Shown: in pieces, positions 1 to 64,000 of the stretch
How positions within the stretch are numbered: position 1 is the stretch's first letter
How the letters are laid out: the number at the start of each line of letters is the position of its first letter
Assembly: GCF_003044185.1 (NCBI RefSeq)
Contig: NZ_PYYB01000006.1
Coordinates: 1 to 64,000 of the forward strand
Reading direction: 5' to 3'
DNA length: 64,000 nt
Source of the DNA: Paraconexibacter algicola
GTDB lineage: Bacteria > Actinomycetota > Thermoleophilia > Solirubrobacterales > Solirubrobacteraceae
Notes under the pieces: model-generated
The model's input: only the letters and a program-made list of their open reading frames with translations
Told to the model about the DNA's origin: nothing
The model's database searches: none
Made by a program: the position numbers and the translations under genes

Positions 1-2192
1 CCCTGTCCACCGAAACGGGGGAACTCCACTTCGTGGGCGTAGTGCGCGGGGAGCTTGAGTTCGCTGTGGTCGTCGAGGCGGATGAGGACGCCGGTGCGGT
101 CCGCGCGTTCGAGCTGTCCGGCTTGGCCGTTGTGGACGCCGAGTCGGCGGTCGTTGTGGGTGGTAATGACGCGGTCCCCGACGGCGAACGCTCGGTCCTC
201 GGTCGTGAGGGCGTCGGGACCGAGCTGGCCGGCGGCGCGGAGGTGCTGGCGGGCGCGGGCGTTGAGGTCGGCGACGTCGCTGCGGCGGTTGGCGAGCATG
301 AGCGAGCTGCCGCCGTGCTCTTCGCGGTCGGTCCACCAGTCCTGGACGAGGGCGTCGCGGGCGCCTGGTGCGGTGGGTGCGAGGACGACGCGGTCATGCT
401 CGAGGTAGGCCCGTACGAAGTCCTCGACCTTGCCGTTACGGAGCTGGGCGAGCGCGTCGCGGTCCCAGGGTTCGCTTTGGCGGCGGACCTCGTGCAGCTC
501 GCTGGTGGGTCCTTGTTCGGCGAGGGCGCGGAAGGCGCCGCCTGCGTCGATCTCCGGGAGCTGGCGGTCGTCGCCGACCAGGACGATCCGTCCGTTGGCC
601 TGGAGGGCGGCGTCGGTGAGGGCGGCGAGGTCGCGGGTGCCGACCATTCCGGCCTCGTCGACGATCAAGACCGATCCAGGCTGCAGCCGGGCGGAGCCAT
701 CGAGCGCGAGCCGCAGGCGGGCGATGGTGGTGGTTGGGAGGGCGGCCTGGTCGCGCAGCTCGCACGCCGCCCGAGCCGACAGCGCACACCCGAGGACGGG
801 AACGCCGGCTTGTTCCCATGCGTCGCGGGCCGCGTCGAGCGCGAACGTCTTGCCGGTCCCAGCCGGCGCACGGAGAACCTGGACCGAGCCGGGGCCGCTC
901 GTGATCTGGCGGACGGCGTCGACCTGTTCGTCGCTGAGCGTCGGGCGGTCGCGGATCGCGCGCTCGGTCGTCTCGGCGGGGGAGGCTGCGTCGCAGCGGT
1001 CCGTGGTTCGGCTGGCTGCGTCGAGCAGTCGCTTCTCCGTTTCGAGGAGCTCGTGCGTGGTCCAGCGGCCGTCGTCGAGCCCGGCGATCTCCGGCCGGGC
1101 GAGCAGCAGTTCGGCCCGCCGCTCGACGTCTTGCGAAGCAGCGCCGGCCCGGGCGTGTTCCGCGAACGCCCGTACGACGTCGCGACGGTCGAACGAGGAC
1201 GCCTGGGCGGTCAGTCCCTCGGGGCCGAGGAGCCGGCGGATCTCCGACTCGATGTCGGCCGGGGTGAGGAGCGGGGCGGGCTCGCGATGCAGCAGCGCTG
1301 GGATGTCGCGCTCGCGGATGCCGCACGCTCGCGCCCGCTCGCGCCACTCCTCGCGGAGGCTGCGGTGGTCGACGTCGTGGGGCTTGGTGCGCCTGGTGTC
1401 CAGCGCGGCGACCTGGGCGGCGCGGGCGGTGTGCTCGCCCCGCTCGTCCATCGTCGCGAGGATCTCCGCCCGCCGCCGACTGAACGCCTCGACCGCCGAC
1501 CTCGACACCCCTTCGATGTCCGCCGTCCCGCTGCGCACCGGCTGCCACCGCACCCCAAGCCGATCACTCAGCTCCTCACGCAACGCCGCCTGGTAGACGT
1601 AGCCGGCCGTCTTGGCGTGCGCATAGATCGCCCGGCCGAACAGCGCGGTCCAGCGGCCGTCTGGACCCTGAGCCTGGTTAGCGACGACGACGTGTGTGTG
1701 GAGCAGCGGGTCGCCGGCCCGGGAGGTCCGGTGGCGGAACGCCGCGGCGACGAACCCGCGGCCTCGGAGCTGGACGGCACCGCCCTTGCCGCGGCGCACG
1801 ATGCACGCCTCCCGCTCCAGGTACCCGAGCGCCTCACGGACAGCGGCCTCGTGTCCGTCCCGGACCTGTGCCGAGACGTCCTCTTCGGCGATACCGAAGA
1901 CCAGGCCGACGCTCTTGGGAGCTTTGAAGCAGAGATCGAACCCCGCAACCGAGCCAGGCTTCAGCTCCGTGCGCAGTTGCTTGCCGGTCGCCGGATGCTG
2001 GGCGGCCAGTAGCCGGGTGACGCCGTCCTCGGGGACCTGTCCGCGGAGGCCGAGGTCCTCGGAACCGGAGCCCGTCCATTCGCCGGGAGCCTCGCCCACA
2101 CCGGCGTAGTAGTCCTCGGCTCCGGAGGCGACCTGACGGACGTAATAGCGGCCGGCATCGGGGGCAGCTCCAATTTTTCCGAGAGAAAGCAT
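1..2192 (-). CDS. MobF/TrwC-family conjugative relaxase-helicase (partial)
   Basis: Nicks and unwinds DNA at oriT during conjugation. The open frame runs from ATG at 2192 through the left edge, so only the first 730 residues are visible. The start MLSLGKIG followed by a Tyr-rich stretch (YY at about 15 and 27, then GEAPGEW) is typical of TrwC-like relaxases. The three-histidine metal site is H154, H165 and H167, in the context DPLLHTHVVVAN, with the same 11/2 spacing as TrwC. A RecD-like helicase follows: Walker A APAGTGKT with K448, and Walker B VDEAG with D512. No clear Shine-Dalgarno sequence is present, only an AG-rich run before the ATG. It marks the left part of the window as conjugative or integrated DNA. 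The long plus-strand frame opposite it (33-2012) is an antisense shadow. Confidence 0.93.
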   Translation of the reverse strand, partial: MLSLGKIGAAPDAGRYYVRQVASGAEDYYAGVGEAPGEWTGSGSEDLGLRGQVPEDGVTRLLAAQHPATGKQLRTELKPGSVAGFDLCFKAPKSVGLVFGIAEEDVSAQVRDGHEAAVREALGYLEREACIVRRGKGGAVQLRGRGFVAAAFRHRTSRAGDPLLHTHVVVANQAQGPDGRWTALFGRAIYAHAKTAGYVYQAALREELSDRLGVRWQPVRSGTADIEGVSRSAVEAFSRRRAEILATMDERGEHTARAAQVAALDTRRTKPHDVDHRSLREEWRERARACGIRERDIPALLHREPAPLLTPADIESEIRRLLGPEGLTAQASSFDRRDVVRAFAEHARAGAASQDVERRAELLLARPEIAGLDDGRWTTHELLETEKRLLDAASRTTDRCDAASPAETTERAIRDRPTLSDEQVDAVRQITSGPGSVQVLRAPAGTGKTFALDAARDAWEQAGVPVLGCALSARAACELRDQAALPTTTIARLRLALDGSARLQPGSVLIVDEAGMVGTRDLAALTDAALQANGRIVLVGDDRQLPEIDAGGAFRALAEQGPTSELHEVRRQSEPWDRDALAQLRNGKVEDFVRAYLEHDRVVLAPTAPGARDALVQDWWTDREEHGGSSLMLANRRSDVADLNARARQHLRAAGQLGPDALTTEDRAFAVGDRVITTHNDRRLGVHNGQAGQLERADRTGVLIRLDDHSELKLPAHYAHEVEFPRFGGQ

Positions 2193-2435
2193 CTCTCTCT
2201 ATGTCGCGCGAGTCGCCAACTACTCCCCCCTGAGTTCTGGGAAGGGGACAAACCAGAGGCGGCTTCGGGGTACTCAAGCGAACCCGATGACCTACGGCTG
2301 CCGCCGGGGGTAGCGCCGTTCGGAGGGCCCGGCGCGCCGCAGCTGCTTTCACCGACTGGGTGAAAGTCTGTGCCTGGCCGTTTCAGGGAGCTGAGAGCGC
2401 CTGACTGGACGGGGGCTTGGGGGCCGGGGCGACCC
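2193..2435. other. Intergenic region between divergent relaxase and wHTH-HEPN gene
   Basis: About 240 bases separate the relaxase start from the promoter of the rightward gene. Apart from the perfect inverted repeat at 2346-2366, I see no gene, terminator or tRNA here. An oriT often lies near a relaxase start, so this is a reasonable place for one, but I cannot identify a nic site by eye. Confidence 0.5.
2346..2366. promoter_or_regulatory. Perfect 8-bp inverted repeat, candidate operator
   Basis: CTTTCACC (2346-2353), five bases, then GGTGAAAG (2359-2366). It lies about 70 bp upstream of the -10-like hexamer of the rightward gene and about 150 bp upstream of the relaxase start. No T-run follows, so a dimeric repressor site is more likely than a terminator. 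Confidence 0.4.
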
Positions 2436-2441
2436 TAAGCT
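2436..2441 (+). promoter_or_regulatory. -10 element TAAGCT
   Basis: TANNNT hexamer ending 6 nt before an ATG at 2448 that opens a 10-codon leader ORF. The spacing fits a leaderless transcript, as at many other genes in the window. Confidence 0.4.
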
Positions 2442-2447
2442 GGGTCC

Positions 2448-2480
2448 ATGAGGTTCGGCTATGGGTGCGGGTCGGTATAG
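2448..2480 (+). CDS. Possible leaderless 10-residue leader peptide (MRFGYGCGSV)
   Basis: ATG at 2448 lies 6 nt after a -10-like hexamer. The ORF ends at TAG 2478-2480, three bases before the ATG of the wHTH-HEPN gene and in the same frame. If transcription starts where the hexamer predicts, ribosomes would translate this peptide first and reach the main gene by reinitiation. Composition gives little support for such a short ORF, so position is the main evidence. Compare the leader ORF before infC. Confidence 0.3.
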   Translation: MRFGYGCGSV

Positions 2481-2483
2481 GCG

Positions 2484-3374
2484 ATGGCTAGTGAGTTGAC
2501 GGCGGAGAACCTTGATCGGGTCCTGACCTGGCTGATGGGCTTGGACCGGCCGCTACAGATGGGCCTAACACCGGAAGCCCGCGTTGACGAGCTCGGTCTT
2601 ACTGAGCCGGAGGTGGACGACCTTCTCCGCGAGGCGGTGAGCCTCGGACTCCTCCGGGCGGACCGAGCCGACTACGGCCACACCGTTCGTTGGGTCCGCC
2701 TCGAGCTGACGCCGGCGGGCCTGCGCCATTGTGGACAGTGGCCGCCTCAAGGACGCGAGCACCACGCAGGCCCATGGGACGACGGCGACTGGGGCCGGAC
2801 GTGCGTGCCGATCCTCCGCCGGGTGCAGAGCAGCGGCTTTCGGGGTGACCTGTTGCCGGGGCTCTACGTGGGCGCGTCGCCGGAACAATGGCGACAGACA
2901 CTCGCTGCGCACGCGCTGCGCGAGGCCGGCTACCTCGACGGCTCGGACCAGGACAACCGCGCGATCTCGGCACTGCGCGTCAGCGCGCTAGGTCGAGAAG
3001 CACTAGATCCTCGTCCGCGTGATCCGCTCGATGAAGCGATTTTGTTGTTGAGGTCCTCGGCGACCAGTGCCGTCGTGCAAGCCGTTGAGGTGGCGCTTGG
3101 CAACCGGCTCCGTGCGCTGGACGAGCATCACTCCGAGTCTCGCGCGGAGCGGAGCGCGCCGCGGCTCTTGTCCACTCTGAACGATGAGCTGACCGGGAAG
3201 AACGGGCCGCAGCTCTACGGCAAGCACTGGAAGAAGACGATCGAAGCGGTGCTTGCCGTCAGGAACGAGTACGCCCACGGCCGGGGCGATGCACTGCCGG
3301 ACGATGTCGCGGTGTGGGTCATCTCGACCGTCCGGCTTCTTCTAGCGGAGCTGCCTTTGCCCGATCCCGGTTAG
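2484..3374 (+). CDS. Winged-helix protein with C-terminal HEPN/Abi-like domain (candidate defence gene)
   Basis: 296 residues. Residues about 1-80 read as a winged helix (ELGLTEPEVDDLLREA, ending in LTPAGLRHCG). Residues about 110-175 look like a second winged-helix-like unit. The C-terminal 120 residues are helical and contain R260-NEYA-H265 in the context AVRNEYAHGRG, an R-x4-H motif of the kind found in HEPN RNases and abortive-infection C-terminal domains. The stop overlaps the stop of the convergent ApeA-like gene by 4 bp. It lies between the relaxase and that gene in the lower-GC segment. Function is inferred: a DNA-binding or sensor front end with a possible RNase back end. It could instead be a non-catalytic HEPN regulator. 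Confidence 0.6.
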   Translation: MASELTAENLDRVLTWLMGLDRPLQMGLTPEARVDELGLTEPEVDDLLREAVSLGLLRADRADYGHTVRWVRLELTPAGLRHCGQWPPQGREHHAGPWDDGDWGRTCVPILRRVQSSGFRGDLLPGLYVGASPEQWRQTLAAHALREAGYLDGSDQDNRAISALRVSALGREALDPRPRDPLDEAILLLRSSATSAVVQAVEVALGNRLRALDEHHSESRAERSAPRLLSTLNDELTGKNGPQLYGKHWKKTIEAVLAVRNEYAHGRGDALPDDVAVWVISTVRLLLAELPLPDPG

Positions 3375-4591
3375 ACCAGAGGCCACGAGGCGTAGTGACG
3401 TTCCAGGAGCGTCTGGCGCTGGCCCTTCCGGATCCCGAGATTGCGCAAAAGGCACGCTTGCATGAGCGCAGCGACCCGCCGAGTCGAGACGACCATCTGA
3501 TCCTCGACCTGCGCTCGCCGAGCGTCGTCGACGTTGTTGAAGTGCGCGACGTAGCCGCGCGTGACCCCGATGAGATCGAGCGCCGGGTTCGTGCAACCGG
3601 TGAGCGAGGAGTCAAGTTGGCTGTACGTCCGGAGTTTCTTCAGGTCCGTCGTCTTGTGTCGGATCTCCGCGTACCGTTCGATGGCAGAGAACACCGTGAG
3701 GAATCTTCCGGGCGAGAACGAGTTGCCCTCGTTCGCGTGGTCGCCGAGGAGATCGAGCGCCGGCCAGACCTGTCGGTGCAGTCGCCACCAAGCGCGAATC
3801 GCCTTTGGGTAGTCGATGAGCTGGTCAGCCCCGAAGAGCTGCCGGCGTTCCCATTCACCTTTCAGAGGCGGACGACCTTGCCGCCATACCTCGATGCGCA
3901 AGGGTCGATCGACGTCAACGTAGATCTCCCGGGTCAGGTCGTCCGGCCGGTCGGCCGCGAGCGCCATCAACGCTCGCAGGGGCTGAGCGTGCTTGCTCAT
4001 CAGTGCAGCGATCGTTTGCGGTCGGCGCGGATTGACGACCATCACGGCGTCGGTTCTGGACCAAAAGTCCGAGCGGTGGCCGTACGGCGACGTGTCGCGA
4101 TGCCCGCAGAAGACCAGTTCGGCGCCGGGCACATCGACGCGATCACGTGTCGTCGGCTGAAACTCGACACGCAGGGTGGGGTCGTCGGCCGAAGGGAGAT
4201 TGGCCAGATGGATCCCGCTGTCGTCCCGCCACTGAGAGAGGGCGGCCGTGCCGTAGATCGCGCGCGGCCAGCGATCCTCAGGGAGGACCTGAGCACCGTA
4301 CGCCAGCGTCGAGCATCTGATGTGCGTCGGATGGTCGAGTAGCTGCATCCTGCTGACTCGGCAGTCGAAGAGACTCACCTCGCCACCGTTCCTGAGCAAG
4401 CCGTGAACGCCGAACGGAAGAGCGTCGAACGATCGAGGAAACCCACTGGCGTCGTCGATCAGTTCCAGCGTTGCGCCGTCCCGAGCCGACCAGCGGAGGA
4501 CTCCAGGGACAACGTCCTCGGTGCCAATGACCTGGAACCGTCCAACGACTACTTCCCCGGCGAGAAGGGCTTCCCGATCTTTCTTACTCAC
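3371..4591 (-). CDS. ApeA-like HEPN-domain anti-phage protein
   Basis: 406 residues. The N-terminal two thirds follow the pattern I associate with ApeA N-terminal domains: GRF near 19, VPGVLRW, then LELID, GVHGLL, VSLFDC and later LSQWRDDSGI. The C-terminal part (about 290-406) is helical, includes SPGRFLTVFSAIERY, and carries R345-GYVA-H350, an R-x4-H HEPN motif. ApeA is a single-gene anti-phage system with a HEPN putative RNase. Its stop overlaps the convergent wHTH-HEPN gene, and its start faces the tRNA-Gly 3' end about 225 bp away. Base use is less GC-rich than in the genes to the right, which fits horizontal acquisition. The assignment rests on recalled domain patterns, not a search. 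Confidence 0.65.
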   Translation of the reverse strand: MSKKDREALLAGEVVVGRFQVIGTEDVVPGVLRWSARDGATLELIDDASGFPRSFDALPFGVHGLLRNGGEVSLFDCRVSRMQLLDHPTHIRCSTLAYGAQVLPEDRWPRAIYGTAALSQWRDDSGIHLANLPSADDPTLRVEFQPTTRDRVDVPGAELVFCGHRDTSPYGHRSDFWSRTDAVMVVNPRRPQTIAALMSKHAQPLRALMALAADRPDDLTREIYVDVDRPLRIEVWRQGRPPLKGEWERRQLFGADQLIDYPKAIRAWWRLHRQVWPALDLLGDHANEGNSFSPGRFLTVFSAIERYAEIRHKTTDLKKLRTYSQLDSSLTGCTNPALDLIGVTRGYVAHFNNVDDARRAQVEDQMVVSTRRVAALMQACLLRNLGIRKGQRQTLLERHYASWPLV

Positions 4592-4718
4592 GAAGCGAGC
4601 GTAGTACGGCCCGAGATCCGCGCCACCGAGAACAAGTCAGCGTTGACGCGCCAGCGTTGTCTGCGAACCAGAGGCAATCGAATGGGGCTCGAGGCGACCT
4701 CGGCCAGTTGGCTTTCGA

Positions 4719-4749
4719 AAACTTGGTCCCGAGTTTGGGGACCAAGTTT
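4719..4749. repeat. Perfect 12-bp inverted repeat near the tRNA-Gly 3' end
   Basis: AAACTTGGTCCC (4719-4730), seven bases, then GGGACCAAGTTT (4738-4749). A partial third copy, GGGACCAATTG, follows at 4751. It lies between the ApeA-like start and the tRNA terminator. It could be a regulatory site for the ApeA-like gene or an integrase/excisionase arm site; the sequence does not decide. Confidence 0.55.
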
Positions 4750-4781
4750 CGGGACCAATTGTTCCGAACTCTCGCTCGGCC

Positions 4782-4808
4782 AAAAAGAAAACCCCGCCGG
4801 GGCGGGGC
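4782..4808 (-). terminator. Intrinsic terminator after tRNA-Gly
   Basis: On the minus strand a GC-only hairpin (CCCCGCC/GGCGGGG, 4792-4807) is followed by a T-rich run (4782-4791). It starts about 10 nt after the tRNA 3' end and should stop the tRNA transcript before it enters the acquired segment. Confidence 0.85.
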
Positions 4809-4816
4809 TTTCGTCA

Positions 4817-4890
4817 AGCGGCTGAAGAGACTCGAACTCTCGACCTTCTGCATGGCAAGCAGACGCTCTAGCCAACTGAGCTACAGCCGC
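4817..4890 (-). tRNA. tRNA-Gly(GCC)
   Basis: A complete cloverleaf on the minus strand: acceptor GCGGCTG/CAGCCGC with discriminator T, D stem GCTC/GAGC, anticodon stem TCTGC/GCAGA with loop TTGCCAT (anticodon GCC), and a T arm with TTCGAGT. No CCA is encoded. The 3' end faces the relaxase/HEPN segment, the usual orientation for an element integrated at a tRNA 3' end. Confidence 0.95.
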
Positions 4891-4902
4891 AAGGTGGCAC
4901 GG

Positions 4903-4908
4903 AGTATA
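4903..4908 (-). promoter_or_regulatory. -10 element TATACT of tRNA-Gly
   Basis: TATACT on the minus strand ends 12 nt before the mature tRNA 5' end. The tRNA-Val gene has the same spacing. Confidence 0.6.
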
Positions 4909-5061
4909 GACGAGCGCGACGGAGCTTGACGGCTCGTGGATGCACCGGGGCGACAGGGCCCGGAACGGCCGATGGCCGCTCGGGGGAGAGCGGCCATCGG
5001 TCGAGGGTGGGGCGGCGCGGCGGGGGAACGGCGCCTGCCCCTCGGGGCGCGCTGAAGGGGG

Positions 5062-5406
5062 TCAGCGCTGCGCCATGCTCCGCTGCGCCACCAGGGGGGT
5101 GTGGCGCGGGAGCGCGACGAGGGTGCCACCGGCGGTGGCGCTGCTGCCCGTGGGCGCCGTCACGACGTCGCGACGGGGCAGCAGGTAGATCTCGGCGTCG
5201 AGGTCGAGCTGCTCGGGGACGACGATCGCCGGGGACGGCATGCGCACCGCGGGCGTCGCGGCGACCGGGGTGGGCGCGGCGGCCGGTGCGACGGAGAGGT
5301 CGAGCGTCACGGCCGTGGCGGGCGTGCTGCCGGCGCGGAAGCCCGTGAGGTTCAGGACGAGCAGTGCGAGCGGCGTGACGATCGCGAAGAGGAAGAGGTA
5401 CTCCAT
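5062..5406 (-). CDS. Small single-pass membrane protein, unknown function
   Basis: 114 residues if it starts at ATG 5406, which has a GGAG about 8 nt upstream. One N-terminal membrane helix (residues about 3-20, MEYLFLFAIVTPLALLVLNL) is followed by a low-complexity Ala/Pro/Val linker and a C-terminal tail ending LVAQRSMAQR. The layout resembles the gene at 34572-35015, which also ends in an AQRS motif. An upstream in-frame start (5556) would add a basic low-complexity extension without an SD and is less likely. Not recognised as a known family. Confidence 0.6.
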   Translation of the reverse strand: MEYLFLFAIVTPLALLVLNLTGFRAGSTPATAVTLDLSVAPAAAPTPVAATPAVRMPSPAIVVPEQLDLDAEIYLLPRRDVVTAPTGSSATAGGTLVALPRHTPLVAQRSMAQR

Positions 5407-5682
5407 GGCGTGTCTCCGGGAGGGGGTGGGTGGTCGCCCCAGGCTGCCCCCAGAGCACGAGGCACATACCACCACCGACCGGGGTGCGCGCCCACCGTCG
5501 GCCTGGACGGTTCTGCGGTCGAAACCGGGGCCGTCCGCCCGGTGGACCGGGGCCACCCGATCGGATGAGCGTCCGGTCGTCCCACCGTCATGAACGGGCT
5601 ACGTCAATTTGCCACGGCCCCCGAACGACCTGGGCGCGGAGCGCCGACGATCCCGCGTGCGCTCCCGCACCGTACCCGGCGC
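5407..5682. other. Intergenic region between divergent genes
   Basis: About 275 bases of promoter and leader DNA for the leftward small membrane protein and the rightward hypothetical gene. I see no RNA gene. A TATGTG hexamer on the minus strand about 60 nt before 5406 is a weak -10 candidate. Confidence 0.4.
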
Positions 5683-6189
5683 ATGGATCGCACGACGGCA
5701 GAGGGGATCGCCCGCGCCTGGGCCGACAGCCCGGAGCGGCGGTCGGAGGCGCACGAGGCCGGGCTCGGGCTCGTGCAGCGGATCGCGTCCGGCCTCGCCC
5801 AGCTGCCCGTCGAGCCGCGCAGCTGGGCGGTCGTCCCGCGCGTGACGCCCGAGCGGGAGGCGGTCGACGGCGACGTCACCGTCCTGCTCCTCACCGACAC
5901 GGCGCTCGTGAGCTGCGAGATCGACGTGCCGCGCCTGGAGGCATGGGAGATCGCCCTGACCGCGTTCCCGTTCCCGCTCGCCGTCCTGCAGTGGGCCGTC
6001 GTCGTGCAGTGGTTCGGCGCCGGCGAGGAGCCGTTCACCGAGCGTCACGTCACGGTGCTGCAGAGCGGCGAGGCGACCGTCGCGGTGCTCGGCGACGAGC
6101 GGCTCGAGGGCCGGGAGCCCGACCGCGAGGCACGCGCGTTCCGGGACGCGGTCGTCGCCGCGATCGACGCGGCCACCCCGACCGGCTGA
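5683..6189 (+). CDS. Conserved hypothetical protein
   Basis: 168 residues from ATG 5683. An earlier ATG at 5590 would add 31 unusual residues (Pro/Arg-rich, lower GC3), so the later start is preferred. Mixed alpha/beta protein without a signal peptide or clear membrane helix; the stretch AFPFPLAVLQWAVVVQWF is hydrophobic but contains charged flanks. Family not recognised. A bidirectional terminator follows, separating it from the convergent tRNA-Val. Confidence 0.6.
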   Translation: MDRTTAEGIARAWADSPERRSEAHEAGLGLVQRIASGLAQLPVEPRSWAVVPRVTPEREAVDGDVTVLLLTDTALVSCEIDVPRLEAWEIALTAFPFPLAVLQWAVVVQWFGAGEEPFTERHVTVLQSGEATVAVLGDERLEGREPDREARAFRDAVVAAIDAATPTG

Positions 6190-6206
6190 CCGACCCCGGA
6201 ACGGAG

Positions 6207-6230
6207 AAAGCCCCGCGGCTGCGGGGCTTT
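6207..6230. terminator. Bidirectional terminator
   Basis: Perfect 10-bp stem AAAGCCCCGC / GCGGGGCTTT around a GGCT loop. It works for both the rightward hypothetical gene and the leftward tRNA-Val, whose 3' end is 6 nt away. Confidence 0.85.
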
Positions 6231-6235
6231 CCGAG

Positions 6236-6308
6236 TGGGCGATACTGGGCTCGAACCAGTGACCTCCTGCTTGTCGAGCAGGCGCTCTCCCAGCTGAGCT
6301 AATCGCCC
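6236..6308 (-). tRNA. tRNA-Val(GAC) with C at position 33
   Basis: Full cloverleaf on the minus strand: acceptor GGGCGAT/ATCGCCC with discriminator A, D stem GCTC/GAGC, anticodon stem CCTGC/GCAGG with loop TCGACAA, and T arm ACTGG-TTCGAGC-CCAGT. Counting canonically, the anticodon is GAC (Val) and position 33 is C, not the nearly universal U. All stems pair perfectly. No CCA is encoded. Confidence 0.9.
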
Positions 6309-6320
6309 CTGGGGTGCAGG

Positions 6321-6326
6321 AGAGTA
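6321..6326 (-). promoter_or_regulatory. -10 element TACTCT of tRNA-Val
   Basis: TACTCT on the minus strand lies 12 nt before the mature tRNA-Val 5' end, matching the spacing at tRNA-Gly. Confidence 0.5.
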
Positions 6327-6375
6327 GCAACCCGCGCGCAAACGTGGCGCGCCGCGTGACGCGTGGTCCGGGCGC

Positions 6376-6381
6376 TAGGCT
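6376..6381 (+). promoter_or_regulatory. -10 element TAGGCT of tRNA-Cys/macro-domain transcript
   Basis: TAGGCT ends 12 nt before the tRNA-Cys 5' end. No separate promoter is visible for the macro-domain gene. Confidence 0.5.
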
Positions 6382-6393
6382 GTGCGCGCACCT

Positions 6394-6464
6394 GGCGACG
6401 TGGCGGAGTGGCTACGCAGCGGCCTGCAAAGCCGTGTACACCGGTTCGATTCCGGTCGTCGCCT
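6394..6464 (+). tRNA. tRNA-Cys(GCA)
   Basis: Acceptor GGCGACG/CGTCGCC with discriminator T at 6464. The anticodon loop CTGCAAA gives GCA, and the T arm contains TTCGATT. No CCA is encoded. The next base (6465) is the first base of the macro-domain frame. Confidence 0.94.
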
Positions 6465-7013
6465 TTGTCGCGGATCACCCTGCATCTCGGCGACATCACC
6501 ACGGACGGGGAGGCGGACGTCCTCGTGAACGCGGCCAACTCCGGACTGCTCGGGGGCGGCGGCGTCGACGGCGCGATCCACCGCGCGGCCGGGCCGGAGA
6601 TCCTGCCTGAGTGCCGTGCCCACGGCGGTTGCCCGACCGGGGAGGTGCGGGTGACCTCCGCCGGTCGCCTGCCCGCCCGCTTCATCGTCCACGCGGTCGG
6701 CCCGATCTGGCACGGCGGCGAGCGCGGGGAGCCCGAGCTGCTCGCGTCCTGCTTCGAGCGGGCGATCGCCGCCGCCGCCGAGCGCGGCGGTCGCCGCGTC
6801 GCGCTGCCGGCGATCTCGACCGGCATCTACCGCTACCCGCTGGAGCGCGCCGCCCACGTGGCGCTGACCGCCACCGCGCGGGCGCTCGCGCGGCACCCGG
6901 AGGTCGTCGAGGCGCGCTTCTGGCTCTTCGACGAGCGGGCGCACGCGACGTTCGCGCGCGTGCGCGACGACCTCGGGCTCCAGGAGGGTCCTGTTTCTTC
7001 AGGACCCCTCTAG
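6465..7013 (+). CDS. Macro-domain ADP-ribose-binding protein
   Basis: 182 residues from TTG 6465. Macro domains bind ADP-ribose and many deacetylate O-acetyl-ADP-ribose or remove ADP-ribose from targets. The core is clear: LHLGDIT, then VNAANSGLLGGGGVDGAIH, later VHAVGPIWHGG and LPAISTGIYRYP. The start must precede the first strand. The only start-like codon between it and the tRNA is TTG at 6465, directly after the tRNA-Cys discriminator, and no SD is present. RNase cleavage at the tRNA 3' end would leave a leaderless UUG mRNA, which is inference. The stop overlaps the convergent aminotransferase by 4 bp. Confidence 0.85.
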   Translation: MSRITLHLGDITTDGEADVLVNAANSGLLGGGGVDGAIHRAAGPEILPECRAHGGCPTGEVRVTSAGRLPARFIVHAVGPIWHGGERGEPELLASCFERAIAAAAERGGRRVALPAISTGIYRYPLERAAHVALTATARALARHPEVVEARFWLFDERAHATFARVRDDLGLQEGPVSSGPL

Positions 7014-8098
7014 GCGATCGCGGCGAGCAGCCGCTTGAGGTCCGACTGGTCGTTCCACGCACCGACCGACGCGCGGACCCACGGCAGCCCGGCGAACGAC
7101 CGCACGGCCACGCCCCGCTCGGCGCAGGCGGCGACGACCGCGTCCGGGTCCTCGGCCTTCCAGCTGACCAGGGTGCTGCGGCCCCGTGGAGCGACCTCGT
7201 GGCCCCGCTCGGCGAGCTGGTCGGCCAGGTCGGCGGCGAGCGCGGCGGCACGCGCGTGCACGTCCGCCCAGCCGGCGTCGGCGAGCACGTCGTGCGCGGC
7301 CACGCCGGCCAGGTACGCCTCCGCGGAGGTGGCGAACGCGTCGTGGGCGCGCGCGTCCGGCCAGGGCCGCGCCTCCAGGCCGGCCGAGGGCTCGGACAGG
7401 TGCGCGTAGGTCGGCATGTGCACCATCACCCGCTCCTGCCAGTCCGGGGAGATCCACAGCAGGCCGAGCCCGACCGGGCCGCACAGCCACTTCTGGCCGG
7501 CCGCGGCGTAGAAGTCGCAGCGCAGCGCCGCGACGTCGACGGGCACCGCGCCCGCCCCCTGGGCGCCGTCGAGCAGCAGCGGCACGTCCGCGGGCCGGGC
7601 GGCGAGGTCCTCCGGGGCGAGCTCCCCGGTGGCCCAGTGCACGTGGGAGCACGCGACGAGCTTCGTGCGCCGGCCGATGTGCGCGGCGATCCTGCGCAGC
7701 GGCACGACCTTCACCGTGATGCCGCGCAGGCGCCGGGCGGCCGACAGCGGGCCGAGCAGGCCGGGATGCTCGTCGTCGGCGGTGACGATCTCGTCCCCCG
7801 GACGCAGGTCCAGGCCCGCGATCACCCGCGCCATGCCCTCACTGGTCGAGGCGGTGACCGCGACGTCGTGCGGGGACTGCGCGCCGACGAGCTCGCCGTA
7901 CCGCGCGCGCAGCTCCTCGCGAGCCTCGCCCAGGCGCGGGTAGTAGTCGGCCGACCGGCCCTCCTCGGCGGCGCGCAGGGCGCTGTCGGCCCCGCGCTGC
8001 AGCGCCTCGGCGGCGAGCGGGCCGCAGGTCCCCGCGTTCAGGTAGGCGACCCGCTCGAAGACGGGGAAGTGGGCGCGGAGGGTGGAGGCGTCGGGCAC
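7010..8098 (-). CDS. Class V PLP-dependent aminotransferase (isopenicillin-N-epimerase/cysteine-desulfurase-like)
   Basis: 362 residues from GTG 8098. The fold begins with FPVFERVAYLNAGTCGPL and includes VTASTSEGMARV (phosphate-binding region), LLLDGAQGAGAVPVDV with the PLP-contacting Asp/Gln, and the Schiff-base lysine in AAGQKWLCGPVG. The active-site Cys loop of true cysteine desulfurases is not obvious, so the substrate is open. GTG 8098 is chosen because TATGCT (8105-8110, minus) lies 6 nt upstream, giving a leaderless start. A longer frame to 8257 would run back into the neighbouring gene. Convergent with the macro-domain gene. Confidence 0.85.
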   Translation of the reverse strand: MPDASTLRAHFPVFERVAYLNAGTCGPLAAEALQRGADSALRAAEEGRSADYYPRLGEAREELRARYGELVGAQSPHDVAVTASTSEGMARVIAGLDLRPGDEIVTADDEHPGLLGPLSAARRLRGITVKVVPLRRIAAHIGRRTKLVACSHVHWATGELAPEDLAARPADVPLLLDGAQGAGAVPVDVAALRCDFYAAAGQKWLCGPVGLGLLWISPDWQERVMVHMPTYAHLSEPSAGLEARPWPDARAHDAFATSAEAYLAGVAAHDVLADAGWADVHARAAALAADLADQLAERGHEVAPRGRSTLVSWKAEDPDAVVAACAERGVAVRSFAGLPWVRASVGAWNDQSDLKRLLAAIA

Positions 8099-8104
8099 CC
8101 GGCG

Positions 8105-8110
8105 AGCATA
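8105..8110 (-). promoter_or_regulatory. -10 element TATGCT of the aminotransferase
   Basis: Minus-strand TATGCT with 6 nt to the GTG start at 8098, the leaderless pattern seen across this window. Confidence 0.55.
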
Positions 8111-8139
8111 CGACGGGCGCCCGACCGTCCCCGGGTGGC

Positions 8140-8748
8140 TCAGCCGCAGACCGGCCAGGGGGACGCGCCGGCGCGCGCGTAGAGCATCGCCGCGCGGCGG
8201 TCCTGCTCGAGCTCGGGCGCGGCGGCCGGGTCGCCGCTGCCGCCGACGCTCGCCCACGTGCCCATGTCGAACTGGTACTTGCCGCGGTACCGGCCGCCGC
8301 CGCCGATCGCGCGCGGGTTCCCGCCCGACTCGCAGGCGGCGATCGACGCCAGCGCCGCGGGGATCGGCACGGCGGGTGCCCCGCCGGTGCGGCGCAGCGT
8401 CCGGATCTGCCGGCGCACGCGGGTGATGCGACGCTCGAGCCGCTCGACCGACCAGTCGTCGATGACCGCCCGGTAGGCGCGGGCGCGGAAGCGGCCGTCG
8501 CGCAGCGCGGCCGCCTTGCGGCCGAGTCGCACGGCGCGGTCGGTCAGCACCTCACGCGCGTGGTCCTCGAGCGCGTCGTGCACGACCGTGCCGTCGGGGA
8601 CGGGCAGGTCGATGAGCGGGACGGTCGCGGTCGCCGGCGCGGTGGCGGCGGGCGCCGGGAGGGCGGGGGCGGCGAGCGCGGCGGCTGCGGTCGCGGCGAC
8701 GGCGGTCAGGCCGAGGCGGCGGGGGACGGGGTTCGTGGTGGGGGGCAT
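8140..8748 (-). CDS. Secreted Rpf-like transglycosylase-domain protein
   Basis: 202 residues from ATG 8748. An N-terminal signal segment (PVPRRLGLTAVAATAAAALAAPALP) precedes a basic coiled region (about 60-125) and a C-terminal lysozyme-like fold of the resuscitation-promoting-factor type: SIAACESGGNPRAI with catalytic Glu at 140, then YRGKYQFDMGTWASVGG, ending in PVCG. Such proteins cleave peptidoglycan glycan strands during growth or resuscitation. An upstream in-frame GTG (8760) has AAGGA only 1 nt away, too close to be useful. The promoter region contains a LexA-type palindrome, and a leader of about 190 nt lies between them. Confidence 0.85.
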   Translation of the reverse strand: MPPTTNPVPRRLGLTAVAATAAAALAAPALPAPAATAPATATVPLIDLPVPDGTVVHDALEDHAREVLTDRAVRLGRKAAALRDGRFRARAYRAVIDDWSVERLERRITRVRRQIRTLRRTGGAPAVPIPAALASIAACESGGNPRAIGGGGRYRGKYQFDMGTWASVGGSGDPAAAPELEQDRRAAMLYARAGASPWPVCG

Positions 8749-8833
8749 GTGCGCATGCACGTCCTTTCGCGGCCGGTGGGCGGGCATGCGGGCGCACGCC
8801 GGCCCGGGCCGGTCGGTGGGCGACGGTGCAGAC

Positions 8834-8885
8834 AGGGACGGAGCGTCTCCTCGTGCCGGCGCAGGCCGGCGGCGCTCACGTCCCT
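8834..8885 (-). other. Long stem-loop in the 5' leader of the Rpf-like gene
   Basis: Minus-strand arms AGGGACGTGAGCG and CGCTCCGTCCCT (one bulged base) enclose an inner GCCGGC/GCCGGC hairpin. It lies 86 nt upstream of the start. I compared it with the c-di-AMP (ydaO) riboswitch that often precedes rpf genes in actinobacteria and do not see the conserved GGGGGAACC or GGGGTGAA segments. It is structured, but not a class I recognise. Confidence 0.45.
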
Positions 8886-8940
8886 CGGGTGGCGGCGAGA
8901 CGGTCGCCGAGACCCGGGTTCTGACCCGTCGAGGGCTCGA

Positions 8941-8946
8941 ACCCTA
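8941..8946 (-). promoter_or_regulatory. -10 element TAGGGT of the Rpf-like gene
   Basis: Minus-strand TAGGGT. A -35 region 17-18 nt upstream would fall inside the LexA-like palindrome, and the predicted leader is about 185 nt. Confidence 0.45.
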
Positions 8947-8956
8947 GCGCAAACCG

Positions 8957-8970
8957 CGAACACGTGTTCG
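8957..8970. promoter_or_regulatory. LexA (SOS) operator, CGAACACGTGTTCG
   Basis: A perfect 14-bp palindrome that matches the DinR/LexA consensus CGAAC-RNRY-GTTCG of Gram-positive bacteria at every position. It overlaps the predicted -35 region of the leftward Rpf-like gene. The thrS -10 lies 50 bp away on the other side, so thrS is a less likely target. Confidence 0.7.
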
Positions 8971-9019
8971 TACGGGTCCGAACGGTCGTGCGCGCGGGGC
9001 GGCGCAGGACGTCCGCCGA

Positions 9020-9025
9020 TACGCT
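9020..9025 (+). promoter_or_regulatory. -10 element TACGCT of thrS
   Basis: Nine nt separate the hexamer from the thrS ATG. No SD is present, suggesting a leaderless mRNA. Confidence 0.55.
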
Positions 9026-9034
9026 GCCACGACG

Positions 9035-10960
9035 ATGAAGGTCACCCTCCCCGACGGCACCGAGCTCGACCTCCCGGAGGGCGCCACCGGCCTCGACGCC
9101 GCCGCGGCGATCGGGCCCGGACTCGCCCGCGCCGCGCTCGCCGTCAAGCAGCAGGGCGAGGTCCGCGACCTCGCACGCCCGCTCGTCCCCGACGTGCCGC
9201 TGGAGATCATCACCAGGAGCTCCGGGCAGGACGCGCTGGACCTCGTGCGCCACGACACCGCGCACGTCCTCGCGGCCGCCGCGCTGGAGCTCTTCCCGGG
9301 CGTGAAGATCTCGATTGGACCGCCGATCGAGCACGGCTTCTACTACGACTTCGAGTTCCCGGACGGCGTGACCCTCACCGAGGCCGACTTCGCGGCCCTC
9401 GAGGCGAAGATGAAGGAGCACGTCAAGGCCGACGAGACCTTCGATCGCGAGGAGGTCACGGTCGAGGAGGCGATCGAGCGCTACAAGGCGCAGGACCAGC
9501 CCTACAAGGTCGAGCTGATCGAGGACCTGATCACCAACACGGGCGCGCAGACCGTCACGCTCTACACCAACGGTCCGTTCACCGACCTCTGCCGCGGCCC
9601 GCACATGCCGTCCACCGGTCGCATCGGCGCCTTCAAGCTGCAGTCGGTCGCCGGCGCCTACTGGCGCGGCGACGCGAACCGCACGATGCTCACCCGCGTC
9701 TACGGCACCGCGTTCTTCGACAAGAAGGAGCTGAAGGCGCACCTCGAGCGCCTCGAGCAGGCGAAGGCGCGCGACCACCGCCGGCTGGGTCCCCAGCTCG
9801 GTCTCTTCCAGTTCAGCGACGCCGCGCCGGGCAGCGCGTTCTGGCTGCCCGCCGGCACCACGGTCTTCAACGAGCTCGTCGCGCTCTCCCGTGAGATGGG
9901 GGAGCCGCGCGGCTACACCGAGGTCAAGACCCCCCAGATCTACGACTCCGAGCTGTGGAAGACCTCCGGGCACTGGGGCAAGTACCGCGAGAACATGTTC
10001 GTGACCGGGTCGGAGGGGCGCGAGTTCGGCGTCAAGCCGATGAACTGCCCGGGCCACGCGCACCTGTTCGGCATGCAGCAGTGGTCCTACAAGGACCTGC
10101 CCGTCCGCTACTCCGAGCCGGGCCTGCTGCACCGCGACGAGCTCAGCGGCGCGCTGCACGGCCTACTGCGCGTGCGGCACTTCTGCCAGGACGACGCCCA
10201 CGTCTTCTGCACCGAGGAGCAGATCCAGCAGGAGATCGCCGGCTGCCTGGAGTTCGCGTTCGAGACCTACCGGGTGTTCGGATTCGACGACGTCAAGGTC
10301 GAGCTCTCCACGCGGCCGGAGAACCGCCTCGGCAGCGACGAGCTGTGGGACCACGCCGAGGGCGCGCTGGAGAGCGCGCTGCGCAGCCAGGGTCTCGAGT
10401 ACGAGGTCAACGAGGGCGACGGCGCGTTCTACGGCCCGAAGATCGACCTGCACCTGACCGACTCGCTCGGCCGCTCCTGGCAGCTGGGGACCGTCCAGGT
10501 CGACTACCAGATGCCCGAGCGGTTCGGCCTCAGCTACGTCGGCGCGGACAACGCCGAGCACCGCCCGGTGATGATCCACCGAGCGCTGATGGGCTCCTAC
10601 GAGCGGTTCATCGGCATCCTCATCGAGGACACCGCCGGCGAGCTCCCCGTGTGGCTCGCGCCGACCCAGGCGCTCGTGCTGCCGATCGCCGACCGGCACG
10701 CCGACACCGCCCGCGCGGTCCGTGACGAGCTCCGGGCCGCCGGCGTCCGCGCCGAGGTGGACGAGCGCACCGAGTCGGTCGGGCGCAAGATCCGGGAGGC
10801 CGAGCTGCGCAAGGTCCCGTACATGCTCGTGGTCGGCGACCGCGAGATGGAGGAGGGCACCGTGAGCGTCCGTCGGCACCGCGAGGGCGACGAGGGCAGC
10901 GAGCCCGTGGCGGCCGTCGCGCAGCGGATCGCGGAGATCACCCGCGCCCGCAGTGCCTGA
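9035..10960 (+). CDS. thrS: Threonyl-tRNA synthetase
   Basis: 641 residues, normal for the family. An N-terminal TGS domain (about 1-65) is followed by the editing domain with the zinc-type histidines (HDTAH near 74-78). The class II catalytic core carries the zinc-binding C338 in MKPMNCPGHAHLF, motif 2 around the YSEPGLLHRDE loop, and motif 3 in HRPVMIHRALMGSYERFIG. The C-terminal anticodon-binding domain (PIADRH... to the end) is complete. It charges tRNA-Thr in the cytoplasm. A TACGCT hexamer sits 9 nt before the ATG and I see no T-box leader. It heads the thrS-infC-rpmI-rplT translation block. Confidence 0.97.
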   Translation: MKVTLPDGTELDLPEGATGLDAAAAIGPGLARAALAVKQQGEVRDLARPLVPDVPLEIITRSSGQDALDLVRHDTAHVLAAAALELFPGVKISIGPPIEHGFYYDFEFPDGVTLTEADFAALEAKMKEHVKADETFDREEVTVEEAIERYKAQDQPYKVELIEDLITNTGAQTVTLYTNGPFTDLCRGPHMPSTGRIGAFKLQSVAGAYWRGDANRTMLTRVYGTAFFDKKELKAHLERLEQAKARDHRRLGPQLGLFQFSDAAPGSAFWLPAGTTVFNELVALSREMGEPRGYTEVKTPQIYDSELWKTSGHWGKYRENMFVTGSEGREFGVKPMNCPGHAHLFGMQQWSYKDLPVRYSEPGLLHRDELSGALHGLLRVRHFCQDDAHVFCTEEQIQQEIAGCLEFAFETYRVFGFDDVKVELSTRPENRLGSDELWDHAEGALESALRSQGLEYEVNEGDGAFYGPKIDLHLTDSLGRSWQLGTVQVDYQMPERFGLSYVGADNAEHRPVMIHRALMGSYERFIGILIEDTAGELPVWLAPTQALVLPIADRHADTARAVRDELRAAGVRAEVDERTESVGRKIREAELRKVPYMLVVGDREMEEGTVSVRRHREGDEGSEPVAAVAQRIAEITRARSA

Positions 10961-10965
10961 GGCGT

Positions 10966-10971
10966 TATGCT
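10966..10971 (+). promoter_or_regulatory. -10 element TATGCT upstream of infC
   Basis: Immediately after the thrS stop. It lies 8 nt before a TTG that opens an 18-codon ORF and 64 nt before the infC start. Confidence 0.6.
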
Positions 10972-10979
10972 CCTGGCTG

Positions 10980-11036
10980 TTGACTGAATTCACTGCCCCC
11001 GCCGCGCGCACGATCGCGCCGCGTGTACACAGCTAG
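10980..11036 (+). CDS. Putative leader peptide overlapping the infC start
   Basis: TTG 10980 lies 8 nt after TATGCT and opens LTEFTAPAARTIAPRVHS. The TAG stop (11034-11036) shares its G with the infC GTG start (TAGTG). The position fits a leaderless leader ORF translationally coupled to infC. No residue run suggests classical amino-acid attenuation. Confidence 0.4.
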   Translation: MTEFTAPAARTIAPRVHS

Positions 11037-11824
11037 TGCCGGTTCCGCGTAGGTTCGACCGGCGCCCGCCCGAGCGGGACACCACCCGCATCAACGAGCG
11101 CATCCGCGTGCCCGAGGTGCGCCTGATCGACGAGACCGGCTCACAGGTCGGCGTCATGCGCACCGACGAGGCACTCCGCTACGCGCAGAGCCGCGATCTC
11201 GACCTGGTCGAGGTCGCCGCCGACGCGCGCCCGCCGGTGTGCCGCGTGCTCGACTACTCGAAGTACAAGTACGAGCAGGCGCAGAAGCAGAAGGCGGCCA
11301 AGAAGCACCAGACGCAGATCACGATCCGGGAGATCAAGTTCCGGCCGAAGATCGCGGAGCACGACTACTCGACGAAGAAGGGTCACGTCGAGCGCTTCCT
11401 GCGTCACAAGGACAAGGTCAAGATCACGATCATGTTCCGCGGCCGTGAGGTCACGCACCCGGAGCGCGGCGTGATGATCCTCGACCGCCTCGCGGAGGAC
11501 CTGAAGGAGCTCTGCGTCGTCGAGCAGCGCCCGATCCAGGACGGCCGCAACATGACGATGCTGCTCGGCCCGAGCAAGGCGGTCCTCGCCGGCACGCTCG
11601 AGGAGGACCAGGCGCGGGCGGCGGAAGCCGCCGCGGCCCAGGTCGAGGCCGAGGCCGCCGCGGACGCCGCCGTCGCCGAGCGCGACGAGGCCGCCGCGGC
11701 TGAGCAGGCCGCCGACGCGGCCCCTGCCGCGGACGAGGTCGCCTCCGAGGACGCCGCGGCGTCCGAGGAGCCTGCCGCGTCCGACGAGCCCGCCGCGTCC
11801 GACGACGCGGCGCCTGCGAGCTAG
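11036..11824 (+). CDS. infC: Translation initiation factor IF-3 with Ala/Glu-rich C-terminal tail
   Basis: 262 residues. IF-3 binds the 30S subunit, checks start-codon selection and prevents premature subunit joining. The N domain (INERIRVPEVRLID ... YARSRDLDLVEVA region) and C domain (IKFRPKIAEHDYSTKKGHVERFL, FRGREVTHPERG) are complete by about residue 185. A tail of about 75 residues, almost only Ala, Glu, Asp and Ser, follows; typical IF-3 is about 180 residues. The GTG start at 11036 lacks an SD and overlaps the stop of a short upstream ORF. rpmI and rplT follow, as in most bacteria. Confidence 0.95.
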   Translation: MPVPRRFDRRPPERDTTRINERIRVPEVRLIDETGSQVGVMRTDEALRYAQSRDLDLVEVAADARPPVCRVLDYSKYKYEQAQKQKAAKKHQTQITIREIKFRPKIAEHDYSTKKGHVERFLRHKDKVKITIMFRGREVTHPERGVMILDRLAEDLKELCVVEQRPIQDGRNMTMLLGPSKAVLAGTLEEDQARAAEAAAAQVEAEAAADAAVAERDEAAAAEQAADAAPAADEVASEDAAASEEPAASDEPAASDDAAPAS

Positions 11825-11955
11825 ACGTCCGGATCCGCGCCACCTCCCGGGGTGGCGCGGGCCCCGCCTCGCGGCTCCGCGGAGGGGCCCGAGCGGGACG
11901 CCGGGGAGGCGCAGGACGCACCGCGGGTCGTCTCTGGCATACTCCCCCGTCGCCC
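11825..11955 (+). other. Structured spacer between infC and rpmI
   Basis: Contains a GCGCCACC/GGTGGCGC hairpin followed by a larger GGGCCCC/GGGGCCC stem, with no T-run. It could be an L20-type autoregulatory leader or only a processing structure; no conserved L20 element is recognisable by eye. Confidence 0.3.
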
Positions 11956-12156
11956 ATGCCGAAGCAGAAGACTCATAGCGGCGCGAAGAAGCGCTTCAAG
12001 GTGACGGCGAGCGGCAAGGTCAAGGCCCGCCACTCGCACTCGAGCCACATCCTCGAGAAGAAGTCCCCGAAGCGCAAGCGCTCGTTCTCGAACCCGGTGA
12101 TCCTCAGCGATCACGACGCCCCGCGCGTCAAGAAGCTTCTGGGGGTGGGCAAGTGA
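11956..12156 (+). CDS. rpmI: 50S ribosomal protein L35
   Basis: 66 residues, the normal size. It starts [23 protein letters not shown], with [15 protein letters not shown] in the middle, as L35 proteins do. Strongly basic. It overlaps rplT by 4 bp (GTGA), so the two are translated as a coupled pair. L35 sits on the large subunit near the peptidyl-transferase region. Confidence 0.97.
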
Positions 12157-12518
12157 CCCGCGTCAAGCGCAGCCTCCACGCGAAGAAGAAGCGCCGCTCC
12201 ACGCTGGAGCGCGCCAAGGGCTTCCGCGGCGAGGCGAACTCCAACTACAAGCGCGCCAAGGAAGCGGTGATGAAGGCGGACGCGTACGCGTACCGCGATC
12301 GCCGCAACCGCAAGCGCGACTTCCGCCGTCTGTGGATCACCCGCATCAACGCCGCCGCGCGGCTCGAGGGCATGACCTACGGGCAGTTCATCCACGGCCT
12401 CAAGCTGGCCGAGATCGAGCTCGACCGCAAGGTGCTCGCCGACATCGCCGTCCGCGACCCCGAGACGTTCAAGCGATTCGTCGCCGCCGCCCGCGAGGCG
12501 TCGGCTGCTGCTGCCTAG
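12153..12518 (+). CDS. rplT: 50S ribosomal protein L20
   Basis: 121 residues from GTG 12153, overlapping the rpmI stop. It reads [25 protein letters not shown] at the N-terminus, then [24 protein letters not shown] and YGQFIHGL, the L20 signatures. L20 is an early assembly protein of the 50S subunit. A Rho-independent terminator follows. Confidence 0.97.
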
Positions 12519-12546
12519 CCAGAAGCGCACCGACACAGACCTTCAC

Positions 12547-12586
12547 GGGCGTCGACTCCTCCGGGATCGGCGCCCTTTCTGTTTTC
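12547..12586 (+). terminator. Intrinsic terminator after rplT
   Basis: GGGCG-T-CGA pairs with TCG-G-CGCCC across an 11-nt loop, followed by TTTCTGTTTT. The rRNA methylase gene begins only 10 nt further on, so it is either expressed by readthrough or has a promoter overlapping this element. Confidence 0.75.
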
Positions 12587-12595
12587 CGCACCCCC

Positions 12596-13327
12596 GTGAT
12601 CATCACCAGCCCCCACAACGAGACGCTCAAGCAGGTCCGCAAGCTCGCCGCCAAGCGGGAGCGGGCACGGGCGGGCGCGTTCGTCGCCGAGGGCGAGGAC
12701 CTGCTCGAGGCCGCCGACGCCGCCGGCTGGGAGCCGCGCGCCCGGCTGTGCGTCGCCGGCAGCGGCCTGCCCGGGACCGAGGTCGAGGCCGAGCTGCTGC
12801 ACGCCGTGTCCCAGCTGGGCTCCGGCACCCGCACGCTCGCGATCTACGACCAGCGCTACGCGCCGGCCGCGACCGACGGGCTGACCGTGCACCTGCACGG
12901 CGTCCACGACCCCGGCAACGTCGGGACCGTCCTGCGCGCCGCGCACGCCTTCGGGGCGGCGGCCGTCTCGCTCGGGCCCGGCACCGCCGACCCCTACGGT
13001 CCGAAGGCGGTCCGCGCCAGCATGGGAGCCGTGTTCGCCACCCCGCTCGTGCGCGCGCACGGCGGCGTCGGCGACCTCCCGGGCGCGACCGTGGCGCTCG
13101 TCGCCCGCGCCGGGACCGCGCTACCGCGGCTCGGCGCGCAGCTCGCCGACGGGCCCGTGACCCTGCTGGTCGGCGCCGAGCGCGACGGCCTTCCCGACGA
13201 CGTCGTCGCCGCGTGCGACCACGTCGCCCACATCCCGATCGAGGGCGAGTCGCTGAACGCGGCGATGGCCGCCGGCGTCGCCCTCTACGAACTGCGGCGA
13301 ATCCATATGGTGACGAGCGATGAGTGA
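12596..13327 (+). CDS. SpoU/TrmH-family RNA 2'-O-methyltransferase
   Basis: 243 residues from GTG 12596 (VIITSPHNETLKQVRKLAAKRERAR). The N-terminal substrate-binding part includes GAFVAEGEDLLEAA. The C-terminal SpoU fold has the trefoil-knot motifs: LHGVHDPGNVGTVLRAAHAFG, VRASMGAVFATPL, LLVGAERDGLPDDV and IPIEGESLNAAMAAGVALYE. It uses S-adenosylmethionine to methylate a ribose in rRNA or tRNA; a 23S rRNA target is likely from the L20/pheS context. The stop overlaps the pheS start by 8 bp, so it is coupled to pheS. Confidence 0.88.
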   Translation: MIITSPHNETLKQVRKLAAKRERARAGAFVAEGEDLLEAADAAGWEPRARLCVAGSGLPGTEVEAELLHAVSQLGSGTRTLAIYDQRYAPAATDGLTVHLHGVHDPGNVGTVLRAAHAFGAAAVSLGPGTADPYGPKAVRASMGAVFATPLVRAHGGVGDLPGATVALVARAGTALPRLGAQLADGPVTLLVGAERDGLPDDVVAACDHVAHIPIEGESLNAAMAAGVALYELRRIHMVTSDE

Positions 13328-14411
13328 CGTGCTTGACCGGATCGAGGCGCTGCGCGCCGAGGCCCTGACCGCGATCGAAGGCGCCGCCGACACCGCGGCG
13401 CTCGAGGATCTGCGGGTCCGGGTGCTCGGGCGCAAGGCGGAGCTGCCCAACATCCTGCGCGGGGTGGCCGAGCTGCCGCCCGAGCAGCGCGGGGCCGTGG
13501 GCAAGGCGGCGAACGTCGCCCGCAAGGCGGTCGAGGCCCGGCTCGAGGAGCGCGTCGCGGAGCTCGCCGCCGGTGAGCTCGACGCGCGGCTCGTCGCCGA
13601 CGCCGTCGACCTCACGCTGCCCGGGGCGCCGCCCCGGCCCGTCGGCCGCCTGCACCTGCTGACGCAGACCCGCCGCCAGATCGAGGACGTCTTCCTCGGC
13701 CTCGGGTTCCGGGTCGCCGAGGGCCCCGAGGTGGAGTGGGTCCACTACAACTTCGACGCGCTCAACCACGTGCCCGCGCACCCGGCCCGCAGCCGCTCGG
13801 ACACCTTCTACGTGCAGCCGCCCGACGGTGGACCCGGACCCGGGCTCGGCTCGCCCGACGAGATCGTCCTGCGCACGCACACCTCGCCGATGCAGGTCCG
13901 GTCGATGGAGGCGCAGAAGCCGCCGATCGCCGTGATCGTGCCCGGACGCGTGTACCGGCGCGACAGCGACGCCACCCACACGCCGCAGTTCCACCAGGTC
14001 GAGGGCCTGTGGGTCGACGAGGACGTCACCCTCGCCGACCTCAAGGGCGTGCTGCTGGCGTTCGCCCGCGCGCTCTTCGGCGACGAGCGCGAGGTCCGGC
14101 TGCGCCCGCACTTCTTCCCGTTCACCGAGCCGTCGGTCGAGGTCGACGTCACCTGCTTCCAGTGCTCGGGCACCGGGGCACTGCCGCGCACCGGCGCCCG
14201 CTGCAACCTCTGCAAGGGCACCGGCTGGCTGGAGATCCTCGGCTCCGGCATGGTCGACCCGAACGTCCTGGGCGGCGTCGACGGCTACGAGGACCTGCAG
14301 GGCTTCGCCTTCGGGATGGGCATCGAGCGCATCGCGATGCTCAAGCACGGCGTGCCGGACCTGCGCCTCTACTACGAGAACGACCTTCGGTTCCTGGAGC
14401 AGTTCGGATGA
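13320..14411 (+). CDS. pheS: Phenylalanyl-tRNA synthetase alpha subunit
   Basis: 363 residues. The N-terminal coiled coil (about 1-90) and class II core are complete: HLLTQTRRQIEDVFLGLGF, FDALNHVPAHPARSRSDTFYV, LRTHTSPMQVRSM, and motif 3 GFAFGMGIERIAMLKHG. A CxxC-x14-CxxC insertion (CFQCSGTG ... CNLCKGTGWLEILG) could bind zinc; shorter versions are common in this family. The start overlaps the methylase stop, and the stop overlaps pheT (ATGA). Confidence 0.97.
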   Translation: MSDVLDRIEALRAEALTAIEGAADTAALEDLRVRVLGRKAELPNILRGVAELPPEQRGAVGKAANVARKAVEARLEERVAELAAGELDARLVADAVDLTLPGAPPRPVGRLHLLTQTRRQIEDVFLGLGFRVAEGPEVEWVHYNFDALNHVPAHPARSRSDTFYVQPPDGGPGPGLGSPDEIVLRTHTSPMQVRSMEAQKPPIAVIVPGRVYRRDSDATHTPQFHQVEGLWVDEDVTLADLKGVLLAFARALFGDEREVRLRPHFFPFTEPSVEVDVTCFQCSGTGALPRTGARCNLCKGTGWLEILGSGMVDPNVLGGVDGYEDLQGFAFGMGIERIAMLKHGVPDLRLYYENDLRFLEQFG

Positions 14412-16939
14412 AGCTTCCCCTCAGCTGGTTGCACGACCACGTCATCCCCGAGCTCGGCACGCGCGAGCTCGCGACCCGGCTCGCGATGACGGGCACGGAG
14501 ATCGACGTCATCCACCACCACGGCGTCGACGCGCTCGAGCACTTCGTCGTCGGCAAGGTCCTGGAGCGCGCACCGCACCCGGACGCCGACAAGCTCTCCG
14601 TCTGCACGGTCGACGTGGGCGAGGCCGAGCCGTCGCAGATCGTCTGCGGCGCGCCGAACGTCGCCGCCGGCCAGACCGTCGCGGTCGGGCGGCCCGGGTC
14701 GATCATGCCCGACGGCACGAAGCTCAAGACCGCGAAGCTGCGCGGCGTCGCGAGCGCCGGGATGATCCTCAGCGAGGACGAGGTCGCCATCGCCAGCGAC
14801 CGCGCCGGCGGGATCATGGAGCTGCCCGACGACCTCGTGGCGGGCACGCCGCTCGCCGACGTGCTGCTGATCAGCGACGAGGTCCTCGAGCTCGAGATCA
14901 CCCCGAACCGGCCCGACTGCCTCGGCGTCTACGGCGTGGCGCGCGAGGTCGCGGCGGCCACGGGCGCCCCGCTCGGGCCGCCGCCGTGGGAGGCGCCGGC
15001 GGCCCGGCCCGCGTTCGACGAGCTGCGCACCCAGGACGCCGCCGGATCCGGCACCGCCGGGGACATCACGATCACCAACGAGGCGCCGGACCTCTGCCCG
15101 CGGATGACCTGGCGGCTCTACGAGGACGTCACGCTCGCGCCGTCGCCGCGGTGGCTGAAGGCCCGGCTGACCGCGGCCGGCCAGCGCCCGATCAACAACG
15201 TCGTCGACATCACCAACTACGTGATGCTGCTCACCGGCCAGCCGCTGCACGCGTTCGACGCCGACCGCATCGCGGGCGGCACGCTCGTCCTGCGGCGCGC
15301 CGCGGACGGCGAGACGATCACGACGCTCGACGAGGTCGAGCGCACCCTCGACGACCAGATGCTCCTGTTCGCCGACGGCGACGGCCCCACGTCGATCGCC
15401 GGCGTGATGGGCGGTGCCCGGTCGGAGATCCACGACGCCGGGACCGGCGAGCCGGGGACCTCCCGGCCCACGACCACCCGCGTGCTGATGGAGGTCGCGA
15501 CCTGGAACGGGCCCAACGTCAACCGCACGATGGCGAAGCTCGGCCTGCGCTCCGAGGCGGGCTCCCGGTTCGAGAAGGGCCTCGCGCCCGAGCAGACGCT
15601 CGAGGCGCAGGCCGTCGCCCACCAGCTGATGGTCGAGCTGTGCGGCGCCACCCCGGTCGGCGGCACCCTGGACCTCGGCGGCGACGGCCCGGCCCCCGCG
15701 GTCATCCGGCTGCGCGACGAGAAGGTCACCGCCCTGCTCGGCGCGCCCGTCGCGCGCGACCGCTGCGCCGCCGTGCTCACCACGCTCGGCTTCGGCGTCA
15801 CGCCCGCCGAGGACGGCCTCGACGTGACCGTGCCCGCCTTCCGGCGCATCGACGTGACCCGCGAGGCCGACCTCATCGAGGAGGTCGCCCGGCTCGAGGC
15901 GCTCGACACGCTCCCCTCGACCGTGCCCGAGAACCGCACCGGGCACGCCGCGCAGCTCACGCACGCCCAGAAGGTCCGCCGCCGCGCCGAGGACGTGCTC
16001 GTCGGCGTCGGACTGCACGAGGTCTGCGGCTGGTCGTTCACCGAGCCCGCCGTGCTCGACCGCCTGCGGATCCCGGCCGAGCACCCGCTGCGCGCCGTCG
16101 TGCAGCTCGAGAACCCGATGAGCGAGGCGCAGTCGATCCTGCGCCCGACGATCCTCGGCTCGCTGCTGGACGCGGCCGCCCACAACCGCGCCCACGGCCA
16201 TGCCGACGTGCAGCTGTTCGAGAGCGGCTCGGTCTACGCGGCCCGCCCCGCCCCGCCCGAGGCCTGGGCCGGCCGGAGGCCCGCGCCCGCCGACGAGCAC
16301 CACGCCCTCGCGGTGCTCCTGCACGGTGCGGCGGCGCCCGCCTCCTGGCAGGGTGCGGGCTCCCCGGCCCCCGCCGACGTCTTCACCGCCAAGGGGATCC
16401 TCGAGGCGGTGCTCGGCACCCTGCGCGTCCCGTTCTCGATCGGGGACGCCCCGGAGGGCGCCTGGCCGTTCCTGCACCCGGGCCGCAGCGGCGCGGTCCT
16501 CGACGCGGACGGCGCCCGGATCGGGTTCCTCGGCGAGGTCCACCCGCTCGTCGCGCAGGCGTGGGACCTCGACGGTCCCGTCGCGGCGTTCGCCGTCGAC
16601 CTCGGCAAGGTCGCCGCGCTCGCGCCCGAGGTCGTCGGCTACCGCGACCTCACGAGCTTCCCCGCGCTGCGCCAGGACCTCGCGGTCGTCGTCGCCGACG
16701 ACGTGCCCGCCCAGCGCGTGCTCGACGTCGTCCGCGGCGCGGGCGGCAAGCGGCTCGCCGACGTGCGCGTCTTCGACGTGTACCGCGGCGCGCAGCTGGG
16801 GGAGGGACGCGTGTCGCTCGCGCTGCACTGCGAGTTCCGCGCCCCCGACCGCACGCTGACCGACGAGGACGTCGCGCCGGTGCGCGCGAAGATCGTCGCC
16901 GCGCTCGCCGAGCAGGTGGGAGGGGAGCTGCGTGGCTGA
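14408..16939 (+). CDS. pheT: Phenylalanyl-tRNA synthetase beta subunit
   Basis: 843 residues, start MKLPLSWLHDHV at an ATGA overlap with pheS. A tRNA-binding OB domain (about 40-155, GAPNVAAGQTVAVG) is followed by the B3/B4 editing domain (ITPNRPDCLGVYGVAREV), the B5 domain, the catalytic-like domain (GLHEVCGWSFTEP) and a C-terminal ferredoxin-like anticodon-binding domain (DLTSFPALRQDLAVVV ... ALHCEFRAPDRTLTDEDV). With PheS it forms the alpha2-beta2 enzyme that charges and proofreads tRNA-Phe. The 3' end overlaps the argC GTG, joining the translation block to arginine biosynthesis. Confidence 0.96.
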   Translation: MKLPLSWLHDHVIPELGTRELATRLAMTGTEIDVIHHHGVDALEHFVVGKVLERAPHPDADKLSVCTVDVGEAEPSQIVCGAPNVAAGQTVAVGRPGSIMPDGTKLKTAKLRGVASAGMILSEDEVAIASDRAGGIMELPDDLVAGTPLADVLLISDEVLELEITPNRPDCLGVYGVAREVAAATGAPLGPPPWEAPAARPAFDELRTQDAAGSGTAGDITITNEAPDLCPRMTWRLYEDVTLAPSPRWLKARLTAAGQRPINNVVDITNYVMLLTGQPLHAFDADRIAGGTLVLRRAADGETITTLDEVERTLDDQMLLFADGDGPTSIAGVMGGARSEIHDAGTGEPGTSRPTTTRVLMEVATWNGPNVNRTMAKLGLRSEAGSRFEKGLAPEQTLEAQAVAHQLMVELCGATPVGGTLDLGGDGPAPAVIRLRDEKVTALLGAPVARDRCAAVLTTLGFGVTPAEDGLDVTVPAFRRIDVTREADLIEEVARLEALDTLPSTVPENRTGHAAQLTHAQKVRRRAEDVLVGVGLHEVCGWSFTEPAVLDRLRIPAEHPLRAVVQLENPMSEAQSILRPTILGSLLDAAAHNRAHGHADVQLFESGSVYAARPAPPEAWAGRRPAPADEHHALAVLLHGAAAPASWQGAGSPAPADVFTAKGILEAVLGTLRVPFSIGDAPEGAWPFLHPGRSGAVLDADGARIGFLGEVHPLVAQAWDLDGPVAAFAVDLGKVAALAPEVVGYRDLTSFPALRQDLAVVVADDVPAQRVLDVVRGAGGKRLADVRVFDVYRGAQLGEGRVSLALHCEFRAPDRTLTDEDVAPVRAKIVAALAEQVGGELRG

Positions 16940-17990
16940 CAGCCTGGGCCGGGGGCCCGCCGGCGGAGGTCACGTGCGGTCCTCCGGCACCCCGAAGCGC
17001 ATCCTCGTCGCCGGGGCCGCCGGGTTCGGGGGCGCCATCACCTGCGCGCTCGTGCACCGCCACCCCGGGCTCGAGCTCGCCGCCGCCACCGCGCGCAGCG
17101 ACGCGGGCGCGCGCCTGGACGAGGTCTACCCGCACCACCGCGTGCCCGTGGTGCTCGAGGAGCTCGACCTCGACCGGCACGCCGACGGCATCGACGCCGC
17201 CGTCGTCGCCTACCCGCACGGGGCGAGCGCCCCGGTCGTCGCCGGGCTGCGCGAGCGCGGGGTCCCGGTCGTCGACTTCAGCGCCGACTTCCGGCTGCGC
17301 GACCTGCAGACCTACGAGCGGTGGTACGTGCCGCACGTCGCCCCGCAGCTGCTGGAGGAGGCCGTCTACGGGCTGCCCGAGCTGTACCGGGACGAGCTCC
17401 GCGGCGCGGGCCTGATCGCCAACCCCGGCTGCTTCCCGACCGCCGCGCTGCTCGCGCTCGCGCCCGTCGCCCGTGCAGGGCTCGTCGCCGACGTCGTCAT
17501 CGACGCGAAGACCGGCGTCTCGGGCGCCGGCCGCGGCGCGTCGTGGCGCACGCACTTCTCGCGCGTGGACGAGAACGTCGACGCCTACGGCATCGACGGG
17601 CACCGCCACCTCCCGGAGATCCAGCAGGAGCTCGGCGTGCTCGGGGCGACCGCGCCCGTCACGTTCATCCCGCACCTGCTGCCGCTCGACCAGGGCGAGC
17701 TCGTCTCCTGCTACGTGACCACGTCACGGCCCGTCACCCAGGCCGACGTCGACGAGCTGTTCGCCACCGCCTACGACGCGGAGCCGTTCGTCGAGGTGGT
17801 CGCCACCTCGCCCGGCGTCCGCGACGTGCGCGACACGAACTACGCGCGGCTCACCGCCCGGGCGGACGAGCGCACCGGCAAGGTCCTCGTGTTCTGCGCG
17901 ATCGACAACGTCTACAAGGGCGCCGCCTCGCAGGCCGTGCAGAACCTGAACCTCGCGCTGGGGCTCCCGGAGACGGCGGGGCTGCGGTGA
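16932..17990 (+). CDS. argC: N-acetyl-gamma-glutamyl-phosphate reductase
   Basis: 352 residues from GTG 16932, or 338 from GTG 16974. Third step of arginine synthesis: NADPH reduction of N-acetylglutamyl phosphate. The Rossmann segment RILVAGAAGFGGAITCALVHRHP is near the N-terminus, the catalytic Cys is in IANPGCFPTAALLAL (about residue 167), and the substrate-binding KTGVSGAGRG is present. The early start overlaps pheT by 8 bp and supports coupling. The extra N-terminal Gly-rich stretch makes the second start possible. Confidence 0.95.
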   Translation: MADSLGRGPAGGGHVRSSGTPKRILVAGAAGFGGAITCALVHRHPGLELAAATARSDAGARLDEVYPHHRVPVVLEELDLDRHADGIDAAVVAYPHGASAPVVAGLRERGVPVVDFSADFRLRDLQTYERWYVPHVAPQLLEEAVYGLPELYRDELRGAGLIANPGCFPTAALLALAPVARAGLVADVVIDAKTGVSGAGRGASWRTHFSRVDENVDAYGIDGHRHLPEIQQELGVLGATAPVTFIPHLLPLDQGELVSCYVTTSRPVTQADVDELFATAYDAEPFVEVVATSPGVRDVRDTNYARLTARADERTGKVLVFCAIDNVYKGAASQAVQNLNLALGLPETAGLR

Positions 17991-19240
17991 GCGCCTTCTT
18001 CGACTCCCGCTGGGTCGCGGCGCCCGAGGCGGTCATCGTGCTCGACGGGGACGCCCTGCCGCAGGGGTTCCGCGCGGCCGGCGTCGCCGCCGGGATCAAG
18101 GAGAGCGGCCTCACCGACGTCGGCCTGCTCGTCGCCGACAGCCCGGAGACAACCAGCGCCGCCCGATTCACCCGCTCCGGCGTCCTGGCGGCCCCCGTCG
18201 TCGTGTGCAAGACCCGCACGCGGCTCGACGCCATCCGCGCCGTCGCGGTCAACAGCGGCAACGCCAACGCCGCCACCGGCGGGCGCGGCATGGACGAGGC
18301 GGCCCGCATGCAGGGCGCCGCCGCGATGGTCTGCGGCGTGCCCGAGGACCGGGTCGCCGTCGCCTCCACCGGCGTCATCGGCGTGCAGCTCGACGGCCGC
18401 AAGGTGACCGCGGGGCTGCTCGCCGCCTCCCACGAGCTGCGCGCCGACGGGCACGGCGCCTTCGGCGAGGCGATCCGCACCACCGACAAGTTCGCCAAGA
18501 GCGCCCGGCTGCAGGTCGCGCTCCCCGGCGGCCCCGTGACCATCACCGCCCAGGCCAAGGGCGCCGGGATGATCCAGCCGTCGTTCGCGACGATGCTCTG
18601 CTTCGTGCAGACCGACGCGCAGCTCGACGCCGCGACCGCCGACCGACTGCTCGGCGACGGGGTGCGGCGCAGCTTCGACCGCATCTCCGTCGACGGGCAG
18701 CTCTCCACCAACGACACGGCGATCCTGCAGGCCAGCGGCGCCTCGGGCGTCGCGGTCGCGGCCGGATCCCCGGACGAGGCGATCCTGCGCGAGGCGCTCG
18801 ACGCGCTCCTGCGCCAGCTCGCGCTGCTGATCGTCCGCGACGGCGAGGGCTCGCGGCGCGTCGGGCGCGTCGTCGTGCGCGGCGACGACCGCGACGACGC
18901 CGAGCGCTGCGCCCGCGCGGTCGCCAACTCGCCGCTGGTCAAGGCGGCGCTGCACGGCGGCGACCCGAACTGGGGACGCATCGCCCAGGCCGTCGGCCTG
19001 GCGATGACCGACCGCGCACCCGTCGACCTCGACATCACGATCGAGGGCGTCCCGGTCTGCGCGCGCGGCGCCGCCGTCCCGTTCGACCAGGCGGCGCTCG
19101 ACGCGGCCGTCGCCGGCACCGAGGTCGACTACGCGGTCGACCTACCCGCCGCGAGCGGCACCCCGGCCGTCGAGGCCGAGGTGTTCTTCAGCGACCTCTC
19201 GCACGAGTACGTGACCATCAACGCGGAGTACACGACGTGA
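17987..19240 (+). CDS. argJ: Bifunctional ornithine acetyltransferase/N-acetylglutamate synthase
   Basis: 417 residues from GTG 17987 (GTGA overlap with argC). ArgJ transfers the acetyl group from N-acetylornithine to glutamate, recycling it. LPQGFRAAGVAAGIK opens the fold. The self-cleavage and nucleophile site is in KGAGMIQPSFATMLCFVQTDA, where cleavage before the Thr of ATM makes alpha and beta chains. HGGDPNWGRI and a C-terminal DLSHEYVTINAEYTT complete the family signatures. A cyclic pathway through ArgJ fits the absence of argE here; no separate argA was seen. Confidence 0.96.
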   Translation: MSAFFDSRWVAAPEAVIVLDGDALPQGFRAAGVAAGIKESGLTDVGLLVADSPETTSAARFTRSGVLAAPVVVCKTRTRLDAIRAVAVNSGNANAATGGRGMDEAARMQGAAAMVCGVPEDRVAVASTGVIGVQLDGRKVTAGLLAASHELRADGHGAFGEAIRTTDKFAKSARLQVALPGGPVTITAQAKGAGMIQPSFATMLCFVQTDAQLDAATADRLLGDGVRRSFDRISVDGQLSTNDTAILQASGASGVAVAAGSPDEAILREALDALLRQLALLIVRDGEGSRRVGRVVVRGDDRDDAERCARAVANSPLVKAALHGGDPNWGRIAQAVGLAMTDRAPVDLDITIEGVPVCARGAAVPFDQAALDAAVAGTEVDYAVDLPAASGTPAVEAEVFFSDLSHEYVTINAEYTT

Positions 19241-20100
19241 CCCCCCGGCCCCCTCGCGACCTCGGCACCCTGCTCGAGGCGCTGCCCTACATCCGCGAGT
19301 TCCACGGCAAGACCGTCGTCGTGAAGTACGGCGGGGCGGCGATGACCGACCCGTCCCTCAAGGAGGACTTCGCGCGCGACATCGTGCTGCTGAAGTACGT
19401 CGGGATCAACCCGGTCGTCGTCCACGGCGGCGGCCCGGAGATCACCGGCTACATGGAGCGCCTCGGGATGGACGTGCGCTTCGTCGACGGGCTGCGCGTC
19501 TCCGACGCCGAGACCGTCGAGGTCGCCAAGATGGTCCTCGTCGGCAAGGTCAACAAGGACATCGTCCAGCGGATCGGCCGGCACGGGCAGCCCGCGGTCG
19601 GCCTCAGCGGCGACGACGGCCGGCTGCTGCGCGTCTCCAAGCAGCACTCGCCGGGCGGGGCGGACATCGGCTTCGTCGGCAAGATCGACAAGGTCGACGT
19701 CGACGTGCTCAACCACATCGCCCAGGACTACATCCCGGTGATCGCGTCGGTCGGCGCGGACCGCGACGGGCAGTCCTACAACGTCAACGCCGACGAGGTC
19801 GCCGGTGCCGTCGCCCGCGCGATGGGCGCGTACAAGGTCATGTTCCTCACCGACGTCGAGGGCTGGCTGCGCGACCCCGCGGACCTCGACAGCGTGATCT
19901 CCGAGGCGCGCGCCGACGAGGTCGAAGCGGCCCTGACCTCGATCGGCGGTGGCATGCGGCCGAAGCTGCAGTCGTGCCTGGACGCCATCCACGGCGGCGT
20001 GTCGTTCGCGCACATCGTCGACGGACGCGTGCCGCACTCGCTGCTGCTCGAGCTGTTCACCGACGCCGGCATCGGCACGAAGATCCGGGCGTCGGCATGA
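19237..20100 (+). CDS. argB: Acetylglutamate kinase
   Basis: 287 residues from GTG 19237, overlapping argJ. It phosphorylates N-acetylglutamate with ATP. The amino-acid-kinase fold is intact: VVVKYGGAAM near residue 25, VHGGGPEI, then NVNADEVAGAVARAMGAYKVMFLTDVEGW and GGMRPKLQSCLDAI, HIVDGRVPHSLLLELFTDAGIGT. An N-terminal helix of about 20 residues (TLLEALPYIREFHGK) resembles the extension in arginine-inhibited hexameric forms, so feedback inhibition is plausible. Confidence 0.96.
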   Translation: MTPRPPRDLGTLLEALPYIREFHGKTVVVKYGGAAMTDPSLKEDFARDIVLLKYVGINPVVVHGGGPEITGYMERLGMDVRFVDGLRVSDAETVEVAKMVLVGKVNKDIVQRIGRHGQPAVGLSGDDGRLLRVSKQHSPGGADIGFVGKIDKVDVDVLNHIAQDYIPVIASVGADRDGQSYNVNADEVAGAVARAMGAYKVMFLTDVEGWLRDPADLDSVISEARADEVEAALTSIGGGMRPKLQSCLDAIHGGVSFAHIVDGRVPHSLLLELFTDAGIGTKIRASA

Positions 20101-21293
20101 GCGACGCGACCTGCCCCGGCGGTGGCTCCACGGCGGGCGGCGGCCCCTGCCCGCGTGACCGGCACCTGACCGCCAACTACGCGCGCCAGCCGGTGAACTT
20201 CGTCCGCGGGCTCGGCGCCCGGCTGTGGGACGCGGAGGGCCACGAGTACCTGGACCTGCAGACCGGTCTGGCCGTCAACTCCGTCGGCCACTGCCACCCG
20301 GCCGTCGTCGAGGCGATCGCCGCCCAGTCCGCGCAGCTCATCCACGTCGGCAACCTCTTCTACACCGACCCGATGGTGCGGCTCTCCGCGCGCCTCGCGG
20401 AGGCGTCGAAGCTCGGCGACGGCACGAAGGTCTTCTTCACGAACTCCGGGACCGAGGCCGTCGAGGCCGCGCTGAAGTGCGCGCGCAAGCGCCGCCGCGC
20501 CGGCACGATCGTCTCCGTCCACCGCGGCTTCCACGGCCGCACCTACGGGGCGCTCAGCGCGACCCCGCAGGAGTCCAAGCAGGCCCCGTTCGCCCCGCTG
20601 GTCCCCGGGTTCGTCGCGGTCGAGCCGACGGCCGAGGCGATCACGGCCGCGGTCGACGGCGGGACCGCCGCCGTGATCCTCGAGACCGTGCAGGGCGAGA
20701 GCGGCGTCTACCCGCTGCCCGCCGAGGTCCTGCGCGCCGCGCGCGCGGCCTGCGACGCCCACGGGGCCGCGCTCGTGTTCGACGAGATCCAGTGCGGTCT
20801 CGGCCGCACCGGTCACCTGTGGGGGTGGGAGGACAGCGGCGTCGTCCCGGACGCGGTCACCGTCGCGAAGGCGCTGGCCGGCGGCCTGCCGATCGGGGCG
20901 CTCGTCGCCGGGCCCGCGATGGCCGACGTCTTCGAGCCCGGCGACCACGGCTCCACGTTCGCCGGGGGCCCCGTGCAGTGCGCGGCCGGGCTCGCGGTGC
21001 TGGACGTCGTCGGCGACCCGGAGCTGCTGGCGGCCGTGCGGGCCGCCGGTGAGCGCCTGAGCGAGCGGCTGCGTGACCTGCCCGCGGTCACCGAGGTCCG
21101 GGGCCGCGGCTACATGCAGGCGATCGAGCTCGACGGGATCGACGCGTTCGCGCTCGTCGGCCGCGCGCTGCAGGAGCAGCGGCTCGTCCTCAACGCCACC
21201 TCGCCCTCGACCCTGCGGCTGCTCCCGCCGCTCACCATCGACCCCGCCGACCTCGACGAGGCCACGACCCGCCTCGCCGCCCTCCTCTCCTAG
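20097..21293 (+). CDS. argD: Acetylornithine aminotransferase
   Basis: 398 residues from ATG 20097 (ATGA overlap with argB). Class III PLP enzyme making N-acetylornithine from the semialdehyde and glutamate. Visible signatures: YLDLQTGLAVNSVGHCHP, FFTNSGTEAVEAALKCAR, HGRTYGALSAT, DEIQCGLGRTG, and the PLP lysine in VTVAKALAGGLPIGA. The first 20 residues are an unusual Gly/Cys-rich segment (CPGGGSTAGGGPCP); a later start is possible. Its TAG stop forms the first half of the argG -10 element. Confidence 0.94.
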   Translation: MSDATCPGGGSTAGGGPCPRDRHLTANYARQPVNFVRGLGARLWDAEGHEYLDLQTGLAVNSVGHCHPAVVEAIAAQSAQLIHVGNLFYTDPMVRLSARLAEASKLGDGTKVFFTNSGTEAVEAALKCARKRRRAGTIVSVHRGFHGRTYGALSATPQESKQAPFAPLVPGFVAVEPTAEAITAAVDGGTAAVILETVQGESGVYPLPAEVLRAARAACDAHGAALVFDEIQCGLGRTGHLWGWEDSGVVPDAVTVAKALAGGLPIGALVAGPAMADVFEPGDHGSTFAGGPVQCAAGLAVLDVVGDPELLAAVRAAGERLSERLRDLPAVTEVRGRGYMQAIELDGIDAFALVGRALQEQRLVLNATSPSTLRLLPPLTIDPADLDEATTRLAALLS

Positions 21294-21296
21294 GAT
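21291..21296 (+). promoter_or_regulatory. -10 element TAGGAT of argG
   Basis: The hexamer includes the argD stop codon (TAG, 21291-21293). Ten nt separate it from the argG ATG. Confidence 0.5.
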
Positions 21297-21306
21297 CCAG
21301 CCCAGA

Positions 21307-22557
21307 ATGACCGAGCCCCGCACCCGCACCGCCAGCTACCTCGCCGAGCCCGACGAGGTCCACCGCGTCCTGCTGCTGTACAGCGGCGGGCTCGACACGA
21401 GCGTCATGCTCAAGTGGATCCAGGATGAGTACGACGCGGAGGTCGTGGCGCTCACGATCAACCTCGGTCAGCCCGGGGAGGACTACGACGTCGTCAAGGG
21501 CAAGGCCACGCAGCTCGGTGCGGTCGCCGCCGAGGTCGTCGACGCGCGCGAGGAGTTCGCCCGCGACTTCATCGTCCCGGCGATCAAGGCCAACGCGAAC
21601 TACGGCCTGGACTACCCGCTCTTCACCGCGCTCGGCCGGCCGCTGATCGCGAAGCTCGCGGTCGAGTACGCGCGGCTGCACAACTGCGACACGATCGCCC
21701 ACGGCTGCACGGGCAAGGGCAACGACCAGGTCCGGATCGAGGCGACGGTCGCGACGCTCGCCCCCGAGCTGAAGGTCATCGCCCCGGTCCGCGGCTGGCA
21801 GATGGGCCGTGAGGAGGAGATCGCCTACGCGCGCGAGCACGGCATCCCGATCAAGGGCGGCGCCGAGACGACGCCGTACTCGATCGACGACAACCTCTGG
21901 GGCCGCTCGTCCGAGGGCAAGTGGATCGAGGACCTCACGCACGCGCCGGACGACGACGTCTTCCAGCTCGTGACGCGGCCCGAGGTCGCGCCCGACGAGC
22001 CCGAGATCGTCACCGTCACCTTCGAGCAGGGCGTTCCGGTCGCCTGGAACGGCCAGGAGATGGGGCTCGTCGAGCTGCTGGAGACCGCGGCCGAGGCGGG
22101 CATGAAGCACGGCGTCGGCATCGTCGACCACATCGAGGACCGGATCGTCGGGCTGAAGGTCCGCGACATCTACGAGGTCCCGGCGGCCAAGATCATCCTC
22201 ACCGCCCACGCCGAGCTCGAGCGGCTCGTCGGCACGATCCACCAGAACCAGTTCAAGGGCGACCTCGACCGCCAGTGGGGCTACCTCGTGTACGCCGGCC
22301 TGTGGTGGGAGCCGCTGCGCGAGAACCTCGACGCGTACATGGACTCGGTCAACGAGCAGGTGACCGGCACGATCGGCCTGAAGCTCTTCAAGGGCAACTG
22401 CCGCGCGGTGACGCGCGAGAGCCCCAACGCGGTCTACGACGCGGCGCTCGCCACGTTCGAGACCTCGGGCGGCCTCTTCAGCCAGCAGGCGTCCCCGGGC
22501 TTCATCGAGCTGTGGTCGCTGCAGTCGCGGATGGCCCACCGGCTGCGCAACCGGTGA
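21307..22557 (+). CDS. argG: Argininosuccinate synthase
   Basis: 416 residues from ATG 21307. Joins citrulline and aspartate using ATP. The N-type ATP-pyrophosphatase motif is VLLLYSGGLDTSVMLKW near residue 25. HGCTGKGNDQVR, GAETTPYSIDDNLWGRSSEGKWIEDL and GAR-type binding segments follow. A leaderless-type TAGGAT ends 10 nt upstream, so argG may have its own promoter inside the argD 3' end. argF, argH and argR are not in the window, and argG is followed by unrelated genes. Confidence 0.96.
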   Translation: MTEPRTRTASYLAEPDEVHRVLLLYSGGLDTSVMLKWIQDEYDAEVVALTINLGQPGEDYDVVKGKATQLGAVAAEVVDAREEFARDFIVPAIKANANYGLDYPLFTALGRPLIAKLAVEYARLHNCDTIAHGCTGKGNDQVRIEATVATLAPELKVIAPVRGWQMGREEEIAYAREHGIPIKGGAETTPYSIDDNLWGRSSEGKWIEDLTHAPDDDVFQLVTRPEVAPDEPEIVTVTFEQGVPVAWNGQEMGLVELLETAAEAGMKHGVGIVDHIEDRIVGLKVRDIYEVPAAKIILTAHAELERLVGTIHQNQFKGDLDRQWGYLVYAGLWWEPLRENLDAYMDSVNEQVTGTIGLKLFKGNCRAVTRESPNAVYDAALATFETSGGLFSQQASPGFIELWSLQSRMAHRLRNR

Positions 22558-22600
22558 GCGGCGCGTTCGCGCAGCCCCGGGGCCGGGTAGGTCGCGGGGC

Positions 22601-22786
22601 ATGAAGCGCTCCGGCTACGAGCTCCTGGGCTTCGCCGTCTGGCACGGCGCGAAGTGGTACGTGCGCCGCCGCTACGGCTGGCTCGTGCCCTCGCGTCGCG
22701 TCGTCGCGGCCGGGGTCGTCGGCGGCGCGATCGTCGCGATCGCGGTCGCCGAGTCGCGGCGTGAGAGCGCCGCTGCAGGCGCCTGA
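22601..22786 (+). CDS. Small single-pass membrane protein, unknown
   Basis: 61 residues: an N-terminal amphipathic part (YELLGFAVWHGAKWYVRRRYGW) followed by one hydrophobic helix (VVAAGVVGGAIVAIAVA) and a short polar tail. GC-rich third positions support coding. TAGGTC lies 7 nt before the ATG, close to the leaderless -10 pattern but lacking the final T. Family not recognised. Confidence 0.55.
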   Translation: MKRSGYELLGFAVWHGAKWYVRRRYGWLVPSRRVVAAGVVGGAIVAIAVAESRRESAAAGA

Positions 22787-22850
22787 CCGACCGGTCCGGG
22801 AAAAATCCGCACGGTGCGGGAAACTCGGCGCGCATCCTCTCCGGGCCACC

Positions 22851-22856
22851 TACCCT
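22851..22856 (+). promoter_or_regulatory. -10 element TACCCT of the coiled-coil gene
   Basis: Eight nt before the ATG at 22865, with no SD. Confidence 0.6.
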
Positions 22857-22864
22857 TGGGGTGA

Positions 22865-25800
22865 ATGGATCCCGTCGGTCAGCCCCCCGGAGACGAGGAC
22901 GCCACGGCGTCCGACGAGCGCAGCGTCGTCGACCCGGCGGTGCTCGCCGAACGCCGGGCGCGGCGCGCCGAGATCGCGGAGGAGTCCCTGCTCAGCCGCG
23001 TCAACCGCGCCGAGCAGGATCGCGTCCTGCTGGCCACCCGCCTCGCGGAGGCCGAGCACGAGCTGCAGCGCGCGCGGACCGAGCAGGAGACGCTCGCGGC
23101 GGAGCTGCAGCGGCGGGAGATCGCGCTGCGCACCGCCGAGCAGCGGGAGTTCGCCGAGCAGCAGCGGCGGGTGGAGGCCGAGGACGAGGCCGCCGCGGCC
23201 CGCCGGACGGGCCGCGAGGAGCTCGACGCGCTGCGCCGCCGTCTCGCCGACGCCGAGGAGCGCGTCCACGAGCTGACGGTCGAGCTGGAGCAGGCCCGCC
23301 GCGAGGCCGTCGAGGCCGCGCGCGTCGCCGCCCACGAGCGGGCCCGGTCGACCCGTCGCGAGACCGGCGGCGGCGAGCGCCGCGCGCTCCTGGCCGAGCA
23401 GGAGGAGGACCTGCGCCGCCGCGTCGCCGAGGTCGAGCGGCTGGAGCAGCAGGCGCGCGAGGCGGGCCTGGAGCTCGACCGCCGGCGCGAGAGCCTCGAG
23501 GCCGAGATCGTCGCGCTGCAGTCGTTCGCCGACGAGCTCGACGGCACGCTGCGCGCCGAGCGCGAGCGCCGCGCCGCGCTGGAGGACCAGCTCGCCGCCG
23601 AGCGCGAGCGGGCCGCCGCCGAGATCACGCTGCTGCAGCACGAGCTCGACCGGCGCACCCAGGAGCGCGACGCGGCGTCCGCCGAGCGCGAGCGGCTGCT
23701 CGCCGAGCTCGAGGCCGTCCGCGGCGAGCTCGCCACCGCGCGCGCGGGGCTGGCCGAGCGCGAGCGGCTGCTGCAGGAGCCGCGGACCGCCGCGGACGCC
23801 GTCGCGCTCCAGGGCCGCCTGGACGCCGAGCGGGCCTCGTGGCGTGCCCGCGAGGAGCAGCTGGGCATCGAGCTGGAGACCGAGCGGCAGCGCGGCCGGG
23901 ACGAGCTGCGCGCCCGTGAGGAGGCGCTGCGGACCGAGCTCGAGGTGCAGCGCCAGGAGTTCGCGCAGCGCGTCGCCGACCTGGAGGCGAGGGCCTCCGG
24001 CCTGCACACGCAGGTCCATGGCGCGACCGAGGAGCTCGAGGCGCGCCTCGTGGCCGAGCGGGTCGCCAAGGAGGCGGCGATCGCGGCGCTCGAGCAGGAG
24101 CGGGGACGCGTGGAGGACCGCGCGAGGCTGGAGCGGGAGGCGCTGACCGCCGAGCGCGACCGGCTCGCCGTCGAGGCCGACGCCGCCCGGGCCGAGGCGC
24201 AGCGCGCCCGCCAGGACGCGGCGGAGGCGACCGCCGCCCACGAGGCGCTCGTCGAGGAGCTGCGGCGGCGGGTCGAGCTCGAGCACCAGGTCCGCGACGC
24301 GATCACCGAGCTGCGCGGCCGCCTGCAGGAGGTCGATGCCCAGGAGGCGGCGCGCGTCGAGCGGGACGCCGCGGTCGAGGCGCTCGTCGCCGAGCTCGTC
24401 GACACGGCGGCGACGCTGCGGGCGGGCTTCGAGCAGGAGCTCGAGGAGACGCGCCGGCGCCTGCGGGGCCAGGTCGAGGAGGAGCGTCTGCGTTTCGCCC
24501 ACGAGCTCGAGGCGATGGAGGAGCGGATCGCCGCCCTGCGGGGCCAGCTCGGCGGCGCGGCGGAGGAGCTGCGCGAGCAGCTCGAGGCGGAGCGGATCGC
24601 CCGTCACGCGCTCGAGGCGCAGCTGGAGGCGGAGCGCGCCGCCCACCGGGAGGACCGCGAGCTGGCGGCCGAGGCGGGACGCGTGCGCGAGGAGCTCGAG
24701 CGCGAGCTCGCCGCCCGGGTGGCGTCGGAGGCGGCGGCGCGCGAGGCGCTGGAGACGGTGCGGGCGGAGCTCGACCGCGTCCGCGCCGCCCAGGACGCGG
24801 CCGAGGCGCAGCGCGCGAGCGCGCTCGAGGCGCCGCAGCCCGCGCCCGAGGAGCCCGAGGGGCCGCTGCGGGCGCCCGCGCGGCTCGACGTGGCGGACCT
24901 CGACGCCGACACGGCCGCACTGATCGGGGACCTGCAGGCCGCCGCCGAGCGCCTGCGCTCCCGGGTGGCGCACACGACCGCCGCGGAGACCGCCGCCCCG
25001 CCCGCGGCACCCGCGGACGCGCCCGCGTCGTCGGACGCACCGGACGTCGCGCCGCCGGTGACCGCCGCGCCGGACCCGTCGGCCCCCGTCGCGGAGGACG
25101 CCGTGCTGCGCGAGCTCGAGGAGATCGCCGCGGGCCGCGTCCCCGTCACCCCCGAGCCGCCGACGGCCGCCGCCGGGACGCGCGCGGCCGCGGCCCCGGT
25201 GGAGGTCCCGCCGACCGACCCGCCGGCCGTGGGTGGCGTCGCCGATCCGGTCGCGGACGAACCCTCCGGCGACGCGCCGTCGCCACCGTTCGCCGCGGCC
25301 GAGGACGGGCCCGACGAGGTCGTGCCGCCCGTGGGCCCGGCGCCCGTGCTCCCGGCCGTCCCGTCGCGCCCGTCCGCGGACACGCCGCGCTTCGTCGACC
25401 TGGTCGCGGCGGGCGGCCCGCCCGCCGCGTGGCTGGGGCCGGCGCTCGTCGCCGCGGCCGCCACGGACCCGGCGCTCGCCGCCCGCGTGCTGCCCGCCAT
25501 CCTGGCGACCCACGCGCAGCGCTCGCGGCGTGACCTCGCCTACGACGTGACCGTCGGCGAGGGGGAGACCTGGCACGTGCGGCTGAAGGCCGGCACGGCG
25601 ACGGTCGACCGCCGCGACGCCGGGACCGGCGGGGACGTCGACTTCGCCGTCCGCGGCCCGCTCGCCTCGATCGTCGCGTTCGCCGCCGGGGGCACCGGCC
25701 GCCGGCCCGGGGACCTGCACGTCGGTGGTCGGCGTCGCCGCCTGCGGCGACTCGTGAAGGACCTGCGGACCCCGGTCGGCATCGCCGAGATCGCCGCCGC

Positions 25801-26128
25801 CGGCGTCCCGGTCCAGGGCGGCGACCTGCTGCGCCTGCTCGCGGCCGCGGTCGATCCCGCGGCGGTCACCGGTCCCGCGTTCGCCGTCGACTACGCGCTC
25901 GCGGACGGCACCACGCTCCACGTCGCCGTCGACGGCGCGGTCCGGGTCGACGACGGGCCCGCTCCCGACGGTGCCGCCGCGCGCGTCGAGCTCGACGGGC
26001 GCACGCTCCCGGCGCTGCTCGGCGGGGCCGTCCCGCCGCCCGGCGAGCGGGTCGCGCTGCACGGTGACGGGGACGCCGCCGAGCGCCTGCACGGCCTGTT
26101 CCACGAGGCGCAGGGGCTGCGCCGGTGA
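22865..26128 (+). CDS. Giant coiled-coil protein with C-terminal SCP2-like repeats
   Basis: 1087 residues. Residues about 25-680 are almost uninterrupted heptad-like Glu/Arg/Leu/Ala sequence, a very long coiled coil. A disordered Ala/Pro/Asp-rich linker spans about 690-840. The last 240 residues fold differently: two stretches of alternating strands (YDVTVGEGETWHVRLKAGTATVDRRDAG ... and FAVDYALADGTTLHVAVDGAVRVDDG ...), each followed by a helical part, resembling tandem SCP2 (sterol-carrier-like) domains. No signal peptide or membrane helix, so it is probably cytoplasmic. A TACCCT -10 lies 8 nt before the ATG. A structural or scaffold role is possible; the SCP2 call is by pattern only. Confidence 0.75.
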   Translation: MDPVGQPPGDEDATASDERSVVDPAVLAERRARRAEIAEESLLSRVNRAEQDRVLLATRLAEAEHELQRARTEQETLAAELQRREIALRTAEQREFAEQQRRVEAEDEAAAARRTGREELDALRRRLADAEERVHELTVELEQARREAVEAARVAAHERARSTRRETGGGERRALLAEQEEDLRRRVAEVERLEQQAREAGLELDRRRESLEAEIVALQSFADELDGTLRAERERRAALEDQLAAERERAAAEITLLQHELDRRTQERDAASAERERLLAELEAVRGELATARAGLAERERLLQEPRTAADAVALQGRLDAERASWRAREEQLGIELETERQRGRDELRAREEALRTELEVQRQEFAQRVADLEARASGLHTQVHGATEELEARLVAERVAKEAAIAALEQERGRVEDRARLEREALTAERDRLAVEADAARAEAQRARQDAAEATAAHEALVEELRRRVELEHQVRDAITELRGRLQEVDAQEAARVERDAAVEALVAELVDTAATLRAGFEQELEETRRRLRGQVEEERLRFAHELEAMEERIAALRGQLGGAAEELREQLEAERIARHALEAQLEAERAAHREDRELAAEAGRVREELERELAARVASEAAAREALETVRAELDRVRAAQDAAEAQRASALEAPQPAPEEPEGPLRAPARLDVADLDADTAALIGDLQAAAERLRSRVAHTTAAETAAPPAAPADAPASSDAPDVAPPVTAAPDPSAPVAEDAVLRELEEIAAGRVPVTPEPPTAAAGTRAAAAPVEVPPTDPPAVGGVADPVADEPSGDAPSPPFAAAEDGPDEVVPPVGPAPVLPAVPSRPSADTPRFVDLVAAGGPPAAWLGPALVAAAATDPALAARVLPAILATHAQRSRRDLAYDVTVGEGETWHVRLKAGTATVDRRDAGTGGDVDFAVRGPLASIVAFAAGGTGRRPGDLHVGGRRRRLRRLVKDLRTPVGIAEIAAAGVPVQGGDLLRLLAAAVDPAAVTGPAFAVDYALADGTTLHVAVDGAVRVDDGPAPDGAAARVELDGRTLPALLGGAVPPPGERVALHGDGDAAERLHGLFHEAQGLRR

Positions 26129-26154
26129 CGGGCCGAGCCGTCCGCCGCGACCCG

Positions 26155-26160
26155 TACCCT
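26155..26160 (+). promoter_or_regulatory. -10 element TACCCT of dnaE
   Basis: Nine nt before the GTG start of dnaE, with no SD. Confidence 0.6.
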
Positions 26161-26169
26161 CGCTAGCCC

Positions 26170-29100
26170 GTGTCCGCCCCGACCGTCGCGCATCTCCACG
26201 TCCACTCCGAGTACTCGCTGCTCGACGGGCACTGCAAGATCGACGGGCTCGCCAAGCGCGCCGCCGAGTTCGGGCAGCCCGCCCTCGGGCTCACCGACCA
26301 CGGCGTGATGAACGGCGCGGTCGAGCACTACAAGGCGTGCCGCAAGCACGGGATCAAGCCGATCCTCGGCTGCGAGATCTACTACGTCGACGACCACGCC
26401 CACCGCGGCCGCGGCGAGCGCAACCACCTGACGCTGCTGGCCCGCACCAACGAGGGCTACCAGAACCTCGTGCGGCTCTCGTCGATGGGCTTCACCGAGG
26501 GCCTGAACATGGGCAAGCCCCAGATCGACATGGGGCAGCTGCAGACCTACGGCGGCGGGGTCATCGCGCTGACGGGCTGCCTCGCCTCGCGCTCCTCGCA
26601 GCGGCTGGTCGACGGCGCCTACGAGGAGGCGCGCGCGCACGTCGGCGACCTCCAGGCCGCGTTCGGCAAGGAGAACGTGTACTTCGAGATCCAGCAGAAC
26701 GGGATCCCGGAGCAGACGGTCGTCAACGAGGGCGTCGTGAAGCTCGCACGCGAGCTCGGCGGCCGCCTCGTCGGCACCGGTGACGTCCACTACCTGCGGC
26801 GCGAGGACTACCACCACCACGCGGCGCTGCTGTGCGTCAACACGAAGTCGACGCTCGCCGAGCCGAAGCTGTCGTTCGACACGAACGAGTTCTTCCTCAA
26901 GAGCAACGAGGAGATGGCCAGCGACTTCGCGGACCATCCCGAGGCGCTCGCGTCGACGCTCGAGATCGCCGAGCGCTGCGAGGTCGAGATCCCGCTCGGC
27001 GGCCAGCTCATCCCGCGGTTCCTGCCCGAGGGGGAGGACGAGAAGGCGTACCTGCGCGAGCTCGTGCTCGCCGGGCTGGTCGAGCGCTACGGCGCGCCGA
27101 TCCCCGCGGACGCGATCGAGCGGATGGAGATGGAGCTCGGGGTCATCGACCGCATGGGCTTCAACGCCTACTTCCTGATCGTCTGGGACTTCGTCAAGTA
27201 CGCGAAGGACCACGGCATCGCGGTCGGTCCCGGCCGCGGCTCGGCCGCCGGCTCGCTGATCGCGTACTCGCTGCGCATCACCGACCTCGACCCCCTGAAG
27301 TACGACCTGCTGTTCGAGCGGTTCCTGAACCCCGAGCGCGTGTCCATGCCCGATATCGACATCGACTTCTCGGTCCGCGGCCGGGAGAAGGTCATGCAGT
27401 ACGTCGTGGGCAAGTACGGCCGCGAGTCGGTCGCGCAGATCATCACCTTCGGCAAGATGGCCCCGCGCGCGGCCACCAAGGACGCCGCCCGCGTGCTCGG
27501 CCACCCCTACCAGGTGGGGGAGGAGATCTCCCAGCTCGTGCCGGAGCCCGAGCAGGGCCGCAACCCGAGCTTCGAGTCCTGCATGGCCGACGGCGAGCCG
27601 CTGCGCGTCCGCTACGACAGCGACCCCACCGCCAAGCAGGTCATCGACGTCGCCCGCGGTCTCGAGGGCGTCGTGCGCAACAACTCGATCCACGCCGCCG
27701 CGGTCGTCATCGCCGGCATGCCGCTGACCGACGTCGTCCCCGTGCAGCTCACGGAGGACAAGTCGGGGCCGTCGCTGCCCGGCGGCGAGCGCAACTACAA
27801 GCTCGTCACGCAGTTCTCGATGAAGCCCGTCGAGGAGCTCGGCCTCCTGAAGATGGACTTCCTGGGCCTGCGCAACCTCGACGTCATCGAGGACGCGCTG
27901 GACATCATCGAGCGGTCCACCGGCGAGCGGCCGGACATGAACACGCTGCCGCTCGACGACGGCAAGACCTACGACATGCTCGCCCGCGGCGACTCGGTCG
28001 GCGTGTTCCAGTTCGAGTCCGAGGGCATGCGCGAGGCCCTGAAGAAGGTCAAGCCGACCGTCTTCGACGACCTCGTCGCGCTCGTGTCGCTGTACCGGCC
28101 GGGCGCCATGGACCAGATCCCCACGTACGCGCGGGGCAAGAAGGACCCGAGCACCGTCCGCATCGAGGACGAGCGGCTCGAGCCGATCATCGGTCCGACG
28201 TACGGGGTCATCCTGTACCAGGAGCAGGCGATGCTCATCTCCAAGGAGCTCGCCGGGTTCACGGGTGCGCAGGCGGACGACCTGCGCAAGGCGATCGGCA
28301 AGAAGAACCGCGAGGCGATGGCCAAGCTCAAGCCGGTCTTCTTCGAGGGCTGCGCCAGGAACGGGGTCGACCGCGGGCTGATCGAGCAGCTGTGGACGAC
28401 CAACGAGAAGTCCGCCGACTACTCGTTCAACAAGTCGCACGCCGCCTGCTACGCCCTGATCTCGTACCGGACGGCGTGGCTGAAGGCCAACCATCCCGCC
28501 GAGTACATGGCCGCGCTGATCAGCTCGGTCATGAACACGAAGGACAAGGTCCCGTTCTTCGTCGCGCGCTGCGACGAGATGGGGATCGCGATCCTGCCGC
28601 CGTGCGTGAACGTCTCCGACCACGAGTTCGTCGTCGTCGACGGCGCGATCCGCTTCGGCCTCGACGCCGTGAAGGGCGTCGGTCACGGCGCGGTCGAGGC
28701 GATCAAGAAGGCGCGCGACGACGGCGGGCCGTTCGCGTCCCTGTGGGACTTCTGCGAGCGCGTCGACTACCGCTCCGCGAACCGCAAGACGATCGAGGCG
28801 CTGATCAAGTCCGGCGCGTTCGACCAGACCGGGCACAGCCGCAAGGGCATGCTCGAGGTGCTCGAGCAGGCGCAGGCCGCCGGCCAGAAGGTCCAGCAGG
28901 ACGCGCAGATCGGCCAGGGCTCGATCTTCGACCTCGGGATGGACGACGGGGCGGGCGGGACCGCCCGGGGCGCCAACCCGTTCGCGGTGCAGCACCCGCC
29001 GATCCCGGCCGAGGAGTTCGAGAAGAACGAGCTGCTCGCGTTCGAGAAGGAGGCGATCGGCGTCTTCGTCTCCGCGCACCCGCTCAAGGACGTCCGCGCC

Positions 29101-29697
29101 GCCCTGCAGGTGAAGGCCGACGTGTCGCTGGGCGACATCGAGAAGGTCAAGCACGGCGACTGGGTGACGGTCGGCGGGATCATCGCCGCGACCCGGCAGC
29201 TGCGCACCCGCACCGGCAGCCAGATGATGTTCGTGACCGTCGACGACCTCGAGGGCACGCTGGAGGCGATCGCGTTCGAGAAGACGATCACCGAGTACGG
29301 GGACCTGTTGACCGTCGACACGGTCGTGCTCGTCAAGGGCAAGGTCGAGCACGGCGATCGCGGCACCTCGATGGTGATCTCCTCGATGGAGAAGTTCGAG
29401 CCCTCCGAGGCGCAGGTCGCCGCCGCCGAGGTGCAGCTCGCCGAGCTGCAGCGCGGTCCCGAGGACATCCGCGTCAAGCTCGACGCCACGCAGGTGCAGG
29501 CGTCCGTGATCGACGAGCTGAAGTACGTGCTCGGCAACTTCCCCGGCGAGAGCGAGGTCGTGCTCGAGGTCAGCACCACCTCGGGCCTGCGGCACCTGCG
29601 CCTCGGCGCCGACTACCGCGGCAACAACACGCCGACCCTGCGCGCCGAGCTCGACCGGGCGATCCGGTCCTCGGCCGTCTCCACGCCCATCGCCTGA
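26170..29697 (+). CDS. dnaE: DNA polymerase III alpha subunit
   Basis: 1175 residues from GTG 26170. The replicative polymerase (C-family, DnaE1 type). The N-terminal PHP domain starts HLHVHSEYSLLDG. The palm has VGPGRGSAAGSL and the catalytic aspartates in PDIDIDF (D395, D397). YSFNKSHAACYALISYRTAWLK lies in the fingers and beta-binding region, and an OB-fold (WVTVGGIIAATRQLRTRTGSQMMFVTVDD) near 1000-1070. The PHP metal ligands look intact, so built-in 3'-5' proofreading as in other actinobacteria is plausible. A hairpin without a T-run (29703-29721) separates it from the convergent nfo. Confidence 0.97.
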   Translation: MSAPTVAHLHVHSEYSLLDGHCKIDGLAKRAAEFGQPALGLTDHGVMNGAVEHYKACRKHGIKPILGCEIYYVDDHAHRGRGERNHLTLLARTNEGYQNLVRLSSMGFTEGLNMGKPQIDMGQLQTYGGGVIALTGCLASRSSQRLVDGAYEEARAHVGDLQAAFGKENVYFEIQQNGIPEQTVVNEGVVKLARELGGRLVGTGDVHYLRREDYHHHAALLCVNTKSTLAEPKLSFDTNEFFLKSNEEMASDFADHPEALASTLEIAERCEVEIPLGGQLIPRFLPEGEDEKAYLRELVLAGLVERYGAPIPADAIERMEMELGVIDRMGFNAYFLIVWDFVKYAKDHGIAVGPGRGSAAGSLIAYSLRITDLDPLKYDLLFERFLNPERVSMPDIDIDFSVRGREKVMQYVVGKYGRESVAQIITFGKMAPRAATKDAARVLGHPYQVGEEISQLVPEPEQGRNPSFESCMADGEPLRVRYDSDPTAKQVIDVARGLEGVVRNNSIHAAAVVIAGMPLTDVVPVQLTEDKSGPSLPGGERNYKLVTQFSMKPVEELGLLKMDFLGLRNLDVIEDALDIIERSTGERPDMNTLPLDDGKTYDMLARGDSVGVFQFESEGMREALKKVKPTVFDDLVALVSLYRPGAMDQIPTYARGKKDPSTVRIEDERLEPIIGPTYGVILYQEQAMLISKELAGFTGAQADDLRKAIGKKNREAMAKLKPVFFEGCARNGVDRGLIEQLWTTNEKSADYSFNKSHAACYALISYRTAWLKANHPAEYMAALISSVMNTKDKVPFFVARCDEMGIAILPPCVNVSDHEFVVVDGAIRFGLDAVKGVGHGAVEAIKKARDDGGPFASLWDFCERVDYRSANRKTIEALIKSGAFDQTGHSRKGMLEVLEQAQAAGQKVQQDAQIGQGSIFDLGMDDGAGGTARGANPFAVQHPPIPAEEFEKNELLAFEKEAIGVFVSAHPLKDVRAALQVKADVSLGDIEKVKHGDWVTVGGIIAATRQLRTRTGSQMMFVTVDDLEGTLEAIAFEKTITEYGDLLTVDTVVLVKGKVEHGDRGTSMVISSMEKFEPSEAQVAAAEVQLAELQRGPEDIRVKLDATQVQASVIDELKYVLGNFPGESEVVLEVSTTSGLRHLRLGADYRGNNTPTLRAELDRAIRSSAVSTPIA

Positions 29698-29702
29698 CGC
29701 CC

Positions 29703-29721
29703 GCGCCGCCCTCGGCGGCGC
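29703..29721. terminator. GC hairpin between convergent dnaE and nfo
   Basis: GCGCCGCC / GGCGGCGC with a 3-nt loop in the 39-bp gap between the two stop codons. No T-run, so its termination strength is uncertain. Confidence 0.4.
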
Positions 29722-29736
29722 GCAGGCCGGTCGGCG

Positions 29737-30606
29737 TCAGCCGTCGAGTCCGCGGGCGGCGCGCCCCTCGGCGCGCAGCTCCCGGGCGATCTCGAGGTCG
29801 CGCGCGACGACGCCCTTGCCCTCCACGCCGGGCCCCTCGAAGATCATCGGCAGGCCCTCGAACCGCGGCTCGCTGAAGAACGCGGCGCAGCCGGCGCGCC
29901 CGATCTCGCCCTCGCCGAGCGGGGCGTGCCGGTCGCGGTTGGAGCCCAGCGGCGTCTGCGAGTCGTTGACGTGCAGGCAGCGCAGCCGGTCGAGGCCGAC
30001 GACCTCGTCGCAGTCGTCGAGGACCGCGGTGAGGCCCTCCTGGGTGCGCACGTCGTAGCCGGAGGCCAGCAGGTGGCAGGAGTCCAGGCACAGGCCCAGG
30101 CGCTCGTCGCCACCCGACGCGTCGATCAGCGCCTGCAGCTCCGCGAACGACCGGCCGAGCGTGCCGCCGGTGCCGGCGGTGTCCTCGAGCAGCAGGTCGC
30201 ACCCGGCGGTCTGCGCGAGCGCCTCCTTCAGCGTCTCGCCGCAGCGGGCGATCGCCTCGCCGACGTCCCCGGTCTTGGCCGAGCCCGGGTGCAGCACGAC
30301 GCCGTCGGCGCCGATCCCCGCCCCGATCGTCAGCGCCTGCACCAGCGAGGTCAGGGACTTCGCGCGCAGCTCGGGATCGTCGGAGGCGCTGTTGATCAGG
30401 TACACGGCGTGGATGACCACCGACTGCACGCGCGAGGCGGCCATCGCCTCGCGGAACGCGGCGAAGTCGTCCTCGGAGTACGCGGTCGGCTTCCACATGC
30501 GCGGCGACTGGTTGAAGATCTGGATGGCGTCGCAGCCGACCTCCTCGCCGCGCTTCACCGCCTCGTGCAGACCACCGGCGGTCGAGACGTGGCAGCCGAT
30601 CAGCAC
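29737..30606 (-). CDS. nfo: Endonuclease IV (AP endonuclease)
   Basis: 289 residues from GTG 30606. Cuts DNA 5' of abasic sites in base-excision repair. The TIM barrel and trinuclear-zinc ligands are visible: LIGCHVSTAGGL at the start, QIFNQSPRMW, HPGSAKTGD, LLEDTAGTGGTLG, LCLDSCHLLASGYD, LHVNDSQTPLGSNRDRHAPLGEGEIG and IFEGPG. The GTG start is 24 bp from the gltX ATG on the other strand. On this strand the best hexamer at leaderless spacing is CACTAC, a poor match. Confidence 0.95.
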   Translation of the reverse strand: MLIGCHVSTAGGLHEAVKRGEEVGCDAIQIFNQSPRMWKPTAYSEDDFAAFREAMAASRVQSVVIHAVYLINSASDDPELRAKSLTSLVQALTIGAGIGADGVVLHPGSAKTGDVGEAIARCGETLKEALAQTAGCDLLLEDTAGTGGTLGRSFAELQALIDASGGDERLGLCLDSCHLLASGYDVRTQEGLTAVLDDCDEVVGLDRLRCLHVNDSQTPLGSNRDRHAPLGEGEIGRAGCAAFFSEPRFEGLPMIFEGPGVEGKGVVARDLEIARELRAEGRAARGLDG

Positions 30607-30616
30607 GTCGGCCTCG

Positions 30617-30622
30617 TAGTGT
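30617..30622 (+). promoter_or_regulatory. -10 element TAGTGT of gltX
   Basis: Eight nt before the gltX ATG, inside the 24-bp nfo/gltX divergent gap. Confidence 0.55.
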
Positions 30623-30630
30623 CCAGGCTC

Positions 30631-31965
30631 ATGAGGGTTCGCTTCGCTCCATCTCCCACGGGCGCGCTGCACATCGGCGGCGCGCGCGCTGCGCTCTACA
30701 ACTGGTTCGTCGCCCGCGGCTCCGGCGGCACGTTCGTGCTGCGCATCGAAGATACCGACCTGGAGCGCTCCACCCCCGAGAACGTGGAGCAGATCCTCGA
30801 CGCGCTGCGGTGGCTGGAGCTCGACTGGGACGAGGGCCCGATCAGCCAGGTCGCGCGCGCCGACCGGCACGGCGAGGCGCTGCAGCAGCTGCTCGACGCG
30901 GGCCTCGCGTACCGCACGACCGCGACCGCCGACGACGTCAAGGCCTACAAGGAGCAGCACGGGCACGACCGCGGGTTCCGCGGGCAGGACGAGGGGGAGG
31001 GGGCGGTGCGCCTGCGGGTCCCGGACGACGAGGAGCTCGTCGTCCACGACCTCGTGCGCGGTGACACGACCTTCCGGACCGTCCACCTCGACGACCCGGT
31101 GATCGCCCGGGCCGACAGTCGCGTGCTCTACAACTTCGCGGTCGCGGTCGACGACCTCGACGCCGGCATCACCCACGTCATCCGCGGGGAGGACCACCTC
31201 TCCAACACGCCGAAGCAGCTGCTCGTCTACCGGGCGCTGGGGGCGGAGCCGCCGCAGTTCGCGCACCTGCCGCTGCTGCACGGGCCGGACGGCAAGAAGC
31301 TCAGCAAGCGCCACGGGGCCGCGTCGGTGCAGGAGCTCCGCGACGCGGGCTACCTGCCGGCGGCGATCCGCAACTACCTCGCGCTGCTCGGCTGGGGCGA
31401 CGAGGACGACGAGACGATCATCGCCACCGACGAGCTCGTGAAGCGGTTCGACATCTCGCGCGTGTCGAAGAACCCGGCGCGGTTCGACGAGCAGAAGCTG
31501 CGCTGGCTCAACGGCCGCTACCTGCGGGAGCTGTCGCTCGACGAGCTGACCGCGGAACTCGAGCGGTTCACCGGCCGCGAGGGGCTGCGCGCGGTCGTCG
31601 AGATCAGCCACGAGAAGATCCAGACGTTCGCGGACTTCTGGCCGCTGGTCGGGTTCTTCTTCGACGGGCCGACCACCGAGGACGAGAAGTCCCGCGCGCA
31701 GTGGCTCGACGACGCGGGCCGGGCGGCGCTCGCCGACGTCCGTGCCGCGCTGGCGGCCCTGCCGCCGGACGGGTTCACCGTCGAGGCGGTCGACGAGACG
31801 CTCCGCGGGGTCGTCGCGGCCCGGGAGGCCAAGCCCAAGCAGGTCTTCCAGCCGATCCGCGTCGCGCTCGCGGGCACGACCGTGTCCCCGGGGATCTTCG
31901 AGACCGTCGTGGTGCTCGGCCGCGACGAGACGCTACGTCGCATCGACGCGGCGATCACGGACTGA
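30631..31965 (+). CDS. gltX: Glutamyl-tRNA synthetase
   Basis: 444 residues. Class I synthetase with the HIGH motif in RFAPSPTGALHIGGARAALYNWF and the KMSKS-type motif in DGKKLSKRHGAASV. RIEDTDLERS and the glutamate-recognition segment are present. It is somewhat shorter than typical, and the C-terminal anticodon-binding cage looks compact. GatCAB is encoded downstream in this window, so the enzyme may also charge tRNA-Gln (non-discriminating); that is inference. The start is leaderless, and nfo diverges 24 bp away. Confidence 0.95.
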   Translation: MRVRFAPSPTGALHIGGARAALYNWFVARGSGGTFVLRIEDTDLERSTPENVEQILDALRWLELDWDEGPISQVARADRHGEALQQLLDAGLAYRTTATADDVKAYKEQHGHDRGFRGQDEGEGAVRLRVPDDEELVVHDLVRGDTTFRTVHLDDPVIARADSRVLYNFAVAVDDLDAGITHVIRGEDHLSNTPKQLLVYRALGAEPPQFAHLPLLHGPDGKKLSKRHGAASVQELRDAGYLPAAIRNYLALLGWGDEDDETIIATDELVKRFDISRVSKNPARFDEQKLRWLNGRYLRELSLDELTAELERFTGREGLRAVVEISHEKIQTFADFWPLVGFFFDGPTTEDEKSRAQWLDDAGRAALADVRAALAALPPDGFTVEAVDETLRGVVAAREAKPKQVFQPIRVALAGTTVSPGIFETVVVLGRDETLRRIDAAITD

Positions 31966-32054
31966 GCGAGAGCGGCTGCGCGCCATCCCGGACGGTCGCC
32001 CGGGCGATCGTCCGATCCGCGCTCAATCATCCGTCCATCCCTGCCGATAACCGG

Positions 32055-32090
32055 GACGTCCCCCCTGCACGCCACCGGAGACGTCCCCCC
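32055..32090 (+). repeat. Direct repeat GACGTCCCCCC before the HDOD-LuxR gene
   Basis: Two 11-bp copies at 32055-32065 and 32080-32090, 25 bp apart, the second ending 1 nt before the ATG. Possibly regulator half-sites on one face of the helix or a structured leader. No TANNNT element at leaderless distance is seen for this gene. Confidence 0.35.
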
Positions 32091-32091
32091 G

Positions 32092-33180
32092 ATGACCCTG
32101 AGTCCCACCGCCACCGCCATGTCGCCCGCCACCGCCGAGACGGCCGGAGCACAGCGCCACCACAACGAGGGCCACGGCCGCCGGCTCACCGCTGCGTTCG
32201 AGGCGCTCGAGGCGTTCCCCGCCCTGGCCGAGTCCCGCAACCGCCTGCTGGCGCTCGTGCAGCAGGAGCGCGTCTCGACCAGCGACGTCGTCGCCGCGGT
32301 GGAGAGCGACGTCGCGCTCGTGATCGCGGTGCTGCGCCTGGGCAACCAGGTCGAGGGCAAGACCCGCGGCAAGGTCGAGAGCGTCGTGCAGGCGGTCGAG
32401 CTGCTCTCCCCGGAGGCCGTGCAGGGCCTCGCGAGCCGCGCCCGCACCTTCGACTTCTTCGAGCGCAGCGCCGTCTGGGACGCGGCGCCCGAGCGCTTCC
32501 GGCTGCACGGCGTCGCCACCCAGCGCGCCGCCGACCGGCTCGCGACCGAGGCGGGCTACGAGGACCGCGACCGCCTGATGGTCACGGCGCTGCTGCACGA
32601 CATCGGCAAGCTCGTCCTGATGCACGCCTACCCGGGCTACCCGGCGAAGGTCCACGGTGACGCCCGCACGCCCGAGGAGCGCATCCACCGCGAGCGGCGT
32701 GAGCTCGGCGTCGACCATGCGCTCGTCGGTGGCGTCCTCGCGCGCCGCTGGGGCCTGCCGAAGGCGGTGGCGTCGGTCATCGAGCGCCACCACGCCGACG
32801 ACGCGACCGGCGAGGCCGCGTTCGTGCGCCTCGCGGACATGCTCGCGCACTACGCGCAGGGCCTGCCCGTGTCGCCGACGGAGCTGCTCAAGACCGCGCG
32901 GGTGATCGGCCTCGGACCGACCGAGCTGCGCGCCGTGATGTACGACCTGCCGTACCCGACGACCGGGCGGACCCGGCAGATCGACCCCTGCCCGCTCTCC
33001 GGCCGCGAGGTCGAGGTGCTCAAGCGCCTGGCCGAGGGCAAGGTCTACAAGCAGATCGCGCTCGAGCTGTCGCTGTCGACCTCCACGGTCCGCACGCACC
33101 TGCACAACATCTACGGCAAGCTCGGCGCGGTCGATCGCGCCCAAGCCGTGCTGATGGCGACGGAGCGCGGCTGGCTCTGA
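32092..33180 (+). CDS. HDOD-domain protein fused to a LuxR-type HTH
   Basis: 362 residues. Residues about 35-245 are an HDOD domain (VESDVALVIAVLRLGNQ, then VVQAVELLSPEAVQGLASRA), with an HD pair H169-D170 in LLHDIGKLVLMHAYPGY and a later ERHH. This is closer to an intact HD motif than most HDOD proteins keep. Residues 301-362 are a LuxR/NarL-type DNA-binding domain (PLSGREVEVLKRLAEGKVYK, STSTVRTHLHNIYGKLGA). The combination suggests a transcription regulator with a signalling or metal-dependent sensor domain. No receiver domain is present. It is transcribed alone. Confidence 0.85.
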   Translation: MTLSPTATAMSPATAETAGAQRHHNEGHGRRLTAAFEALEAFPALAESRNRLLALVQQERVSTSDVVAAVESDVALVIAVLRLGNQVEGKTRGKVESVVQAVELLSPEAVQGLASRARTFDFFERSAVWDAAPERFRLHGVATQRAADRLATEAGYEDRDRLMVTALLHDIGKLVLMHAYPGYPAKVHGDARTPEERIHRERRELGVDHALVGGVLARRWGLPKAVASVIERHHADDATGEAAFVRLADMLAHYAQGLPVSPTELLKTARVIGLGPTELRAVMYDLPYPTTGRTRQIDPCPLSGREVEVLKRLAEGKVYKQIALELSLSTSTVRTHLHNIYGKLGAVDRAQAVLMATERGWL

Positions 33181-33187
33181 TCGGCCC

Positions 33188-33559
33188 TCAGGCCCGGCGG
33201 ACGCGCCGCCGGACGGCGGCGAGCAGCCCGCCGCGCCAGGCCAGCCAGGCGAGCAGCACCCCGGTCGCGTCGATGAGCACGTCGACCGGCGTGCCGTGGC
33301 GGCCGGTGACGAAGCTCTGGTGCCACTCGTCGCTGGCCGCGTAGAGCACGGTGACGAGCGCGGCCGCGCCCGGGCGCCACGGTCGGCCCAGCGCGCGCAG
33401 CCACAGCAGGAACAGCAGCCCGTACTCGGTCATGTGGGCGAGCTTGCGGAGGATCAGGTCGGCGGTGCCGAGTCCGGAGCTCAGGTCCTCCTGCGCCGAG
33501 AGGAAGAAGATCAGGCCCATCAGGGCCAGGGGCGGGGCGAGACGGCCGATCAGTGCCAT
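33188..33559 (-). CDS. VanZ-family membrane protein
   Basis: 123 residues with three to four membrane helices: LAPPLALMGLIFFLSA, GLLFLLWLRALG, ALVTVLYAASDEWHQ and VLLAWLAWRGG. The VanZ signature is clear in RKLAHMTEYGLLFL and YAASDEWHQSFVTGRHGTPVDVLIDATG. VanZ proteins contribute to glycopeptide (teicoplanin) resistance in some hosts, but most chromosomal members have no known role. The minus-strand TACCGT 12 nt before the ATG is a possible -10. Confidence 0.85.
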   Translation of the reverse strand: MALIGRLAPPLALMGLIFFLSAQEDLSSGLGTADLILRKLAHMTEYGLLFLLWLRALGRPWRPGAAALVTVLYAASDEWHQSFVTGRHGTPVDVLIDATGVLLAWLAWRGGLLAAVRRRVRRA

Positions 33560-33594
33560 ACGATCGTCGCAACGGTAGTCGCCGCCGCCCGCCG

Positions 33595-33987
33595 ATGATC
33601 TCCATCACCACCAAGAGCCCGTACGCGCTGAAGGCGCTCGCCGAGCTCGCCCGCGCGGGCGACGAGGCGCCGATCCCGATCGGGGAGCTCGCCCGCCGCC
33701 GCGACGTGCCGGTGCAGTTCCTCGAGCAGCTCTTCGCCGTCCTGCGCCGTGCGGGCCTGCTGAAGTCCCAGCGTGGCGTCAAGGGCGGCTACTCGTTTGC
33801 GCGCGATCCGTCGACGATCACGGTGCTCGAGGTCGTCGAGACGCTCGAGGGCCCGCTGGGTCGCGACGCCGAGGGCGTCTTCGAGGACGCGGCGGCCGCG
33901 GCGCGCCAGGTGCTCGGCGGTCTGACGATCGCCGACGTCGTCGAGCGCGAGGCGCGCGCCGGCGGCCAGACGATGTACTACATCTAG
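33595..33987 (+). CDS. Rrf2-family transcriptional regulator (CymR-like)
   Basis: 130 residues from ATG 33595. Rrf2 winged helix: ISITTKSPYALKALAELARAG, IPIGELARRRDVPVQFLEQLFAVLRRAGLLKSQRGVKGGY. It has no cysteine at all, so it cannot hold the Fe-S cluster of IscR or RsrR and is closer in type to CymR. With cysK 1.2 kb downstream and cysE in the window, control of cysteine synthesis is a reasonable guess. An upstream start (33553) would overlap the VanZ gene and add unlikely residues. Confidence 0.85.
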   Translation: MISITTKSPYALKALAELARAGDEAPIPIGELARRRDVPVQFLEQLFAVLRRAGLLKSQRGVKGGYSFARDPSTITVLEVVETLEGPLGRDAEGVFEDAAAAARQVLGGLTIADVVEREARAGGQTMYYI

Positions 33988-34338
33988 ACGCGCCGACCGT
34001 CGGACCGGCGGCCGCGAAGCGCTCCTGAGCTCGCTGCGCTTCTCGCGCGGCGCGGTTGCCTGGTCACGTGCGCCGCTCGGGGGCGCCGACGCGCAGGACT
34101 ACGGGCGCTTGGGGCGCTGCGGACGGTCCTCCGTGTCCGGGTGCCGTGCGTCGTGGACCGGCCGCTCGACGGACCGCCGTGCGAAACCCGCGCTCAGCGC
34201 GGTGGTTCGTACGGCGGTCGCCGGATGGGCACGGGTGCGCTCGGTCGGGGGGAGGCGTGCGCGGACCGGGCGTGCGCCGCCGCCGACCGGCCGGGGTCAC
34301 CCGGAGCGCGCGACGGCGGATCGCCCAGGCCGCGCGGC
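33988..34338. other. Intergenic region with no recognised feature
   Basis: About 350 bases between the Rrf2 gene and the small membrane gene. Frames here are open on both strands only because of base composition (Arg/Pro-rich translations). I see no RNA gene, repeat or convincing promoter. Confidence 0.5.
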
Positions 34339-34503
34339 CTACCAGTCCTCGTCGTCGTCCTCGTCGGGACCGCGCTGGCGGTCCCGGTGGCGCAGGTAGA
34401 GGATCCCGCCGGCGATGAGCATCAGGACGACCGGCGACCAGCGCTCGATCTGATCGGTGACGGACGACGCGGCGAGCGTCAGGAGCAGGGTGGCGAGCAG
34501 CAC
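34339..34503 (-). CDS. Small membrane protein with acidic tail
   Basis: 54 residues from GTG 34503. Two hydrophobic stretches (VLLATLLLTLAAS and PVVLMLIAGGILYL) flank DQIERWS, followed by RHRDRQRGPDEDDDEDW. The helix-polar-helix-acidic tail pattern and GC-rich wobble positions support a real gene. No SD or canonical -10 is seen and the start is uncertain; the frame stays open further upstream. Confidence 0.45.
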   Translation of the reverse strand: MLLATLLLTLAASSVTDQIERWSPVVLMLIAGGILYLRHRDRQRGPDEDDDEDW

Positions 34504-34571
34504 GGGCTCGCCGGATGATGCCAGCTGGACGGGGGCCGGGACGCGCCCGGCCCGTCCGGGCAGCGACGGCT

Positions 34572-35015
34572 CTAGGCCGCGTCGCTGCGCTGCGCGACCG
34601 TGCTCGCGAGCAGCCCGTCACCGAAGTAGTCGCGGCGCGTCGCGGTTCGCCCGCGGCGGCGCTCGCGCTGGCCCTCGAGCTGGGCGGGCGCCGCCCCGGC
34701 GGTCGCGGGCAGGGCGCCCAGCAGGGCGGCGGGGACGGCGGGGCGCGCGTCCGCGTGCGCCGCCGGGAGCACGACCTGCGGCTCGGTGCGCGCGACCGTC
34801 GTGCTCGGGCGCTGCGCCGCGGCGATCGGCGCGCGCACCGGCGAGGCGGCCGCGGCCACGGGGTCCGCGGTGGCGGCGCCGGCCGGCGTGTCGGCGGCGG
34901 CCTGAAGCGGCGCGCCGGCGAACCGGTCGGTCCCGGTCCGGCGCGGCCGGAGCAGGTCGACGACGAGCAGGACGAGGGGAAGGGCGACGAGCGTCGCGAC
35001 GATCACGAGAGCCAT
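34572..35015 (-). CDS. Small single-pass membrane protein, paralogue-like to 5062-5406
   Basis: 147 residues: an N-terminal helix (ALVIVATLVALPLVLLVVDLL), a basic RPRR stop-transfer, a long Ala/Pro low-complexity region, a basic RERRRGRTATRR patch and a tail ending DGLLASTVAQRSDAA. The tail AQRS and the general layout resemble the gene at 5062-5406. Their leaders are also alike: both have a GGCAGC followed by a C-rich CCCTCCC tract before the start. Function unknown. Confidence 0.6.
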   Translation of the reverse strand: MALVIVATLVALPLVLLVVDLLRPRRTGTDRFAGAPLQAAADTPAGAATADPVAAAASPVRAPIAAAQRPSTTVARTEPQVVLPAAHADARPAVPAALLGALPATAGAAPAQLEGQRERRRGRTATRRDYFGDGLLASTVAQRSDAA

Positions 35016-35135
35016 GGTGGTGTTCCGGTCGGGAGAGGGGGAGGGTGCTGCCTGGGAGCATCATCGGCAGCTCGCGTCGTCCTGCGGATGGAGCCACGTA
35101 GGGAACCGGTATGAGGACCCACCCGGCCCACCCTC

Positions 35136-35141
35136 TAGACT
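35136..35141 (+). promoter_or_regulatory. -10 element TAGACT of cysK
   Basis: Eight nt before the cysK ATG at 35150. Confidence 0.55.
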
Positions 35142-35149
35142 CGATCGCA

Positions 35150-36088
<939 letters not shown>

Positions 36089-36123
36089 ACCCCGCGGACC
36101 CGGGCGCGGCGCCCCGGCGCCGC

Positions 36124-37101
36124 TCAGAGCCAGCCGGCGCGGCGCAGGCGCCGGTACAGCAGGCTGCAGATCGTCGCCATGACCGCGATGACCAGCGGGT
36201 ACCCGTACTGCCAGCGCAGCTCGGGCATGTGCTCGAAGTTCATGCCATAGATCCCCGCGAGGGCGGTGGGGACCGCGAGGATCGCCGCCCACGCCGCGAT
36301 CCGGCGCATGTCGTCGTTCTGCCGGACCGACACCTGTGCCAGGTAGGCCTGCAGGGCGCTGGAGAGCAGCTGCCGCTGCGTGTCGATCTGCGAGCTGACG
36401 CGCAGCAGGTGGTCGTGGACGTCGCGGAAGTACGAGTGCAGGTCGTCGTGGACTGCGTCGAACTGCCCACGCGCCAGCCGGTCCAGCGGGGTCGCCAGCG
36501 GGACCACCGCGCGCTGGAACTGCAGCACCTCGCGCTCGAGCCGGAAGATCCGCTCGGTCGGGTTGCTCGTGCGGTCGTCGGTGAAGACCTGCGCCTCGAC
36601 CTCCTGGATGTCGTTCTCGACCCCCAGGACGGCCGGCTCGTAGTCGTCGACGATCCGGTCGACGATCGCGTGGAAGACCGCGCTGGGTCCGAGCTTCAGC
36701 AGCTCGGGTCGCGCCTCCAGGCGGCCGCGGACCTCCGAGAGCGGGCTCGGCCGCCCGTGCCGGACGGTCACGATGAACTCGCGGGCGACGAACATGAGGA
36801 TCTCGCCGACGTCGATCACCTCGTCGGGATCGCGGTACTCCACGGTCTTGAGCACGACGAAGACGTGGTCGCCGTAGACCTCGAGCTTCGGGCGCTGGTG
36901 GGCGACCACCGCGTCCTCGATCGCCAGCTCGTGCAGGCGGAACTCGTCGCGGACCGCGTCGAACTCGGCCTCGTCGGGCTCGTGCAGCCCGATCCACACG
37001 AACGCGCGGCCGTCGTGGCGGCACGACTCGAGCGCGTCGGCGAGCTCGATCGTCCCCGGGCGGCGGACGCCGTCCTCGTACAGGGCGCAGTCGACGATCA
37101 C
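36124..37101 (-). CDS. corA: CorA-family magnesium/cobalt transporter
   Basis: 325 residues from GTG 37101. A soluble N-terminal alpha/beta domain (HELAIEDAVVAHQRPKLEVYGDHVFVVLKTV) is followed by the long coiled stalk and two C-terminal membrane helices. The pore signature GMN lies at 286-288 (GIYGMNFEHMPEL). It should form a pentameric inner-membrane Mg2+ channel. The start overlaps the stop of the upstream serine hydrolase by 4 bp, so both are in one transcript. Confidence 0.94.
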   Translation of the reverse strand: MIVDCALYEDGVRRPGTIELADALESCRHDGRAFVWIGLHEPDEAEFDAVRDEFRLHELAIEDAVVAHQRPKLEVYGDHVFVVLKTVEYRDPDEVIDVGEILMFVAREFIVTVRHGRPSPLSEVRGRLEARPELLKLGPSAVFHAIVDRIVDDYEPAVLGVENDIQEVEAQVFTDDRTSNPTERIFRLEREVLQFQRAVVPLATPLDRLARGQFDAVHDDLHSYFRDVHDHLLRVSSQIDTQRQLLSSALQAYLAQVSVRQNDDMRRIAAWAAILAVPTALAGIYGMNFEHMPELRWQYGYPLVIAVMATICSLLYRRLRRAGWL

Positions 37102-37679
37102 GCGACGAGCTCCTCGCGCTCCCCGAGCACCCATTCCTCGACCGCCGCCCACGGCCCGTAGCCCGCGTCCGGGTTGAGGTGGCCGCCGCCGCGCAGCAGG
37201 TCGACGGGCAGCCCCAGCGGCGCGCCCCAGTGCTCGGCGGCCCCGACCCCGGGGCAGTACGGGTCGTTCTCGGCGCAGACCAGCCGCGTCCGGTCGGCCG
37301 CGCCGCGGACCTCGTCGGGGCGCGCGTCGGTGGGGAAGAAGCCGGCGAGCTCGGCGACGTGCTCCCCGGGGCACGGCGGGGCGACGAGCAGCACGCGGTC
37401 GGCGCGGTGCTCCGGGCGCACGCGGCGCGCCTCGCGCAGCCACAGCACGCAGCCGAGCGAGTGGCAGACCACGACGCGCTCGCCGTCGTGCCCGAGCGCT
37501 GCGAGCTCCTCGTGCAGGGCGATCCCCCAGCGGTCCGGGCAGGGCGTGTCGCAGTCCGGCAGCTCGGGGTAGCGGACGTCCAGGCCGCGCGCGGCGAGCC
37601 GTCCCGCGAGCCAGGTCTGCCAGTGCTCGGGCCCGGAGCCCTGCCAGCCGTGGAGGATCAGCACGTGGGGGGAGGTCAT
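37098..37679 (-). CDS. RBBP9/YdeN-type serine hydrolase
   Basis: 193 residues. Alpha/beta-hydrolase: HVLILHGWQGSGPEHWQTWL at the start is the RBBP9/YdeN signature. The nucleophile Ser is in VVVCHSLGCVLW, an Asp candidate in ENDPYCP, and the His in RGGGHLNPDAGYG. Substrate unknown. The ATG at 37679 lies 9 nt after a minus-strand TACCGT that is the mirror half of the cysE -10, so both divergent genes probably start from one symmetric element. It is followed by corA in an overlapping pair. Confidence 0.88.
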   Translation of the reverse strand: MTSPHVLILHGWQGSGPEHWQTWLAGRLAARGLDVRYPELPDCDTPCPDRWGIALHEELAALGHDGERVVVCHSLGCVLWLREARRVRPEHRADRVLLVAPPCPGEHVAELAGFFPTDARPDEVRGAADRTRLVCAENDPYCPGVGAAEHWGAPLGLPVDLLRGGGHLNPDAGYGPWAAVEEWVLGEREELVA

Positions 37680-37687
37680 CGGCTCGC

Positions 37688-37694
37688 TACGGTA
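37688..37694. promoter_or_regulatory. Bidirectional -10 element TACGGTA
   Basis: Plus strand TACGGT (37688-37693) ends 7 nt before the cysE ATG. Minus strand TACCGT (37694-37689) ends 9 nt before the hydrolase ATG. The two hexamers overlap by five bases in a 21-bp divergent gap. Confidence 0.6.
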
Positions 37695-37700
37695 TCCGTC

Positions 37701-38447
37701 ATGTTCGGCCTCGGCACGTTGGCCCGGGTCGCGGGGGAGGTCCGCCGCGACGTCCGCGCCGTCCACGAGCGCGACCCCGCGGCGCGGGGCGTCTCGTCGG
37801 TGGAGATCCTCGCCAGCTGGCCCGGCGTCCACGCGCTGCTCGCGCACCGCGTCGCGCACGCCCTCGACGAGGTCGGCGTGCCCGTGGTCCCGCGCGCGAT
37901 CGCGAACGTCACGCGCACGGTCACCGGCATCGAGATCCACCCGGCCGCCCGGGTCGGGCGCGGGCTGTTCATCGACCACGGCATGGGCGTCGTGATCGGG
38001 GAGACCGCCGAGGTCGGCGAGGACGTGACGCTCTACCAGGGCGTCACGCTGGGCGGGACCGGGTTCGCGACCGGCAAGCGCCATCCGACGGTCGGCGCCA
38101 ACGTGACGATCGGGTCCGGCGCGAAGCTGCTCGGCCCGATCACCGTCGGGCACGGCGCGAAGATCGGGGCCAACACGGTCGTCATCCACGACGTGCCGCC
38201 GAACTCCACGGTCGTCGGCAACCCCGGACACCCGGTCCGCATCGACGGGCGGCGTCCGACCGGGCCGGACGCCGACTGGGTGCACCTGCCCGATCCGGTC
38301 GCCGACGCCCTGAAGGGGCTCGCCGCGCGGATCGGCGCCCTGGAGCGCGCGGTCGCCGAGCGGGCCGGGGAGGACCCCGACCAGGCCGAGGTCGGCGAGG
38401 TCCGGCCGCTGCGGCCCGTCCGCGGGCCGAACCCGGCCGGCGGCTGA
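37701..38447 (+). CDS. cysE: Serine O-acetyltransferase
   Basis: 248 residues. Makes O-acetylserine for CysK. The left-handed beta helix is obvious: GIEIHPAARVGRGLFIDHGMGVVIGE, VTLYQGVTLGGTG, RHPTVGANVTIGSGAKLLGPITVG and GANTVVIHDVPPNSTVVGNPG. A C-terminal extension of about 60 residues (Arg/Glu/Pro-rich) follows the hexapeptide repeats; the CysK-binding C-terminal Ile of classical CysE is absent (ends PAGG). Leaderless start next to a divergent hydrolase. Confidence 0.95.
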   Translation: MFGLGTLARVAGEVRRDVRAVHERDPAARGVSSVEILASWPGVHALLAHRVAHALDEVGVPVVPRAIANVTRTVTGIEIHPAARVGRGLFIDHGMGVVIGETAEVGEDVTLYQGVTLGGTGFATGKRHPTVGANVTIGSGAKLLGPITVGHGAKIGANTVVIHDVPPNSTVVGNPGHPVRIDGRRPTGPDADWVHLPDPVADALKGLAARIGALERAVAERAGEDPDQAEVGEVRPLRPVRGPNPAGG

Positions 38448-38465
38448 GCTGCTAGGCGGTCCCTC

Positions 38466-39215
38466 CTAGCGCCGCCGCGTCGCCCACAGGTGGGCGCGCT
38501 GCGGCTCGACGAACGTCCCGACGCGCGCATCCTTCAGGTCGGCGCGCACGTCGTCCAGCAGCGCGCGCCGCACGTTCTCCGGCAGCAGCCCGACGTAGGA
38601 GATCGACCGCAGGTTCGCCAGCATCCCCTCGGCGTCGCTGGTCTTGTCGAAGTCGACGGTCGTGTGCTGCAGCGCGGTGAAGCCCCCGTGACGGTCGAAC
38701 GCCCCGCGGCCCTGGTCCCCGACGAAGCCCGGATGGTCGCCGCGCAGCCGGTCCATGCGCGCCCAGAGCCGCCGCCACCACTCCGGGGCGTCCGGCCACT
38801 CGGCCGCCCGCCACACCAGGACGCAGCGGCCGTCCGGACGCAGCACGCGGTGGATCTCCGCCACGGCCGCCGGGCCGTCGAACCAGTGGAAGGCGTCGGC
38901 GACCACGACCGCGTCGACGGTCGCGTCGGGCAGCGGGATCGCCTCGGCGGTCCCGTCGAGGGTCCGGCGCTCCCCGATCCGTCGCGCGAGGCGCGAGCGC
39001 ATCGCGGGCATCGGCTCGACCGCCACCACGTCGTGCCCCGCGTCCTGGAGGGCGCCCGCGAGCAGGCCGGTGCCGGCGGCGAGGTCCAGGACCCGGGAGC
39101 CGGGGGCGAGCCCGAGCGCGTCGAGCACCACGGGCGGGAACCCGGCCCGGCCGCGCTCGTAGGCCTCGGCGGCGTCCTCGCCGAACCCGTCGACGTTGCG
39201 GTGCAGGTGGGCCAC
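38466..39215 (-). CDS. Class I SAM-dependent methyltransferase
   Basis: 249 residues from GTG 39215. Rossmann methyltransferase: VLDLAAGTGLLAGALQDAGHDVVAVEPM (motif I and the acidic end of strand 2), PDATVDAVVVADAFHWFDGPAAVAEIHRVLRPDGRCVLVWR (motifs II-III). The pattern DAFHWF is common in small-molecule methyltransferases of the UbiE/Methyltransf_11 type. Substrate unknown. It follows the queuosine-salvage-like gene after a 4-nt gap (TGA-cccc-GTG), so the two are co-transcribed. Confidence 0.88.
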   Translation of the reverse strand: MAHLHRNVDGFGEDAAEAYERGRAGFPPVVLDALGLAPGSRVLDLAAGTGLLAGALQDAGHDVVAVEPMPAMRSRLARRIGERRTLDGTAEAIPLPDATVDAVVVADAFHWFDGPAAVAEIHRVLRPDGRCVLVWRAAEWPDAPEWWRRLWARMDRLRGDHPGFVGDQGRGAFDRHGGFTALQHTTVDFDKTSDAEGMLANLRSISYVGLLPENVRRALLDDVRADLKDARVGTFVEPQRAHLWATRRR

Positions 39216-39219
39216 GGGG

Positions 39220-40116
39220 TCAGTAGTACACGCTGCGGCAGCGGTGGCGCGGATGGGCCTTGTACTCCGGCGCCTGCCCGCGCTGCCACAGCCACGTGTC
39301 GAGGGTCCGCTCCGGCACCCCGGTGCGGCGGCTCAGCAGCACGCACGCGTGCAGCGCGCAGGCGCGGATCTCCCGCTCCCAGCGACCGGACGGCAGCAGC
39401 CTCCCGGCGTCGATCCACTCCGCCAGGCCGGGCGCGTAGACGAGCACGCCGTCGCGGCGCAGCACGTGGGGCACGAGGTTGTCGGCGAAGATCGTCAGCC
39501 GGTCGAGGTCGGCGAAGCCCGCCACCCCGGCGAGCGCGAGGTCGTTCGGCACGATCTGGGCGCGCTTGGCGAAGCCCGGGTCGGCGAACAGCGTCATGCC
39601 GGTCGCCAGCGTCCGCGCCAGGCGCTCCGCCGAGCCGCGCGCGTCCGCGACGACCGCCAGGACGTCCCGGTCGCCGAGGAAGCGCCCGAGCTCGCGCAGC
39701 GCCTGCGCGTAGAGCGACAGCAGCTCGTGGTCGGCGCGCTGGCCGAGGATCGCGGCGAGCTCGTCGGTGCGCATCGCCCGCAGCTGCGCGTTGGTCCAGG
39801 CGCCGTGCGCGCGGTGGTGATCGGCGAGGTTCCACGCGACCGTGAAGTAGCCGCTGACCGCTCGGCCGGTGGCGTCGGTGCGCTTGGCGAGCGTCGGGAA
39901 CCAGCCGGACCCGAAGTTGATCGCGTCGAGGGTCAGCAGGTAGCGGGCGATCTCCTCGGGCGGACCGTCGAGGTGGTGGCGCTCGGGGTCGAGCGTCGGC
40001 TCGGCGACGTCCTCGGCGGCGGCGAACCGCTCGAGCGCCCCGAGGTCGATGCGCACCGCCTCCGCGTCGCGGGCGATGCGGGCGCACGCGGCGCGGATCT
40101 CGTCGCAGAACGACAC
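39220..40116 (-). CDS. Queuosine 5'-phosphate N-glycosylase-like protein (Qng1/DUF2419)
   Basis: 298 residues from GTG 40116. The family releases queuine base from queuosine nucleotides for salvage into tRNA. Recognisable blocks: YLLTLDAINFGSGWFPTLAK near 60-80, LTIFADNLVPHVLRRDGVLVY near 200-220, WEREIRACALHACVLL, and the diagnostic C-terminus LDTWLWQRGQAPEYKAHPRHRCRSVYY. A minus-strand TAGGCT ends 7 nt before the GTG. No queuosine biosynthesis gene is nearby, so the salvage role is inferred from the family alone. Confidence 0.85.
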   Translation of the reverse strand: MSFCDEIRAACARIARDAEAVRIDLGALERFAAAEDVAEPTLDPERHHLDGPPEEIARYLLTLDAINFGSGWFPTLAKRTDATGRAVSGYFTVAWNLADHHRAHGAWTNAQLRAMRTDELAAILGQRADHELLSLYAQALRELGRFLGDRDVLAVVADARGSAERLARTLATGMTLFADPGFAKRAQIVPNDLALAGVAGFADLDRLTIFADNLVPHVLRRDGVLVYAPGLAEWIDAGRLLPSGRWEREIRACALHACVLLSRRTGVPERTLDTWLWQRGQAPEYKAHPRHRCRSVYY

Positions 40117-40123
40117 GCGCCGG

Positions 40124-40129
40124 AGCCTA
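40124..40129 (-). promoter_or_regulatory. -10 element TAGGCT of the Qng1-like gene
   Basis: Seven nt before the GTG at 40116 on the minus strand. Confidence 0.55.
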
Positions 40130-40155
40130 GCCGCCCGGTGCGCCGGGCCGGTGCC

Positions 40156-40161
40156 TATCCT
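40156..40161 (+). promoter_or_regulatory. -10 element TATCCT of pcrA
   Basis: Eight nt before the ATG at 40170. No LexA-type box is seen near this helicase gene. Confidence 0.6.
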
Positions 40162-40169
40162 CGGAGAGG

Positions 40170-42422
40170 ATGCCCGACGCGCCCCTGCACCCCGACGTCT
40201 CCGGCCTGCTCGAGGGCCTGAACCCCGAGCAGCGGGCGGCGGTCGAGCACCCGGGCGGACCGGTGCTGGTGCTCGCCGGCGCGGGCTCGGGCAAGACCCG
40301 CGTGCTCACCCACCGGATCGCGTACCTCGTGCGCACCGGGCAGGCGCGCCCGGGGGAGATCCTCGCGATCACGTTCACGAACAAGGCCGCGCAGGAGATG
40401 CGCGAGCGCGTCGAGCTGCTGCTGGGCCGCTCGACCCGTGCGATGTGGGTGCTGACGTTCCACTCCGCGTGCGTGCGGATGCTGCGCGCCGAGGCCGACC
40501 GGCTCGGGTACACGCGCGGCTTCACGATCTACGACCAGTCCGACACGCGCCGGATGGTCAAGAAGTGCCTCGACGACCTCGACGTCGACACGAAGCGGTT
40601 CACGCCCGCCGCGGTCCACCACCAGATCTCCGACGCGAAGAACAAGCTCCGCGACGCGGACGGCTATCGCCAGCTCGTCGGCGGCTACTTCGAGCAGACC
40701 GTCGCGGACGTCTACGAGCACTACGAGCGCGAGATGCACCGCATGAACGCGATGGACTTCGACGACCTGCTCGTGCGCGCGGTGAACGTGATGGAGCTGT
40801 TCCCGGAGGTCCGGGCGCGCTACACGCAGACCTTCCGGCACGTGCTCGTCGACGAGTACCAGGACACCAACCACGCCCAGTACCGGTGGCTGCAGCTGCT
40901 CGCCGGCGGCGAGGACGGCCATCAGCAGCTGATGGCCGTCGGCGATCCCGACCAGTCGATCTACTCGTTCCGCAGCGCGGACATCACGAACATCCTGAAC
41001 TTCCAGGACGACTTCCCGACCGCGGACGTCATCAAGCTCGAGGAGAACTACCGCTCCACGCAGACGATCCTCGACGCCGCCAACGGCGTGATCGCCTACA
41101 ACCGCGGCCGCATGGAGAAGACGCTCTTCACGCAGCTCGGGCAGGGCGACCCGATCGCGCTGCGCGAGCTCGACGACGAGCACGCGGAGGCCCGCTACGT
41201 CGTCGGCGCGATCGAGCGGCTGATCGACGAGGGGGTCTCCCGGTCGGAGATCGCGGTCTTCTACCGGACCAACGCGATGTCGCGGGTCATCGAGGACACG
41301 CTCGTGCGCCGGGACGTCGGCTACCAGGTGATCGGCGGGACGAAGTTCTACGAGCGCGCCGAGGTCAAGGACGCGGTCGCCTACCTGCAGGTGCTCGCCA
41401 ACCCGCAGGACGTCGTGTCGTTCACGCGGATCGTCAACTCGCCCCGTCGCGGGATCGGCCAGACCTCGCTGTCGCGGGTCATCGCGCACGCGGAGACGCA
41501 GGGCATCAGCGTCTGGGAGGCGGCCGAGGACCCGGCCTCCGTGCCCGGTCTCGGCGCTGCGGCGGTGAAGGCGTTCACGCGGTTCATGGACACGATGCAG
41601 TCGCTGCGGGCGCGCGCGCAGGACGGCGTCCCGATCGGGGACCTGCTCGACGCGGTCCTGCACGAGTCGGGCTACATCGACTTCCTCGAGGCGGAGCGGA
41701 CGATCGAGGCGCAGGGCCGCCTGGAGAACCTCGAGCAGATGGTCGAGGTGGGCCGCGAGTTCGACGCGATGGGGGACACCCGCCCGCCCGGCGACACCGA
41801 CCTCGCCGCGTTCCTGCAGCAGATCTCGCTCGTGGCCGACGCGGACGCGCGCAGCGAGGACGAGTCGCTCGTGACGCTGATGACGCTCCACAACGCGAAG
41901 GGGCTCGAGTACCCGATCGTCTTCATCGTCGGCTGCGAGGAGGGCGTCTTCCCGCACTCGCGCTCGCTCGACGAGGGGACCCTCGAGGAGGAGCGCCGGC
42001 TCTTCTACGTCGGGATCACCCGGGCGATGCGCGACCTCACGCTCACCTACGCGCGGCGTCGCGCGGTGTTCGGCAGCACGACGTACGGGCTGCCGAGCCG
42101 GTTCCTGTCGGAGATCCCGTCGCACCTGCTCGACGAGGACACCCCGCAGCCCTCGTACGGGAGCGGCCTGGGCGGCGGGCAGGCGACCCGGCCCCGCGCG
42201 ATGTCGTGGGGCTCGGCGGCATCCGGGTCCGCGGCGGCCGAGCGCGACCGGGGCGGCGCGGGCGGCGCCTCGTTCATGACCGGGGACGACGTCGTGCACG
42301 CCGCGTTCGGCGAGGGCGTCGTCACCGGCGTGGAGCCGGGCGGGGTCGTCGTGATCCGGTTCGCGGGCGACGGCTCGGAGCGCAAGCTCATGGCCGAGTA
42401 CGCGCCGATCACGAAGCGGTGA
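40170..42422 (+). CDS. pcrA: UvrD/PcrA-type superfamily 1 DNA helicase
   Basis: 750 residues. 3'-5' helicase used in repair and replication restart. Q-motif LNPEQRAAVEH, Walker A AGAGSGKT (K42), TFTNKAAQEM (motif Ia), VDEYQDTNHAQYRWL (II), GDPDQSIYSFRSA (III), LEENYRST (IV), VTLMTLHNAKGLEYPIVFIVGCEEG (V) and RRLFYVGITRAMRDL (VI). The C-terminal Tudor-like RNA-polymerase-interaction fold is present (DDVVHAAFGEGVVTGVEPGGVVVIRFAGDGSERKL), as in PcrA and UvrD. Leaderless start. Confidence 0.95.
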   Translation: MPDAPLHPDVSGLLEGLNPEQRAAVEHPGGPVLVLAGAGSGKTRVLTHRIAYLVRTGQARPGEILAITFTNKAAQEMRERVELLLGRSTRAMWVLTFHSACVRMLRAEADRLGYTRGFTIYDQSDTRRMVKKCLDDLDVDTKRFTPAAVHHQISDAKNKLRDADGYRQLVGGYFEQTVADVYEHYEREMHRMNAMDFDDLLVRAVNVMELFPEVRARYTQTFRHVLVDEYQDTNHAQYRWLQLLAGGEDGHQQLMAVGDPDQSIYSFRSADITNILNFQDDFPTADVIKLEENYRSTQTILDAANGVIAYNRGRMEKTLFTQLGQGDPIALRELDDEHAEARYVVGAIERLIDEGVSRSEIAVFYRTNAMSRVIEDTLVRRDVGYQVIGGTKFYERAEVKDAVAYLQVLANPQDVVSFTRIVNSPRRGIGQTSLSRVIAHAETQGISVWEAAEDPASVPGLGAAAVKAFTRFMDTMQSLRARAQDGVPIGDLLDAVLHESGYIDFLEAERTIEAQGRLENLEQMVEVGREFDAMGDTRPPGDTDLAAFLQQISLVADADARSEDESLVTLMTLHNAKGLEYPIVFIVGCEEGVFPHSRSLDEGTLEEERRLFYVGITRAMRDLTLTYARRRAVFGSTTYGLPSRFLSEIPSHLLDEDTPQPSYGSGLGGGQATRPRAMSWGSAASGSAAAERDRGGAGGASFMTGDDVVHAAFGEGVVTGVEPGGVVVIRFAGDGSERKLMAEYAPITKR

Positions 42423-42455
42423 TCCCGCCGGGCCTGGCGCCCGGACATCATCTGC

Positions 42456-43412
42456 ATGGTTGCCACCCTGATCGACCGCGCGCTCGACCTCACGGTCCTG
42501 CCCGGCTACACCAAGACCGGCTACGCGCTGCGCCAGCGCGACTGGGCCGAGGACCTGCCGGCGCTGACCGGCCGCACGGTCGTCGTGACCGGCGCGACGT
42601 CCGGGATCGGTCGCGCGGCCGCGCAGCGGTTCGCGGCGCTCGGCGCGCGCGTCGTCCTGATCGCCCGGTCCCAGGAGCGCGGCGAGCGCGCCGCCGCCGA
42701 GATCCGCGCCGCGACCGGCAACAGCGAGGTCGCGGTCGTCGTCGGGGACCTCGCGTCCCTGGAGTCGGTCAAGGCCGCCGCCGCGACGATCGTCGAGCGG
42801 GAGGCGGCGGTCGACGTGCTCGTCAACAACGCGGGCGTCCTGCCGCCCGCGCGCGAGCTCAGCGTCGACGGCCACGAGCTGACCTTCGCCACGAACGTCC
42901 TCGGCATGGTCGCGCTGACCGAGGGGCTGCTGCCGCGGCTGGTGGCCACCGCGCCGTCGCGGATCATCAACGTCTCCTCGGGCGGCATGTACACCGCCAA
43001 GCTCGACGTCGACGACCTCCAGGCCGAGCACGGCGACTTCGACGGCGCCGCCGTCTACGCCCACACCAAGCGCATGCAGGTGATCCTCACCGAGCAGTGG
43101 GGGGAGCGCCTGCGGCCCGCGGGCGTGGTCGTCCACAGCATGCACCCCGGCTGGGTCGCGACCCCCGGGGTCGAGACCTCGCTGCCGCGCTTCAACAAGG
43201 TCATGGGCCCGCTGCTGCGCGACGCCGACCAGGGGGCCGACACGATCGTCTGGCTCGGCGCCGCCGACGAGCCGCTGCGCACCACCGGGCGCTTCTGGCA
43301 CGACCGCCGCACGCGCCCCACCCACCGCGTCCCGATGACCCGCGAACGCGAGGAGGACCGGACGAGACTCTGGGACGCCGTCCATCGCCTCGCAGGAACG
43401 GAGCCCGTCTGA
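42456..43412 (+). CDS. Short-chain dehydrogenase/reductase
   Basis: 318 residues. Classical SDR: VVVTGATSGIGRAAAQRF (cofactor-binding TGxxxGIG near 42-48), NNAGVLPP, and the active site INVSSGG followed by YAHTKRMQ (Y-x3-K). An N-terminal part of about 35 residues (VLPGYTKTGYALRQRDW) and the C-terminal FWHDRRTRPTHRVPMT resemble the human DHRS12-like group. The stop overlaps the next gene's ATG by one base (TGATG), so it is coupled to an SRPBCC protein, suggesting a shared small hydrophobic substrate. Substrate unknown. Confidence 0.9.
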   Translation: MVATLIDRALDLTVLPGYTKTGYALRQRDWAEDLPALTGRTVVVTGATSGIGRAAAQRFAALGARVVLIARSQERGERAAAEIRAATGNSEVAVVVGDLASLESVKAAAATIVEREAAVDVLVNNAGVLPPARELSVDGHELTFATNVLGMVALTEGLLPRLVATAPSRIINVSSGGMYTAKLDVDDLQAEHGDFDGAAVYAHTKRMQVILTEQWGERLRPAGVVVHSMHPGWVATPGVETSLPRFNKVMGPLLRDADQGADTIVWLGAADEPLRTTGRFWHDRRTRPTHRVPMTREREEDRTRLWDAVHRLAGTEPV

Positions 43413-43846
43413 TGGCCCGCTATGTCGCCACCGTCCCGTCCTCCCGTGACGCGGACGCCGCCTTCGCCTACATGGCCGACTTCACCAACGCCCAGGAGTG
43501 GGACCCCGGCGTCGTCCGGGGCGAGCGCCTGGACGACGGGCCGATCGGCCTGGGGTCGCGCTTCAAGATCACCGTGAAGTCGCTGCGCGAGTCCTCGCTC
43601 GTCTACGAGATCACCGAGTACGACGCGGCCGCCCGCCGGCTCGTGCTCCGGGGCACGAACGCGCTCGTGATCTCGGTCGACGAGATCTCGGTCTCGCCGT
43701 CGGCCGACGGCAGCGGCTCGGAGGTCACCTACGACGCCGATCTCGTCTTCCGCGGCCCGCTGCGCCTGCTCGACCCGATCCTCAAGCTGTCCTTCAAGAG
43801 CATCGGGGACAAGGCGGCCGCGGGGCTGCGCGAGACGATCGCCTGA
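43412..43846 (+). CDS. SRPBCC (polyketide cyclase/START-like) protein
   Basis: 144 residues. A helix-grip fold pattern: ARYVATVPSSRDADAAFAYMADFTNAQEWDPGV at the start, then alternating strands (RFKITVKSLRESSLVYEITEY) and a long C-terminal helix (LRLLDPILKLSFKSIGDKAAAGLRETI). Such proteins bind hydrophobic ligands. The TGATG junction with the SDR gene suggests they act on the same compound. Confidence 0.85.
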   Translation: MARYVATVPSSRDADAAFAYMADFTNAQEWDPGVVRGERLDDGPIGLGSRFKITVKSLRESSLVYEITEYDAAARRLVLRGTNALVISVDEISVSPSADGSGSEVTYDADLVFRGPLRLLDPILKLSFKSIGDKAAAGLRETIA

Positions 43847-43870
43847 CCGCGCCCGCGCCGCCGGGTCGCG

Positions 43871-43876
43871 TACCCT
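43871..43876 (+). promoter_or_regulatory. -10 element TACCCT of folD
   Basis: Nine nt before the folD ATG at 43886. Confidence 0.6.
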
Positions 43877-43885
43877 CGGCGCCAC

Positions 43886-44746
43886 ATGAGCGCTCGCATC
43901 ATCGACGGCAAGGCGGTCGCGGCCCGGGTCCGCGCCCAGGTCGCGACGGAGGTCGCGGAGTTCACCGCGCAGCGGGGCGGGACCCCGCCCGGGCTGGCCA
44001 CGATCCTCGTCGGCGACGACGCGGCGTCCGCCGTGTACGTCGGCGGCAAGCAGAAGGCGTGCGCCGAGGTCGGGATCCGCGGCTTCGACCACCGCCTGCC
44101 CGCCGACACCTCCCGCGAGGACCTGCTGGCGCTCGTGGAGCAGCTGAACGCCGACCCGGAGGTCAGTGGCGTGCTGTGCCAGCTGCCGCTCCCGGGCCAC
44201 CTGGACGGCGTCGAGATCACCAACGCGATCTCCGCCGCGAAGGACGTCGACGGGCTGACGATCGCCTCCGCCGGGCGGCTCGCGCTCGGGATGCCGGGGC
44301 TGCGGCCGTGCACCCCGTCGGGCGTGATCGAGCTGCTCGCGGAGGCCGGCACCGAGCTGCAGGGCGCGGAGTGCGTCGTGATCGGCCGGTCGAACCTGTT
44401 CGGCAAGCCGATGGCGCAGCTGCTGCTGCAGCACAACGCCACGGTGACGATCTGCCACTCGCGCACGAAGGACCTCGCGGCGACCTGCCGTGGCGCGGAC
44501 GTCCTGATCGCGGCGGTCGGGGTCGCGCACCTCGTCAAGGGCGACTGGGTCAAGCCGGGCGCCGTGGTCGTCGACGTCGGGATGAACCGCCTGGACGGCA
44601 AGCTCACCGGGGACGTGGACTTCGCGGCCGCCTCCGAGGTCGCCTCGGCGATCACGCCGGTGCCCGGCGGGGTGGGCCCGACGACGATCGCGTTCCTGCT
44701 GCGCAACACGCTGGAGGCGGCGCGGGCGCAGGCGGGGGTCGCCTGA
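43886..44746 (+). CDS. folD: Methylenetetrahydrofolate dehydrogenase/cyclohydrolase
   Basis: 286 residues. Interconverts 5,10-methylene-, methenyl- and 10-formyl-THF with NADP. Substrate-binding part: PPGLATILVGDDAASAVYVGGKQKAC with the catalytic Lys, VSGVLCQLPLPGHLD, DVDGLTIASAGRL and PCTPSGVIELL. The NADP site VVIGRSNLFGKPMAQLLLQHNATVTICHSRT and the C-terminal PVPGGVGPTTIAFLLRNTLEAA are intact. The typical Tyr of YVxxK is present. Leaderless start. The stop overlaps the next gene's ATG by one base. Confidence 0.96.
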   Translation: MSARIIDGKAVAARVRAQVATEVAEFTAQRGGTPPGLATILVGDDAASAVYVGGKQKACAEVGIRGFDHRLPADTSREDLLALVEQLNADPEVSGVLCQLPLPGHLDGVEITNAISAAKDVDGLTIASAGRLALGMPGLRPCTPSGVIELLAEAGTELQGAECVVIGRSNLFGKPMAQLLLQHNATVTICHSRTKDLAATCRGADVLIAAVGVAHLVKGDWVKPGAVVVDVGMNRLDGKLTGDVDFAAASEVASAITPVPGGVGPTTIAFLLRNTLEAARAQAGVA

Positions 44747-45273
44747 TGCAGCTCAACCGGATCCGGGTCGGCGAGGCGCTGGCGCTGATCGGCGCGGCCG
44801 TCGTGGTCGTGTCGCTGTTCCTGGACTGGGTGGAGGTCCCGGAGGCCGTGTTCACCCGGTCGGTCGGCGCTGATGCCTTCGCCGGGGGCGTCGGCGTCGC
44901 CGGCTTCGACATCGCCGGCTGGGCGCTGATCGCGCTGCTGCTGCTCGTCGCCGCGCTCGCGCTGACGCTCGTGGTCCTGACCGTGGCGGTCGAGCCGGTC
45001 GGCCTGACGATGGCCAGCGCGGTCGCGACCGCGTTCTTCGGGATCCTCGTCTCGGTCCTGACGCTCCTGCGGCTCGCGCTGTTCCAGCCGGACGCCGGAC
45101 TGGGCGACGAGAACGTCACGTTGCAGCTCGGCGCCTACCTGTCGCTGCTCGGCGTCGTGCTGTGCGCCGCCGGGGGCTGGATCACGATGAAGGACGAGCG
45201 CCAGTCCGCGCCCTACAGCGCCGCGCCGGACCTCGAGCCGCGCCCCGCTCCGCCCGCCGACGCGGTGGCGTGA
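44746..45273 (+). CDS. Four-helix membrane protein, unknown
   Basis: 175 residues. Helices at about 10-30 (ALALIGAAVVVVSLFLDWV), 55-85, 88-115 and 130-150 (LGAYLSLLGVVLCAAGGWI), then a Pro/Ala-rich cytoplasmic tail. The first helix ending in FLDWV followed by a polar loop is a pattern shared with the interrupted gene that follows (LLVGLCVPEWIS). It overlaps folD by one base and the next frame by 4 bp (GTGA). Function unknown. Confidence 0.75.
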   Translation: MQLNRIRVGEALALIGAAVVVVSLFLDWVEVPEAVFTRSVGADAFAGGVGVAGFDIAGWALIALLLLVAALALTLVVLTVAVEPVGLTMASAVATAFFGILVSVLTLLRLALFQPDAGLGDENVTLQLGAYLSLLGVVLCAAGGWITMKDERQSAPYSAAPDLEPRPAPPADAVA

Positions 45274-45683
45274 GCCGCGTCGAGCTCGCCGTCCGGCTGC
45301 TGGCGGTCCTGCTCGTCGGCCTCTGCGTCCCGGAGTGGATCAGCTAGGACCTCGACCGGGCGGTGCTCCCGCCGACCGGCACGGCGCAGGAGGGCGGCTC
45401 CTTCCTGGTCGAGGGCTCCGGCAGCGCCGTCGCGACCGCCGGGCTCGCGATCGTCCCGCTGGGGCTGTTCGTCATCGCCGCGCTCGCCGCCCCGGCCGGC
45501 CGGGCGGTCGCGCCGCTCGGGGTGCTGGCGCTGCTCGCGCTCGTGCTGCGGTTCGTCGTCGCCCCGCCCGACCTCGGGCTCGGCCGGGAGGTCGTGCAGC
45601 GGGAGCCGCCCCTGGCCGTCGCGCTCGCCGTGCTCGCGGCCGCCACGGGGCTCGCCGCCGTGGCCGCGTCCCGACGCCCCTGA
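45270..45683 (+). pseudogene. Membrane protein gene interrupted by an in-frame amber codon
   Basis: GTG 45270 overlaps the preceding stop (GTGA) and opens a hydrophobic helix (LAVRLLAVLLVGLCVPEWIS). Codon 26 is TAG (45345-45347). The same frame continues for another 111 codons with polar-loop and helix features (GSFLVEGSGSAVATAGLAIVPLGLFVIAALAAP ...) to a TGA at 45683. No change of frame is needed, only one sense codon for TAG. The downstream part could restart at GTG 45363 but would lack the first helix. Recent nonsense mutation, sequencing error or readthrough are all possible. Confidence 0.65.
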
Positions 45684-45707
45684 CGGCGGGGCCCCGGTCC
45701 GCTCACG

Positions 45708-45713
45708 TACCCT
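45708..45713 (+). promoter_or_regulatory. -10 element TACCCT of the gatCAB operon
   Basis: Nine nt before the gatC ATG at 45723. Confidence 0.6.
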
Positions 45714-45722
45714 GCGTCACGC

Positions 45723-46007
45723 ATGATCGATCGTGAGCAGGTCCTCCACGTCGCGCGCCTGGCCCGCCTCGAGCTCTCCGAGGACGAGGTGCAGAAGGCC
45801 AGCGGCGAGCTGTCCAAGATCCTCGGCCACATCGAGACGCTCAGCGCGCTCGACCTCTCGGCCGTCGAGCCCACCGCGCACGTCGTCGACATCGACAGCG
45901 CGCTGCGGCCCGACGTCCCGCACGAGTCGCTGCCGCGCGAGGTCGCCTTCTCCCAGGCGCCCGATGTCGCCGACGACGGCTACCGCGTCCCGAGCCCGCA
46001 GGCATGA
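45723..46007 (+). CDS. gatC: Glutamyl/aspartyl-tRNA amidotransferase subunit C
   Basis: 94 residues. IDREQVLHVARLARLELSEDEVQKASGELSKILGHIETLSALDLSAVEPTAH matches GatC throughout, followed by LRPDVPHESLPREVAFSQAPD and a C-terminal GYRVPSPQ. GatC clamps GatA and GatB together. It is first in the operon; its stop overlaps the gatA ATG (ATGA). Leaderless start after TACCCT. Confidence 0.95.
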   Translation: MIDREQVLHVARLARLELSEDEVQKASGELSKILGHIETLSALDLSAVEPTAHVVDIDSALRPDVPHESLPREVAFSQAPDVADDGYRVPSPQA

Positions 46008-47437
46008 GCGACATCCTCGATCTCAGCGCGGCGCAGGCGATCGCCGCGATCGACGCGGGCGAGCTCGATCCCGCGGACCTGTTCGAGGCCTACCGCGCCG
46101 CCAGCGCCGCCGAGGACCTCGGCGCGCTGAGCTGGGTCGCGGACGCCGCCCCCGCCGACCTCGCCGCCCTGCGCGAGCAGCCGCTGCGCGGCCTGCCGCT
46201 CGCCGTCAAGGACCTCTTCTGCACCGAGGGGGTGCCCTCCCAGGCGGGCTCGAAGATCCTCGAGGGCTACCTGCCGCCCTACACCGCGACGGTCGTGCAG
46301 CGGCTCCAGGACGCGGGCTCCAGCCTGCTCTCCAAGACCCATCAGGACGAGTTCGCGATGGGCTCCTCCACCGAGAACTGCGCCTTCGGTCCCACCCGCA
46401 ACCCGTGGGACACCACGCGCGTGCCCGGTGGCTCCTCGGGCGGCAGCTCCGCCGCGGTCGCCGCCGGGCTCGCGCCGTGGGCGCTGGGCACCGACACGGG
46501 CGGCTCGATCCGCCAGCCGGCCGCGCTCTGCGGCATCGTCGGCCTGAAGCCCACCTACGGCGCCTGCAGCCGCTTCGGGATGATCGCCTTCGCGTCGTCG
46601 CTGGACCAGGCCGGCCCGTTCGCGCGCGACGTCACCGACACCGCGCTGCTCTACGCGCACATGCACGGGCGCGACCCGCGCGACGCGACCTCGGTCGGCC
46701 TCCCGGAGGCGACCGTCCTGCCGACCGCCCAGCGCCTGGACGGCATCACGCTCGGGGTCCCCAAGGACGTCGAGCGCGACGGCATCGAGCCCGGTGTCCG
46801 TGCCGCGTTCGACGCCGCCCTCCAGACCGCACGGGACCTCGGCGCGGAGATCCGCGAGGTCGAGCTCCCGCACGCCGAGTACGGCATCGCCGCGTACTAC
46901 GTGCTCGCCCCGGCGGAGGCGTCGAGCAACCTCGCGCGCTTCGACGGCGTCCGCTACGGCCTGCGGACCGAGGCGCCGGACCTCCTGTCGATGTACACCC
47001 GGACCCGCCACGACGGCTTCGGCCCCGAGGTCAAGCGGCGCATCCTCATCGGCACCTACGCCCTGTCCAGCGGCTACTACGACGCCTACTACGCGTCGGC
47101 GCAGAAGGTCCGCACGCTGATCCGCCGCGACCTCGACGCCGCGTTCGCCGACGTCGACCTCATCGTCACCCCGACGACCCCGGGCGTCGCGTTCCCGCTG
47201 GGGTCGAAGACCGACGACCCGCTCTCCATGTACCTGGAGGACTACTTCACCGTGCCGTTCTCGCTCGCCGGCGTCCCGGCGATCTCGATCCCGTGCGGCC
47301 TCTCGGAGGGCCTGCCGGTCGGGCTGCAGCTCGCCGGTCCCGCGTTCAGCGAGAACCGCATCCTCGACGCCGCGTTCGCGCTGGAGGGCGCGCTGGGCTT
47401 CGACGGCTCCGTCGCGCGGAAGGGAGGCGCGGCATGA
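46004..47437 (+). CDS. gatA: Glutamyl/aspartyl-tRNA amidotransferase subunit A
   Basis: 477 residues. The amidase-signature subunit that releases ammonia from glutamine. The catalytic Lys is in LAVKDLFCTEG, the cis-Ser in PGGSSGGSSAAVAAG, and the nucleophile Ser in GTDTGGSIRQPAALCG. The Ser/cis-Ser/Lys triad is complete. YYVLAPAEASSNLARFDGVRYG and the C-terminal VPAISIPCGLSEGLPVGLQL are typical. ATGA overlaps at both ends keep gatC, gatA and gatB coupled. Confidence 0.97.
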   Translation: MSDILDLSAAQAIAAIDAGELDPADLFEAYRAASAAEDLGALSWVADAAPADLAALREQPLRGLPLAVKDLFCTEGVPSQAGSKILEGYLPPYTATVVQRLQDAGSSLLSKTHQDEFAMGSSTENCAFGPTRNPWDTTRVPGGSSGGSSAAVAAGLAPWALGTDTGGSIRQPAALCGIVGLKPTYGACSRFGMIAFASSLDQAGPFARDVTDTALLYAHMHGRDPRDATSVGLPEATVLPTAQRLDGITLGVPKDVERDGIEPGVRAAFDAALQTARDLGAEIREVELPHAEYGIAAYYVLAPAEASSNLARFDGVRYGLRTEAPDLLSMYTRTRHDGFGPEVKRRILIGTYALSSGYYDAYYASAQKVRTLIRRDLDAAFADVDLIVTPTTPGVAFPLGSKTDDPLSMYLEDYFTVPFSLAGVPAISIPCGLSEGLPVGLQLAGPAFSENRILDAAFALEGALGFDGSVARKGGAA

Positions 47438-48861
47438 CCGAGTTCGAGACCGTCATCGGCCTGGAGATCCACGTCCAGCTGAAGACCCGCACGAAGATGT
47501 TCTGCTCGTGCCTGCTCGGGTTCGCCGAGGAGCCCAACACGCGTACCTGCCCGACGTGCCTGGGCCTGCCCGGGGCGCTGCCGGTGGCCAACGCGGAGGC
47601 GATCCACCTCGGCCTGCTGATCGGCATGGCGCTCGGCTGCGAGCTGGCGCCGCGGTCGATCTTCCACCGCAAGAACTACTTCTATCCCGACTCGCCCAAG
47701 GGCTACCAGATCAGCCAGTACGACGAACCGCTCTGCGGCGCGGGCGAGCTCGGCGGCGTGGCGATCCACCGCGTCCACCTCGAGGACGACGCGGCCAAGA
47801 CGATCCACGGGGGCTCCAGCGGCCGCATCGACGGCTCGACGACGAGCGTCGTCGACTTCAACCGCGCGGGCACGCCGCTGGCCGAGATCGTCACCGAGCC
47901 CGACATCCGCTCCGCCGAGCAGGCGGGCGAGTTCCTGCGGCTGCTGCGCACGACCCTGAAGACGATCGGGGTCAGCGACGTCGACATGTCCCAGGGCTCG
48001 CTGCGCTGCGACGCGAACATCTCGATCCGCCCCGCCGGGTCGACCGAGCTCGGCACGAAGACCGAGCTGAAGAACATGAACTCGTTCCGGTTCATCGAGC
48101 AGGGCATCCGCGCCGAGGTCGCCCGGCAGGTCGGGCTCGTCCGCGCGGGCGAGAAGGTCGAGCAGGAGACCCTGCACTTCGACCCGCAGACCGGCAGCCT
48201 CACGTCGATGCGCTCGAAGGAGGAGGCGCACGACTACCGGTACTTCCCCGAGCCCGACCTCACGCCGGTGACGATCACGCCGCAGATGCTCGAGCGCGCG
48301 AAGGCCGCGCTCCCGGAGCTGCCCGCGGCGCGCACCGCCCGCTTCGAGGCGCTCGGCCTGCACCCCGACACCGCCAAGCTGCTCGCCTGGCGGCCGGAGC
48401 TGGGCGACTACTACGAGCAGGCGGCCGCCGCGGCCACGCAGGCCGACGGCGTCGCGGTCGCGAACCTCGTCGCCAACGAGCTGCTGCAGCGCCTGGAGGC
48501 CGACAGCGACCCGGCGGACTCGAAGGTCCCGGCCGACGCCCTCGCGGCGCTCGCCGACCTGGTCGCCGCCCGGGCGGTCACGATCACCGGCGCCAAGAAG
48601 GTCCTCGACCAGCTCGTCGCGGAGGGTGGCGATCCGGCGCAGGTCGTCGAGGCGCTCGGCCTCGGCGCGGTCGGCGGGGAGGACGAGCTCGTCCCGGTCG
48701 TGCAGGCCGCCCTGGACGCGAACCCCGACATCGCCGAGCGGCTCCGAGGCGGCGACATGAAGCCGATGGGGGTCATCATCGGCTTCGTGATGAAGGAGAC
48801 GAAGGGCCGCGCCGACGGCAAGGAAGTGACGAGGATCGTCCGCAGCACCCTCGGGCTCTGA
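47434..48861 (+). CDS. gatB: Glutamyl/aspartyl-tRNA amidotransferase subunit B
   Basis: 475 residues. The kinase-like subunit that activates Glu-tRNA-Gln or Asp-tRNA-Asn. N-terminal ETVIGLEIHVQLKTRTKMFC, CPTCLGLPGALPVAN, and FHRKNYFYPDSPKGYQISQYD are diagnostic. The C-terminal YqeY-like tRNA-binding domain ends in MGVIIGFVMKETKGRADGKEV. Presence of GatCAB implies that tRNA-Gln and/or tRNA-Asn are charged by the indirect route. Followed by an APH-like gene with a CTGA junction. Confidence 0.97.
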   Translation: MTEFETVIGLEIHVQLKTRTKMFCSCLLGFAEEPNTRTCPTCLGLPGALPVANAEAIHLGLLIGMALGCELAPRSIFHRKNYFYPDSPKGYQISQYDEPLCGAGELGGVAIHRVHLEDDAAKTIHGGSSGRIDGSTTSVVDFNRAGTPLAEIVTEPDIRSAEQAGEFLRLLRTTLKTIGVSDVDMSQGSLRCDANISIRPAGSTELGTKTELKNMNSFRFIEQGIRAEVARQVGLVRAGEKVEQETLHFDPQTGSLTSMRSKEEAHDYRYFPEPDLTPVTITPQMLERAKAALPELPAARTARFEALGLHPDTAKLLAWRPELGDYYEQAAAAATQADGVAVANLVANELLQRLEADSDPADSKVPADALAALADLVAARAVTITGAKKVLDQLVAEGGDPAQVVEALGLGAVGGEDELVPVVQAALDANPDIAERLRGGDMKPMGVIIGFVMKETKGRADGKEVTRIVRSTLGL

Positions 48862-49745
48862 CCGCGGTCCCGCCCGCCGAGGTCGCGATCGACGAGGCGC
48901 TCGTCCGGGGTCTGCTGCGCGCGCAGCACCCCGGGCTCGCCGAGCGTCCGCTGCGCCACGCGGGATCGGGCTGGGACAACGAGCTGTGGCGCCTGGGCGA
49001 CGACCTCGTCGTGCGGCTGCCGCGCCGCGCCCTGGGCGCGACGCTCGTCGAGCACGAGCAGCGCTGGCTGCCGCAGCTCGCCGATCGCCTCGGCGTGCCC
49101 GTGCCGGTCCCGCGTCATCTCGGCGAGCCCGCCCCCGGCTACCCCTGGCGCTGGCACGTCGCCCCGTGGCTGCCCGGCAGCACCGCCGACCGGCGGCCGC
49201 TGTCCGCCGCCGGGGCACGGCGGCTCGGGGCGGTCCTCGCGCGCCTGCACGTCGCGGCCCCGCCGGACGCGCCGGCCAACCCGCACCGCGACGGGCACGT
49301 CGCCCGGCGGCCCGCGCCGCTGCCGCTCCTCGCCGCGGCCGGCGGTCCCGCGCCGGGGACCGACACCGGGGCGCTCGCGCGGGTCTGGGAGCGCGCCTGC
49401 GCCGCACCGCCCGCGCCGGGATGCCACTGGATCCACGGGGACGTGCACGTCCGCAACGTCCTCACCGGCCCCGACGGCGACCTCGCCGCGGTCCTCGACT
49501 GGGGGGACCTCTGCGCGGGCGACCCGGCCGTCGACCTCTCCGCCCGGTGGACGACCGTCCCGGCGGCGCACGAGGCCGCGTTCCTGGCGGCCTACGGGCC
49601 GGTCGATCCGGCGCTCGAGGACCGGGCGCGCGGCTGGGCGCTGGTGTTCGCGACGATCGTGCACGTCGCGCACCGCGACGACGATCCGGCGTTCGCCGCC
49701 GTCGCACGCGCCACCCTCACGCGGCTGGCCGCCGCCCGGGACTGA
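48858..49745 (+). CDS. Aminoglycoside-phosphotransferase-family kinase, probable CTG start
   Basis: 295 residues if read from CTG 48858, whose CTGA overlaps the gatB stop as ATGA or GTGA does elsewhere here. No ATG, GTG or TTG is available in frame between the gatB region and the Gly loop (GSGWDNELWRLGDDLVVRLPRR). The kinase core is intact: CHWIHGDVHVRNVLTG with the catalytic Asp and Asn, and AVLDWGDLCAGDPAVDLS with the metal-binding Asp. APH-like proteins phosphorylate small alcohols or antibiotics; the substrate here is unknown, and resistance should not be assumed. The downstream GTG inside LVVRL would remove the nucleotide loop. Confidence 0.8.
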   Translation: MTAVPPAEVAIDEALVRGLLRAQHPGLAERPLRHAGSGWDNELWRLGDDLVVRLPRRALGATLVEHEQRWLPQLADRLGVPVPVPRHLGEPAPGYPWRWHVAPWLPGSTADRRPLSAAGARRLGAVLARLHVAAPPDAPANPHRDGHVARRPAPLPLLAAAGGPAPGTDTGALARVWERACAAPPAPGCHWIHGDVHVRNVLTGPDGDLAAVLDWGDLCAGDPAVDLSARWTTVPAAHEAAFLAAYGPVDPALEDRARGWALVFATIVHVAHRDDDPAFAAVARATLTRLAAARD

Positions 49746-49836
49746 CCCAGGTCCGCGCCGGCCGCCGCGCGGCCTGCCGCCACCGGTGCACGTGGCGCGG
49801 GCGCGCCAGGGGCGTGACGCGCCCGGCCGCGGGGCG

Positions 49837-49842
49837 TACCAT
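49837..49842 (+). promoter_or_regulatory. -10 element TACCAT
   Basis: Six nt before the ATG at 49849. Confidence 0.5.
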
Positions 49843-49848
49843 CGGGAC

Positions 49849-50073
49849 ATGTCACGACTCGTCCGCATGGACCGCACCGGCCACACCACCCTCGCCGAGT
49901 GGACCGCGACCGACGAGGCCGCGATCGAGGCGGCCGCGACCGCCTTCCGCGCCGAGCTCGACCGCGGCTACTACGCGATCGTCTCGACCGGGGAGGGGCA
50001 CGCCGAGCAGGTCCGCGAGCTGCCGATCGACGCCGACCTCGTGATCATGCGCCTGCCGATCTCCGGCGGGTGA
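49849..50073 (+). CDS. Small conserved-looking protein, unknown
   Basis: 74 residues from ATG 49849, chosen because of the TACCAT 6 nt upstream. Pattern: SRLVRMDRTGHTTLAEW, then a helix (AAIEAAATAFRAEL), YYAIVSTGEGHAEQVRELP and DADLVIMRLPISGG, an alpha/beta mini-fold of the size and style of ubiquitin-like or phage-head-associated small proteins. I do not recognise a family. It overlaps the next gene by 4 bp (GTGA). Confidence 0.65.
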   Translation: MSRLVRMDRTGHTTLAEWTATDEAAIEAAATAFRAELDRGYYAIVSTGEGHAEQVRELPIDADLVIMRLPISGG

Positions 50074-50726
50074 GCACCTCCGCGAAGCCCGCCGACGCCG
50101 TCCTCCCGGAGACGGCGTCCGTCTCGTGGCGCCCGCGGGTCGACGAGCGACAGCTCCGCCGCCGCGGGCACGGCTGGACGCTCTCGACGCTCGGCTACGT
50201 GATCCCGTTCACCGTCACCGGGATCGTGCTGCTGCTCGTCGAGCCGCTCACCGCGCCGGTGGCGCTGATGGCGTTCGCCCAGGGCTGGATCATCCCCGAG
50301 CTCTACGCGCAGCGCGGGGCGAACGTCGTGCGGCCCAAGCGGCGCGCGGCCGACGGCCCGGAGCGCACCGCGCTCGGCCTCCTCGGCGACCTCGTCGGGC
50401 ACGAGGCCCGCGAGCTGCACGCCCGGACCGGCCTCGTGCTCGAGCGTGGGCGTCTCGGCGTCTGGCTGCTGGGGGAGGGCGGGGCGCTCCTGGTCCGCGA
50501 CCGCGGCCGGCGCGTGCACTGCTACTGCATCCGGGTCAACCACCCGGACCTGCCGTCCGCCGACCGGATCTCGCACCTGCTGCTGGCGCTGCGCGAGGAC
50601 GAGGCGGGGTTCGCGACCGTCGCCAACCACTCGTTCTCCGGGGCCCGCTGGCGGGTGCGCCGCCGGATCCCGGCGCCGATGCGGCCGGCGCTCGACGCCG
50701 CCGGCGCGATCGCCCGCGCGCACTGA
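50070..50726 (+). CDS. Membrane protein with two helices and soluble domain, unknown
   Basis: 218 residues from GTG 50070, coupled to the preceding small gene. Two adjacent membrane helices at about 45-85 (TLGYVIPFTVTGIVLLLVEPLTAPVALMAFAQGW) are followed by a cytoplasmic domain of about 130 residues (LGLLGDLVGHEARELHARTGLVLERGRLGVWLLGEGGALLVRD ... HSFSGARWRVRRRI). Pairing with the small protein suggests a shared role. Family not recognised. Confidence 0.65.
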   Translation: MSTSAKPADAVLPETASVSWRPRVDERQLRRRGHGWTLSTLGYVIPFTVTGIVLLLVEPLTAPVALMAFAQGWIIPELYAQRGANVVRPKRRAADGPERTALGLLGDLVGHEARELHARTGLVLERGRLGVWLLGEGGALLVRDRGRRVHCYCIRVNHPDLPSADRISHLLLALREDEAGFATVANHSFSGARWRVRRRIPAPMRPALDAAGAIARAH

Positions 50727-50824
50727 CGCGGCGACGGCGTTCGACCGCAGGGCGAAGGACACCGCAGGGATTCCCGACCGGCTGCCCATGCCGCTGAGAG
50801 CGGGGTCCCGGCACCATGCTGTCC

Positions 50825-50998
50825 ATGACCTCCAGCAGCCACGCCAACGCGATCAGCCGGCTCCAGCTGCTGGCGATCACCGAGCAGCAGGACCGCTCGC
50901 CGTACGCGCCGAAGATCCGGCGCTACCGGCTCGCGAAGCTCGCCAGCACCCGGCCGGCCGGTGACACCCGGCAGGGCGCTGACCGACGCGAGCACTGA
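50825..50998 (+). CDS. Small basic protein, unknown
   Basis: 57 residues from ATG 50825 (or 60 from 50816). Almost every third position is G or C, which supports coding. Sequence is polar and basic (YAPKIRRYRLAKLASTRPAG) without membrane helices. CACCAT 7 nt before the ATG resembles the leaderless -10 but lacks the first T. No family recognised. Confidence 0.4.
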   Translation: MTSSSHANAISRLQLLAITEQQDRSPYAPKIRRYRLAKLASTRPAGDTRQGADRREH

Positions 50999-51115
50999 CC
51001 GCTCTCTCCTCCTGAGGGTGTTGTGGGCCGACCATGGGCCCGCCGTGACGATGATGGGGATCGGCGTCACGGCGGGCCCCGGCCCGTTCCCGAGAGGCCG
51101 GGGGGAGCCGCGTAG

Positions 51116-51121
51116 TACCCT
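51116..51121 (+). promoter_or_regulatory. -10 element TACCCT
   Basis: Six nt before the ATG at 51128. Confidence 0.55.
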
Positions 51122-51127
51122 CGATCC

Positions 51128-51298
51128 ATGTCCGAGTCCCGCAGTTCGCTGAAGCAGCGTGCACTCGCGATCCTCGTCCTCGCGGTCGCTGCCTGGGTCC
51201 TCTTCAAGATCGTGATCGGGATCGTCGCGGGCGTCGCCACGATGCTCGCCGTGGTCCTCGCGCTCGTCGCCGTCGTCTGGGCGCTGCGGACCCTCTGA
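51128..51298 (+). CDS. Small two-helix membrane protein
   Basis: 56 residues: ESRSSLKQR, then two hydrophobic stretches (ALAILVLAVAAWVLFKIVIG and VAGVATMLAVVLALVAVVWAL). A perfect TACCCT lies 6 nt before the ATG, and wobble positions are almost all G or C. The zinc-ribbon membrane protein follows 13 nt later and is probably co-transcribed. Function unknown. Confidence 0.65.
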   Translation: MSESRSSLKQRALAILVLAVAAWVLFKIVIGIVAGVATMLAVVLALVAVVWALRTL

Positions 51299-51311
51299 CC
51301 CGGAGGATCGC

Positions 51312-51590
51312 GTGGGCGGCAGCATCTACATCTTCCTCGCGGTCGCCTTCGGCATCGCGACCGCGGTGATCGGCCGCACGAAGGGCAGCTCGGTGACGCT
51401 GTGGTTCATGATCGGGGCGATCGTGCCCGGGATCGGGCTGCTCGTCGCGATGGCCTACCGCAACGACGGGGAGGAGCCGCGGCGGCCGTGCCCGCGTTGC
51501 GGCCGCGAGTGCATGCTGCACGACGCGCTGTGCGTCGGCTGCGGCAACGAGCTCGACTACACGACCGAGGTCTCGGCGGCCACGCGCTGA
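51312..51590 (+). CDS. Membrane protein with C-terminal zinc ribbon
   Basis: 92 residues from GTG 51312. Two N-terminal helices (IYIFLAVAFGIATAVIG and LWFMIGAIVPGIGLLVAMAY) precede a zinc-ribbon pair CPRCGRECM ... CVGCGNEL (C-x2-C-x9-C-x2-C type). The helices plus ribbon suggest a small membrane adaptor. Function unknown. Confidence 0.75.
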   Translation: MGGSIYIFLAVAFGIATAVIGRTKGSSVTLWFMIGAIVPGIGLLVAMAYRNDGEEPRRPCPRCGRECMLHDALCVGCGNELDYTTEVSAATR

Positions 51591-51630
51591 AGCGCGCCGT
51601 GCGGGGCGCGGCGACGCCCAAACCCGTTGG

Positions 51631-51669
51631 TACACTCGTCGCTCTGAGAGCCGCCCCGGTGCGGCTCTC
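51631..51669 (+). promoter_or_regulatory. ilvB promoter and leader hairpin
   Basis: TACACT (51631-51636) is the likely -10. A perfect 9-bp stem GAGAGCCGC (51646-51654) / GCGGCTCTC (51661-51669) begins just after the predicted start of the RNA. It is not followed by a T-run. A 5-codon ORF (ATG 51695, MSEGG) ends inside the ilvB ribosome-binding site. An attenuator is possible, but no branched-chain-residue leader peptide is seen. Confidence 0.45.
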
Positions 51670-51719
51670 GTCATCTCATCGAGTCCCGCGAGTCATGTCG
51701 GAAGGAGGTTGAGCGCAGC

Positions 51720-53396
51720 ATGCGTGCAGTTGACGCAGTGATGGAGTGCTTGAAGGCAGAGGGCGTCGAGGTCGTATTCGGGCTTCCCGGCGGCGCCAAC
51801 ATCCCGACGTACGACGCCCTGTACGACGCCGGGATCCGCCACGTCCTCGTCCGCCACGAGGCGGGCGGCGGCCACGCGGCCGAGGGCTACGCCAAGGCGA
51901 CCGGAAGGGTCGGCGTGTCCCTGGGCACCAGCGGCCCGGGCGCGACGAACCTGATCACGCCGATCGTCGACGCGATGATGGACTCGGTCCCCGTCGTCTT
52001 CATCACCGGTCAGGTCCGCACCGAGCTGCTCGGCACCGACGGCTTCCAGGAGGCCGACGTCATGGGCATGACCATGCCCGGCGTCAAGCACTCGATCATG
52101 ATCACCCACCCGACGGAGATCCCGCGGGCGCTGCACGAGGCGTTCTACCTCGCGCGCACCGGCCGCCCGGGCCCCGTCGTCGTGGACATCCCGACCGACC
52201 TCTCGCGCGTGGACATCCCGTACGAGCCGGTCACCGACGTGCGCCTGCCGGGCTACCAGCCCAACACCGAGGGCAACACCAAGCAGATCCGGCAGGCCGC
52301 CAAGGCGCTCGCCGCCGCGCGCCGTCCCGTGATCTACGCGGGTGGCGGCGTCGTCAACGCGAACGCCAGCGAGGAGCTCCGCGCGCTCGTGCGGGCCGAC
52401 CGCTTCCCGTGCACCTGCACGCTGATGGGCCTCGGGGCGTTCCCGGCGCCCGACCCGCAGTGGCTCGGCATGCTCGGCATGCACGGGACCCGCGCGGCGA
52501 ACTACGCGATGGACGAGGCGGACCTCATCTGCTGCGTCGGCGCCCGGTTCGACGACCGGATCACCGGCAAGCTCAGCGAGTTCGCCCCGCGCGCGAAGTT
52601 CATCCACATCGACATCGATCCCGCGGAGATCAGCAAGAACATCCCCGCGCACATCCCGATCGTCGGGGACTGCAAGTCGGTCCTGGCGAAGCTCGTCGAG
52701 GAGTACCGCGCGCTGGACGCCGACAGCGGCCGGCTGGACGAGTGGAACGGCCGGATCGAGGAGTGGAAGACCCGCTACCCGCTGCGCTACGACGACAGCG
52801 AGGGCACGGAGATCAAGCCGCAGCGGCTGATCCAGGCGGTCTACGAGGCCACCGGCGGCGACGCGATCATCACGTCCGACGTCGGCCAGCACCAGATGTG
52901 GACGGCCCAGTACTACGACTTCCCGGAGCCGCGGCGCTGGATCAACTCCGGTGGCCTGGGCACGATGGGCTTCGGCCTGCCGGCCGCGATGGGCGCGGCG
53001 ATCGGGTGCCCGGACAAGACCGTCGTCTGCATCTCCGGTGACGGGTCGATCCAGATGAACGCCCAGGAGCTCGCGACCTGCGCCCAGGAGGGCATCCCGG
53101 TCAAGGTCGTGATCTCCAACAACGGCTACCTCGGCATGGTCCGCCAGTGGCAGGAGCTGTTCTGGGACCGCCGCTACTCGCAGGTCGACCTCGGCCAGTT
53201 CCCGGACTTCGTGAAGCTCGCGGAGGCCTACGGCTGCCACGGCGTGCGCCTGACCGACAAGACCACGCTCGTCGACGACCTGAAGGCGGCCTTCGCGGTC
53301 CCCGGCCCGGTCGTGGTCGACGCGCGCGTCACCGCCGAGGAGAACGTCTACCCGATGATCGCCCCGGGCGCCGCGGCGCGGGACATGGTGGGCTGA
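51720..53396 (+). CDS. ilvB: Acetolactate synthase large subunit
   Basis: 558 residues. First common step of Val/Leu/Ile synthesis, TPP-dependent. The catalytic Glu is E47 in VRHEAGGGHAAEGYA, GTSGPGATNLITP follows, and the TPP-binding GDGSIQMNAQELAT ... SNNGYLGMVRQWQELFW is near 438-478. Unlike most genes in the window it has a strong Shine-Dalgarno sequence (GAAGGAGGT, 10 nt before the ATG) and a leader of about 75 nt. It is followed by ilvN after 3 nt; ilvC is not in the window. Confidence 0.97.
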   Translation: MRAVDAVMECLKAEGVEVVFGLPGGANIPTYDALYDAGIRHVLVRHEAGGGHAAEGYAKATGRVGVSLGTSGPGATNLITPIVDAMMDSVPVVFITGQVRTELLGTDGFQEADVMGMTMPGVKHSIMITHPTEIPRALHEAFYLARTGRPGPVVVDIPTDLSRVDIPYEPVTDVRLPGYQPNTEGNTKQIRQAAKALAAARRPVIYAGGGVVNANASEELRALVRADRFPCTCTLMGLGAFPAPDPQWLGMLGMHGTRAANYAMDEADLICCVGARFDDRITGKLSEFAPRAKFIHIDIDPAEISKNIPAHIPIVGDCKSVLAKLVEEYRALDADSGRLDEWNGRIEEWKTRYPLRYDDSEGTEIKPQRLIQAVYEATGGDAIITSDVGQHQMWTAQYYDFPEPRRWINSGGLGTMGFGLPAAMGAAIGCPDKTVVCISGDGSIQMNAQELATCAQEGIPVKVVISNNGYLGMVRQWQELFWDRRYSQVDLGQFPDFVKLAEAYGCHGVRLTDKTTLVDDLKAAFAVPGPVVVDARVTAEENVYPMIAPGAAARDMVG

Positions 53397-53399
53397 GCG

Positions 53400-53960
53400 A
53401 TGGGTGAGCCCGGAACCAAGGACCAGCTGCTGAGCCTCGAGGAGCTCGAGGCCAGTGGCGGCCTGATGACGGGGCGCAAGCACGTCCTGTCGATCCTCGT
53501 CGAGAACAAGCCCGGCGTCCTGACCCGCATCGCGGGCCTGTTCGCCCGGCGCGGGTTCAACATCGACACGCTGACCGTCGGCCCCACGGACGACGACCAG
53601 ATCTCGCGCGTGACGCTCACCGTCGACGGGGCGCTGCACCCGATCGACCAGGTCACCAAGCAGCTGCACAAGCTCATCAACGTGCTGAAGATCCGCGACC
53701 TCGAGCCGGCCGACACGGTCGCCCGCGAGCTCGCGCTCTTCAAGGTCGCCGCCGACGGCACCGCGCGCGCCGAGGTGCTGCAGATCTGCGAGATCTTCCG
53801 CGGCAAGGTCGTGGACGTCGGCAAGCGGTCGATCATCATCGAGATCACCGGCACGACCGACAAGGTCGCGGCGTTCGAGCGGATGGTCCGCCCGTTCGGC
53901 CTGATCGAGATGATGCGCACGGGCGAGATCGCCATCGCGCGCGGCCGCCAGGAGACCTAG
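53400..53960 (+). CDS. ilvN: Acetolactate synthase small (regulatory) subunit
   Basis: 186 residues from ATG 53400; an internal ATG at 53466 (MTGRKHVLSILVENKPGVLTRIAGLFARRG) would give the more usual length of about 164. The N-terminal ACT domain binds valine for feedback inhibition; the C-terminal IlvN domain (FKVAADGTARAEVLQICEIFRGKVVDVG ... FGLIEMMRTGEIAIARG) is complete. It stimulates the large subunit. The 22-residue polar N-terminal extension is unusual but in frame. Confidence 0.95.
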   Translation: MGEPGTKDQLLSLEELEASGGLMTGRKHVLSILVENKPGVLTRIAGLFARRGFNIDTLTVGPTDDDQISRVTLTVDGALHPIDQVTKQLHKLINVLKIRDLEPADTVARELALFKVAADGTARAEVLQICEIFRGKVVDVGKRSIIIEITGTTDKVAAFERMVRPFGLIEMMRTGEIAIARGRQET

Positions 53961-54012
53961 TCCCGCGGCCCGGTCGGGTCGGGGGCCCGCCCCGACCCGC
54001 CTGAACGTGACC

Positions 54013-54034
54013 GTTCACCAGGCATTCACCGCGG
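54013..54034 (+). promoter_or_regulatory. PHO-box-like direct repeat before phoX
   Basis: Two contiguous 11-bp units, GTTCACCAGGC and ATTCACCGCGG, share TTCACC at the same register. This is the arrangement described for Streptomyces PhoP binding sites (11-nt units with GTTCACC). It ends 16 bp before a GATGCT hexamer that lies 6 nt from the phoX ATG, where an activator would contact RNA polymerase. Confidence 0.6.
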
Positions 54035-54062
54035 CCCCGGGCCGCGGTGGGATGCTGGCCCC

Positions 54063-55598
54063 ATGCCGCACGTCGTCGACCGGCGCGGGTTCCTCCGCGG
54101 GACCGCGCTCACCATGGGAGCCCTGGCGATGGGACCCGCGTTCTGGAAGCAGGCGCTGGCCCAGTCGCCCGCGACCCCGGGCGTCGGACCGTACGGGCCG
54201 CTCGGCGCGGCCGACCCGCTGGGGATCGCGCTGCCGCAGGGCTTCTCCTCGCGCCTGATCGCCGCGGCGGGAACCCCGGTCCTCGGAACCACCTACGTGT
54301 GGCCGCCGTTCCCCGACGGCGCCGCCACGTTCGCGCAGCCCGACGGCGGCTACGTCCTGACCGTCAACTCGGAGATCCCCGCCGTCGGCGGCGTCTCCTC
54401 GGTCTCCTTCGACCGCGACGGCCGCGTCACCGGCGCCCGCCGGATCCTCGCGAACACGAGCACGAACTGCGGTGGCGGCTCGACGCCGTGGGGGACGTGG
54501 CTCTCCTGCGAGGAGATCGACACCGGCCGCGTCTGGGAGTGCGACCCGCTCGGCGCCCAGCGCGCCGTCGTGCGGCCCGCACTGGGCGTCTTCACCCACG
54601 AGGCGGCGGTCGTCGACCCGGTCGGCAAGCGCCTCTACATGACCGAGGACGAGGGCGACTCCGGCTTCTACCGCTTCACCCCCGACCGCTACCCCGACCT
54701 GTCCGCGGGGATCCTCGAGATCGCCACGCCGGGCCGGGGCGAGACGATCCGCTGGGTGCCGGTCCCCGACCCGCTGTTCCAGCGCGGCACCCCGACCCGC
54801 CGGCAGGTGCCCGAGAGCCTGAAGTTCCAGCGCGGCGAGGGCATGTGGTTCGACACCGGGGTCGTGTACTTCACCTCGACCCGCGACGACCGCGTCTGGG
54901 CGTACGAGTGCGCGACCGAGCGGCTCGCGCTGCTCTACGACGGGGTCGCGATCGGTCCGCAGGCGCCGCTGAAGGACCCGGACGCGATCTGCGTCCACGC
55001 CCCGTCCGGGGACCTCTTCGTCGGGGAGGACGCCGACGACCTCCAGGTCGTCCTCGTGACCGCGCAGCGCGAGGTCGCGCCGTTCCTGCAGCTCAGCGGG
55101 CCGCTGCACGGCGCCGAGACCGAGATCGCGGGCGTGACCTTCGACCCGTCGGGCCGGCGGCTGTACTTCAGCTCGCAGCGCGGCGGCGTCGCGACCGGCA
55201 TGACGTTCGAGGTCACCGGCCCGTTCCGGGCGCCGGCGAGCCCGTCCAGTGCGCTGCCGCCCTCGATGACCGGGCCGGTCCCGCTCGCCGTGCGCGCCAA
55301 GCCCGCCGCCCGCGTCGCGACGGTGCGCCGCGACGGGCTGCTCGTCAGCGTCGACGCGGACCGCCCCGGCACGTACGCGGTCCGGCTCGTCGCGCGCGTC
55401 GGCGGCCGCACGGTCACCCTCGCCACCGCGCGCCGGACCGTCACGGCGGCGGGCACCTTCCGCGTGCGGGCCCGCGTGCCGGAGCAGGCGCGCGCCACGC
55501 TGGCGCGGCTGCGCGCCCGCCGGACCGAGGCGCAGATCGTCGTGACGACGGGCCGCCGCAGGGCGACGCGCCCGATCGAGCTGACGCGCGCCGCCTGA
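54063..55598 (+). CDS. phoX: PhoX-family (DUF839) Tat-exported phosphatase
   Basis: 511 residues. A twin-arginine signal (DRRGFLRGTALTMGALAMGPAFW, residues 6-28) precedes a beta-propeller with the family blocks NCGGGSTPWGTWLSCEE, FTHEAAVVDP, LYMTEDEGDSGFYRFTP, and KDPDAICVHAPSGDLFVGED ... GVTFDPSGRRLYFSSQRGG. PhoX enzymes are Ca/Fe-dependent alkaline phosphatases exported folded. The C-terminal 90 residues form an extra Ig-like, Arg/Thr-rich domain. The PHO-box-like repeat upstream supports phosphate-starvation control. Confidence 0.87.
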   Translation: MPHVVDRRGFLRGTALTMGALAMGPAFWKQALAQSPATPGVGPYGPLGAADPLGIALPQGFSSRLIAAAGTPVLGTTYVWPPFPDGAATFAQPDGGYVLTVNSEIPAVGGVSSVSFDRDGRVTGARRILANTSTNCGGGSTPWGTWLSCEEIDTGRVWECDPLGAQRAVVRPALGVFTHEAAVVDPVGKRLYMTEDEGDSGFYRFTPDRYPDLSAGILEIATPGRGETIRWVPVPDPLFQRGTPTRRQVPESLKFQRGEGMWFDTGVVYFTSTRDDRVWAYECATERLALLYDGVAIGPQAPLKDPDAICVHAPSGDLFVGEDADDLQVVLVTAQREVAPFLQLSGPLHGAETEIAGVTFDPSGRRLYFSSQRGGVATGMTFEVTGPFRAPASPSSALPPSMTGPVPLAVRAKPAARVATVRRDGLLVSVDADRPGTYAVRLVARVGGRTVTLATARRTVTAAGTFRVRARVPEQARATLARLRARRTEAQIVVTTGRRRATRPIELTRAA

Positions 55599-55600
55599 CC

Positions 55601-55622
55601 CGGGCCGCCGACGGCGGCCTTC
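55601..55622 (+). terminator. Hairpin after phoX
   Basis: GGCCGCC/GGCGGCC with a 3-nt loop followed by TTCT, just before the menF -10 element. Weak T-run. Confidence 0.4.
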
Positions 55623-55628
55623 TAGAAT
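55623..55628 (+). promoter_or_regulatory. -10 element TAGAAT of menF
   Basis: Nine nt before the ATG at 55638. Confidence 0.6.
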
Positions 55629-55637
55629 GTGCAGGGG

Positions 55638-57110
55638 ATGCGCACCGTCCTCGGCCACACCGCCACCGACACCGACGCGAGCCCCTTCCTGCCCGCCCCC
55701 GGCGATCGCGCGCGGCTGCAGCACCACCTCGAGATCGCCGGTCGCCGTGCCCGCACCGTCCGCAGTGGGGCGGTGCTCGCCGCCGCGACGTGGGCGCTGC
55801 CGCCGGACGTCGACCCGACCGGCACGGTCGTCGCCTCCCGCCGGTCCGGGGAGCCGTGGTTCGTGTTCGAGCAGCCCGACCGCGACGGCGCCGCGCTGAC
55901 CGCGCTCGGCTGCGCGGTGGCGCTCGAGGCCCACGGCGAGGACCGGTTCGCGGCCGTGGCCGCCCGCTGGCGGCGACTGGCCGCCGACGCCGTCTGCGAT
56001 CCGCGCGGGGACGGCCCGCGGGGCAGTGGCCCGGTCGCGGTCGGTGGGTTCTCCTTCGCGCCCGACGGGGGGCGCGCTCCGCACTGGGAGGGCTTCGCGC
56101 CCGCGTCGCTGCAGGTCCCGGAGGTCGCGATCGTCCGCCGTGGCGGCGACCTGCGGCTGACCGTCACCGCGCTCGTGCACGCCGACGACGACGTCGCCGA
56201 CGTGCTCGCCCGGCTCGACGCCCGGCTGCGGGAGCTGCGCGACGCGCCGCCGCCGGTGCTCGACCCGTCGCCCGTGTCACGGACCCGGGTGGCGAGCACG
56301 ATGCCGCCGGAGCACTACGAGGGCGCGGTGCAGCGGGCGGTCGAGCGGATCCGGGCGGGGCGCCTGCAGAAGGTCGTCCTCGCGCGCGAGGTGCAGGTGC
56401 ACACCGGTCCGGGCGCCGCCCCGCACGACCCGGGCGGCGTGCTGGGCGTCCTGCGCGACGCGTTCCCGTCCTGCTACATCGTCTGCGCCGGTCGCGGCGA
56501 CAGCGCGTTCCTCGCCGCGAGCCCGGAGCTGCTGATCCAGCGCGACGGCCTGCGCGCCGGGACGCTCGCGCTCGCGGGGTCGACGCGGCGCAGCGCCGAC
56601 CCGGCGGTCGACGACCACCTCGGCGAGGCGCTCCTGCGCTCGACCAAGGACCGCGAGGAGCAGGCGATCGTCACGCGCCGCATCGAGCGCACGCTCGCCC
56701 CGCACAGCGTCTGGGTGACGTCGGCAGAGGAGCCGATCGTCGTGAAGGTCGCGAACATCCAGCACCTCGGCACGCCGATCCGCGCGCAGCTCGCCTCGCA
56801 CGTCGGCGTGATCGAGCTGGCCGGGCTGCTGCACCCGACGCCCGCTGTCGGCGGCGAGCCGCTGCCCGTGGCCGCGCCGATGATCCCGGAGCTCGAGGGG
56901 TTCGACCGCGGCTGGTACGCCGGTCCGGTCGGCTGGGCGGACACGGGGGAGGACGGGGAGTTCTGCGTCGCGCTGCGCTCGGCGCTGCTGACCGGGGGCG
57001 TCGCGCGCTGCTTCGCCGGCGTCGGCGTGGTGCGCGACAGCGACCCGGCCGCCGAGCTGGCCGAGACCGAGATCAAGCTGCAGGCGCTGCTCCCGGTCCT
57101 CGCGCTCTGA
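55638..57110 (+). CDS. menF: Isochorismate synthase (menaquinone pathway)
   Basis: 490 residues from ATG 55638; GTG 55629 is in frame but would place the start against the -10. Chorismate-binding fold: SRTRVASTMPPEHYEGAVQRAVERIRAGRLQKVVLAREV, SPELLIQRDGL, LAGSTRRSADPAVD and EEPIVVKVANIQHLGTPIRAQL, ending ETEIKLQALLPVL. It makes isochorismate for MenD. Other anthranilate/isochorismate enzymes share the fold; the neighbouring men genes decide the call. Convergent with menD, 3 nt apart. Confidence 0.92.
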   Translation: MRTVLGHTATDTDASPFLPAPGDRARLQHHLEIAGRRARTVRSGAVLAAATWALPPDVDPTGTVVASRRSGEPWFVFEQPDRDGAALTALGCAVALEAHGEDRFAAVAARWRRLAADAVCDPRGDGPRGSGPVAVGGFSFAPDGGRAPHWEGFAPASLQVPEVAIVRRGGDLRLTVTALVHADDDVADVLARLDARLRELRDAPPPVLDPSPVSRTRVASTMPPEHYEGAVQRAVERIRAGRLQKVVLAREVQVHTGPGAAPHDPGGVLGVLRDAFPSCYIVCAGRGDSAFLAASPELLIQRDGLRAGTLALAGSTRRSADPAVDDHLGEALLRSTKDREEQAIVTRRIERTLAPHSVWVTSAEEPIVVKVANIQHLGTPIRAQLASHVGVIELAGLLHPTPAVGGEPLPVAAPMIPELEGFDRGWYAGPVGWADTGEDGEFCVALRSALLTGGVARCFAGVGVVRDSDPAAELAETEIKLQALLPVLAL

Positions 57111-57113
57111 CCG

Positions 57114-58877
57114 CTAGAGGACGGCGGCCACCGCGTCCCAGACCTGCCGGTGCAGCTCGACGTTGCGCGCGCGGTCGGTGCGCAGGTGCAGCAGCGCGGT
57201 GCCGTGGAACTCCAGCGACGCCTCGAGCGCGAGCTTCAGCGCGGCGAGGTCCGGGACGGGCTGGTACGCGAGCCCGTAGAGGTCGGCGACCTTCTCGGGG
57301 TCGAGCCCGGTGGGGGTGAGGACGTGCGCCTCGTAGGCGTCCTGCTCGCCGCTGACCGGGAGGAAGTCGAAGATCCCGCCGCCCCCGTTGTCGAGCAGCA
57401 CGATCGTCAGCGGGATCCCGGTGCGCCGCGCGGTCAGCAGCGAGCCGATGTCGTGCGCGAGCGTCACGTCCCCGACGAGCAGGACGGTCGGCCCGGCGCT
57501 CATCGCGCTGACGCCGTAGGCGGTGGCGATCGTCCCGTCGATCCCGTTGGCGCCGCGGTTGGCCAGCACCCGCGCCGGGCTGTCCCGCACGGGGGCGAAC
57601 CACTCGACGTCGCGGATCGGCATCGAGGCGGCGACCACCAGGGTCGCCTCGGGCGGCAGCGACGCCGTGAGCTCCGCGGCGATGCGCGGCTCGGTCAGCT
57701 CCTCCCCGAGCGTCTGCGCGATCGCGCTCGCGGCGCGCGCGTCCGCATCGCGCCACGCGGCGCGCCACGTCCCGTCGACGGGCTCGTCCCGGCCCGCGGT
57801 GACCGCGGCGGCGAGCGCGGCGAGCGTCTGGGCCGCCGGGTAGGGGAGGACGAGGTCCGCGACCTGGTCGGGGTCCTGCCAGCGCAGCCGCTCGTCGGCG
57901 GCGACCTGCACGGCCTCGAGGCCCGCCAGCCAGGCGCGCAGCGGCTTGGAGGTCGGCAGGTCGCCGACGCGCAGGACGACGGCGGGCCGGTGCTCCCGGG
58001 CGAACGGCTCGTGCCGCAGGAGCGCCTCGTAGTGGGCGATCGCCCCGGGGCCGGTGCGCGCGCCGGAGAGCGGGTCGGCCAGCACCGGCCAGCCGGTCGC
58101 CTCCGACAGCGCGGTGACCGCGGCCGCGAGCGGGGAGGGGGAGCGCCAGCCACCCGCCGGGACCGCCTCGTCGCGGCCGGCGACGATCAGGCCGCGGGCG
58201 GCGGCGCGCGCGAGGCCCGCGACGGGGGCGACGGCGCCCGAGGGGTCCGTCGGCGCGGTCGCCACGGACACCCAGGCGCGCCCGTCGGCGCGGCCGCCAC
58301 CGCCCGGCTCCTGCTCGGGGAGCGGGCCGTCCAGCACGAGCGGCTCGCGCAGCGGCCAGTTCAGGTGCACCGGGCCGGCCGGGCCGCCCGCGCCGACGCT
58401 GACGGCGATCGCCCGGCCGGCGAGCGCGCGGATCCAGCGCAGCCGCTCGGGCGTCGCGTCGTGGACGCCGACCTCCTGGAACCAGCGCGCGGCGCTCCCG
58501 TAGAGCTTCAGCTGGTCGATCGTCTGGCCCGCGCCCGTGGCGCGCAGCTCCGGTGGGCGGTCGGCGGTGAGGACGATCAGCGGCACGCCCGACTCGTGCG
58601 CCTCGATCACCGCGGGCAGGTAGTTCGCGGCCGCCGTGCCCGACGTGCACGCGAGGACCGCGGGGTGGCCGCTGGCCTTCGCCATCCCGAGCGCGAGGAA
58701 CCCGGCGGAGCGCTCGTCGATGCTCGAGACGCAAGGCAGGCGCCCGTCGCGGACGAGCGACAGCACCAGCGGGGTGGAGCGGGAGCCCGGGGAGGTGACC
58801 GCGGCGCAGGCCCCGCCGCGGACGAGCTCGTCCACGAAGGCGCGGAGCAGGAGGTACATGTCTACGGTGGCGGTCAT
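57114..58877 (-). CDS. menD: SEPHCHC synthase
   Basis: 587 residues from ATG 58877. TPP enzyme joining isochorismate and 2-oxoglutarate. ACAAVTSPGSRSTPLVLSLV and SSIDERSAGFLALGMAKASGHP hold the catalytic Glu region; SGTAAANYLPAVIEA follows, and GDVTLAHDIGSLL ... DNGGGGIFDFLP is the TPP/Mg site. AGGAG lies 10 nt before this ATG, inside the menH coding region on the other strand. The start codon shares two base pairs with the menH start (CATG). An internal ATG (58859) is possible but lacks these signals. Confidence 0.94.
   Translation of the reverse strand: MTATVDMYLLLRAFVDELVRGGACAAVTSPGSRSTPLVLSLVRDGRLPCVSSIDERSAGFLALGMAKASGHPAVLACTSGTAAANYLPAVIEAHESGVPLIVLTADRPPELRATGAGQTIDQLKLYGSAARWFQEVGVHDATPERLRWIRALAGRAIAVSVGAGGPAGPVHLNWPLREPLVLDGPLPEQEPGGGGRADGRAWVSVATAPTDPSGAVAPVAGLARAAARGLIVAGRDEAVPAGGWRSPSPLAAAVTALSEATGWPVLADPLSGARTGPGAIAHYEALLRHEPFAREHRPAVVLRVGDLPTSKPLRAWLAGLEAVQVAADERLRWQDPDQVADLVLPYPAAQTLAALAAAVTAGRDEPVDGTWRAAWRDADARAASAIAQTLGEELTEPRIAAELTASLPPEATLVVAASMPIRDVEWFAPVRDSPARVLANRGANGIDGTIATAYGVSAMSAGPTVLLVGDVTLAHDIGSLLTARRTGIPLTIVLLDNGGGGIFDFLPVSGEQDAYEAHVLTPTGLDPEKVADLYGLAYQPVPDLAALKLALEASLEFHGTALLHLRTDRARNVELHRQVWDAVAAVL
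58863..58868 (+). promoter_or_regulatory. -10 element TACGGT of menH, inside menD
   Basis: Seven nt before the menH ATG. The hexamer lies within the first codons of menD on the opposite strand. Confidence 0.5.
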
Positions 58878-59595
58878 GACGATGGTGCTCCTGCACGGGT
58901 TCGCCGGCTCCCGGGCGTCGTGGGACGCCGTGCGCGCGGCCGCGGGCGGCGAAGCCTATCCGGCGCTCCCGCTCGACCTGCGCGGGCACGGGGACCGGGC
59001 GCACGTCCGTCCGGTCGACGTCGAGGCGTGCGTCGCCGACGTGCTCGGCGCGCTGCCCGACCGACCGGTCGGTCTGTCCGGCTACTCGCTCGGAGGCCGC
59101 GTCGCGCTGCACGCCGCGGTGGCCGCACCGCAGCGGTTCTCGCGGCTGGTGCTCGTCGCGACGACCGCCGGGATCGCCGACGAGCAGGAGCGTGCGGCGC
59201 GGCGCGCCGCCGACGACCGGCTGGCCGACGCGCTCCTCGCGGGGGGCCTCGACGCGTTCGCGGCGCGCTGGTCGGCGCAGCCGCTGTTCGCCGACGATCC
59301 GCCCGCGGTGCGCGCCGCGCAGGAGGCCGAGGTCCGCGCCGGTGACCCGCAGGCCCTGGCGGCGGTGCTGCGCGGCCTCTCGCCCGGTCGCGTGCCCGCG
59401 CTCTGGGACCGTCTCGGTGCCCTGGACCTGCCGGTCGACGTCGTCGTCGGTGGCCGCGACGCGAAGTACCGCGCGCTGGGCGAGCGGCTCGCTGCGGCGC
59501 TCCCGCAGGCCCGGCTGCACGTGCTCGACGGGGCCGGGCACGGCCTGCTGCGCGAGGCGCCCGCAGCGGTCGCCGCCGTCCTGCGCGGCGGCTGA
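58876..59595 (+). CDS. menH: SHCHC synthase-like alpha/beta hydrolase
   Basis: 239 residues from ATG 58876. VLLHGFAGSRASWDAV opens the fold, the nucleophile Ser is in GLSGYSLGGRVALHAAVAAP, the acid in VVVGGRDAKYRALGERLA, and the His in DGAGHGLLREAP. MenH eliminates pyruvate from the MenD product; DLRGHG and its position back to back with menD support this. Its ATG overlaps the menD ATG on the other strand and it has no SD, so a leaderless transcript from the TACGGT within menD is likely. Confidence 0.87.
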   Translation: MTMVLLHGFAGSRASWDAVRAAAGGEAYPALPLDLRGHGDRAHVRPVDVEACVADVLGALPDRPVGLSGYSLGGRVALHAAVAAPQRFSRLVLVATTAGIADEQERAARRAADDRLADALLAGGLDAFAARWSAQPLFADDPPAVRAAQEAEVRAGDPQALAAVLRGLSPGRVPALWDRLGALDLPVDVVVGGRDAKYRALGERLAAALPQARLHVLDGAGHGLLREAPAAVAAVLRGG

Positions 59596-59604
59596 GCGGC
59601 GCGC

Positions 59605-60639
59605 TCAGCCGAGCGGCCCGTCGACGCCCAGCCCGGGCCCCGGGGGCACGGCGATGCGCCCGTCGACCGGCAGGAGCGCGGCCGGCATCGGCAGGTCGAA
59701 CGCGTCGAGCGTCGCGAGGCCGCACGGCGTCTCGACGCCCAGTGCGGCCGCCACGTGGACCGCGGCCGCGATCCCGAGCGGCCCGTCGTAGGTGGACGCC
59801 AGGTACGGCTCGCCGCCGACCGCGCGGATCAGGGCCGCCTGCACGGTCAGCGCGCCGATCCCGCCCCCGCGCGAGACCTTCAGGCAGATCGCGTCCGCGG
59901 CGCCGGCCCCGACCGCTCCGGGCAGCGCGGCGGTCTCGTCCATCGCGATCCGCACCGGGACGCGCTCGCGCACCTCCCGCAGCTGCGGCACGCCGTGGAC
60001 CGGCTCCTCGACGAGCTCGAGGCCGACGGTGGCGAGCTCCTCGATCCGCGCGACCGCCTCGTCGACCGACCAGGCGCCGTTGGCGTCCAGGCGCAGCGCG
60101 AGCCGGTCGCCGATGGCGGCCCGGATCGCCTGCAGCCGCGCGAGGTCGTCGCCGACCCCGACCTTCACCTTCACGGTGTCGAAGCCCGCCTCGACCGCGG
60201 CCGCGGCCGCACGGGCCGCGGCGTCCGGGTCGTCGGCGCCGATCGTGGCGTTGACGGGCACGGAGGCGGCGGCGCGGTCGGTCAGGAGCGCGGCGACCGG
60301 CCGGCCCTCGCGGCGCCCGGCGCGATCCCACAGCGCCATGTCGACCGCGGCGAGCGCCTGCGGGAGGTCGACCGCGTCCCGGCACGCGTCGACGAGCCCG
60401 GCGCCGCTGCGACCGCGGGAGCGGCGCAGGATCTCCGCGTACTGCTCCAGCGCGGCGGCGACCGCCGGGAACGGCACGCCGTCGTAGGGCTCCAGCGGGG
60501 CGGCCTCGCCGCGCCCGACGACCCCGTCGCTGCCGACGATCGTCAGCACGAGGATCGAGCGCGTGCGCAGCGTTCCCCAGGCGGTGCGCAGCGGGGTGCG
60601 CAGCGGCAGTTCGACGGTGTCGACCGAGACGTCCAGCAC
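59605..60639 (-). CDS. menC: o-Succinylbenzoate synthase (enolase superfamily)
   Basis: 344 residues. Enolase-superfamily barrel: substrate cap TPLRTAWGTLRTRSILVLTIVG, catalytic KxK in DTVKVKVGVGDD, metal ligands in LRLDANGAWS, LELVEEPVHG and IAMDETAAL, and LKVSRGGGIGALTVQ with the second Lys. The family also contains dipeptide epimerases and cycloisomerases that look alike; the men neighbours favour MenC. It follows menA by 29 nt on the minus strand, in the order menB-menA-menC. Confidence 0.85.
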   Translation of the reverse strand: MLDVSVDTVELPLRTPLRTAWGTLRTRSILVLTIVGSDGVVGRGEAAPLEPYDGVPFPAVAAALEQYAEILRRSRGRSGAGLVDACRDAVDLPQALAAVDMALWDRAGRREGRPVAALLTDRAAASVPVNATIGADDPDAAARAAAAAVEAGFDTVKVKVGVGDDLARLQAIRAAIGDRLALRLDANGAWSVDEAVARIEELATVGLELVEEPVHGVPQLREVRERVPVRIAMDETAALPGAVGAGAADAICLKVSRGGGIGALTVQAALIRAVGGEPYLASTYDGPLGIAAAVHVAAALGVETPCGLATLDAFDLPMPAALLPVDGRIAVPPGPGLGVDGPLG

Positions 60640-60668
60640 GGTGCGACGAACCTACCCGAGCGGCCCGC

Positions 60669-61565
60669 TCAGCTGAGCAGGATCCCGGCCGAGAGCAGCA
60701 CGCAGAACACGAGCTGGACCTGGCCGGTCTGCGCGAGCGCCCCGTTGAGCGTCGGCCCGTCGGTGTGCGTGCGGACCGTCCGCACGAGCGGCACGGCCAG
60801 CGGCAGCGCGAGCAGCACGAGCAGCGTCGCGGGGCCCAGCGAGCCGCCGATCCACGGGATGAGCGCCGCCGGGAACGACAGGTAGACCATGGCGGCGAAC
60901 AGGTCCCGGGAGCGTTCGCGGCCCAGCCGCACGGCGGAGGTCCGCTTCCCGACGCGCTTGTCGGTGTCCATGTCGCGCACGTTGTTGACGACGAGGATCG
61001 CGCTGGCGAGCAGGCCGACCGGCACCGCGAGAACGAGCGACTCCCAGGGCCACTCCTCGATCTGCGCGAACGTCGACCCGGCGACCGCGGCGACGCCGAA
61101 GAACAGGAACACGAAGACCTCGCCGAGACCCTCGTACCCGTATGGCCGCGGGCCGCCCGTGTACAGGACCCCGGCGGCGATCGACAGCACGCCGACGACG
61201 AGCAGCTCCCAGCCGGCGACCGCCACGAGGTAGACGCCGCACAGGACGGCCAGGCCGAACGTCACGTAGGTCGCCACGAGCACGCGCTGGGGCGGCACCA
61301 GGCCACCCGCGGTGACCCGCACGGGACCGAGGCGGTCCTCGGTGTCCGCGCCGCGCCGCGCGTCGGAGTAGTCGTTGGAGAGGTTCGTGCCGACCTGGAT
61401 GAAGATCGCGCCCAGCAGCGCGGCGACGAACGTCCCGATCCGCAGGTCGTCGGTCGCCTGGACGGCGACGGCGGTGCCGACGAGCACGGGTGCGACGGCG
61501 GCGGGGAGCGTGCGCAGCCGGGCCGCCATGACCCAGATGCGCACCGGGCTCATCGAGGTGCTCAT
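60669..61565 (-). CDS. menA: 1,4-Dihydroxy-2-naphthoate polyprenyltransferase
   Basis: 298 residues from ATG 61565, overlapping the menB stop (ATGA). A UbiA-type integral membrane prenyltransferase with about eight helices. The first Asp-rich motif is in [23 protein letters not shown], and the second in [40 protein letters not shown] at the N-terminus is typical of MenA. It attaches the isoprenoid tail to DHNA at the membrane. Confidence 0.94.
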
Positions 61566-62395
61566 GCGCGGCGCGGGAACTTCGAGAAGTCCGGGGTGCG
61601 CTTCTCCTTGTAGGCGTCGCGGCCCTCCTGCGCCTCGGGCGCCCCGTAGAACAGGAGGTTCGCGTCGTGCGCGAGCTGCTGGATGCCGGCGTAGCCGTCT
61701 TCGTGCGCGTGGAAGCTCGACTTCACCAGCCGCAGCGCGAAGGGGGAGAGCGCGAGCATCTCCCGGCACCAGGCGACGGTCTCCTCCTCGAGGCGCTCGA
61801 GCGGCACGACCGTGTTGACGAGCCCCATGTCGAGGGCCTGCTGGGCGTCGTACTGGCGGCAGAGCATCCAGAACTCCTTCGCCTTCTTCGGTCCGACGAG
61901 GTCGCGCAGCAGCGAGGCGCCGAAGCCGCCGTCCCAGGAGCCGACGCGCGGGCCGGTCTGCCCGAAGCGGGCGTTGTCGGCGGCGATCGTCAGGTCGCAG
62001 CAGAGGTGCAGCACGTGGCCGCCGCCGATCGCGTAGCCCGCGACCATCGCGATGACCGGCTTGGGCAGGCGGCGCATCTGGACCTGCAGGTCGGTGACGT
62101 GGAAGCGCCCGACCGACGCGCCCTCCTCGATGTAGCCGGTGTCGCCGCGGACGTTCTGGTCGCCGCCGGAGCAGAAGGCGTGCGGGCCCTCGCCGCAGAG
62201 GATGATGACCCCGACCTCCTGGTCCTCGCGGGCGCGCTCGAGCGCGTCGCCCACGTCGATCAGGGTCTTGGGGCGGAACGCATTGCGGACCTCGGGCCGG
62301 TCGATGGTGATCTTCGCGATCCCCGCACCGTCCTTCTCGTAGCGGATGTCCGTGTACTGCGCGTCCGGTGCGGCCTCGGTCCAGGTGACTGACAT
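61562..62395 (-). CDS. menB: 1,4-Dihydroxy-2-naphthoyl-CoA synthase
   Basis: 277 residues. Crotonase-fold Dieckmann cyclase: [34 protein letters not shown] (oxyanion hole and the SGGDQ typical of MenB), [46 protein letters not shown], and a C-terminal [18 protein letters not shown]. The ATG lies 7 nt after a minus-strand TAGCCT that mirrors the menE -10. It is first in the leftward menB-menA-menC transcript. Confidence 0.96.
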
Positions 62396-62401
62396 GCCCT
62401 G

Positions 62402-62413
62402 GAGGCTAGCCTC
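62402..62413. promoter_or_regulatory. Palindromic bidirectional -10, GAGGCTAGCCTC
   Basis: TAGCCT occurs on both strands, sharing the central TA. On each strand exactly 7 nt separate the hexamer from the start codon (menB ATG 62395 leftward, menE ATG 62420 rightward). The whole divergent gap is 24 bp and leaves no room for separate promoters or an SD. Confidence 0.7.
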
Positions 62414-62419
62414 TGGGAC

Positions 62420-63724
62420 ATGCAGATCGGCTGCTGGGTCCGGCGCTCGGCGCGCGCGCGTCCGCACGTGGAGGCGCTCCAGGGCGTGCCGTACGCGGAG
62501 CTCGACCGGCTCGCGGGGGCGGCGGCCGGTGCGCTGGCCGGACGCGGCGTGCGGCCCGGCGACCGCGTCGGCCTGCTGCTCCCGCCGGGGCCGGCGTTCG
62601 CGGCCGCGTTCTGGGGCGTGCTGCGACTGGGCGCGACCGCGGTCCCGGTGTCGCCGAAGCTCGCCGCCCCGGAGGTCGCGCACCAGACCGGATCGTGCGT
62701 CCTGGTCGTCGACGAGCCGCTGCCGACCCGCGTGCTGACCGCCCCCGACCCGCTCGCCCGCGACGAGCACGACGCCGCGGTGCTGCTGCACACCTCCGGC
62801 ACGACGAGCACGCCCAAGCCGGTCGTCCTGACGTTGCGCAACCTGCTGTGGGCCGCCCAGGGCAGCGCCGCCGCGATCGGGCACCCCGCGGACGAGCGCT
62901 GGCTCTCGGCGCTCCCGTTCAACCACGTCGGTGGCCTGTCGATCCTCGTGCGGTCGGCGATCGCCGGGACGACCGCGGAGGTGCACGACGGCTTCGACGC
63001 GGAGCGGATCGCCGCCCGCCTGGCGGCGGCGGACGGCCCGACGGTCATCAGCGTCGTCGCCACGACGCTCTCGCGCCTGCTCGACGCCGGGCTGCGCGAG
63101 CCCCCGCGGCTGCGCGCCGCGGTCGCCGGCGGCGGCCCGATCCCGCCGGTCCTCGTCGAGCGCGCCCGGGCGGCCGGGGTCCCGGTCGCCCAGACCTACG
63201 GGATGACCGAGAGCACCGCGATGGCGACGATCCAGCGACCGGGCGACCCGCAGCCCGACGCGGGCCCGCCGCTGTTCTGCACGCGCGTGACGGTCGCCGA
63301 CGACGGCGAGATCCTGCTCGCCGGACCGACGGTGTCGCGCAGCGCCGCGGGGGAGGACGGCGTGCTGCGCACCGGCGACCTCGGCCGCCTCGACGGCGAC
63401 GGACGGCTCACGGTCGTGGGCCGCACCGCGGACACGATCATCAGCGGGGGCGAGAACGTCGCGCCCGCGGAGGTGGAGGCCGCGCTCGAACGGCACCCCG
63501 CCGTGCTCGAGGCCGCCGTGCTCGGCCGTCCGGACCCGGAGTGGGGCGAGGCGGTCGTCGCCGTCGTCGTGCCCCGCCCGGGCACCGATCCCAGCGCCGC
63601 GGAGCTGCGCGAGCACTGCGGGTCGCTGCTGGCCGGGCACAAGGTCCCGAAGACCGTCGAGCTGCGTCCGACGCCGCTGCCGCGGACCGCGTCCGGGAAG
63701 CTGCTGCGGCGCGCGCTGGACTGA
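62420..63724 (+). CDS. menE: o-Succinylbenzoate-CoA ligase
   Basis: 434 residues. Adenylate-forming enzyme: P-loop [92 protein letters not shown] and the C-terminal catalytic Lys in [13 protein letters not shown]. It activates o-succinylbenzoate for MenB. It is on the short side for the superfamily, as MenE usually is. Transcribed away from menB-menA-menC from the shared palindromic -10. Confidence 0.94.
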
Positions 63725-63760
63725 TCTGCGTTTCCCGGCGCGTTCCGCTGCGGGCGCGGT

Positions 63761-63766
63761 TAGCAT
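63761..63766 (+). promoter_or_regulatory. -10 element TAGCAT
   Basis: Eight nt before the ATG at 63775. Confidence 0.55.
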
Positions 63767-63774
63767 CCCCCGCT

Positions 63775-64000
63775 ATGCCAGGACGGGTCAGCAAGCTCCT
63801 CGTCGTCGCCGGCAGCGCCCTCGCGCTGCCCGCCACGGCCTCCGCCGCCACCACCTTCACGGTCGACCAGGCCGCGCCCGCCGGGTGCGCCGGGAACGTC
63901 TGCCGGACGATCGCCGACGCGAACGCCGCCGTCGCCGACGGCGACACGATCTCCCTGAAGGCGAGCAGGACGCCGTACGTCGAGGCGCCGATCGTCGTGA
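63775..64000 (+). CDS. Secreted protein, probable parallel beta-helix type (partial)
   Basis: The first 75 residues are visible; the frame is open at the right edge. A signal peptide (SKLLVVAGSALALPATASAA) is followed by TTFTVDQAAPAGCAGNVCRTIADANAAVADGDTISL, the opening pattern of many right-handed beta-helix or polymorphic-outer-membrane-like surface proteins, where CRTIADAN/AAVADGDTI resembles the CSLREAI ... DTI motif. TAGCAT lies 8 nt before the ATG. The family call is tentative. Confidence 0.7.
   Translation, partial: MPGRVSKLLVVAGSALALPATASAATTFTVDQAAPAGCAGNVCRTIADANAAVADGDTISLKASRTPYVEAPIVV

What the first reader, a model, noticed from the sequence alone, without database searches (positions are those of the whole stretch)
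2484..4591. Two convergent HEPN-type genes between a relaxase and a tRNA: candidate anti-phage module
Both genes carry an R-x4-H motif in a helical C-terminal domain (R260/H265 and R345/H350). One has an ApeA-like N-terminal domain; the other has a tandem winged-helix front end I cannot match to a named system. They overlap tail-to-tail by 4 bp, so each could limit the other by antisense transcription. They lie in lower-GC DNA beside a conjugative relaxase, where defence genes often sit. ApeA is described as a single-gene system, so a dedicated wHTH-HEPN partner would be new.
Basis: partly seen in the sequence, partly recalled or inferred. Interest (0 to 1): 0.75.

Follow-up and report, generated by a model that had tools for sequence, protein, structure and literature searches.

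The report
ApeA and orphan HEPN cargo genes
Two unrelated genes that look like RNA-cutting, phage-triggered suicide enzymes sit at one end of a mobile DNA element inserted in a tRNA gene; one belongs to the known ApeA family, the other is a nearly unique relative, and nothing shows that they work as a pair.

Summary
Both genes exist as described: A (2484-3374, +, 296 aa) and B (3371-4591, -, 406 aa) overlap tail to tail by 4 nt. B is an ApeA-family protein: Pfam ApeA_NTD1 scores 40.8 bits against a cut-off of 25.5, and R345/Y347/H350 are invariant in five homologues. A has no recognisable family. Its C-terminal 116 residues are very probably a HEPN domain: in a structural alignment of a low-confidence model the top 13 entries are HEPN or HEPN-like folds, and the motif is RNEYAHG. 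Residues ~6-76 look like one winged helix; the second is not supported. The new finding is the setting: a 67-bp exact repeat of the tRNA-Gly 3' end (4792-4858) recurs on another contig beside a tyrosine integrase and the missing relaxase C-terminus. The genes are therefore cargo at one end of a ~15.7-kb tRNA-Gly-integrated MobF element. The claim of a dedicated pair fails: 14 ApeA genes in 13 other genomes have no A-like neighbour, and A's only relative is a frame-broken fragment without ApeA. Likeliest reading: two independent abortive-infection RNase genes on one element. ApeA is a known kind; A is a divergent new wHTH-HEPN member.

The parts
3..2192 (-). N-terminal 730 aa of a TrwC/MobF relaxase-helicase; truncated by the contig end, the C-terminal part begins at base 1 of contig C3 of the same genome
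   Evidence: Pfam TrwC 7e-85, AAA_30 1e-56; C3:1-702 matches UvrD_C_2; window starts at base 1 of contig C6
2484..3374 (+). Gene A: orphan protein, 296 aa, winged helix (about residues 6-76) and C-terminal HEPN-type domain (about residues 181-296)
   Evidence: Coding by codon structure; winged helix Z about 5; HEPN entries fill the top 13 rows; RNEYAHG at residue 260
3371..4591 (-). Gene B: ApeA-family protein, 406 aa (ApeA_NTD1 + HEPN_Apea)
   Evidence: Pfam 40.8 bits vs cut-off 25.5; PADLOC PDC-S58 and Cas13-ApeA; catalytic residues invariant
3371..3374 (.). 4-nt tail-to-tail overlap (TTAG)
   Evidence: Sequence
4817..4890 (-). tRNA-Gly (gcc), integration target of the element
   Evidence: ARAGORN
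4792..4858 (.). 67-bp attachment-site repeat (tRNA-Gly 3' part and terminator), identical to G000:C3:10761-10827
   Evidence: Exact match

Best explanation
Two separate HEPN ribonuclease genes are carried as cargo at the tRNA end of a ~15.7-kb MobF integrative element (tyrosine integrase, TrwC relaxase) that recombined into the 3' end of tRNA-Gly. B is an ApeA-family abortive-infection protein: its beta-rich N-terminal domain senses an infection signal and its HEPN domain, working as a dimer, then cuts cellular RNA and stops growth before phage release. A is an independent effector or regulator whose winged helix binds nucleic acid and whose HEPN domain is an RNase. Shown here: the genes, B's family membership, B's conserved catalytic residues and the element's boundaries. 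Supported but not proven: the HEPN fold and single winged helix of A. Inferred: RNase activity, the signals sensed and anti-phage function.
For: B matches ApeA_NTD1 above the curated cut-off and PADLOC PDC-S58 and Cas13-ApeA. R345, Y347, H350 and E305 are invariant in five homologues. A's C-terminal model aligns to HEPN or HEPN-like structures in all top 13 rows, Z 6.2-8.2, ahead of designed bundles at 5.9 or less; its motif RNEYAHG has a polar residue after R, as described for HEPN (PMC3710099). A and B share a codon signature unlike the host's. A 67-bp exact tRNA-Gly repeat links C6 and C3, the integrase lies ~120 bp from the second copy, and the relaxase C-terminus starts C3. The ApeA homologue in G209 also sits beside a related TrwC relaxase and an integrase. 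No A-like gene lies beside 14 other ApeA genes.
Against: The models of A are poor (pLDDT 40.8 and 53.0), Z under 13 can be chance for helical bundles by the tool's own note, and Foldseek alone gave no significant hit. B's HEPN_Apea score is below the Pfam cut-off, and B has G where most HEPNs have a polar residue after R. No experiment shows activity. The two contigs were not physically joined.
Confidence: 0.72

Rival explanations
1. A and B form one dedicated two-gene defence module in which A (winged helix + HEPN) senses DNA or restrains ApeA by binding or HEPN heterodimerisation.
For: Adjacent with a 4-nt overlap; the same acquired codon signature; both HEPN-type. A type IX retron does pair a winged-helix protein with a HEPN RNase (PMC13405049).
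Against: None of 14 other ApeA genes has an A-like or strict-motif second HEPN neighbour; the only A relative has no ApeA nearby; convergent orientation excludes a shared operon.
Confidence: 0.08
2. A is not a defence effector but a regulator of the mobile element (winged-helix DNA-binding protein whose HEPN-like domain is only a dimerisation module), lying beside the relaxase promoter; B alone is the defence gene.
For: A starts 290 bp from the divergent relaxase start, the usual place of an element regulator; its winged helix resembles DtxR/MarR regulators.
Against: A keeps the complete RNEYAHG motif, also kept in its distant broken relative, which suggests selection for catalysis. The related TrwC elements in G209 and on C1 of this genome have no A-like gene.
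Confidence: 0.15
3. A is not a HEPN protein at all; the motif and the helical-bundle alignment are coincidence.
For: No profile hit passes any cut-off; low model confidence.
Against: The top 13 structural rows are all HEPN or HEPN-like, the weak profile hits are mostly HEPN families at the same place, and the RNEYAHG context is rare.
Confidence: 0.1

Closest known systems
ApeA (Pfam PF18862 + PF18739; PADLOC Cas13-ApeA / PDC-S58)
   Same: B has the same two-domain order and length class and an invariant R-x4-H; it lies on a mobile element.
   Different: B is a divergent branch: the HEPN_Apea score is below cut-off and G replaces N after R. A has no counterpart in ApeA systems.
HEPN superfamily toxins and abortive-infection proteins (HepT/MntA, HepS, RiboL-PSP-HEPN)
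   Same: A's C-terminal model aligns best with HepT, HepS and other HEPN structures; RN-x-Y-x-H-G motif.
   Different: A has an N-terminal winged helix, no nucleotidyltransferase partner gene, and no sequence family.
Type IX retron (winged-helix protein + HEPN RNase)
   Same: Combines a winged helix with a HEPN RNase.
   Different: In the retron they are two proteins in one operon with an RT and ncRNA; its HEPN lacks the canonical motif (PMC13405049). No RT was seen here in the genes read around A.
Integrative MobF (TrwC) elements of Actinobacteria
   Same: tRNA target, tyrosine integrase at one end, TrwC relaxase, cargo genes.
   Different: Small (~15.7 kb), and no conjugation ATPase or mating-channel gene was recognised in the genes scanned, so probably mobilisable rather than self-transmissible (inference).

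Membership tests
ApeA (gene B) | ApeA N-terminal domain (PF18862) above curated cut-off | tested here: met
   40.8 bits vs 25.5
ApeA (gene B) | HEPN_Apea domain (PF18739) with conserved R-x4-H | tested here: met
   Profile score 19.9 is under the 24.4 cut-off, but close relatives pass it and R345/Y347/H350 are invariant
ApeA (gene B) | Anti-phage activity that depends on the HEPN residues | not testable with these tools
   Needs phage challenge
HEPN superfamily (gene A) | HEPN helical fold | tested here: inconclusive
   VIA-align top 13 entries all HEPN or HEPN-like, Z up to 8.2, but on a model of pLDDT 53
HEPN superfamily (gene A) | Rx4-6H motif with polar residue after R | tested here: met
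   RNEYAHG at residue 260, kept in the only relative
Dedicated ApeA + wHTH-HEPN two-gene system | Conserved co-occurrence | tested here: not met
   0 of 14 other ApeA genes, some on short contigs
Type IX retron (gene A) | RT and ncRNA in the same operon | tested here: not met
   No RT among the genes read at the locus; an ncRNA was not searched for
Integrative MobF element | Direct repeat of the tRNA 3' end at both borders, integrase at one end | tested here: met
   67-bp exact repeat, Phage_integrase 4.5e-20 at C3:9317-10642

The most novel reading that the evidence does not exclude
A founds a new winged-helix-HEPN effector family that directly senses invading nucleic acid and acts together with, or restrains, the ApeA beside it, so that two HEPN RNases with different triggers form one layered module.
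Probability: 0.08. Interest if true: 0.65.

Novelty: new member of a known kind. Interest (0 to 1): 0.3.

Why it matters
It places a divergent ApeA as cargo of a MobF tRNA-integrated element in a Solirubrobacteraceae-type lineage, and a second such ApeA beside a related relaxase (G209) suggests that these elements move ApeA around. Gene A would be a lead for an undescribed wHTH-HEPN effector if its activity were shown.

Tried and rejected
Searches for A relatives: plasmids, phages, viral contigs (two scans), genome contigs (two scans), and the genome search over the order and over samples of class and phylum. They gave only the frame-broken fragment in JAJCYD010000001. A search with the N-terminal 100 aa gave what look on inspection like chance or out-of-frame hits. 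Single-sequence AlphaFold of full-length A was poor, and Foldseek of the HEPN model gave nothing significant. Profile comparison of A's HEPN with the ApeA alignment gave no relation (probability 0.2%), so there is no sign that A and B are recent duplicates. Type IX retron membership for A was considered because of the RTasHEPN hit and rejected: no RT was seen nearby, and the motif differs from type IX HEPNs. RNAFAHK in another gene of the genome looked like a third HEPN but reads as 2-isopropylmalate synthase (identified by recall of the RNAFAHKGGLH motif): a reminder of false positives. An empty integration site in congeners could not be shown, because the flanking gene has no clear orthologue there.

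Full report
Observation. The two ORFs are at the stated places and overlap by 4 nt, TTAG at 3371-3374. R260/H265 of A (RNEYAHG) and R345/H350 of B (RGYVAHF) are present. The relaxase at 3-2192 (-) is TrwC (E 7e-85) and runs off the contig, because window base 1 is base 1 of contig C6. tRNA-Gly lies at 4817-4890 (-). GC is 0.670 for A, 0.640 for B and 0.742 for the rest of the window beyond 4,900. Codon-usage log-odds per codon are -0.096 (A) and -0.090 (B), against 0.22 for the relaxase and mostly 0.2-0.55 for host genes. A is therefore a real coding frame and shares B's foreign signature.

Gene B is ApeA-family. ApeA_NTD1 scores 40.8 bits (cut-off 25.5) and HEPN_Apea 19.9 (cut-off 24.4). PADLOC gives PDC-S58 (4e-11) and Cas13-ApeA (2.5e-8). 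Three homologues at 37-43% identity occur in the same order (G110, G209, G093). In an alignment with these and a fourth ApeA, E305, Y307, R345, Y347 and H350 are invariant. ApeA is a HEPN-containing anti-phage protein (PMC7699616; PMC3710099). [quoted passage not shown]

Gene A. No Pfam or NCBIfam family matches. The weak hits are mostly HEPN models covering the motif region (PADLOC RTasHEPN E 0.059; Pfam HEPN_RiboL-PSP E 0.14); a PHROG of unknown function covers the same region at E 0.15. An R-x4-H string is worthless on its own (162 of 291 proteins), but RN-x3-HG is found only in A and its relative. AlphaFold on residues 181-296 reached only pLDDT 53 and Foldseek found nothing significant. 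VIA-align nevertheless put HEPN or HEPN-like entries in all of the top 13 rows (Z 6.2-8.2, 101-109 residues), above designed bundles at 5.9 or less. Some of these entries are named only as structural-genomics targets and are counted as HEPN from my own knowledge of the fold. By the tool's own caution such Z values can be chance for helical bundles; the uniformity of the list and the motif make HEPN very likely (inference, about 0.85). In the full-length model residues ~6-76 align with DtxR/IdeR, MarR and Z-alpha winged helices at Z about 5. A second winged helix is not supported.

Rarity of A. No match appeared in plasmids, phages or viral contigs, nor by protein pattern in 84,980 genomes. Across 232 genomes of the order and samples of 399 (class) and 346 (phylum), the only credible hit is a 67-residue stretch at 37-38% identity in G096, which is contig JAJCYD010000001 of a Solirubrobacteraceae MAG. 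It is frame-broken, lies just upstream of a transposase-like ORF, and has no ApeA or TrwC relaxase nearby.

Setting. The tRNA-Gly 3' part plus its terminator (4792-4858, 67 bp) recurs exactly at C3:10761-10827, where no complete tRNA is found. C3:9317-10642 is a tyrosine integrase, and C3:1-702 carries a helicase C-terminal domain as expected for the missing end of the relaxase. Contigs C6 and C3 therefore very probably meet inside the relaxase gene, giving an element of about 4.86 + 10.83 = 15.7 kb with A and B at its tRNA end. The C3 part also holds three ECF-type sigma factors and several unknown genes. In G209 the ApeA homologue also adjoins a related TrwC relaxase and an integrase. A second, 47%-identical TrwC in the same genome lies near an AbiEii gene.

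Pair test. ApeA_NTD1 is over its cut-off in 12 of 399 genomes of the class. Fourteen other ApeA genes in 13 genomes were inspected with their neighbours. Scanning 147.8 kb of these neighbourhoods with A gave no credible hit (best E 0.42), and the strict HEPN motif appeared in no neighbour gene except RDLYEH in a relaxase and RHLWVH in an apparently non-coding frame. Some contigs end close to ApeA, so a few neighbours were not visible. The dedicated-pair idea is not supported.

Conclusion. The best reading is two independent HEPN-type genes carried on a MobF tRNA-Gly element. B is a known kind (ApeA), most likely an abortive-infection RNase. A is a divergent new wHTH-HEPN member whose activity is inferred. 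Antisense control across a 4-nt overlap has no support.

Noticed in passing
window 1-4858 with G000:C3:1-10827 (L033): A ~15.7-kb tRNA-Gly-integrated MobF element split by the assembly at the relaxase gene; its other half carries three ECF-type sigma factors, unknown genes and a tyrosine integrase.
   Followed up: partly
L034 (G000:C1:2479000-2497000), 6998-8209 + and 8658-11540 -: A second TrwC relaxase in the same genome (47% identical) lies near an AbiEii-type toxin gene.
   Followed up: partly
L049 (G073:C83), 5790-7160 + and 12769-14172 +: Two different ApeA genes about 5.6 kb apart on one contig.
   Followed up: no
window 4717-4764: Overlapping inverted and direct repeats (AAACTTGGTCCC/GGGACCAAGTTT) next to the attachment repeat, with a related 35-bp stretch next to the other copy on C3; possible integrase arm sites.
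   Followed up: partly
L010 19047-20000 + (G000:C6, outside the window): RNAFAHK in an ORF that reads as 2-isopropylmalate synthase mimics a HEPN motif: a useful false positive.
   Followed up: yes
L022 8698-10017 - (G110): An unknown 439-aa protein directly upstream of, and on the same strand as, a close ApeA homologue; not identified.
   Followed up: no
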